Source: an uncultured Anaerolineae bacterium
GTDB lineage: Bacteria; Chloroflexota; Anaerolineae; Promineifilales; Promineifilaceae
DNA length: 32,823 nucleotides
Direction of reading: 5' to 3'
NCBI GenBank assembly: GCA_937949915.1
Contig: CALECP010000016.1
Coordinates: 1-32,823, forward strand
This document shows positions 1 through 32,823 of the stretch, piece after piece (within the stretch, counting starts at the first letter, position 1; each line of letters begins with the position of its first letter). Both the position numbers and the translations under genes were made by a program. The notes under the pieces were generated by a model, which saw only the letters and a program-made list of their open reading frames with translations, was not told where the DNA came from and did no database searches.

Positions 1-139
1 CGCCAGCAACTGACGAATCTGATACTGTAATACCCGCTACCAGCATTGCAAGCACGATAACCTGATTTTCGCTACTTGTTGGCAACATTTGTTTCATCAT
101 TTTCAGAACTTTCGTGTACACTTTCATCTTATCACTCAT
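1..139 (-). CDS. Partial ORF, N-terminal 46 residues (possibly IS transposase)
   Basis: An ATG at 139 (minus strand) opens a frame that runs without a stop to the window edge, giving 46 residues that begin MSDKMKVYTKVLKMMKQMLP. A purine-rich AGGGTGA lies just upstream on the minus strand and is a plausible ribosome binding site. The basic start followed by a hydrophobic 'QVIVLAMLVAGITVS' stretch resembles the N-terminus of some IS4-like transposases of Chloroflexota, but this is memory of a style, not a motif. No catalytic residues are in view. It could equally be a small membrane-associated protein. The gene is cut by the window, so its length and product cannot be judged. Confidence 0.45.
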   Translation of the reverse strand, partial: MSDKMKVYTKVLKMMKQMLPTSSENQVIVLAMLVAGITVSDSSVAG

Positions 140-416
140 AAGTCACCCTCTTTTTGTTGTGATTAAGAAATGTCTTATGATTGATTTATTCGCACAAGTT
201 TTCTATGTATAAGTTTTCTATGTCCGGTAGAAAATCATTTTGAGTAAGTTTACCCGATTCAATCGGTATAATGTCTATTTACTGAAACACTGAAAAACCA
301 TGTAACGACGTGCCATGATAGTCGTATAGAAGTCGGCCGCTTTTTGTATTTTGCGGCGGCCGCTTCCTATGGTATCGTGGGGAAAATCGGCCGCTAATGG
401 CGAATGGCAAAACGGT
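140..416. other. Intergenic region with a 13-bp direct repeat and a TATAAT box
   Basis: This is a divergent intergenic stretch between the partial left ORF and the FHA gene. It is more AT-rich than its surroundings. It holds a 13-bp direct repeat, AAGTTTTCTATGT, at 196-208 and 211-223 (15-bp period). A TATAAT hexamer at 267-272 could serve the rightward gene, but no good -35 box lies at the right distance. If the left ORF belongs to an insertion sequence, its terminal repeat should lie here, but I found no convincing inverted end. Confidence 0.4.
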
Positions 417-1106
417 ATGGAATCGACAGCAAAACTGATAATTCATGTAGGAACAGACCCGGAACGGGAATTCGTCTTAGGCGAAGGCAATGTTTTGATC
501 GGCCGAGACGCAAACAACGAACTGGTTGTGCAGGATAGCGAAGCGTCTCGCCGTCACAGTCGCATCGTTTTAGATACGGCCGGATATGTGGTCGAAGATT
601 TGGGCAGCACCAATGGCACGTATGTCAATGGTCAGCGCGTCACGGGGTCAGCCTTGCTGCAAGATGGCGACACGATCACGCTCGGCCGTGCTGTGCGGCT
701 CATGTTTATGGGCCATGCGCCGACGTTGGGTATCGATCCGATGAACACGATTCAGCAGCAACAAGATGCTGGGGATACGGCCGCCGTGTTTGCGCCACCT
801 CCGGCCGATTATGCGCGTTCGCAACCGCCGCCTGCCATCGCACAGCCCGATCCCGAACCCGCGGCCGTTGCGCCCGCTCCTCGGCCGCCTGTCAAAATCA
901 AACAGGAACGCGGCTGCCAACGCTACTTTATCTACACCGGTTGCGGTCTTCTCAGCTTGTTTTTGATCGCGGGTATCGCCTTGTTTGCCGTCGATGCCGT
1001 TGCGCCCGATGCGCTTTATTGCGGTGCATTACAGCCATTTTGGGAAATGCTCAACCCGCTCCTCCAGCTTTTTAACCGCGTCTTTGATTGCGCTGTCCTG
1101 ACGTAA
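417..1106 (+). CDS. FHA-domain protein with C-terminal membrane segment
   Basis: This protein of about 229 residues has a forkhead-associated domain in its first ~100 residues: the GR of 'VLIGRD', the 'SRRH' motif, 'DLGSTNGTYVNG' and the closing 'LQDGDTITLG'. These are the phosphothreonine-recognition landmarks of the family. A Pro/Ala-rich linker follows, then a basic 'VKIKQERG' and one hydrophobic segment ('YFIYTGCGLLSLFLIAGIALFAV') near the C-terminus, so the FHA domain should be cytoplasmic. Such proteins normally read Ser/Thr kinase phosphorylation, but no kinase gene is in the window. The frame is open from 351 (TTG) and has another ATG at 369. I prefer 417 because the FHA strand order begins right after it, but no start has a good ribosome binding site. 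It is convergent with the DUF2330 gene. Confidence 0.8.
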   Translation: MESTAKLIIHVGTDPEREFVLGEGNVLIGRDANNELVVQDSEASRRHSRIVLDTAGYVVEDLGSTNGTYVNGQRVTGSALLQDGDTITLGRAVRLMFMGHAPTLGIDPMNTIQQQQDAGDTAAVFAPPPADYARSQPPPAIAQPDPEPAAVAPAPRPPVKIKQERGCQRYFIYTGCGLLSLFLIAGIALFAVDAVAPDALYCGALQPFWEMLNPLLQLFNRVFDCAVLT

Positions 1107-1126
1107 GTAATAGAGACAAAACAAAA

Positions 1127-1150
1127 CAGGGACATCGTGCGATGCCCCTG
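1127..1150. terminator. Bidirectional hairpin between convergent genes
   Basis: CAGGGACATC-GTGC-GATGCCCCTG forms a 10-bp stem with one mismatch and a 4-nt loop. On the plus strand it is followed by CTTTTA, and on the minus strand by TTTTGTTTTG. It sits between the FHA gene and the DUF2330 gene, which end facing each other. Confidence 0.65.
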
Positions 1151-1187
1151 CTTTTATGGGTTGGTATTTTGGGAAGAGGGAAAAAAG

Positions 1188-2420
1188 TTAATCGTTGTGA
1201 CGCACAACCCAATAGCCCAGCAAGAGCATACCCAACAATGTACACATGACAGTAACCAGCACCCAATTGGTGGCTGACACAGTTTGTTCTGTATTGGTTG
1301 TGCTGAGGGGACTGTTGCTTCCGGCCGTGCCAACCGGCACAACATCAGCCTCAAATGTTTCGCCATTACACACCCACTTATGCGTTTCGCTTAGGTCATG
1401 GATGTTGTTGATAGGCGCAAGCGTCTCATCATATTCAAACATCGGGTCAACCGTCATCTGCTCTGGGTCCATGAATGTGTTGAGCCGCGTCAGGTACGCA
1501 TAGTCGCTGTCCAATTGTGCGAGTAGCGGATGGGTAAATGCCATCGTTCCTGTCGGTTGGGCATATTCGGTGACGAATGCCAAGCCGTTTTCTGCATCCA
1601 CTTGATCTTGCATCACTTGCCAATAGTTGTGACCAAACGGGAAGAAAAAGTTGACATCTTCATCTTCGACAACGATGCGGGTGTAGTTGGTGGGGGTCGC
1701 TTGGGCAGAGCCGAAGAACCACGCGACCACTTGCATATTCATATCTGCCCCAACGGGAGTCATGCGTAATGGGATCATCGGAATCGGTGCAGGGTATGTC
1801 ATTTTGAGTGGTACAACATCGCTCACATCGCTGTCTGGAATCAACTTCATAGCGAGAAAGTAAAAATCTTCGTCCACGTAGATGTTGATCAATGGCTCCA
1901 TTTCAGGTGTGACAGTGTAGCCGTTGACATTGAGCCAGTCGATCAGCGCGTTTTGGTCACTCGAATCGACGACAGAGATTTCATAGTTGCCTTTGAAGCC
2001 CTGCGAGATGATTTCGACACCGCCACCACTACCGTCCTCGGCTTCGCTTGCCAGCGCAACAGGCATCACTTGCCAGCATTCATCGGTGATGTCGGGCGCG
2101 ATGTATTGGGGGAGTGTCATCGTATCCAGTTCGGTGAAGGCGGCTTCTGCATCTTCTGGCAGCTCGATGTCATCTTCAACGTTGAGGGGTGTTTTGACAG
2201 GCAGTATCCACGAAAATTCATCTGGGTTACCAGAATAGTTGATCTGGATGATGGCTGAGGTGGAGTCATCGGCGTTTTCGGTGAAGATAATGCGCTCGGC
2301 CGATTGGCTGACCGGGATCGTTGTACAGAACAAGCCGCCACACGCAAACGCGGGGGAGGCGACGAGCAGAACACCGAGAAGTGTGAATATGAGGGGGAGT
2401 TTCAGTCGAGTTTTTTGCAT
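1188..2420 (-). CDS. DUF2330 family secreted, membrane-anchored protein
   Basis: This 410-residue protein begins with a signal peptide (basic MQKTRLK, hydrophobic 'LPLIFTLLGVLLVASPAFA') followed by 'CGGLFC', the Cys/Gly motif at the mature N-terminus of DUF2330 proteins. 'SAERIIFTE', 'INYSGNPDEFSWILPVK' and 'YDLSETHKW'-like blocks fit this family, whose function is unknown. A C-terminal hydrophobic helix ('NWVLVTVMCTLLGMLLLGYWVV') ending in RHND should anchor it with the body outside. The start at 2420 is chosen over upstream in-frame codons because GGAGA lies 6 nt before it and the signal peptide begins there. It is the last gene of a minus-strand group, 188 bp after the aldo/keto reductase. 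Confidence 0.8.
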   Translation of the reverse strand: MQKTRLKLPLIFTLLGVLLVASPAFACGGLFCTTIPVSQSAERIIFTENADDSTSAIIQINYSGNPDEFSWILPVKTPLNVEDDIELPEDAEAAFTELDTMTLPQYIAPDITDECWQVMPVALASEAEDGSGGGVEIISQGFKGNYEISVVDSSDQNALIDWLNVNGYTVTPEMEPLINIYVDEDFYFLAMKLIPDSDVSDVVPLKMTYPAPIPMIPLRMTPVGADMNMQVVAWFFGSAQATPTNYTRIVVEDEDVNFFFPFGHNYWQVMQDQVDAENGLAFVTEYAQPTGTMAFTHPLLAQLDSDYAYLTRLNTFMDPEQMTVDPMFEYDETLAPINNIHDLSETHKWVCNGETFEADVVPVGTAGSNSPLSTTNTEQTVSATNWVLVTVMCTLLGMLLLGYWVVRHND

Positions 2421-2608
2421 GGTTGTTCTCCAGATTTGTGATATGAAAGTAGGATACCAGATAGCGTGAATAGATGTAATGGGCAGGGGGTGTAAGGTTT
2501 TGGGTGAATTTGGGAGGATTTCGGCCGTCAAAAAGCGCGATTAGCTATTCGCCTGAGCGATTTCGACCATCATTTCTGTCATGGTGTCAGTATGGCATAG
2601 CGTGACGG

Positions 2609-3595
2609 CTACCAACGATGATGCACATGCGGCGCGACGAACGTATCGTAAATATCTTGAATCGCGCTCATCGTTTCATCTGGGAGGGGGGCAAGTGCGC
2701 TGGCGGCCGCATTGTCCGTCACTTGCGCGGGGTTTTTGCCACCCGGAATGGCACACGTCACCGCATCAAACATCAAAATCCAACGCAGTGCAAATTGCGC
2801 CATTGTCGCGTCATCTGGCGTGAGCGGCCGCAACTGTTCAACCGCCTTCAGCCCCACATCAAACGGCACACCCGAAAACGTCTCCCCGCTATCGAACGCA
2901 TTGCCGGTGCGATTGTATGTGCGGTGATCATCGTCGGCGAATGTGGATGCGGCCGACATTTTCCCCGTCAGTAAGCCAGACACCAATGGCACACGAGCAA
3001 GGATACCGATATTGCGCTTCGTCGCTTGCTCGAAAAACAGCTTGCTCGGCCGTTGCCGAAACATATTGAAAATGATTTGCACCGTCGCCACATTTTCGTA
3101 CTCAATCGCTTTGAGCGCTTCCTCCACCTTTTCAACACTCACGCCATAATGTTTGATTTTGCCTTGTGCGACCAAATCATCGAGAACACCGAACAGTTCC
3201 GGCCGGTAGTAGCTGTCCGTCGGTGGGCAATGCAGTTGCACCAAATCGAGCGCGTCTGTCTCTAGGTTCACCAAACTACGCTCGATGAAAGCGGTCAAAT
3301 TTTCGCGGTTGTATCCGCCATCAACGTGTGGGTTGAGGCGACGACCCGCTTTTGTGGCGATGATAATGGTGTCGTCCGGCCGCTCTCGTTTCAATTGGGC
3401 GAGCAGCCGCTCACTACGGCCGTCACCATACACATCGGCCGTATCAAAAAAGTTGATGCCTCTGTCTACGGCCGTATGCAGTGCCGCCATCGCGTCCGCT
3501 TCCGTCACATTTCCCCAACTGCCCCCAATCGCCCATGCGCCGAAGCTAATCTCGCTTACTTGCCAGCCTGTTTTGCCTAATGTTCGATAATTCAT
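2609..3595 (-). CDS. Aldo/keto reductase
   Basis: This 328-residue NAD(P)H-dependent oxidoreductase belongs to the aldo/keto reductase superfamily (TIM barrel). The catalytic tetrad is visible as D51 and Y56 in 'FFDTADVYGDGRSE', K82 in 'IIATKAG' and H122 in 'LDLVQLHCPP'. The C-terminal cofactor site is 'AIPGGKNPAQVTDN'. The order and length match the YghZ/AKR11-13-like group of carbonyl reductases; the substrate cannot be inferred. The start at 3595 gives the canonical N-terminus 'MNYRTLGKTGWQVSEISFG'. There is no Shine-Dalgarno, but a TATGAT box ends 7 nt before the ATG, so leaderless initiation is possible. It begins 16 bp after the lipoprotein gene and may share its transcript. Confidence 0.9.
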   Translation of the reverse strand: MNYRTLGKTGWQVSEISFGAWAIGGSWGNVTEADAMAALHTAVDRGINFFDTADVYGDGRSERLLAQLKRERPDDTIIIATKAGRRLNPHVDGGYNRENLTAFIERSLVNLETDALDLVQLHCPPTDSYYRPELFGVLDDLVAQGKIKHYGVSVEKVEEALKAIEYENVATVQIIFNMFRQRPSKLFFEQATKRNIGILARVPLVSGLLTGKMSAASTFADDDHRTYNRTGNAFDSGETFSGVPFDVGLKAVEQLRPLTPDDATMAQFALRWILMFDAVTCAIPGGKNPAQVTDNAAASALAPLPDETMSAIQDIYDTFVAPHVHHRW

Positions 3596-3611
3596 AGACC
3601 GATCATACAGG

Positions 3612-4955
3612 TTAAGGTTGCCAAATGCGAAGGGTATTATCTGCTCGGCCGACCCCCACCGCCAGCCCATCACGATGCGCTACGGCCGCCAAATTTGTCA
3701 CGACCTGCCCTTCCATAGGCATATCTAAAATGACGGCCGCCACCCCATCGACCATGCCCACCACACCCAACGCCGTCCGATCTTGCGATGGCAACAGCAA
3801 TTGCGCCCTACCTGACCCGATCCAATCCCCCGCCACTGCCATATCTAAATTGCGTGTGCCGATGACGTGAGACGTGTAGCCGCTCACGGCCGTCTCAATC
3901 GTCAACGCATCATTGTTCCATGCGTAAAATTCGACCCGGCCGCCAATGTGCGGAGTCAGCACATCAACCAATTTGAGTGCGCCATTTGCTCCAAAAGGTG
4001 CAACCGCCAACTGATGCCGCCAGCGAAAACCCCGGCCGATCATCTGCCCGGCCGCCAGCCACTCCCCATCCTCACCGTACATCACAATTTGCGCTCCATT
4101 TTCCCGATTCGCTCGTGTCACGATAATTTCGCGCACCCCATCCCCATCCCAATCGACCCACAATGGCGCAACCCCCTCGATCACCCAATCCGCTTCCATC
4201 ACAATCTCGCGCACGATACGTGGTTCAGGCATCGTTTCGATCAACGTCACACTTTTTGCCTCGACTGCATCGCCCAACACCCCATGCGGATAGCTCGTGT
4301 CCGGCATCGTCAACAGTAACAGCCGCCCTTGCTCATCTGTCACGATGCGCGTGTCGGGGAGAGCGTTCACAGGGAGTGTTGTCTCTGTTTCGTTTTGGTT
4401 GATGATGAGGTTTCCGGCCGTATCGACATACGCAATCCCATCACCGACAGGCACAGGATGTGTCACGGCCGACATGCCATCCACAACAAGCAAGCGCGGT
4501 ACACCTTGCTCGATCACCAGGAGCGGCGGCTGGCCTGCTGGTACACTTTCTGGTGCAATCGACACCGTATTGACGACACCATTCGCCACCTCAAACGCCT
4601 GTACCACCCCATCCTCCAGCACCGTCACCCACAGCACACCCGCCCCAAACGGCGCAGAAACAACCCACTCCGGCCGCCCATCTAACGTTATATCAAGTGG
4701 TACAAGTGCAGCCAAATCCCCTTTCCCTTCTACAAAATGGTTGCCATTCGCTTGATGGTATGTCCGGCCGTAAACAATCGGCTCAGGCGTTATATCTGTG
4801 TCAATAATAGTCGTTGGCACAGTGGTCGAAAGAACGACGGGCAGAAATTGGATTGTGGGGGCGGGGCTGGCGGCCGTTTCCAGTGACGGCCGCCCACCAC
4901 ACGCGCATGAAACCAACAAAAAAAGCGTGATCAGAGCCTTGCGAATTGTGTACAT
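3612..4955 (-). CDS. Putative lipoprotein with FG-GAP/VCBS-like beta-propeller repeats
   Basis: This 447-residue protein starts with a lipoprotein signal, 'MYTIRKALITLFLLVSC', where L14-V15-S16-C17 fits the lipobox. The rest is a series of beta-rich blades. One has a clear calcium-loop motif 'DWDGDGVREIIVTR' (D-x-D-x-D-G), as in FG-GAP/VCBS repeats; others are 'ITLDGRPEWVVSAP' and 'GDWIGSGRAQLLLPS'. Function is unknown; such propellers usually bind ligands or proteins on the cell surface. No Shine-Dalgarno precedes the ATG, but TAAATT lies 7-12 nt upstream, compatible with a leaderless message. It is divergent from the TetR gene; the 32-bp operator lies 100 bp away and could also affect it. 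Confidence 0.65.
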   Translation of the reverse strand: MYTIRKALITLFLLVSCACGGRPSLETAASPAPTIQFLPVVLSTTVPTTIIDTDITPEPIVYGRTYHQANGNHFVEGKGDLAALVPLDITLDGRPEWVVSAPFGAGVLWVTVLEDGVVQAFEVANGVVNTVSIAPESVPAGQPPLLVIEQGVPRLLVVDGMSAVTHPVPVGDGIAYVDTAGNLIINQNETETTLPVNALPDTRIVTDEQGRLLLLTMPDTSYPHGVLGDAVEAKSVTLIETMPEPRIVREIVMEADWVIEGVAPLWVDWDGDGVREIIVTRANRENGAQIVMYGEDGEWLAAGQMIGRGFRWRHQLAVAPFGANGALKLVDVLTPHIGGRVEFYAWNNDALTIETAVSGYTSHVIGTRNLDMAVAGDWIGSGRAQLLLPSQDRTALGVVGMVDGVAAVILDMPMEGQVVTNLAAVAHRDGLAVGVGRADNTLRIWQP

Positions 4956-5054
4956 AAGTTCAATTTAGCAGACAACGTGTAATCAAACCATCTAACTCAC
5001 TAAATTTCGATATGAGATGTGTAGGTAATGAAAAAAAACCTGATTCCGTTAACC

Positions 5055-5086
5055 ACACGCAATTGACTGATCAGTCAATTGCGTGT
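5055..5086. promoter_or_regulatory. Perfect 32-bp palindrome, probable TetR operator
   Basis: Bases 5055-5086 form a perfect inverted repeat with no spacer; the left half is ACACGCAATTGACTGA and the right half is its exact reverse complement. The core TTGACTGATCAGTCAA is typical of operators of TetR-family regulators. It covers the -35 box and spacer of the promoter of the TetR gene that starts at 5099, so bound repressor would block RNA polymerase. A degenerate copy lies at 5682-5697. Confidence 0.85.
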
Positions 5087-5091
5087 AACAT
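5063..5091 (+). promoter_or_regulatory. Sigma-70-like leaderless promoter of the TetR gene
   Basis: TTGACT at 5063-5068 and TAACAT at 5086-5091 are separated by 17 bp. The -10 box ends 7 nt before the ATG at 5099, so transcription should begin at or within 1-2 nt of the start codon. No Shine-Dalgarno is present, which agrees with a leaderless message. Confidence 0.7.
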
Positions 5092-5098
5092 TCTCCCT

Positions 5099-5665
5099 AT
5101 GGTCGATAAACGAACGCAGTTGATCGAGTCGTCGATTGAGTTATTCGCAAATAATGGCTTTTGGAATACACCGACCTCAAAAATTGCGAAACATGCAGGT
5201 GTTGCCACCGGCACACTGTTCAACTACTTCCCTACAAAGGAAGCGCTGATCGATGCAGTCTACCTGCAATTGAAGCGCGAACTGAGCGAGCGACTACAGC
5301 AGGAGCTACCGCATGGGGATGGGGTCAAAGTATGTCAGGAGCATGTTTGGTATCGCTATATCGATTGGGCGGTGCGGAATCCCACTCGTTACACGCTCGT
5401 TCACCAGTTAAAGCTCTCTCAATTGGTCAGTGAGGAAGCACAGCAGCAACAAGCGGAAGAGTTTGCATTTATGAGTCGTCTGTTGCAGCAGGGTGTGCAG
5501 GAAGCGTTGTTTGCAGATATTTCGGCCGCCTATATTGGTACGGTTGCGCTGGCACAGCTAGAGGCGGCCGTCTCCTACGCGATGCACCACCAGCTACAAG
5601 ACATGCAATTAGCCAAGCATATCGCGCAATCATTCGCTATTTTCTGGAATGGTGTCGCACGATAA
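5099..5665 (+). CDS. TetR/AcrR family transcriptional regulator
   Basis: This is a 188-residue regulator of usual TetR length. The N-terminal helix-turn-helix is clear: 'RTQLIESSIELFANNGFWNTPTSKIAKHAGVATGTLFNYFPTKEALI', with the TetR signature 'GTLFNYFPTKEAL'. The C-terminal ligand/dimer domain is divergent, so the inducer is unknown. The start at 5099 is chosen because the conserved N-terminus begins there and an upstream extension would run through the operator. The perfect palindrome directly upstream implies autorepression. The next gene, an SDR, follows in the same direction after 124 bp and has its own partial operator, so it is the likely second target. Confidence 0.92.
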   Translation: MVDKRTQLIESSIELFANNGFWNTPTSKIAKHAGVATGTLFNYFPTKEALIDAVYLQLKRELSERLQQELPHGDGVKVCQEHVWYRYIDWAVRNPTRYTLVHQLKLSQLVSEEAQQQQAEEFAFMSRLLQQGVQEALFADISAAYIGTVALAQLEAAVSYAMHHQLQDMQLAKHIAQSFAIFWNGVAR

Positions 5666-5681
5666 TTTTTTTTGACGTGGT

Positions 5682-5697
5682 GTGACTGATTACTCAC
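5682..5697. promoter_or_regulatory. Degenerate TetR operator upstream of the SDR gene
   Basis: GTGACTGATTACTCAC has 6 of 8 symmetric base pairs. Its inner 14 bases match the core of the perfect operator (TGACTGATCAGTCA) at 12 of 14 positions. It lies 17 nt after the TetR stop codon and upstream of a TTGACA at 5710-5715. A separate inverted repeat, ACAGGT-N7-ACCTGT, is at 5732-5750, and the AAGGA ribosome binding site of the SDR gene follows. Confidence 0.55.
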
Positions 5698-5789
5698 TCA
5701 AAAACGACTTTGACAAAAAACAGAAACGTTGACAGGTGTCCGTTACCTGTGAAACCGAAAACAAAAAGAACAACAAATAAGGATTTACA

Positions 5790-6611
5790 ATGAAAACAAT
5801 TGTGATTACAGGATCAAGTACAGGCATCGGTAAAGCGACAGCCAAGCTGTTTGCTGAGAAGGGATGGCAGGTTGCCGCAACGATGCGGACACCCGCAAAC
5901 GAAACAGAGTTGACCACGCTCGACAATGTGAAAGTGTACCCATTGGACGTGACTGACATTGCCTCGATCACCAGTGCACGGGATCAGATTTTGGCTGATT
6001 TCGGCACAGTCGATGTGGTGCTAAACAATGCTGGTTATGGATTGATGGGCGCGTTTGAGCTGGCTGACACAGCGCAGATCAAGCGGCAGTTTGATGTCAA
6101 TCTGTTTGGTTTGATGGACGTGACACGTGCCTTTTTGCCCCATTTCCGGGCGAACAAAGCAGGGATGTTCCTCAATGTGTCGTCGATTGGCGGCCGGATC
6201 ACGTTCCCCCTCATCAGTCTTTACCATAGCACCAAATGGGCGGTTGAAGGGTTCTCCGAATCGTTGGCGTATGAGTTAGGCGAGTTGGGTATTCAGGTCA
6301 AGATTATTGAGCCGGGTGGCGTGGCGACTGACTTTGGCGGCCGGTCGATGGACATGGCAAACAATGAAGCGACAACTGATTACAACGAATCTATCGGCAA
6401 ATTTATGGCAGCGATGACAGAGCGAGCCAGCTCTGGGCTGGGGCAAAGTACGGCCGCGCAAATCGCTGAGGGCATCTACGCCGCTACGACAGACGGCAAG
6501 CCACAACTGCGCTACTTGCTGGGGGACGACGCGGTACAGATGTACGCGATGCGAAAAGAGTATGGGGATGATGCGTTCATGGTCGGCATGAAACAGCGCA
6601 TGTTGTCGTAA
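5790..6611 (+). CDS. SDR family NAD(P)-dependent oxidoreductase
   Basis: This 273-residue classical short-chain dehydrogenase/reductase has a Rossmann-fold cofactor motif TGSSTGIG at residues 7-14, NNAG at 79-82, N104 and the catalytic S132, Y145 and K149 ('SLYHSTKW'). 'IEPGGVATDFGG' after the active site is the usual post-catalytic segment. The C-terminal 80 residues are typical of the SDR group that acts on aldehydes, ketones or secondary alcohols; the substrate is not predictable. AAGGA lies at good spacing before the ATG. The flanking TetR gene and operator copy suggest that this enzyme is induced by the ligand of the regulator. Confidence 0.93.
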   Translation: MKTIVITGSSTGIGKATAKLFAEKGWQVAATMRTPANETELTTLDNVKVYPLDVTDIASITSARDQILADFGTVDVVLNNAGYGLMGAFELADTAQIKRQFDVNLFGLMDVTRAFLPHFRANKAGMFLNVSSIGGRITFPLISLYHSTKWAVEGFSESLAYELGELGIQVKIIEPGGVATDFGGRSMDMANNEATTDYNESIGKFMAAMTERASSGLGQSTAAQIAEGIYAATTDGKPQLRYLLGDDAVQMYAMRKEYGDDAFMVGMKQRMLS

Positions 6612-6629
6612 TAGCGTTATGTTTGCTTT

Positions 6630-6657
6630 GTAGTGGCATGGTTAACTGTGCCACTAC
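6630..6657. terminator. Hairpin after the SDR gene, no U-tract
   Basis: GTAGTGGCA-N10-TGCCACTAC is a perfect 9-bp stem, 18 bp after the SDR stop codon. It is followed by GGGGCAGG rather than a T-run, so if it terminates it would not be a classical intrinsic terminator. Its GTAG...CTAC ends resemble other palindromes in the window. Confidence 0.4.
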
Positions 6658-6729
6658 GGGGCAGGCGGCCGGTGTGCTTTTTAGGAGAGGCGTGATCTGC
6701 TATCCGAAGCGAAAATCTGGGAACAATCG

Positions 6730-6738
6730 TGCTATAAT
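6730..6738 (+). promoter_or_regulatory. Extended -10 promoter of ftsK
   Basis: TGCTATAAT is a perfect extended -10 element (TGn plus TATAAT at 6733-6738). No recognisable -35 box is 17 bp upstream, as expected for extended -10 promoters. Transcription would start near 6745, leaving a leader of about 8 nt without a Shine-Dalgarno before the ATG at 6753. Confidence 0.6.
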
Positions 6739-6752
6739 GTTTCCGAATTGCT

Positions 6753-9644
6753 ATGACCAAAAAGAAATCATCCGCACCGGTTCGTAAAAAGACGAGTAAT
6801 AAGAAGACGACAACACCACGCAAGACGACGCGCACGGTGAATGCGAAGGCAGCGACGACGAAAAAGCGTGCCTCCACCAAAAAGACACCAGCTAAAAAGA
6901 CGACCACTAAGAAGGCTGCCCCTAAAAAAGCGACGACGAAAAAGACGGCCGCCAAGAAGCCTGCAACGCGGCGGCGCACTGTCAAAAAACAGCCTGAGCC
7001 AGAGGTAAAACCACGCAATCCACTCCAGAAATATCTGGTATTCGGGGTGATGTTGGTCTTTATCACAGCCATTTTGGTGTTGAGCCTGTTGTCGCCAAAC
7101 CAGGGATCGATCACGCCTGTGCTGGCGGGGTGGATCAAGCAGATGTTTGGGATCGGCCGGGCGATTGTGCCATTGGCGATTGGGGCGTTTGGCGTGTATT
7201 GCATTTTGATCGGAATCGAGAATCGGCCGCAGTTGCCTGTGCGCCGTTTGCTGGGGGCCGGTTTGCTGTTTGCGGTGGTCGAAGCGATTGCGTCGCTGTG
7301 GGTGTTTATGCGTTCGTTGCCTGATTTTTGGTTGTTGGCGGGACAAGGGCGCGGCGGTGGCTATTTTGGGAGCGCGTTGGCAACGGTTGTCTACAGTTTG
7401 GTGGGCGATTTGGGCGGCATTATTATTTATAGTTTGCTTGGGGTGGTGGCGGTCTTTTTGCTGTTTGCACTGTCGCCGGTACAGGTGGGGTTGACGTTTC
7501 GGCGTTTGTTTGGCACGGCCGAGCAGGCTGATGACGGGATTCCACCGAACCCTGCGCCATTGTCATCAAATGAGCATGAAAAGCCAAAGTTTTCTATCTT
7601 TGGTTTTGGGCGGGGCAAACGGGAGGCGGCCGTGCCGGATGCGGTTGTGCTAGAGCGTGACCCTGACACGATGCGCGAGGTGCTTTTGGAGGAGGAGCAG
7701 CGTGTGGAGGCGATCCGGCGACGGCGGCGCAGCCAACGTGTGACGGCGGTTGAGCCAGAGCGTGTGGTGCCAGAGAAAACGGCCGCGCCCATGCCCACGC
7801 CTCGCATAAAAGGGAGACAGAAAGCGGCTGCACAACCGATTATCCCCAAACCAGAACCGGCGCAAGTGACGGCCGTGAACCAGTGGGCGATGCCAGAGGT
7901 AGACACCATTCTCGAATCGGGCTATGACCCAGAAACAAACGATGATCTGATTCGGGAACAGGCGGCCGTGATCCAAGAAACACTCGCCAGCTTTGGCGCA
8001 CCGGGCAACATTGTTGAAGTGCAGCGCGGCCCGACGGTGACGCAATTTGGTGTAGAACCGGGCTATATTTTGCAACGGAGCGGCAAGCGGCAAAAGATAA
8101 AAGTGAGCAAAATAGCGGGACTGGCCGACGATCTCGCGCTGGCACTGGCCGCAAAAAGCGTGCGGATACAAGCACCCGTTCCAGGAAAAGGTTTTATCGG
8201 TATCGAAGTGCCAAGTATGTCAAAAGTTGTCGTCAGCTTGCGCGATGTGATGGAGTCAGAAGGGTTTCATCGCATCAGTTCGCCCTTACGGATCGGGCTG
8301 GGGCAAGATGTGGCTGGCAATGCGATCAGTGCCGATTTGGCGAAAATGCCCCATTTGCTGGTGGCGGGGGCGACTGGGTCGGGTAAAAGTGTGTGCGTAA
8401 ACGCGATCATCGCCTGTTTGCTGCTGCAAAATTCGCCCAATGATTTGCGTTTTGTGATGGTCGATCCGAAGCGGGTGGAGCTAACGGGCTACAACAGTAT
8501 TCCGCACATGGCTGCACCGGTTGTGGTCGATATGGACAAGGTGATCGGGGTGCTGATGTGGGCATTGCGCGAGATGGACAGCCGCTATCAGGCGTTTGCA
8601 AAAGCGGGTGCGCGGAACATCATCACATACAACAAAAAGATGGAGAATGCAGGCGGGGAGAAGCTGCCCTATATCGTGATCGTGATCGATGAGCTGGCCG
8701 ATTTGATGATGACTGCGCCGGAAGATACGGAACGGGCGTTGGCGCGGCTGGCGCAAATGGCACGGGCGACGGGGATGCACATGATCATTGCCACGCAACG
8801 GCCGTCGGTCGATGTGGTGACCGGCTTGATCAAGGCCAACTTCCCGGCACGGATCGCGTTTGCGGTGTCTAGCTCGACTGATAGCCGGGTGATTCTCGAC
8901 CAGACAGGGGCGGAGCGCTTGTTGGGGCAGGGCGATATGCTGATCCAGAAGCCGGATGCGCCTGCGCCGATTCGGATGCAGGGTTGTTATGTGAGTGATG
9001 ATGAGTTGAACAAGCTGATCGGCTATTGGAAGACGGCGCGGCGGTTTAACACGTATACGGATGCGGATGCGGAGAAGAAGGGTGTGGAGATAGAGAGCGG
9101 AGATAGAGCTAGAGATAGAGAGAAAGAGCCGATTGTGACGGTACGGCCGATTGCGGTGGAGCGGGTGATCGCGGAGGAGCGGGAGCAGGTTGATAAAAAA
9201 ATAGATGAGCAGGTGAATTTTGATGAATTTGCGCCTGCGCCGGTCAAGTTAGAGATCGAAAAACCGACGCAAGAGCCGCCCCCGTTGCCGACGCTGAACA
9301 GTCGGCCGACACTGCCTGAACCCAAAATTGAGCCAGAGATTGCGCCAAAGATCGAGAAGGTAACAGATGATCTGTTTCCTCTGCCAGAACGGATTCCGGC
9401 GAAACCTGTCCAGCCTTTGCTCGACATCGAAGCGGAGAATAAAAAAGAGGTTGATGAATTGTGGGACGATGCGGTGGCATTTGTGCAACGCACGGGCAAG
9501 GCATCCACTTCGATGTTGCAGCGCAAATTCCGTATTGGCTACACACGGGCGGCGCGGATGATCGATGAAATGGAGGATAATGGGATTATCGGCCCGCCGA
9601 CGGGGACGAGTAAGGCGCGGGAAGTGATTGGGCGTGATGAGTGA
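6753..9644 (+). CDS. ftsK: DNA translocase FtsK/SpoIIIE with H1-like Lys-rich N-terminus
   Basis: This 963-residue membrane-anchored DNA pump acts in chromosome segregation at division. Residues 1-79 carry 25 Lys and 7 Arg and no acidic residue, in Thr/Ala/Pro-Lys-Lys repeats like histone H1. Four to five membrane segments follow (about 93-270), then a charged linker. The alpha and RecA-like beta domains contain 'KVSKIAGLADDLALAL', Walker A GATGSGKS (about residue 540), Walker B 'VIVIDELADLMM' (about 645) and 'IIATQRPSVDVVTG'. A Pro/Glu linker leads to the gamma winged helix (about 900-963: 'RKFRIGYTRAARMIDEMEDNGII'), which reads KOPS-type sequences. All parts needed for function are present. 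The linker holds a small purine minisatellite, GAGATAGAG three times at 9087-9120. Confidence 0.96.
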   Translation: MTKKKSSAPVRKKTSNKKTTTPRKTTRTVNAKAATTKKRASTKKTPAKKTTTKKAAPKKATTKKTAAKKPATRRRTVKKQPEPEVKPRNPLQKYLVFGVMLVFITAILVLSLLSPNQGSITPVLAGWIKQMFGIGRAIVPLAIGAFGVYCILIGIENRPQLPVRRLLGAGLLFAVVEAIASLWVFMRSLPDFWLLAGQGRGGGYFGSALATVVYSLVGDLGGIIIYSLLGVVAVFLLFALSPVQVGLTFRRLFGTAEQADDGIPPNPAPLSSNEHEKPKFSIFGFGRGKREAAVPDAVVLERDPDTMREVLLEEEQRVEAIRRRRRSQRVTAVEPERVVPEKTAAPMPTPRIKGRQKAAAQPIIPKPEPAQVTAVNQWAMPEVDTILESGYDPETNDDLIREQAAVIQETLASFGAPGNIVEVQRGPTVTQFGVEPGYILQRSGKRQKIKVSKIAGLADDLALALAAKSVRIQAPVPGKGFIGIEVPSMSKVVVSLRDVMESEGFHRISSPLRIGLGQDVAGNAISADLAKMPHLLVAGATGSGKSVCVNAIIACLLLQNSPNDLRFVMVDPKRVELTGYNSIPHMAAPVVVDMDKVIGVLMWALREMDSRYQAFAKAGARNIITYNKKMENAGGEKLPYIVIVIDELADLMMTAPEDTERALARLAQMARATGMHMIIATQRPSVDVVTGLIKANFPARIAFAVSSSTDSRVILDQTGAERLLGQGDMLIQKPDAPAPIRMQGCYVSDDELNKLIGYWKTARRFNTYTDADAEKKGVEIESGDRARDREKEPIVTVRPIAVERVIAEEREQVDKKIDEQVNFDEFAPAPVKLEIEKPTQEPPPLPTLNSRPTLPEPKIEPEIAPKIEKVTDDLFPLPERIPAKPVQPLLDIEAENKKEVDELWDDAVAFVQRTGKASTSMLQRKFRIGYTRAARMIDEMEDNGIIGPPTGTSKAREVIGRDE
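9087..9120 (+). repeat. GAGATAGAG minisatellite inside ftsK linker
   Basis: Three exact copies of GAGATAGAG start at 9087, 9100 and 9112. They encode part of the charged linker 'VEIESGDRARDREKEP' between the motor and the gamma domain. The spacings of 13 and 12 bp mean the copies are read in different frames, so the repeat exists at DNA level. Confidence 0.6.
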
Positions 9645-9697
9645 GGGCTAGGTGAGGGTGAAAGGGTCTAAAAGTTTCTACAGTCGTTAATTGATTT

Positions 9698-9730
9698 GCA
9701 GAACACGCTATTTTCACAAGCGTGTTCTGC
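9698..9730. terminator. Perfect 11-bp hairpin between convergent ftsK and PT-rich gene
   Basis: GCAGAACACGC and GCGTGTTCTGC flank an 11-nt loop. The hairpin lies in the 118-bp gap between two genes that end facing each other, so a bidirectional terminator is likely. Neither side has a strong T-run. Confidence 0.6.
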
Positions 9731-9762
9731 GCTACTTATTATCATTTAGATGAGCGAATTTG

Positions 9763-11304
9763 TTAGGCTAACGTTTCGTCATCATCGCCGTCTCGACGGC
9801 CGAGCAGAATAAAGCCTCCGGCCGCGGCTACGGCCGCACCGACACCGCCCACGACAAGGGCTGTACCGACATTGCGTCGCCGCACCTCGCTGGCATCTGC
9901 GTCGTCACCTTCATCATCGGCTGCTTCTACCACAGGCAAGTCACCCGCAACAACAATGGTAGCCGTTGGTTCAACCTCTATATCTGTATCTGTCTCATCT
10001 TCCGCATCTGGATTGTATGGCGCGGCCGTTGGTTCATAATCGGCCGCTTCATCATCTGCATTGCCTTCATCATCTTCTTCTGGCTCTTCCGTGGCGGCAG
10101 GCTCATCGGTCGTCACAGGCGTGTTTGTAGGGCGCGGTGTCCGGGTCGGCCGTGCCGTTGGTTCAACGGCTGGCTCTGTCTCGTTTTCACTTTCTACAGA
10201 CCTCGCATCAGATGTATCGGCCGATGCTTCTGTTGGTTCAGCCTCTACCGTCTCATCTTCACCTTCGTTAGCACCTTCACCAGCATTGTCATCGACTGTA
10301 CCTGATTGATTTGTCGGCACGGCCGTAGGCTGGGCTATCGGTGTCGCCGTAGCGGCCGATGTGCTGGCACTATTGCCGCTATCATCATTATTTGTGCTGT
10401 CCGTATTTGTTCCTGCCGTTGGTGGCACTGTGTTGGTTGCAACAGGAAAGGCCGTCGCTTCTGCTTGTGGCTGATCGGCCACAGGTGTCCATGTAGGAAC
10501 GGGCGTTCGCGTGGGGGCGGGTGTCCATGTTGGCACAGGCGTGTCGGTCGGGGCCGGTGTCCATGTCGGTTGCGTACTTGTGTTCCCGGCCGGTAATGGT
10601 GTCCATGTCGGTACAGGTGTTTTGGTCGGGGCTGGTGTCCACGTTGGCACAGGCGTGTCTGGCGGCACAGGTGTCCATGTTGGCACGGCCGTATTGATGA
10701 CAACAGGCACGGCCGTATTCACAGGCATGGGCGTATTGGTTGCGGCCGGTGGTGTCCATGGCGTGTTTGTTGGCTGCGGTGTCCACGTTGGCTGTGGCGT
10801 GTTTGTTGGCACGGCCGTATTGGCTGGCACTTGCGTCCACGTCGGCTGCGGTGTGTTGGTTGGCACGGCCGTATTGGCTGGCACTTGCGTCCATGTCGGC
10901 TGTGGCGTGTTGGTTGCAGGTGCAACTTGAGTGGGGGGTAACGTCCACAAAGGGCGTGGTGTACTGGTCGCGGCCGGGGCCGTAGTTGGCTGTGCCGGTG
11001 GGTTTGTTGCTTGCGCTGGTGGATTGGTCGGTTGTGCAGCAGGCGGGTTCGTCGGCTGCTGGGCAGGCGGATTGGTTGCCTGCGGCCGGGGGGTGTTTGT
11101 CGGTTGCGGCCGAGGCGTATTGGTAGCAGGTGGCGGGTTGGTCGCCACTGGTTCGCTATCCGGTAGGGGGGTTCGCGTCGGAATCGTTTGCGCGGCCGCA
11201 TCATGGTATGTGCCAGTGAAAAGCACAAAACCAAGTAAGCACGCACCCATTATCAGAGCGAACTGTTTCGCCCATGTCATTGTCTGTTTGTGATTAAAAG
11301 TCAT
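9763..11304 (-). CDS. Pro/Thr-rich repetitive surface protein, C-terminal anchor
   Basis: This 513-residue secreted protein has a signal peptide ('WAKQFALIMGACLLGFVLFTGTYHDAAA') and then a long low-complexity region of 'PTNTPxPTWTPxPxxTPVPTWTP' repeats (about residues 40-280). A strongly acidic Ala/Glu/Asp/Thr region follows, then a hydrophobic helix ('GTALVVGGVGAAVAAAGGFILLG') and a short charged tail. It looks like an O-glycosylated stalk or wall-spanning protein anchored by its C-terminus; this role is inferred from composition only. Its ATG overlaps the TGA of the anti-sigma-like gene (ATGA), with AAGGA about 10 nt upstream, so translation should be coupled. It is the third gene of the sigma operon and may be its structural output or part of signal sensing. 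Confidence 0.75.
   Translation of the reverse strand: MTFNHKQTMTWAKQFALIMGACLLGFVLFTGTYHDAAAQTIPTRTPLPDSEPVATNPPPATNTPRPQPTNTPRPQATNPPAQQPTNPPAAQPTNPPAQATNPPAQPTTAPAATSTPRPLWTLPPTQVAPATNTPQPTWTQVPANTAVPTNTPQPTWTQVPANTAVPTNTPQPTWTPQPTNTPWTPPAATNTPMPVNTAVPVVINTAVPTWTPVPPDTPVPTWTPAPTKTPVPTWTPLPAGNTSTQPTWTPAPTDTPVPTWTPAPTRTPVPTWTPVADQPQAEATAFPVATNTVPPTAGTNTDSTNNDDSGNSASTSAATATPIAQPTAVPTNQSGTVDDNAGEGANEGEDETVEAEPTEASADTSDARSVESENETEPAVEPTARPTRTPRPTNTPVTTDEPAATEEPEEDDEGNADDEAADYEPTAAPYNPDAEDETDTDIEVEPTATIVVAGDLPVVEAADDEGDDADASEVRRRNVGTALVVGGVGAAVAAAGGFILLGRRDGDDDETLA
10811..10918 (-). repeat. 54-bp tandem repeat in the PT-rich gene
   Basis: Bases 10811-10864 and 10865-10918 are near-identical and encode an 18-residue unit, TNTPQPTWTQVPANTAVP. 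Shorter, more diverged repeats of the same type (TWTPxPTxTPVP) extend to about 10490. Each unit carries one CGGCCG. Confidence 0.8.
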
Positions 11305-11828
11305 GAATCAGATGTCCTTGTTGGTATACTTGAGTTTGGAATAGGTGTTGGCCCCAGGGGTGTGGGAGTCGGTGTCGGAATGGTGGGCGAATCACCGATA
11401 GGCACGTCAACGTCAGCTTCAACAATCGCAGGAGTCGCTGTAATCACCAGCGCACTGCCCGGTTGGTTTTGTGGGTCAATCGTGCCGCCTATATCACCCA
11501 TGCTATAAATAAGTGCAAAAGATAAAAAGAACAACGCAGCTAGTCCGGCAAAATTAGCCACCCAGCGCGTTCGTAAATTTGGTTTTACTCGTTTCCGAGG
11601 AGTGTGTAAACGGCTTGCAATTGCGTCGAATGTCATCGACGATGGCACGTCTTGAGTATCTAAATGGGTACGCAGATCACGCTTGATCCATAGCTGTGTT
11701 TGGCGCAGATCAGACAGTTGCGCCCGCACAGATGGCTCGTCGCGTAGCCATGCTTCGACACGCTGCTTGTCTTCGGCCGTCAGCGCATCATGTAAATAGG
11801 CAGTTAACAATTCAGTCCTTTGTTTCAC
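11301..11828 (-). CDS. Anti-sigma-factor-like membrane protein
   Basis: This 175-residue protein follows the ECF sigma gene with a 4-bp GTGA overlap (GTG start). Its N-terminal ~45 residues ('ELLTAYLHDALTAEDKQRVEAWLRDEPSVRAQLSDLR') have the helical pattern of anti-sigma domains ('LSAYLDGELxxxERxxVExHL'), but the H-x3-C-x2-C zinc motif is absent. One membrane helix ('FAGLAALFFLSFALIYSMG') lies at about residues 93-111. The C-terminal part outside the membrane ends in a Pro/Thr stretch like that of the next gene. Gene order and topology support the anti-sigma role; sequence alone would not. Release would involve cleavage or a conformational change. Confidence 0.72.
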   Translation of the reverse strand: MKQRTELLTAYLHDALTAEDKQRVEAWLRDEPSVRAQLSDLRQTQLWIKRDLRTHLDTQDVPSSMTFDAIASRLHTPRKRVKPNLRTRWVANFAGLAALFFLSFALIYSMGDIGGTIDPQNQPGSALVITATPAIVEADVDVPIGDSPTIPTPTPTPLGPTPIPNSSIPTRTSDS

Positions 11829-12403
11829 GCATTTTCCCTACTTAATTCCGTCAACTGAGCGGGTGTCAACTCAGACCGCAATTTCTCAAATCCACGCCGT
11901 ACCCGGCTTTGCGCCGTGCCGATGGGGCAATTTATAATCTCTGCCATCTCACGAAAGCTATGCCCCGCCCAATAGCGCAGCACAATCGCTTCCTTTAACT
12001 GTGGAACGAGGTTGTTCACGGCCGTTTGCACCGCTATCTGTCGATAATGCAGTTCGCTGACCTGTTCAGGTGTCGGTGCGTTCGAGGGAGAATCCCCACC
12101 GCCCTGCATCCAACTGGCCAACGAAACCAAGTCAAATCGCTTGCGTCGCTGCCTGTCGCGCACCCGGCTGACGACAATCGTATGTAGCCATGTCGAAAAT
12201 TGGGCGCGAGAGGAATCGTACTTCGCTATATTGACCAGTGCATACGTTAGCGCATCCTGGGCAACCTCCTCTGCGTCCTGCTCGTTGCCAAGCAAACCAT
12301 ACGCCAACCGAAAACATCGGTTGCGATGTAGGTCGTACAATGACCGGGCGGCTGCCTGGTCACCATCTTTCCAGAGGTCGATCAATCGGATAATATCGTT
12401 CAC
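11825..12403 (-). CDS. ECF-type RNA polymerase sigma factor
   Basis: This 192-residue sigma-70 family protein has only regions 2 and 4. Region 2 is 'RCFRLAYGLLGNEQDAEEVAQDALTYALVNIAKYDSSRAQFSTWLHTIVVSRVRDRQRRKR'-like, covering the core-binding and -10-reading helices. Region 4 is 'LVPQLKEAIVLRYWAGHSFREMAEIINCPIGTAQSRVRRGFEKLR', the -35-reading helix-turn-helix. The start is GTG at 12403, with GGTGA nearby and TATTAT about 10 nt upstream. It heads the operon sigma / anti-sigma-like / PT-rich protein and lies next to the giant surface-protein gene. A surface or envelope stress regulon is the reasonable inference. I could not find a shared promoter motif by eye before the sigma gene and the giant gene. 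Confidence 0.92.
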   Translation of the reverse strand: MNDIIRLIDLWKDGDQAAARSLYDLHRNRCFRLAYGLLGNEQDAEEVAQDALTYALVNIAKYDSSRAQFSTWLHTIVVSRVRDRQRRKRFDLVSLASWMQGGGDSPSNAPTPEQVSELHYRQIAVQTAVNNLVPQLKEAIVLRYWAGHSFREMAEIINCPIGTAQSRVRRGFEKLRSELTPAQLTELSRENA

Positions 12404-12533
12404 ACGTCACCCATAATACGCAGCTATGATCTATTTTGATCACAGGCGACCAAGTATAACGGCTTTTCGCTCATCGTATGTTGATAAATGAGTGTAGGGT
12501 AAATTTTCATATAAGCACCGATAACAGATAAAC

Positions 12534-12572
12534 AAAAACCCCCTCACCATCATTGATAGTGAGGGGGTTTTT
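12534..12572. terminator. Strong bidirectional intrinsic terminator
   Basis: AAAAACCCCCTCAC and GTGAGGGGGTTTTT form a perfect 14-bp stem around an 11-nt loop. Both strands end in five Ts. It lies 42 bp beyond the stop codon of the giant minus-strand gene and insulates the sigma operon from it. The rest of 12404-12613 holds the sigma-gene promoter region and nothing else recognisable. Confidence 0.95.
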
Positions 12573-12613
12573 AATTAGGGAGGGCAGCCGAGACTGCCTA
12601 CACGGTTAACGTC

Positions 12614-15600
12614 CTAAGCGCGGCGACGCACGATCCATGTTGCCAGCAACATAGTCGCTGCAAAGAGCAACGTCATCATTTGCGCCGTAGCGGTGTTGAT
12701 ACCTGCATTTGCCAGACCAACGGCCGTTGGAGCGGCAAATGAGAAGTCTTGCGTGAGGTCGGATATGTTTCCGGCCGTCAAATCAACTGTCGCTGAGTTG
12801 TTGCCATCGTTATCCGGGTTCGCGTCAATTTCATAGCCACGCTTGTCATCTGGCAGCGTGCTGGTATCAATCGACACAATATACGTCTGTAACGGCAGCC
12901 CGGTAAAGCTGTAGCGGCCGTTCGCGTTTGTCGTCGTTGAGATCACATTGCCAGCCAAGTCAGACAAGTACACAACCACACCTGCGATAGGAACATCGAG
13001 TCCCGGTTCGTAGATGGCGTTGCCGTTCACTTCACTCCACAATTGGTTGCCAATCGTGCCAAGCGGGTTAACGTTGACATTCGCGGCCGCGGTGGCGGTG
13101 ATGCCATCGGCCGTCCAGATGGCGGTGTTCATCGTATCAGCCATCATGGTGCTACTGACCACAACGCCCAAACCGACAGTTGATGCGCTCTCACCTGGTA
13201 CAAGGTCATAAGCGACACCTGCGAATAGATCGCCAAGCACATCGTCGGTCAGCGCGTGCGTGCTGAGAGTGACATTGCCCGTGTTGGTAACGGTATAGCA
13301 GTAGTAGACGGTTGTGCCTTCATCCACTGTGATGTCAGTCGTTGTCGCACACGCATCCATGTCTGTACCGACTGTCTTGAGCAAGCTGATCGCTGGCTCG
13401 TTGCGATACACCATGACGTTTGCCATATCGCTAGCAGTGATGCCATCGGCCGTCCAGATGGCGGTGTTCATCGTGTCCACATCGATCATGCTGCTGACCA
13501 TAACGCCTGCATCAACTGTTGAAACAGATGCGCCCGGTGCAAGATCGTAAGCCAAGCCAGCAAACAGTTCGCCCAGCACATCGTCATCCAAATCGTGCGA
13601 CGACAAGGTGACGTTACCTGTGTTGGTGACGGTGTAGCAGTAGTAGACAGTTGTCCCCGCTTCGACGAGGATGTTATCGGTGCTGGCACATGTACCCGCT
13701 TCCGTACCTACTGTCTTGACGAGTGAAATACTCGGCATATTCGGGGTGACATTGACGTTCGCTGTGTCGGAAGCGGTGACACCATCGGCCGTCCAAATCG
13801 CCGTGTTCATCACGTCCATTGCGGCCGTCATTGTCACCATCACACCAGCGTCTACTGTCGAAACAGATGCACCCGGTGCAAGATCGTAAGCCAAGCCAGT
13901 GAACAGTTCGCCCAGTACATCGTCGTCCAAATCGTGCGACGACAAGATGACGTTACCTGTGTTGGTGACGGTGTAACAGTAGTAAACCATCGTGCCTTCA
14001 TCAACAGTAATGTCGTCGGTGCTGGCGCAAGCGTTCGCGTCTGTTCCCACCGTTTTAACAAGCGAGATACTTGGCATGTTCGGGGTAACATTGACGTTGG
14101 CGGTCGCCGTCGCGGTGACACCATCGGCCGTCCAGACGGCCGTATTCATCGTATCGGCCGTCATCGTGCTGCTGACCATGACACCTAAGCCAACAGTAGA
14201 AGCACTTTCACCAACTGCGAGGTCGTAAGCAACGCCATCGAACAGATCGCCGAGAATATCGTCGGTCAGTGCGTGGGTGCTGAGGGTGATGTCACCAATG
14301 TTGGTGACGGTGTAGCAATAGTAGACGGTTGTGCCTTCTTGCACGGTAATGTCGTCGGTACTGGCACACGCATCCATATCTGTTCCAACTGTTTTAACCA
14401 AGCTAATCGCTGGCTCGTTGCGGAAGACGGTCACGTTGGCGGTGTCGGTTGCCGTGATGCCATCGGCCGTCCAAATCGCGGTATTCATCACGTCCATTTC
14501 GGCCGTCATCGTAATCATTGCGCCTGCGTCTACTGTCGAAACAGATGCGCCCGGAGCGAGATCATACGAGAAGCCAGCCAATAAGCCGCCAAGCACATCA
14601 TCATCCAAGTCATGGACAGACAATGTGATGTCGCCCGTATTGGTGACGGTGTAGCAGTAGTAGACAGTTGTCCCCGCTTCGACGAGAATGTCATCGGTGC
14701 TGGCACAAACGCCTGCTTCTGTGCCAACCGTTTTGGTCAGCGCAATGCTTGGGTTCGGCTCAACCACTGTTTCAACTTCGATAGTCACAGTTGCCATGTC
14801 GGTGCGTGTAATGCCGTCTGCGATCCAGTCGGCCGTATTCACGGTGTCGGTCGTGATGCTGGTGGCGATCACATAGGTGAACACTGCGCCAGGAACGAGA
14901 TCGTAGCCCACATCGGTCAAGCCAGTGTCAGCGATTTGGTCGTCTACCAATGTATGGTTGGTTAGGGTGACGTTGCCTGTATTCGTAACGGTGTAGCAGT
15001 AGAACACGTTGGCGGCCGTCATCATGCCCGTTGTTGAGAATGAGCCAGTGCCGTAAGCAGAGTCGCCCACAACGGCCGTGCCATCGAGCGCGTCTGTGCC
15101 GCTAAACGTCCAGTCATTCAAGTTAAACGTCATTGATGGGCTTGCGCCGTTCATGCGGTATGCCCAGCCGTCGGTGTGTTCCCACGCCTCGCCTGTACCG
15201 TCTGTGCCAACTGCACCAAATGCGTCCACAATTACGCCATTGCTATAGAGAACAATTGCATCGTCGCCATTGATATTCGCTTCGCCCGTCACAAAGTCTG
15301 GCGCAAAGCCGAAGAAGTTCGCAAACTCAACTGCATCACTCGCTACATAAAGCGTTTGTCCTGCGCTGGCGGTGCCGGTCAAGACAAAGCCGTTCGCCAC
15401 GTCTGGTGTGCCGCCATTATTGGCGCTTTCAATCGCGTACATGCTCAGGTCAGCAATCGCATCAATCGCATACAGTTCGATCACCTTTGGCGTACCGCCG
15501 GATAACGGGCCATCGAGAACGCCGACGATCATCAGGCCGCTTCCGGCCGTGGTGATGGTCATCGGTTCACCTGCCATCGCTTGCGCTTCGGTCAGCATGA

Positions 15601-18600
15601 TGCTGTCTGTCGTGGCACAACTGTTATCCATACCCACTGTTTTGACGAGTGTGAAATCTGGCATGTCAACAGGGGTGGTAACTTCGACGGTAACTTCGGC
15701 CGAATCGGTGTCCGATACAGTCATCGTGAACGCAACAGTGTCTGTGACCATGCTGCCCGGTACACCGTCGATGCTGACGGTCACGGCGTTGCTGAATGCA
15801 ATATCGGCCGAGACAGTGATCACGTTTGTGAAGTCGGCCGCCACATCAGTCGCCGTACACGTGTACGAATCGCTGAAGCTTCCTAGACCGACATCGCCCG
15901 TAAAGTTGCCAGCCTCACAGCTTGGCGTTTGGGGATCGTTGATTGTCACGTTCTCAAACTGAATCGCACTTGTAAGGTAGTTGCTTGCTTCAATATCGAC
16001 TGTAAATGTCACATCGTCACCCGCCATCACATTTTGCGTATCGGGTGTTTTGCTTACGGTGATCTGTGGGTCAACCGTCATCGTACAGACAAATGTGATT
16101 GTCTCTCCGGCCGCGACATCCGCATACCATCCAAAGTTGGAAACGGTGATCAAAACATCGCCGGGGCCAATCGGTTCACCTGCGCCACCGTAACAGTAGG
16201 CGGCAATCCCAGCCATGCGATCATCGACACGCACCCGTGTATCAACACTGCTTACATTGGTGATGTAAACGGTGTAGGTCAACGTTGTGCCAACCATCTC
16301 TGATACTTTGTCGATCACAACGGTTGGTGTGACGGGGATGGTAACAGTGACAACATCTTGTGATGAGTTGGTGACGATGATCGTGTCGAATGTTGTATCA
16401 GAATCAGTATCGTCGTAGCCGACGATAGAACCCAGCACTTGATTGATCAGAACCGCGCTGGCTGTGATTTCGATGGTGTGTGTAACTGGTGCGCTGCCTG
16501 TTGGGATGCTTACGGGATTACTATTACATGGCAACGAGTCGCCCGGTTGTAAGTAGAGTCCGGCCGTCGTAAATCCACAAACACCTTCTGGATCGACTAT
16601 CTCCACAATCTCAATCACAACATCACCATCGTTGCCAATGTTGACATCGAACAAAGCGGGTGAGCCAGCGACAACAGAGGAGGTTTGCGCGGTTGTGGTG
16701 ATGATGACAGATGGGTCAACGGTTGCGCTCATCGTGTAGCTGACCACTTCCATTGGGGCGATGTCGGCCGTAATGGTGATCAAGTCCGTGTAAACCATGC
16801 CGTTGTACAGGAGCGGGGTGTTCGCCACATCGGTGATCAAGTAGGTTGCCGCAACGTCGCCGGTGTTGGTGACATAAACAGTGTACTCAATGCTGTTGCC
16901 GTTGAGCGTAGACACTTTTTCGATGTCGATGCCGGGAACAGGGGTAACATCGGTGGTGACAGTAGCCACATCGGTGCGCGTAATGCCGTCTGCTACCCAG
17001 TCGGCCGTATTGACCGTATCAGTTGTTACGCTGGCGGGGATGATGTAGGTAAACACAGCACCAGGCGCAAGGTCATAGGCGACATTGGTCAGACCAGTAT
17101 CGGCGATTTGGTCGTCGATCAGTGTGTGGTCGGTCAGCGTGATGTTGCCTGTGTTAGTAACTGTGTAGCAGTAGTAGACATTGGCGGCCGTGATCATGCC
17201 GGTTGTTGAGAATGAACCAGCCATGAAGCCTGCTTCAGCGGCCGTGGCTGTGCCATCGACTACATTGATGCCACTATAGGTGTAGTCAGCTAAGTTGAAC
17301 GTTGCGGAGGGGTTTGTCCCGCTCACACGATACGCCCAGCCGTCCAAGTACTCCCATGCTTCGCCGGTGCCATCAGTGTTGATGTCACCGAATGTGTCGA
17401 TCACAGTGCCGGACATGAACAGTTCGATGGCATCGTCGCCGTTAATCGCGGCCGCGCCTGTGGTGTAGACGTTGGCACTTGTGATGCCGTAGCTGCTCAA
17501 TGATGCTGCATCGGTCGCAACGTAGATGAAATCACCGGCCGCAACGGAAGCTGTGGGGAAAGTGAACTCTTCGCCGGTTGATCCGCCGCCATTATTGGCA
17601 GAACCGACACCGTACAGGCTGAGATCAGCAATCGCGTCAATCGCATACAGCTCGATCACTTTTGGCGTACCGCCCGATAATGGGCCATCGAGAACGGCCG
17701 TGATGAGCAAGCCAGACGCAGTTGTGTTGATCGTAGTCGGTTCGCCAGCCATCGCTTGTGCGGCCGTCAAGCCGAGAGTGTCGGCCGTCGCACAACTATT
17801 GTCAATACCCACTGTTTTGGTCAGCATGAAGTCTGGCATGTTAACAGTCGGTGGCGTGTATTCGTTCGTGATAGTACAGGTGGTGGTCATTCCGGCCGTC
17901 ACTTGTACGCCATTCCCATCACCCGCATCGCCACAAGAAGCACTCACTTGCTCCCAGTTCGTGGGCAAGTTTGTTTCGCTAAATGTGTATGTGCCAGAAA
18001 GCACGTCCGTCACCGTGACAGGCAGCGCACTGGTCAGATCAAATGTGCCGCCACCATTGACATCGTGTGTGATCTCGAATGCGGTGGTGTCGCTAACAGG
18101 ATCAGTTACTTTGACAAAGATAAGCGTTCCCGGCACAACAGGGGTGATGACAGTCACCATAGCCGAATCGCTATCGGTAATCGTCTCACTGAATGTCACC
18201 GTGTCAGAAACAACTGTTCCTGGAATGTCTGCCAAAGTCATCGGATCAATGATAGCTGCTTCGACAGTGTTGGTGAAGGCGATGTCGGCCGAAATCTCAA
18301 TCGTATTCGTAAAGCTGCTCGTTACATTGGTTGCCGAACAGGTATCTGGAATCGGGCCAAATGCACTAAAGCCTTGCGAACCAAGAATAAGTGGCACATT
18401 GCCGTTATCGCCCGTTTCGCATTGTGGGGTCGCGGGGTCAGATACGGTCACATTTTCAAATCGAACAGCGTTGAGGTCGTCGTTCGTGTTGTTGGTTGTC
18501 CCACTGATGTTGATCGTAAATGTGGCATCGTCACCGCTATTGATCATTTGGTCTGCATCTTTGCTAATGCCGATAAATGGATCGTAGGTGGCGACACAAA

Positions 18601-21600
18601 CGAACTGGATGCTATCACCGGCCGGAATCGTGTCGAAACCTGTGCGGCTAAAGCCCTGTACCTGATCTGCAGGCGCTGCATTGAGTGCGTCATCTCCTGC
18701 AATCACAGTATCATCTGGGCCGAGGCAGTAGTTGGCTTGGATACCGGTCATCTGGTCAGAAATACGAATAGTCGCATCGACAGTGCTGATATTTTCAACC
18801 GTGATCGTATAGGTCAATGTTGTGTCAATCAAAGTTGATTCTTTATCAATCGTGATCGTTGGGGTGACAACTTGGATGTTGGTTAGCGTACAGGTTGTGG
18901 TGATGCCGCCAGTAATCTGAACGCCAGTTTCGTCGCCACCTGTATTACAAACAACATTATCGAGATTGTAATCACCGTCATCTTCGCTAAATGTATATAA
19001 ACCGGCAACAACGTCAGTGACGGTGACGGGCATTCCACTGGTCAATGGGAATGAACCACCAACAGTGCCATCTGCCAATTCAACATCATGGGTGATGGTG
19101 AATACGGCCGAATCATCAACCGGATCGGTGATCTTCTCAAAAATAAGCGTACCGAATGAGCGTGTATTGGTGATGGTGACAACTGTTGTCATACCAGCCG
19201 TTACATCGATGTCGCCGACGACACCGTTGCTCAATGTGACTAGGTTATCTGCATCGAATGTGGCCGAGACCCCACTCAATAGCCAATCGGCCGATGGCAC
19301 TGTTTCTGTAAACGAATATGTACCGGATGGCACGTCTGTAATCGTGATGCTACCACCATCGGAAATCACCATTGGCATTGCGCCACTGATGTCTGTTGTG
19401 ATGGTGAATGCGTCTGTAGACCCGGCCGGAACAGTCACCTTATTAATCACAAGCGTTCCGCTCTCAACCGTTATAGGGACAGTCGCAGTATACGCATTGT
19501 TCGTATCGGTTATATCGTCCATCGTAGTGATAACAACCGTATTTGTAAGAATGTCACCTACTGTCGCCGTTGGATAGACTGTTGATGTGATTACAAATGA
19601 TGTAGCATCATTCGGGCCAAGATCGGGCAATACGAACTCGTATGTACCACCCATCGTTGTGAATGGCATAGATGCCCCTGTGATTTGGTAGAACGTGTCG
19701 ATAGGCGTATCTGTCACAGTGATGCCGTGCATGGTTGTGATAGCTGTCGTATTTGAGACTGTAACTGTCCAAATCACCTCATCCCCTGGCGAGGCAGGAT
19801 TTGGCGCGGCCGTCTTCTCGACCGTTACGTCAGGATGCTTTTCTTCGCAAACCGCCATCGTGAAAGCAGTCATACCACCCAGTGGCAATGAATTAGATTC
19901 TGAATTACCGGCTGCGTCAGTGTAAGCAATCGCCGAATATGCACTGTACCATGTGAACTGCGTCACATTGGAACCTGTTGGCACACCAAAATCATTGACA
20001 AATTCACCACTAGCTGATGATAATGCACCGCTTGCACTTTGTGGTTCAGGGGGATCCGATGGGTCAACTTGTGCATTTACAAAGTCTGCACCATACACAC
20101 CAGTTGCATAATTCCCACCATCAGCCGATGGTGACGTACCAAATACATTGCTACCAAACGTTGTTGGTGTGCCATTCCAGTCAATTGCTCCTGGTGTTAC
20201 GCCTGTTGCTGTACTCAAACCAGCCTCAATCGCACCATTACCAGCACCATTAACTGTTGCAAAACCGATTTCGTACCCTTCTGTCGAACCATTAACTGAA
20301 CTCCAATCAATTTCAAAACCATCTGCAACCATTTGCGCCTCAATGCCGTTGACAAATTGGAAGTCATACTTCGCATAAGACCAGTTTGCATTGTTCGGAT
20401 CGCCGTTAACATCTGTATCAACATTTTGGAAGAAACCGTAAGCATTACCAAAGTTTGGTGTACCGTTTTGGAACTGTGCGACTGTGTTACCTGTTCCATT
20501 TGAATTGGTCGCAAGGTGTTCTGCATCAACTACAGCCGTCACTGTTAAGATAATGTCAATGACACCGTCCTGCCCTTCAATATAAAGTCCTGTCACAGGA
20601 TCAAGCGTGAATACATCAAGCTGGTAGGGGCCGCCAAGACCCGCATCAACGGAGACACCTGTACCTGCACCTGCTGTTGCAGCGTCCCAACCCGCTTCAT
20701 TCATATCTACGTTGAATGTTTGGATGTCGTCAGTCAAACACCAAAGCATTTCGTATTCAACAGGAACATCAATCAAAACGGTCGCAGTAGACGTGTTGTC
20801 TGTTGTTGTGATGTCCCCTGTCGTGGTAATTTCTACTGTGTTCTGTGCAATTGTGCTTGCACTAATGCCTGCATCAATTGTTGAAACAATTACAATTGTT
20901 GCATCATCACCTGCATCGAATGGATTGATAACAATCGGGTTTGTTGTCGCGGCAATTGGTGCGCCATCAACTGTAATACTATCAACCGAGTACAGCGATA
21001 AATCAGGCGTTTCTGTAATCGTTACGCCATTTGTCGCTGTGATGTTATTTGTGTTCGAGATATAGATTGTCCACGTAACCACATCGCCTGGAGAGGCAGA
21101 GGTGGGTGTTACTGTTTTTGCAATACTCACATTTGGTTGTGGTGGTGGCGGTGGCTCAATTGTGTAGTCGGCTGTAGCACATGCTCCCGCCACTACGCCC
21201 ACATTGTCAAAACCTGCATAATCACTACCCCCATTTTGGTTAGCAACCAAATCAAAATCTACAGAGGTAATTCCGGGAAGTACTGTAATGTTGTACGTAA
21301 CCCAAGCACCCCCCGTCCCATTACCGCTACTTCCCGTGAATACAGGGACCTGATTGGTGCTTACTGTTCCCGTTGCGCCACCACTGTTATATGGAGCGGT
21401 TGCTTGGAAAAACAAATCATCGCCATTATCAAACGCTTCTACATAGTATGAAAAACTAATACATCCGCCACCAGCAGCAGGCATTGTTACACTGTTGAAA
21501 TCAAGAATATGATCTTGACTTGTTCCACCTGTTTGCCCAGCACTTTCGATGTCTCGGATGCCCCAGAAGCTACCGTCTCCGTCTGCATCGGCCGTCTGTG

Positions 21601-21808
21601 GTCCAATTGCGGTCACGATGTCAAATACATCGCTACCTGCTGTGTATTGAAAATTAGGTGTATAGCCCCATGTAGATGTGCCACCACCGAAGGTCTCTCC
21701 TTGTGGCACTTGGGCAAAAGCTGATGTCGGCATGAAAAGCCATGCAAACAGCAGCGCGAACAAGATCGGCACAACGGCCGAACATTTATCAATTCTTTGT
21801 TTAATCAT
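12614..21808 (-). CDS. Giant secreted DUF11-repeat surface protein, 3064 aa
   Basis: GGAG precedes the ATG at 21808. A signal peptide (to about residue 33, '...LFMPTSAFAQ') starts the protein. A beta-rich N-terminal domain follows, then a DUF11 domain (about 220-350, 'SIAKTVTPTSASPGDVVTWTIYISNT'). After it come an unassigned domain (about 355-650) with an 'NNANWSYAKYDFQFVNG' core, further DUF11 domains and prealbumin-like 'GTLVINKVTVP' domains. Two ExeM/NucH-type lamin-tail domains lie at about 1363-1530 and 2093-2257. Five tandem ~112-aa units (about 2352-2915) each have 'KTVGT...C...VYYCYTVTNTG'. An SdrD-B-like domain ('NQLWSEVNGNAIYEPGLDVPIAGVVVYLSD') precedes a C-terminal hydrophobic helix and RRRA. 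No LPXTG is seen. It is probably an adhesin or cell-surface fibre; that role is inferred. Confidence 0.88.
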   Translation of the reverse strand: MIKQRIDKCSAVVPILFALLFAWLFMPTSAFAQVPQGETFGGGTSTWGYTPNFQYTAGSDVFDIVTAIGPQTADADGDGSFWGIRDIESAGQTGGTSQDHILDFNSVTMPAAGGGCISFSYYVEAFDNGDDLFFQATAPYNSGGATGTVSTNQVPVFTGSSGNGTGGAWVTYNITVLPGITSVDFDLVANQNGGSDYAGFDNVGVVAGACATADYTIEPPPPPQPNVSIAKTVTPTSASPGDVVTWTIYISNTNNITATNGVTITETPDLSLYSVDSITVDGAPIAATTNPIVINPFDAGDDATIVIVSTIDAGISASTIAQNTVEITTTGDITTTDNTSTATVLIDVPVEYEMLWCLTDDIQTFNVDMNEAGWDAATAGAGTGVSVDAGLGGPYQLDVFTLDPVTGLYIEGQDGVIDIILTVTAVVDAEHLATNSNGTGNTVAQFQNGTPNFGNAYGFFQNVDTDVNGDPNNANWSYAKYDFQFVNGIEAQMVADGFEIDWSSVNGSTEGYEIGFATVNGAGNGAIEAGLSTATGVTPGAIDWNGTPTTFGSNVFGTSPSADGGNYATGVYGADFVNAQVDPSDPPEPQSASGALSSASGEFVNDFGVPTGSNVTQFTWYSAYSAIAYTDAAGNSESNSLPLGGMTAFTMAVCEEKHPDVTVEKTAAPNPASPGDEVIWTVTVSNTTAITTMHGITVTDTPIDTFYQITGASMPFTTMGGTYEFVLPDLGPNDATSFVITSTVYPTATVGDILTNTVVITTMDDITDTNNAYTATVPITVESGTLVINKVTVPAGSTDAFTITTDISGAMPMVISDGGSITITDVPSGTYSFTETVPSADWLLSGVSATFDADNLVTLSNGVVGDIDVTAGMTTVVTITNTRSFGTLIFEKITDPVDDSAVFTITHDVELADGTVGGSFPLTSGMPVTVTDVVAGLYTFSEDDGDYNLDNVVCNTGGDETGVQITGGITTTCTLTNIQVVTPTITIDKESTLIDTTLTYTITVENISTVDATIRISDQMTGIQANYCLGPDDTVIAGDDALNAAPADQVQGFSRTGFDTIPAGDSIQFVCVATYDPFIGISKDADQMINSGDDATFTINISGTTNNTNDDLNAVRFENVTVSDPATPQCETGDNGNVPLILGSQGFSAFGPIPDTCSATNVTSSFTNTIEISADIAFTNTVEAAIIDPMTLADIPGTVVSDTVTFSETITDSDSAMVTVITPVVPGTLIFVKVTDPVSDTTAFEITHDVNGGGTFDLTSALPVTVTDVLSGTYTFSETNLPTNWEQVSASCGDAGDGNGVQVTAGMTTTCTITNEYTPPTVNMPDFMLTKTVGIDNSCATADTLGLTAAQAMAGEPTTINTTASGLLITAVLDGPLSGGTPKVIELYAIDAIADLSLYGVGSANNGGGSTGEEFTFPTASVAAGDFIYVATDAASLSSYGITSANVYTTGAAAINGDDAIELFMSGTVIDTFGDINTDGTGEAWEYLDGWAYRVSGTNPSATFNLADYTYSGINVVDGTATAAEAGFMAGSFSTTGMITAANVYYCYTVTNTGNITLTDHTLIDDQIADTGLTNVAYDLAPGAVFTYIIPASVTTDTVNTADWVADGITRTDVATVTTDVTPVPGIDIEKVSTLNGNSIEYTVYVTNTGDVAATYLITDVANTPLLYNGMVYTDLITITADIAPMEVVSYTMSATVDPSVIITTTAQTSSVVAGSPALFDVNIGNDGDVVIEIVEIVDPEGVCGFTTAGLYLQPGDSLPCNSNPVSIPTGSAPVTHTIEITASAVLINQVLGSIVGYDDTDSDTTFDTIIVTNSSQDVVTVTIPVTPTVVIDKVSEMVGTTLTYTVYITNVSSVDTRVRVDDRMAGIAAYCYGGAGEPIGPGDVLITVSNFGWYADVAAGETITFVCTMTVDPQITVSKTPDTQNVMAGDDVTFTVDIEASNYLTSAIQFENVTINDPQTPSCEAGNFTGDVGLGSFSDSYTCTATDVAADFTNVITVSADIAFSNAVTVSIDGVPGSMVTDTVAFTMTVSDTDSAEVTVEVTTPVDMPDFTLVKTVGMDNSCATTDSIMLTEAQAMAGEPMTITTAGSGLMIVGVLDGPLSGGTPKVIELYAIDAIADLSMYAIESANNGGTPDVANGFVLTGTASAGQTLYVASDAVEFANFFGFAPDFVTGEANINGDDAIVLYSNGVIVDAFGAVGTDGTGEAWEHTDGWAYRMNGASPSMTFNLNDWTFSGTDALDGTAVVGDSAYGTGSFSTTGMMTAANVFYCYTVTNTGNVTLTNHTLVDDQIADTGLTDVGYDLVPGAVFTYVIATSITTDTVNTADWIADGITRTDMATVTIEVETVVEPNPSIALTKTVGTEAGVCASTDDILVEAGTTVYYCYTVTNTGDITLSVHDLDDDVLGGLLAGFSYDLAPGASVSTVDAGAMITMTAEMDVMNTAIWTADGITATDTANVTVFRNEPAISLVKTVGTDMDACASTDDITVQEGTTVYYCYTVTNIGDITLSTHALTDDILGDLFDGVAYDLAVGESASTVGLGVMVSSTMTADTMNTAVWTADGVTATATANVNVTPNMPSISLVKTVGTDANACASTDDITVDEGTMVYYCYTVTNTGNVILSSHDLDDDVLGELFTGLAYDLAPGASVSTVDAGVMVTMTAAMDVMNTAIWTADGVTASDTANVNVTPNMPSISLVKTVGTEAGTCASTDNILVEAGTTVYYCYTVTNTGNVTLSSHDLDDDVLGELFAGLAYDLAPGASVSTVDAGVMVSSMIDVDTMNTAIWTADGITASDMANVMVYRNEPAISLLKTVGTDMDACATTTDITVDEGTTVYYCYTVTNTGNVTLSTHALTDDVLGDLFAGVAYDLVPGESASTVGLGVVVSSTMMADTMNTAIWTADGITATAAANVNVNPLGTIGNQLWSEVNGNAIYEPGLDVPIAGVVVYLSDLAGNVISTTTNANGRYSFTGLPLQTYIVSIDTSTLPDDKRGYEIDANPDNDGNNSATVDLTAGNISDLTQDFSFAAPTAVGLANAGINTATAQMMTLLFAATMLLATWIVRRRA
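13065..14755 (-). repeat. Five tandem ~336-bp coding repeats
   Basis: Near-identical units begin at about 14755, 14417, 14082, 13737 and 13402. Each encodes ~112 residues: 'SISLVKTVGT', a Cys in 'ACASTDDI', 'VYYCYTVTNTG', 'DDDVLGELF', 'AYDLAPGASVSTV' and 'MNTAIWTADGIT'. Units starting NEPAISL and NMPSISL differ in blocks, which suggests unequal crossing-over or gene conversion. Confidence 0.85.
15040..15530 (-). repeat. Second copy of lamin-tail (ExeM/NucH-type) domain
   Basis: Codes for 'VLDGPLSGGTPKVIELYAID', 'FFGFAPDFVTGEANINGDDAIVLYSNG' and 'GTDGTGEAWEHTDGWAYRMNG', the pattern of the lamin-tail domain found in ExeM/NucH extracellular nucleases. No nuclease domain is attached. It is a paralogue of 17220-17720; the flanking 'PDFxLxKTVG...AQAMAGEP' and 'AANVxYCYTVTNTG' segments are duplicated too. 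Confidence 0.7.
17220..17720 (-). repeat. First copy of lamin-tail (ExeM/NucH-type) domain
   Basis: Codes for 'VLDGPLSGGTPKVIELYAID', 'SANNGGGSTGEEFTFP', 'INGDDAIELFMSG' and 'GDINTDGTGEAWEYLDGWAYRVSG'. These blocks match the N-terminal lamin-tail domain of ExeM/NucH-like proteins. The DNA around 17640-17700 is nearly identical to that around 15445-15525 in the second copy. Confidence 0.7.
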
Positions 21809-22470
21809 ATTTTGTTATCTCCATATCCTCTGTTTCTTTGAAAGCAACATTGGTAGGTTTGAGAATATTTTTCTCCGATCCTTACTTGGAATGAAGTCAG
21901 CTATACGGCCGACAAACAATCTCCATACAAACGACAGCAAAACTGTTTTGTAAACGGCATACCAAACACAACACCATCAACAAAACAAGAACAAAACAAC
22001 ATTTATCTCCTTGCGATGCGCGAAAAGCGCAACGATGTGTCTCTCAGTATGGAGACGACACAATGCGATTAATCCGTCCGATTGTCCTTATCTGTGTGCA
22101 GCTCGCTCCCCATCTCTCGATAAAAGTTCTCCCAAAGAAGCTCTGCACATTATTCACCTGTTCTCCACTGTCTGTCTCTTGCCCAGTACCACAATACCAC
22201 AACAAGAATGTTTGCCCATAAAGTAACGCGCAACATTTTGTTAATAAATTGTTAACAAAATGTAAAAAAAGAAAGCGGTGAAAAAGGTATACAATGGCAG
22301 CAAATGTACATTGTGAAAACTATCCAGTGATCGCTTTCGTCAATCGAAATCATCGCTATTTTTTAGGCGCAAGCATCGCCAAACGGCAACATCTTCGTTT
22401 CCGGGAAATGTTGCAACCAGTCATCCAATTCAGCTATGAACAGCATGAAACGAACAATCAGCTACAAACC
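21809..22470. other. Long intergenic region between giant gene and menC
   Basis: These 660 bp separate two divergent genes. Visible elements are the GGAG ribosome binding site of the giant gene, a 13-nt palindrome CAAAAC-T-GTTTTG at 21938-21950, and the 12-bp inverted repeat at 22233-22263 listed separately. The frame of menC is open back to an ATG at 22294, but the 59 extra residues do not look like the enolase-family N-terminus. A small plus-strand frame at 22011-22226 has no coding features. Confidence 0.5.
22233..22263. promoter_or_regulatory. Perfect 12-bp inverted repeat, possible operator
   Basis: ACATTTTGTTAA (22233-22244), a 7-nt spacer and TTAACAAAATGT (22252-22263). The AT-rich stem is too weak for a terminator, and the form suits a dimeric repressor site. 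A TATACA box at 22288-22293 lies 25 bp beyond it towards menC. Confidence 0.5.
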
Positions 22471-23580
22471 ATGCAAATCGAAAAAATAGACCTGCATACC
22501 ATCGCGCTCCCCCTTGTGCATCCCTTTCGCACCAGCACGGGCAGCGAAACAGAGCGCACATGTATTTTGGTCGCCGTCCATAGCGGCGGCATCACCGGTT
22601 GGGGCGAGTGCGTGGCGATGCGTACACCCGACTATTCGGCCGAAACAGTCATCACCGCCCACACCATGCTCACCCGCCACATCATCCCCCGCCTACTGCA
22701 CAGCCCTATCAGCCATCCCAGCGATGTCACCACTCTCCTACGCCCAGTACGTGGCAATCCGATGGCAAAAGCAGGCATCGAATGCGCCCTCTGGGATTGG
22801 TTTGCCCAGCAGCAGGGTGTGCCACTGTCCGCGCTCATCGGCGGTGTCCGGCCGCGTGTTCCCGTCGGGGTCAGTATCGGCATCCAGCCCACCATCGAGC
22901 AATTGTTAGCACGAGTCGGCCGTTTTGTAGACCAAGGGTATCAGCGCGTCAAATTAAAAATAAAACCGGGGTGGGACATGGGGCCGTTAGCGGCCGTTCG
23001 TCACGCATTTCCCCACATCGCGCTCATGGTCGATGCCAATTCGGCATACACCCACGCCGATAGCCGCCATCTCAAGCAGCTAGATGCGTTTGATTTGCTG
23101 ATGGTCGAACAGCCATTTGCGTACAACGATTTTGTCGATCACGCCCATTTACAAAAACAGATCAGCACCCCCGTCTGCCTAGACGAAAGCATCGACAGCC
23201 CGGCCGCCATGTCTACCGCTATCGCCCTCGGTGCGTGTCAGGTCGTCAACGTCAAAGTCGGCCGGGTCGGCGGCATCACCAACTTGCTCGCTATCCATCA
23301 ACAATGTGAGCAAAACGGGATCGCGCTCTGGTGTGGCGGCATGTTAGAAACAGGGATCGGCCGCGCCACCAACATCCATCTTGCCGCGCTCCCCGCCTTC
23401 ACCCTCCCCGGCGACATCTCCGCCACCGACCGCTACTTCCGCCCAGACATCGCCACACCCCCATTCATCCTCAACCCAGACAGCACGATGAGCGTCCCCA
23501 CCACCCCCGGCATCGGTGTCACACTTGATCATGCACGATTGGCGGCCGTGCAGATCGACCATCAGGCATTTGCTAACTAG
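22471..23580 (+). CDS. menC: o-Succinylbenzoate synthase / N-acylamino-acid racemase family (MenC-like)
   Basis: This 369-residue enolase-superfamily enzyme fits the MenC/NAAAR branch, whose OSBS members convert SHCHC to o-succinylbenzoate in menaquinone synthesis. Metal ligands are D188 ('VDANSAY'), E213 ('EQPFAYND') and D238 ('CLDESI'). The catalytic lysines are K163 in 'KLKIKPGWD' and K262 in 'NVKVGRVGGI'. 'CGGMLETGIGRATNIHLAALPxFTLPGDISATDRYF' is the diagnostic C-terminal block of this subfamily. The start at 22471 gives the standard length and N-terminus 'MQIEKIDLHTIALPLVHPFRTS', although it lacks a Shine-Dalgarno. No other men gene is nearby, so a racemase or promiscuous role remains possible. 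Confidence 0.88.
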   Translation: MQIEKIDLHTIALPLVHPFRTSTGSETERTCILVAVHSGGITGWGECVAMRTPDYSAETVITAHTMLTRHIIPRLLHSPISHPSDVTTLLRPVRGNPMAKAGIECALWDWFAQQQGVPLSALIGGVRPRVPVGVSIGIQPTIEQLLARVGRFVDQGYQRVKLKIKPGWDMGPLAAVRHAFPHIALMVDANSAYTHADSRHLKQLDAFDLLMVEQPFAYNDFVDHAHLQKQISTPVCLDESIDSPAAMSTAIALGACQVVNVKVGRVGGITNLLAIHQQCEQNGIALWCGGMLETGIGRATNIHLAALPAFTLPGDISATDRYFRPDIATPPFILNPDSTMSVPTTPGIGVTLDHARLAAVQIDHQAFAN

Positions 23581-23671
23581 CAAGTCAGCATTTCAGCTTA
23601 TCAGCAAAAAAACAGTTATCTGAGCAATGATGAGGGTTGACGCTATCCCCCCAGAGGGAAAAATAGAGATC

Positions 23672-23699
23672 AAAAAAGCCTTATCCATAGATAAGGCTT
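23672..23699 (-). terminator. Intrinsic terminator of tRNA-His
   Basis: Read on the minus strand, AAGCCTTAT and ATAAGGCTT pair around a 6-nt loop and are followed by a run of Ts (23672-23677 as As on the plus strand). It lies a few bases after the CCA end of the tRNA. Confidence 0.9.
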
Positions 23700-23704
23700 C
23701 TTCA

Positions 23705-23781
23705 TGGGGCGAGTGGTGGGAATTGAACCCACGATCTCCTGGGCCACAACCAGGCGCGATAACCCCTTCGCCACACCCGCC
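23705..23781 (-). tRNA. tRNA-His (anticodon GUG)
   Basis: A full cloverleaf can be drawn on the minus strand. The acceptor is GCGGGTG/CACTCGC with one G-U pair. The anticodon stem CCTGG/CCAGG encloses loop TTGTGGC with anticodon GTG. The T-arm is GTGGG-TTCAATT-CCCAC. An extra G at position -1 (23781) faces discriminator C73, the identity pair for histidyl-tRNA synthetase. CCA is encoded (23705-23707). It is a single gene with its own terminator. Confidence 0.97.
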
Positions 23782-23826
23782 ACGAGTGTCTGTTTCATCA
23801 ACAGAGTGCAAATCGTATCATAACAG

Positions 23827-24201
23827 CTATGTCAAATCAAGCCAATCGTTGTCGTCATCGTCCCCTTCTACCAGTTCTTGCTCGATCAACGGATTGTGCA
23901 ACCATAAATTGAGTACAACCCCCTCATCTACCTCACTGAGACGGAGCGCAACGACATCAACTTGCTGGCGCAAGCGCATATCGTCAGGGTAATCAAGCTG
24001 CACTTTGCGACCGTCTCGCCACGCCTGCACACAACGGTCACGAATATCATGACCATTTCCTGTCCGCAATTGACAAAACGCGATCTCACTGGGTTCAGGT
24101 GTCTGATAAATGCCCCAATTCCAACGGTGGACATCTTCCCGAAAATCAGGGGTTGGTCCTTCGATAATCGTAATCAGTTCCGGTTCTCTTTCCATAACCA
24201 T
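23827..24201 (-). CDS. Conserved-looking small protein of unknown function
   Basis: This is a 124-residue soluble protein with no signal peptide, no membrane segment and no domain I recognise. Features are 'TPDFREDVHRWNWGIYQTPEPSEIAFCQLRTGNG', a middle 'RDRCVQAWRDGRKVQLDYPDDMRLRQQVDVVALRLS' and a very acidic tail 'EGDDDDNDWLDLT'. The balanced composition and lack of stops suggest a real gene. Start is ATG at 24201, or ATG at 24195 if the TAACAT box at about 14 nt before it drives a leaderless message. It is transcribed with the tRNA-His gene (45 bp further on) on the same strand. Confidence 0.6.
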   Translation of the reverse strand: MVMEREPELITIIEGPTPDFREDVHRWNWGIYQTPEPSEIAFCQLRTGNGHDIRDRCVQAWRDGRKVQLDYPDDMRLRQQVDVVALRLSEVDEGVVLNLWLHNPLIEQELVEGDDDDNDWLDLT

Positions 24202-24482
24202 ATATGTTACTCAATTCACAAGCTGGATGCCATCGTTTTGCCTCTTTACGCATTGTGCAGGCTCAATCGTAATGGACGCAGTTTTTTTACTGTTTCAGTA
24301 AATCAGTCTGTCAGTTTGATTTTTCGCACCTAAATATCATGTTTCCACCGACATTTGTGGCGACAATATGACGAAACCAACAAGATAGGCTGTTTGCAGC
24401 CGACTGATACAGTGAGAAACTGAATAACTGAACAACCCTATCGTGATCGACCCCCGAATTTCTTCACCCGCCAAATGGCGCG

Positions 24483-24566
24483 TATAATAGCGCGAATTGT
24501 GAACGAGATATGATCACGGCGTAAACGTTGAGTAAGAAGGAAAGGCGGTGCTTGACACGCCTTTTT
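24483..24566 (+). ncRNA. Candidate small RNA or leader upstream of dnaJ
   Basis: A TATAAT at 24483-24488 is followed about 55-80 nt later by a hairpin, AAAGGCG(G)TG-CTTGA-CACGCCTTT (24541-24564), which ends in TTTTT and is a good intrinsic terminator. A transcript of about 70 nt would result. No -35 box is obvious, and no protein of more than a few residues fits. The hairpin's right arm overlaps the -35 box of the dnaJ promoter, so the two transcripts may be alternatives. The rest of 24202-24482 shows only a short TTTACTG/CAGTAAA repeat (24286-24302). Confidence 0.4.
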
Positions 24567-24581
24567 CGTCGTCCATACAAT
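24552..24581 (+). promoter_or_regulatory. Sigma-70 promoter of dnaJ-like gene
   Basis: TTGACA (24552-24557), an 18-bp spacer and TACAAT (24576-24581). The start would be near 24588, leaving a short leader with AAAGG before the ATG at 24608. No CIRCE element is present, so HrcA control is not supported. Confidence 0.75.
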
Positions 24582-24607
24582 GCGTATAACCGAAAGGCAA
24601 AATTTAG

Positions 24608-25474
<867 letters not shown>

Positions 25475-25599
25475 TGTAAAGCCAAGTAGGACAACCCTAC
25501 ACCAAAAAAGCATAGACGAGACAAATTAAAACAACCGTGTTATCGGGTCACTGTTCCTACATGGAATGCGGCTGCCCCGATCACGAAACGAGGACGAAC

Positions 25600-26934
25600 A
25601 TGAAACGAACAACGATTACTTTGCTATTTTTGACATTTTTATTGGCGGTGGGCGTAGCGTGTGTCCAAGAGTCACCCCCGGCCGGAATGGCAGCCACGGC
25701 CGTGCCGCAAATAGTGCGCGTGGTTGAGACAGTCGATACAAGCGCGGTGGCAGACGAGGTGATAGACGAGGTTGTGGATGAAGCAGTCGCGGCCGTCAAG
25801 GCAGAGCTAGAGGCAACGATTGTCGCCCAGCAAGCAGCCATCGACCAAGCGGCAACCGTTGCCGAAAACGCCGTGACGAGCGCAAACCAAGCCAACACAA
25901 CAGCCAACACCGCCATAGCTGAAGCGAACGCCGCCAGCGACATCGCCAATGCCAGCACCAACGCCCAATTCGACTTTGCGCTGCAACAAACGCTGGTCGA
26001 ACTGTATGATCGCATCAACCCATCCGTCGTCTACATTTCTATAGAAGGGGCTTCTGGATTCCAAGTTGGCAATGGTAGCGGCTGGGTGTACGACACAAAC
26101 GGACATATTGTGACCAACAACCATGTGGTCGAAGATGCTGCCAGCTTGTCGGTGCAGTTTGCAGATGGGACGATTCGGGAGGCGGTGGTCGTCGGCCGGG
26201 ATGTCGATTCTGATCTCGCCGTCATTCGTGTCGATAATGTGCCAGAGACGGCTCAACCGATACCGGTCAGTGCGCTCAATGCGGTCGATGTGGGGCAATT
26301 TGTGATCGCTATCGGCAGCCCGTTTGGGGAAGAAGGCTCGCTCTCGTTCGGCATCGTCAGCGGTCTCGGCCGCAGCCTCGAATCGACACGCCTGACAGCT
26401 ACCCAGGGACGCTATCAACTGCCACTTGTCATCCAAACGGACGCGCCGATCAATCCGGGTAACTCAGGCGGCCCTTTGCTCAACTTGGCGGGTGAAGTGG
26501 TGGGCGTAAACTCTGCTATCGCCACGCTGTCTGGCAGTAATTCGGGCGTAGGATTTGCGATTCCGGTTGATGCTGTTTCGCGTATTGCGCCTGCCTTGAT
26601 CACAGATGGCGCGTACAAATATCCGTACATGGGGCTGGGCTTCAACACGCTTACGCCAGAAGGATTGGCCCAGATTGGGCTGGAAGGGGTGAATGGCCCG
26701 GCCGTGGTCAATGTTGCGCCCGGTAGTCCGGCCGCTGTAGCAGGCTTCATTCCGTTCAACAACAACACAGTGGGCGACATCGTGATCGAGATCGATGGAC
26801 GGCCGATCAACACATTCGACGATCTCAATGGCTACCTTGTCCTTGGCACATCGGTCGGACAAACGATTAACATGACTGTCAATCGCAACGGTACTATTTT
26901 GATATTGCCGTTGGTCTTGGGCGAACGGCCGTAA
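25600..26934 (+). CDS. HtrA/DegP-like serine protease, lipoprotein with coiled-coil stalk and PDZ
   Basis: This 444-residue S1C protease has a lipoprotein signal ('TLLFLTFLLAVGVAC', C21 after Gly-Val-Ala). Residues ~45-135 are an Ala-rich heptad-like helix ('ADEVIDEVVDEAVAAVKAELEATIVAQQAAIDQAATVAENAV...'). The protease core has H175 ('TNNHVV'), D205 ('DSDLAVIRV') and S289 ('NPGNSGGPL'), with a PDZ domain from about 325 ('GPAVVNVAPGSPAAVAGF', 'VGDIVIEIDGRPINTFDDL'). It should work outside the membrane on misfolded proteins. AGGA before the ATG at 25600, together with the lipobox, decides this start over the upstream in-frame 25537. One PDZ rather than two resembles DegS/HhoA types. Confidence 0.93.
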   Translation: MKRTTITLLFLTFLLAVGVACVQESPPAGMAATAVPQIVRVVETVDTSAVADEVIDEVVDEAVAAVKAELEATIVAQQAAIDQAATVAENAVTSANQANTTANTAIAEANAASDIANASTNAQFDFALQQTLVELYDRINPSVVYISIEGASGFQVGNGSGWVYDTNGHIVTNNHVVEDAASLSVQFADGTIREAVVVGRDVDSDLAVIRVDNVPETAQPIPVSALNAVDVGQFVIAIGSPFGEEGSLSFGIVSGLGRSLESTRLTATQGRYQLPLVIQTDAPINPGNSGGPLLNLAGEVVGVNSAIATLSGSNSGVGFAIPVDAVSRIAPALITDGAYKYPYMGLGFNTLTPEGLAQIGLEGVNGPAVVNVAPGSPAAVAGFIPFNNNTVGDIVIEIDGRPINTFDDLNGYLVLGTSVGQTINMTVNRNGTILILPLVLGERP

Positions 26935-26949
26935 AACAGATAGTTGGCT

Positions 26950-26983
26950 CAGGTGCGGGCGAGATCGATCCCGCCCGCACCTG
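26950..26983 (+). terminator. GC-rich 12-bp hairpin after htrA
   Basis: CAGGTGCGGGCG and CGCCCGCACCTG pair perfectly around a 10-nt loop, 15 bp after the stop codon. There is no T-run afterwards, so it may be a weak terminator or a 3'-end stabiliser. The remaining gap to 27247 shows no gene; I see no clear sulP promoter. Confidence 0.6.
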
Positions 26984-27247
26984 CCCGAAAGAAAATCGGC
27001 CGCCCCTTCTCCACACATATCCCCATCCTTACACAACACTTACATATCTTCTTGAACGTTGACTTCACTTACAAGGTGGTCAACAATAGCTTCATGGAAA
27101 CATACATTGTAAAGAGTAAGTAAATTTGTCAATGTCGTATTGAAAAAATAGTTTGATTACAGCAGATCAAGAGATTCAAATCGCCTCGTTGCAACACTTT
27201 GGGAAGCGAGATCATGTTGGAAAAGACAATACAACTAGCACCCACTT

Positions 27248-29413
27248 ATGGCTATCTCCGTTCCTTCAACATGGCGTGAATGGTCGAAACATTGGCTCAA
27301 AGATGTTTCGACATTTTTTTTGCATCCCGTTCATTTGTTGAAAGGGTATGAGCGTGGTTGGTTATCGGCCGATTTGATGGCCGGTCTCACCGTCGCGTTC
27401 GTCATGTTGCCGCAATCTATCGCGTTTGCCTTGATCGCGGATTTGCCCGCGCAAACCGGTATCTATGCCGCCATTGTCGCGGCCGTCATCGGGGCGCTGT
27501 GGGGGTCATCGTGGCACTTACACGCTGGGCCGACCAACACCACATCTCTGCTCGTTCTGTCATCGCTCTCTGTCGTTATTCCTGTCGGCGATCCCGCGTA
27601 TGTGGGCGCGGCCGCGCTGATGGCACTAATGGTGGGAGTCATTCGTCTCTTGCTCGGCATGGCACGATTAGGCACATTGCTCAATTTTGTCTCCGACTCG
27701 GTCATTGTGGGCTTCTCCACAGGCGCGGCAACATTGATCGTCGTCAACCAATTACGCCATCTATTACGCCTCGATATTGATAGCGATCCGCTCTTTTTAC
27801 GCACCGTAGCAGCGATTATCACCAATATCCAAACAACCCATTTGGTCACACTTGGTTTGGGGTTGCTGGTGGTGGTACTGACGCTGGCAATGAAACGGTT
27901 TGCGCCCAAATTGCCAGCAACATTGCTCAGTTTGATTGCGGTTTCGGCCGTCGTGTGGTTGTTCGGGCTAAACGAGCAAGGCGTGATCGTGATCGGCGAA
28001 TTGCCCCGCGAACTGCCCCCCTTTGCGCTGCCGCCATTGAGCTACGATCTCATTCGCAAGCTCAGTGTTGGCGCGTTCGCTGTCGCGCTGGTCGGCCTGA
28101 TGGAAGCGGTGTCGATCAGCCAAACGATTGCCAGCACAACAGGGCAACGGCTGGACAGCGATCAGGAATTTATCGGGCAAGGGTTGGCCAATATCGCAGC
28201 CGGGCTATTCGCAGGCTATCCGTGTTCTGGCTCGTTTACGCGCTCCGCGATCAATTATGATGCCGGGGCGAAGTCGCCATTTGCGGCCGTTTTTTCCAGC
28301 ATGTTTGTCCTCATTATGTTGCTGCTATTCGGCAACTTGGGCGCGTATCTGCCGCGAACTGCATTGGGCGCAACGATTGTGCTGGCGGCCGTTAATCTGG
28401 TCAAAGTCAGCGAACTAAAACGTATCTGGCGTGGCTCACGCGCCGACGCAATTGTGATGACGGTGACAGTGCTGAGTACCCTGTTTTTGCAGCTCGAATT
28501 TGCGATTCTGGTCGGGATTTTTGTCTCGTTTGTCACCTTTGTCAACCGCACCTCGACCCCTACTGTGATGTCTGTTGTGCCAGACGAAAAGTTCCAGCAT
28601 TTTCGCCAGCGCATCAACGCGCCCGAATGCCCTCAAATCGTTGTCATTACGATTGCGGGCGCACTCTATTTCGGGGCAACCCAGCATGTGGAAGATAATT
28701 TGCGGCGACGCTTGCAAGAGCATCCTGAGCAGAAATTTTTGCTTTTGCGAATGCACCGCGTCCATTATCTTGATATTAGCGGCATCAATATGCTCAAGAC
28801 GATCACGACGCTGTACCGGGACAATGGGGGCGATGTGTACATGACTGCGTTCCGGCCGAACACCTATGATCGGCTAGAAGCAAGCGGCTTTTTCGACTGG
28901 TTGGGCGACAAGCACGTCTTACCCCAGCAACAAGCGATCACCCAACTGTATGCCAATGTGATCGATCCGGTGCGCTGCATTTACGCATGTCCGCATCGTG
29001 TGTGGGAAGAGTGCCAAGATGTGCCAAAAGCGGATGAACGGGGCATGTTGGCAGAGCCGCCTATCGACTTTCTGGCGCACATCGAAGATGAAGTGCCGTC
29101 GGTCACGCCTCAAATGCTATACACGCTGATCGGAGAAAACCGGCCGCTCATGCTCATCGACATCCGCACCATGCGCGAATGGGGAGACAGTGGCTACATT
29201 TCCGGCTCTCAGCAATTATCGCTCTTTCGCTTTTTCGAGCGCAAAATCACCCCGCCGCCCAATCGTCTACTGGTATTGATCTGCCGTAGCGGCCGTCGCA
29301 GCCGCCACCTCACCTACTATCTCAATCGCCGGGGCGTAGCCAATGTATGCCACTTGGAAGGCGGCTTGGTCAACTGGGAAGCGTGTGATTTCCCTATTGA
29401 TCGATTGGCATAA
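27248..29413 (+). CDS. SulP-family anion permease with STAS and rhodanese domains
   Basis: This 721-residue transporter starts with a SulP membrane region (about 1-430): 'GWLSADLMAGLTVAFVMLPQSIAFALIADLPAQTGIYAAIV', 'FVSDSVIVGFSTGAATLIVVNQL', 'GYPCSGSFTRSAINYDAGAKSP'. A STAS domain follows (about 455-560) with 'VHYLDISGINML'. Then comes a Cys-rich linker (C577, C581, C589 in 'CIYACPHRVWEECQ') and a C-terminal rhodanese (about 622-718) with active-site C679 in 'ICRSGRRS' and 'HLEGGLVNW'. SulP proteins carry sulfate, bicarbonate or other anions; the rhodanese suggests a link to sulfur. No Shine-Dalgarno is seen before the ATG. The 3' end lies inside a 27-bp direct repeat shared with the far side of the toxin-antitoxin genes. 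Confidence 0.92.
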   Translation: MAISVPSTWREWSKHWLKDVSTFFLHPVHLLKGYERGWLSADLMAGLTVAFVMLPQSIAFALIADLPAQTGIYAAIVAAVIGALWGSSWHLHAGPTNTTSLLVLSSLSVVIPVGDPAYVGAAALMALMVGVIRLLLGMARLGTLLNFVSDSVIVGFSTGAATLIVVNQLRHLLRLDIDSDPLFLRTVAAIITNIQTTHLVTLGLGLLVVVLTLAMKRFAPKLPATLLSLIAVSAVVWLFGLNEQGVIVIGELPRELPPFALPPLSYDLIRKLSVGAFAVALVGLMEAVSISQTIASTTGQRLDSDQEFIGQGLANIAAGLFAGYPCSGSFTRSAINYDAGAKSPFAAVFSSMFVLIMLLLFGNLGAYLPRTALGATIVLAAVNLVKVSELKRIWRGSRADAIVMTVTVLSTLFLQLEFAILVGIFVSFVTFVNRTSTPTVMSVVPDEKFQHFRQRINAPECPQIVVITIAGALYFGATQHVEDNLRRRLQEHPEQKFLLLRMHRVHYLDISGINMLKTITTLYRDNGGDVYMTAFRPNTYDRLEASGFFDWLGDKHVLPQQQAITQLYANVIDPVRCIYACPHRVWEECQDVPKADERGMLAEPPIDFLAHIEDEVPSVTPQMLYTLIGENRPLMLIDIRTMREWGDSGYISGSQQLSLFRFFERKITPPPNRLLVLICRSGRRSRHLTYYLNRRGVANVCHLEGGLVNWEACDFPIDRLA

Positions 29414-29427
29414 GTCACATAAATTCC
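29401..29427 (+). repeat. Left 27-bp direct repeat bounding toxin-antitoxin pair
   Basis: Starts within the last codons of sulP, includes its TAA stop and 14 bases beyond it. It matches 30204-30230 at 26 of 27 positions (one A/G difference at the fourth base). The copies are 803 bp apart. Confidence 0.9.
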
Positions 29428-29445
29428 ACATTGTTCTCGCGCTTG

Positions 29446-29491
29446 TTGAAATCGAGTGCTATCAATGCTATCATTGAGTGCGTTGCTATCA
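29446..29491 (+). promoter_or_regulatory. Promoter with three TGCTATCA repeats before the antitoxin
   Basis: TTGAAA (29446-29451), 17 bp and TATCAT (29469-29474) form a plausible promoter. TGCTATCA occurs exactly at 29457, 29466 and 29484, i.e. steps of 9 and 18 bp, and overlaps the -10 box. An inverted repeat TCAAT-N6-ATTGA spans 29462-29477. Ribbon-helix-helix antitoxins often bind such iterated short sites to repress their own operon. Confidence 0.65.
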
Positions 29492-29514
29492 GACCTGCAA
29501 CGTTAGGAGAACGC

Positions 29515-29766
29515 ATGACAACATTAACGATTCGCAATATCAATGAAGATGTCAAACAGCGATTGCGCGAGATTGCGGCGCGGAACGGCCGTTCAATGGA
29601 AGAGGAAGTCCGCCGTATTTTGAGCCGTTTCGTATATCAAGAAAGCGAAAATGGGTTAGGCAGCGCGATTGTGGCGCAATTTTCGGCCGTTGGTGGCGTG
29701 GAGCTAGAGATTCCACCCCGTTCCCCCATGCGCCCCGCGCCACAATTCGGGGTAGATGACGCATGA
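29515..29766 (+). CDS. FitA/VapB-type ribbon-helix-helix antitoxin
   Basis: This 83-residue protein starts with 'MTTLTIRNINEDVKQRLREIAARNGRSMEEEVRRILSRFV', the FitA-like ribbon-helix-helix pattern (beta strand, then 'RNxxE...LRxxAxxxGRSMExEVRxIL'). The C-terminal tail should wrap the toxin. GGAGA lies 4 nt before the ATG at 29515, which decides this start over an upstream in-frame codon. Its TGA overlaps the toxin ATG (ATGA), so translation is coupled. It should neutralise the PIN toxin and bind the TGCTATCA sites. Confidence 0.93.
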   Translation: MTTLTIRNINEDVKQRLREIAARNGRSMEEEVRRILSRFVYQESENGLGSAIVAQFSAVGGVELEIPPRSPMRPAPQFGVDDA

Positions 29767-30182
29767 TTCTGCTCGATACAAATGTGCTGTCTGAGTTGAT
29801 GCGGCCGCATCCCAATGCAAATGTTGTTGATTGGGTAAATGACCAGCCGACACAAACATTGTTCATCAGCACCATCACAATCGCTGAAATTGAATTGGGG
29901 ATTGCGTTATTACCAGACAGCCGCCGCAAACAGGATTTGGAACATGCGGCCAAGCAATCGTTTAAACTATTTGGCGAACGCTGCTTGAGCTTCAATCAAG
30001 CGGCCGCACACCAATACGCCAAATTAGTGTCAGAAAGAAAGCAAATCGGCCGTCCTATCTCCGTCGAAGATGCGCTTATTGCGGCGATTGCTTTTGCGAA
30101 TGGCTTGCATCTAGCCACGCGAAATATCAAAGATTTCCAATCCGCAAAGCAACTATCATTAATCAACCCCTGGGAATGTTGA
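29763..30182 (+). CDS. FitB/VapC-type PIN-domain toxin RNase
   Basis: This 139-residue PIN ribonuclease has the four acidic metal ligands D5 ('LLDTNVLSE'), E42 ('ITIAEIELGIALLP'), D103 ('PISVEDALIAAIA') and D124 ('ATRNIKDF'). The end, 'LINPWEC', is typical of the FitB branch. Members cleave specific RNAs such as tRNA and stop growth unless bound by the antitoxin. It overlaps the antitoxin gene by 4 bp. All catalytic residues are intact, so the pair should be active. The pair is bounded by a 27-bp direct repeat. Confidence 0.94.
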   Translation: MILLDTNVLSELMRPHPNANVVDWVNDQPTQTLFISTITIAEIELGIALLPDSRRKQDLEHAAKQSFKLFGERCLSFNQAAAHQYAKLVSERKQIGRPISVEDALIAAIAFANGLHLATRNIKDFQSAKQLSLINPWEC

Positions 30183-30203
30183 TTGCGTCTATTCACCCTC
30201 TCA

Positions 30204-30230
30204 TCGGTTGGCATAAGTCACATAAATTCC
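30204..30230 (+). repeat. Right 27-bp direct repeat bounding toxin-antitoxin pair
   Basis: Copy of 29401-29427 (26/27), 22 bp after the toxin stop codon. Beyond it the two flanks no longer match, so the repeat is bounded. Confidence 0.9.
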
Positions 30231-30288
30231 CCATAAATATCACCCCGGCCGATCTTAGCTTTGTCTAATCGAAAACTTACATCCTACA

Positions 30289-30415
30289 TATAATTGTTCT
30301 GTATTATTCAAGACATATCAAGCAAGGAACTATTTAACTTTTGACTTCCAAGCGACACATACTTCTCCTCCTTCTTGACCAGGCGAGTCCCCTCCAGGAC
30401 TCGCCTCTTTTTTTT
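30289..30415 (+). ncRNA. Candidate small RNA ending in an intrinsic terminator
   Basis: TATAAT at 30289-30294 is followed by about 85 nt without a reading frame and then by a strong terminator (30381-30415). A transcript of about 110 nt would result. TTGTCT at 30261 is 22 bp before the -10 box, too far for a standard -35. The terminator may instead simply end the toxin-antitoxin transcript. Confidence 0.35.
30381..30415 (+). terminator. Intrinsic terminator
   Basis: AGGCGAGTCC-CCTCCA-GGACTCGCCT is a perfect 10-bp GC-rich stem followed by C and eight Ts (30408-30415). It stops plus-strand transcription from the toxin-antitoxin side. Confidence 0.93.
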
Positions 30416-30431
30416 GCCCCGTCGCCGCCGT

Positions 30432-30455
30432 AGGGACACGATTCATCGTGTCCCT
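30432..30455. repeat. Palindromic repeat of the AGRGACRC family
   Basis: AGGGACACGA-TTCA-TCGTGTCCCT is a perfect 10-bp stem with a 4-nt loop, ending 2 bp before the stop codon of the minus-strand membrane-protein gene. The form (10-bp arms, 4-nt loop, AGRGAC start) matches the three palindromes inside that gene. Confidence 0.7.
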
Positions 30456-30456
30456 G

Positions 30457-32823
30457 CTATGGTGTGACTCGAATTTTTGTCAGTGTCAAATCAGTATCAT
30501 TTGTCAGACGACCGTCTTGCGCCAACTGGAGATTGGTAAACGCGCCATCTTGCTGCGTGTACGCCTTCAGCACCAGCCGATAAATATCGGCCGGGGTATC
30601 GATAGACGGCGTGATCGTCAGGTCGATTTGCTGTACCGCACCGGGCTGCCATGTTGTCGTGTACAGAGGTTGATCATGGTTGCCGTAGCGCGTCGTATCG
30701 ATAATGTCTTGCGGCAAAATTTGGGCTGAAATACTGTAGTCGGCCGCAATTGCCCCCTCTGCCCGAAAATAAAGCGTCAGATCAAATGGTTCGCCCCGCG
30801 ACGGAGTACGGTCAGACAATTGATAGCCGATCAGGTCAAACTGATTGCCGAAGTTGGTTTGCGTCGGGTTGGGCAAATCACCGGGCGGCGCGGTGACAGT
30901 AATCGTTGTCAACTGTGTTGCATCGCCCAAGCGCAATCCTGTGTCTACGTCGTAGAGACCAACCAAGAGTTGTAGTGCGGCCGGAGTGACGGCCGTCGGT
31001 GGAATAGGCAGCCGATAATGATTACGTGTGCTGTCACCCACCTGCATAAAACTGGTCGCCAGCAGACCGCCACCGGGGTACATGTCGCGCTGGGCAATCG
31101 GGTTGTCGATCACCGGATCATTGAGATGCACAAACACGCTCCAGTTTTTGTCAGTTTGCGCCAGCAATTCCCAGTCGAGATAGAGATCGAGCGGGGTGTC
31201 GGGCTGGTAGGGGCGTTGTTCGATGGCGGCCGTATTGAGGCGAACCGTGTTGTCAAACGTGACAGGTTGAAAGTCGGAAAGTTGAAAGTTAGAAAGTGAA
31301 ACGTCAGTCGGCCGGTAGCTGGGGCGAATGATGCCCCAGGGCGCGTAGGCGGCGACCATGAACATGAAAATAGCCAACAACGTAATCGGAATGCGCGACA
31401 CTTTTTTCGGCAGCAGGGCAAACAAGCCAGTGGTGAGCAGCACCATTTCGGCCGGGAGTGCAGCAAATACGAGCCGTCCCTGACTTGACCATGTGGTGGT
31501 CGCCCATTGCACCAGCCCCACCACGACCGCGGCCGTCCACAAAAGGCAAACGACAAGCGCAAAATGTTGCTCTACAAAATTAAACAACGTGACAAGCGGA
31601 GCGCGGCGTGTGCGTGTGAACGTCAATAAAATGCGTACTGCATAAAGCATGAAGCCGACGACACCGATCACCAGCAGCCAATTGAGAACGGTGTAAATGA
31701 GCGATGGCAACGGCACATTGACCCCGCCAAACAGCCCCCAGAACGCTTGCATAAACCCAAAGCGCTCGTCCCACAATTGCGCGAGCGTGGCTGGCTGCGG
31801 CCGTTGTCCCAGCACCGCGATGAACGCATTCCACCCTTTCCAGTCGCCATACAGCCGCACATTGCGAACATACCACCAGCCCCCGACAACAAATGCCGTC
31901 ACAAAAAGCACCACAAACTGCCCGACCGTCCGCACCAGTAGAGACGCAAGATTTTGCGTCTCTGTCTTATTTTCATCCCCCGTCCGCACCAGTAGAGACA
32001 CAAGATTTTGTGTCTCTCTCTTTTCTTGTTTCTTTCTTCCCTCCCCTGTTTGTAAAGAAGAAAAAGAAGAAGACGCAAGATGTTGCGTCTCTACTTTTGA
32101 ATCACGCCAATTGGCGATAAACAACGTACCGAGCGCAAGCGGCAGCAACCCAACCCCGATGATTTTGGCAATGGTAGCGAGACCGATCAGCACACCGAGC
32201 AAGAGGATGTCGCGCCAATGCACGGCCGGAACACCAACCACATGGCGGATCAGACGATAGAGCGTGACGGCCGACAGTGCCATGATCAAATTGTCATTAT
32301 TGACCGCGCCACTGATGAACAAAAACATCGGCAAGAACGCCACCATCGACGCGGCCGCGAGTGCCAGCGCGGGACGCTGTGGATGGGTGAGACGGCCGAT
32401 TCGCCATGTGTAAAACACGGTGATCGCCCCTAGCGCGACTGACAAAAAGCGCACGATACGCACCGCCAGCAACGTGCCTGACCAGGGCGACCAATCAGGG
32501 TTGTGGATGGCGAGATTATTGTTGCCGTCGGCCGTGATGATACCGTTGCTAACGTGGGGATTGAGCCAGCGCTTTTCGAGTAGATCGCTGGTGTCAATAG
32601 GCGCAGTCAAAGCTGCACCGAGATAGTAATAAAGCGGTGGCTGGCTGGCTTGCTGCTTCCACAGGCCGACGGCGTTGGGATCGAATACTTGCACCGGCAA
32701 CGGGTTGCCATCGGCAAGATGCGCGACCATCGGATAGTGCCACAATTCGTCCCCCGCCTCAAAGACGGGGGTGAGCAGGGCGTAGCTGCTGGCAAGAAAA
32801 AGATACGCGAGCAAGATGAGGGT
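30457..32823 (-). CDS. Multi-pass GT-C/DUF2142-like membrane protein, 5' end outside window
   Basis: The frame has 788 codons and continues past the right edge. The first loop, 'PVFEAGDELWHYPMVAHLADGNPLPVQ', and 'QPPLYYYLGAAL' are the acidic luminal-loop patterns of DUF2142/GT-C glycosyltransferases that use polyprenyl-phosphate sugars. At least nine membrane helices follow. The C-terminal ~270 residues are outside the membrane and beta-rich ('LDLYLDWELLAQTDKNWSVFVHLND', 'LIGYQLSDRTPSRGEPFDLTLYFRAEG'), a domain often found on such proteins in Chloroflexota. The sugar and acceptor are unknown. Between two helices, a hydrophilic loop is built from three in-frame palindromic repeats (see 31940-32090), and a short minisatellite lies at 31269-31297. 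Confidence 0.75.
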   Translation of the reverse strand, partial: TLILLAYLFLASSYALLTPVFEAGDELWHYPMVAHLADGNPLPVQVFDPNAVGLWKQQASQPPLYYYLGAALTAPIDTSDLLEKRWLNPHVSNGIITADGNNNLAIHNPDWSPWSGTLLAVRIVRFLSVALGAITVFYTWRIGRLTHPQRPALALAAASMVAFLPMFLFISGAVNNDNLIMALSAVTLYRLIRHVVGVPAVHWRDILLLGVLIGLATIAKIIGVGLLPLALGTLFIANWRDSKVETQHLASSSFSSLQTGEGRKKQEKRETQNLVSLLVRTGDENKTETQNLASLLVRTVGQFVVLFVTAFVVGGWWYVRNVRLYGDWKGWNAFIAVLGQRPQPATLAQLWDERFGFMQAFWGLFGGVNVPLPSLIYTVLNWLLVIGVVGFMLYAVRILLTFTRTRRAPLVTLFNFVEQHFALVVCLLWTAAVVVGLVQWATTTWSSQGRLVFAALPAEMVLLTTGLFALLPKKVSRIPITLLAIFMFMVAAYAPWGIIRPSYRPTDVSLSNFQLSDFQPVTFDNTVRLNTAAIEQRPYQPDTPLDLYLDWELLAQTDKNWSVFVHLNDPVIDNPIAQRDMYPGGGLLATSFMQVGDSTRNHYRLPIPPTAVTPAALQLLVGLYDVDTGLRLGDATQLTTITVTAPPGDLPNPTQTNFGNQFDLIGYQLSDRTPSRGEPFDLTLYFRAEGAIAADYSISAQILPQDIIDTTRYGNHDQPLYTTTWQPGAVQQIDLTITPSIDTPADIYRLVLKAYTQQDGAFTNLQLAQDGRLTNDTDLTLTKIRVTP
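31269..31297 (-). repeat. ACTTTC minisatellite inside the membrane-protein gene
   Basis: GAAAGT (ACTTTC on the coding strand) occurs four times, at 31269, 31277, 31284 and 31292, with 8-, 7- and 8-bp steps. It encodes 'SLSNFQLSDFQPV', a 15-bp (5-residue) repeat at the membrane/exterior junction. Confidence 0.7.
31940..32090 (-). repeat. Three in-frame hairpin palindromes (RPE-like)
   Basis: Copy 1 is 31940-31963 (AGAGACGCAA-GATT-TTGCGTCTCT). Copy 2 is 31994-32017 (AGAGACACAA-GATT-TTGTGTCTCT). Copy 3 is 32071-32090 (AGACGCAA-GATG-TTGCGTCT). Copies 1 and 2 lie in a 54-bp tandem duplication that includes 14 identical upstream bases. On the coding strand they encode ETQNLASLLVRT, ETQNLVSLLVRT and ETQHLASSS. 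Confidence 0.88.

Follow-up and report, generated by a model that had tools for sequence, protein, structure and literature searches.

The window, that is, the whole 32,823-nt stretch of DNA that was analyzed, carries at positions 30457 to 32823 on the minus strand a 788-aa ORF that is open at the contig edge, with its 5' end lying beyond that edge. The product is membrane glycosyltransferase-like and resembles the dolichyl-phosphate-mannose-type glycosyltransferases (PMT_2, with DUF2142 below the cut-off). Within this gene, at positions 31938 to 32094, lies a REP-derived insert that is read in frame on the minus strand as codons ~244 to 296 and that is located between two hydrophobic helices, whose placement was deduced from Kyte-Doolittle hydropathy alone. 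The loop residues (~244 to 299) are hydrophilic, and hydrophobic segments lie on either side at residues 203 to 239 and 291 to 315. In the minus-strand frame, the three hairpins of the insert encode the peptides ETQNLASLLVRT, ETQNLVSLLVRT, and VETQHLASSS. The original prediction of three in-frame hairpins that encode similar peptides and form a loop between hydrophobic segments was borne out by the coordinates, the translation, and the hydropathy. RNA folding of the insert gave z = −5.9, a score that merely restates the palindromes. Elsewhere in the window, an ORF of 3064 aa was observed on the minus strand at 12614 to 21808.

The loop is absent from orthologues of the host gene. A comparison with orthologues lacking it had been proposed with the original prediction, and all 19 found in relatives (identity, 42 to 50%), one from the same genus included, were without the ~41- to 44-residue loop. 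As the genome is in 425 contigs and assemblies fail at repeats, an artifact in which repeated palindromes were wrongly joined during metagenome assembly was considered. This is barely credible, because the insert lies in a single unbroken frame of 788 aa with orthology on both of its sides, its entire length (~160 bp) is near the read length, and independent genomes offer further in-frame cases. One orthologue (L039) was observed to hold a different repeat-like stretch, SPITDYRLPITDYGR, at the same loop position, and the host-gene loop may therefore take up various short repeats.

Copy 1 of the REP (31938 to 31963, plus strand) consists of GTAG, the hairpin AGACGCAA-GATT-TTGCGTCT, and CT, and its stem is of subtype GC. 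Copy 2 (31992 to 32017, plus strand) consists of GTAG, AGACACAA-GATT-TTGTGTCT, and CT and is of subtype AC, while copy 3 (32071 to 32094, minus strand, with the hairpin itself at 32071 to 32090) consists of AGACGCAA-GATG-TTGCGTCT followed by CTAC and is of subtype GC; GTAG marks one foot of each of the three. Copies 2 and 3 are the left and right arms of a head-to-head dimer (31992 to 32094) with GTAG and CTAC on the outside, a 55-bp spacer, and arms of unlike subtype, and this inverted arrangement with the GTAG feet outside is that of a REPIN or BIME. Copy 1 forms an additional left arm, and 12 bp of host flank, CCGTCCGCACCA, is repeated before copies 1 and 2. Two 54-bp units can accordingly be delineated on the plus strand, the first (31926 to 31979; 18 codons) comprising CCGTCCGCACCA, copy 1, and a T-rich tail and repeating the start of the next, and the second (31980 to 32033) comprising CCGTCCGCACCA, copy 2, and a diverged tail. 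The 38-bp stretches at 31926 to 31963 and 31980 to 32017, which lie 54 bp apart, differ at two bases only (G at 31946 versus A at 32000 and C at 31957 versus T at 32011), and these bases pair in the stem; this part of the original description was confirmed base by base. Similarity between the units soon falls off downstream of these stretches (48 bp at 90%). A search of the genome with the whole insert matched many REPs but no donor sharing the tail of copy 1; the best match (74%) was to a trimer on contig 30.

The copies expected elsewhere in the genome by the original prediction were found in abundance. The core AGACRCAA-N4-TTGYGTCT is present in 125 copies in the 4.1-Mb genome, and AGACRYAA-N4-TTRYGTCT, with R/Y at both variable positions, produced 154 matches, while the reversed-pattern control produced 0; the hairpin family is therefore not due to chance. 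The copies examined closely were the 76 with at most one mismatch in 1.06 Mb of sampled contigs. Nearly all of these have GTAG at one foot, and the other foot continues into a T-rich, CTTTCTT-like tail. The GTAG was exact or near exact in the oriented copies, the orientation itself being set by this tag, and five more copies had CTAC at both feet. The core stem is 8 bp and the loop is 4 bases, with stems of up to 12 bp in double-foot copies. Among neighboring pairs in the sample, 21 of 26 were inverted with the GTAG/CTAC feet outside. Only 11 of the 76 copies lay inside an ORF of ≥200 aa, compared with 74% of random positions. In-frame copies are also present in two genes other than the host gene, one glycerate-2-kinase-like and one of the AllH family, both in the same frame as in the host gene; ORFs spanning copies in L069, L091, and L108 had no Pfam match, look spurious, and were rejected as real hosts. 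Among 40 relatives searched, copies were found only in this genome and in G015, where they were single and mostly had both feet; the genome of the same genus had none. Other hairpin families with related stems, GGACATGGC, GGACACGG, GACACGAT, and GACGCACC, are also dispersed in the genome (sampled contigs L017 to L036 and L062 to L141).

The same palindrome extends well beyond these relatives. The exact 26-mer GTAGAGACGCAANATNTTGCGTCTCT was present in records labeled Bacteroidota, Cyanobacteria, Chloroflexota, Deltaproteobacteria, Methylomonas, Methylobacter, Planctomycetota, Calditrichaeota, several Patescibacteria, and others, although some of these labels may be wrong, since many of the records are metagenome bins. 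Such breadth is unusual. For 118 such palindromes in other records, both feet were present in 93, and 18 were spanned by an ORF of ≥200 aa. The hosts identified for in-frame copies included isoleucyl-tRNA synthetase (IleRS), ComF, O-antigen ligase, a GT4 glycosyltransferase, an ABC permease, and HlyD, and the peptide was mostly VETQN(F/L)ASL, that is, nearly the same nine amino acids. The IleRS copy (L218:3853-6960) is one of a series of examples (L152 to L263) that mostly read VETQNFASL. In a further record (L297; G193:C2:13891-14050), at least five of the same palindromes were observed head to tail with a 35-bp period.

The GTAG foot, the head-to-head pairing, and the avoidance of genes assign the palindromes to the GTAG-type REPs and REPINs, and the palindrome and stem size, the high dispersed copy number, and the mainly extragenic location are likewise those of the REP superfamily. 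The likeness to REP/BIME units suggested originally was therefore right. Members of the GTAG superfamily, as described by Di Nocera in 2013 (PMC3733652), are 20- to 40-bp palindromes with a stem of about 6 to 13 bp, a short loop, and GTAG at one foot, and they form head-to-head dimers and clusters that reiterate flanking DNA, include subfamilies with alternative complementary stem bases, and occasionally occur in frame, all as found here. The palindrome sequence was not found quoted in the text of the REP papers searched; it may be one of the 24 families of PMC3733652. The BIMEs of Escherichia coli differ in having unrelated sequence and bulged stems, where those here are perfect (PMC8266576).

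The original prediction had also likened the palindromes to the Rickettsia palindromic elements (RPE) and had proposed an undescribed coding palindromic element. Such a dedicated element, like RPE or PARCEL, would spread in genes and add a functional peptide. In its favor are the three genes of this genome that carry the palindrome in frame, the IleRS, ComF, O-antigen ligase, and GT4 glycosyltransferase genes of other phyla that do likewise, and the predominance of one frame (VETQ in 13 of the 18 spanned palindromes). The palindromes of RPE also lie in frame in genes, but they carry a CGTC tag and other sequence, whereas the family here is GTAG tagged and mainly extragenic, and the likeness thus fails at the end tag. 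The peptide, moreover, varies with REP subtype and family. Since the copies avoid ORFs and in-frame REPs have already been described (PMC3733652 and PMC6006769), a dedicated coding element was rejected as very improbable.

The compensatory nature of the difference between copies 1 and 2 was real in that both stems stay perfect, but it is not peculiar to the host gene, paired variants being found genome-wide. The variable stem positions were paired in 74 and 72 of the 76 copies, while the largest paired counts in 10,000 shuffles at each position were 64 and 64; the observed counts are inflated by the kinship of the copies, which are not independent events. Stem subtypes GC, AC, and GT (positions 5 and 6) cover most copies. 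What distinguishes copy 1 from copy 2 is thus a single instance of a pattern that runs through the family, in agreement with the REP subfamilies that have alternative complementary bases (PMC3733652). Selection on the protein fails to account for the pairing, since one of the two changes is silent (ACG/ACA, Thr) and the other is Ala/Val.

The paired change could instead have arisen in place after the duplication, by template switching within the hairpin (quasipalindrome correction) and not by inheritance of two subtypes, and to this we give somewhat less than an even chance. It is plausible because copies 1 and 2 share the host flank and the loop, as a local duplicate would, and their 38-bp parts differ at the paired sites only. 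One-sided intermediates were present in 6 of the 76 genome copies, and template switching is a known route to compensatory changes (PMC8794818). Against this, the tails of the 54-bp units differ strongly, and subtypes AC and GT occur widely, alternating with GC between the arms of REPINs, so that exchange with another copy is possible.

In the whole genome, the arms were of unlike subtype in 27 of 31 inverted pairs, while random pairing of the same arms gave 11.6 like pairs on average (P = 0.0006 for ≤4 like pairs, permutation), the orientation of some of the newly added pairs having been read by eye from the inner sequence. The pattern was first noticed in 21 sampled pairs (2 like and 19 unlike), and as these lie within the 31, the larger test does not replicate it independently. 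The same excess could result if the pairs descend from a small number of unlike founders. Unlike REP variants in inverted pairs, y-z1 or y-z2, are likewise the usual arrangement in the BIMEs of E. coli (PMC8266576).

With regard to mobilization, the RAYT gene sought on the basis of the original prediction was found only in part: one RAYT clade is flanked by the palindrome in other genomes, but none of that clade was found in this one. Genome G097 has only three palindromes, one within a RAYT gene and the other two immediately upstream and downstream of it; the internal copy is in frame and encodes VETQDFASL. The RAYT has NHVH, WQ, and YIQQNP motifs, the last being of the form YI..NP and not exactly YIxNNP. 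Identity to the G097 RAYT is 72% for that of G049 and 69% for that of G257, both of which adjoin the palindrome and have no internal copy. Further RAYTs adjoining the palindrome were found in L186 and L169, with a Tenebribacter contig and a Syntrophus contig being named. Perfect internal palindromes are frequent in a broader collection of RAYT genes of the class, in which 18.6 kb of RAYT sequence contained 23 hairpins, compared with 12 in 74.8 kb elsewhere. One RAYT gene (L292, 1501 to 2211) has a loop with several tandem SVETPQRDLV copies, which look like repeated REP-derived peptides.

On shared features, the clade appears to fit TnpAREP subclass 2.4 (RAYT group 4). The marks of this subclass are an in-frame REP between the HuH and Y motifs and NH-x-H, WQ, and YIxNNP-type motifs, and in-frame REPs inside RAYT genes were thus not a new feature, having been published by Quentin in 2018 (PMC6006769). 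The case here differs from that subclass in that the inverted-pair arms are mostly single-foot and of unlike subtype and in that the cognate gene was not found in the genome of the window: no RAYT of the matching clade was detected in this 90%-complete genome with Y1_Tnp, the NCBIfam RAYT model, and two RAYT proteins as queries. The best match to the clade, at 34% identity, was a RAYT flanked by a different REP. Two RAYT sequences of the genome itself were rejected as cognates because each lies by a different REP family, the one on contig 21 being flanked by GACGCACC-type hairpins and a fragment on contig 320 being followed by a GGACATGGC-type hairpin. Since many group 4 transposase genes carry a REP in frame, the REPs of this group may be selected to be translatable and so be preadapted to enter genes, one of them having spread over at least a dozen phyla and left the near-identical VETQNFASL; we regard this as speculative and rather unlikely.

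Taken together, the insert is very probably a GTAG-superfamily REPIN that lies in frame, with a locally duplicated arm, that was putatively spread by a RAYT, and that encodes a probably neutral peptide loop. In-frame insertion of a REP into a gene is a known kind of event. The head-to-head pair, copies 2 and 3, would have entered as one REPIN with an open frame into a variable, tolerant loop of the membrane glycosyltransferase gene. Local duplication of the left arm together with 12 bp of host sequence would have followed, the frame being kept since 54 bp corresponds to 18 codons. A simple single duplication fails to account for every base, as divergence between the 54-bp units is much greater in their tails than in the 38-bp parts. 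The paired G-C/A-T difference separates two stem subtypes present across the genome. The most likely agent of the spread of the REPs is a RAYT of TnpAREP subclass 2.4 (RAYT group 4), which would nick single-stranded DNA at the hairpin foot that carries GTAG. We only infer mobilization in this genome, since its assembly yielded no RAYT of the matching clade, and this result counts against the explanation; the gene may have been lost or may be unassembled. Stem symmetry may be kept by recognition or copying of perfect hairpins only or by hairpin-templated correction during replication. As the REP is common to distant phyla, its host range or transfer route is left unaccounted for by this explanation.

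The odd loop of the host gene is thereby explained as the footprint of a REP insertion. This also cautions against taking VETQN(F/L)ASL-like stretches in predicted proteins for motifs, since they are REP footprints. The set of REPs and RAYTs described here, with one 26-bp palindrome shared by many phyla, is suited to asking how stem symmetry persists and why inverted pairs favor unlike arms.
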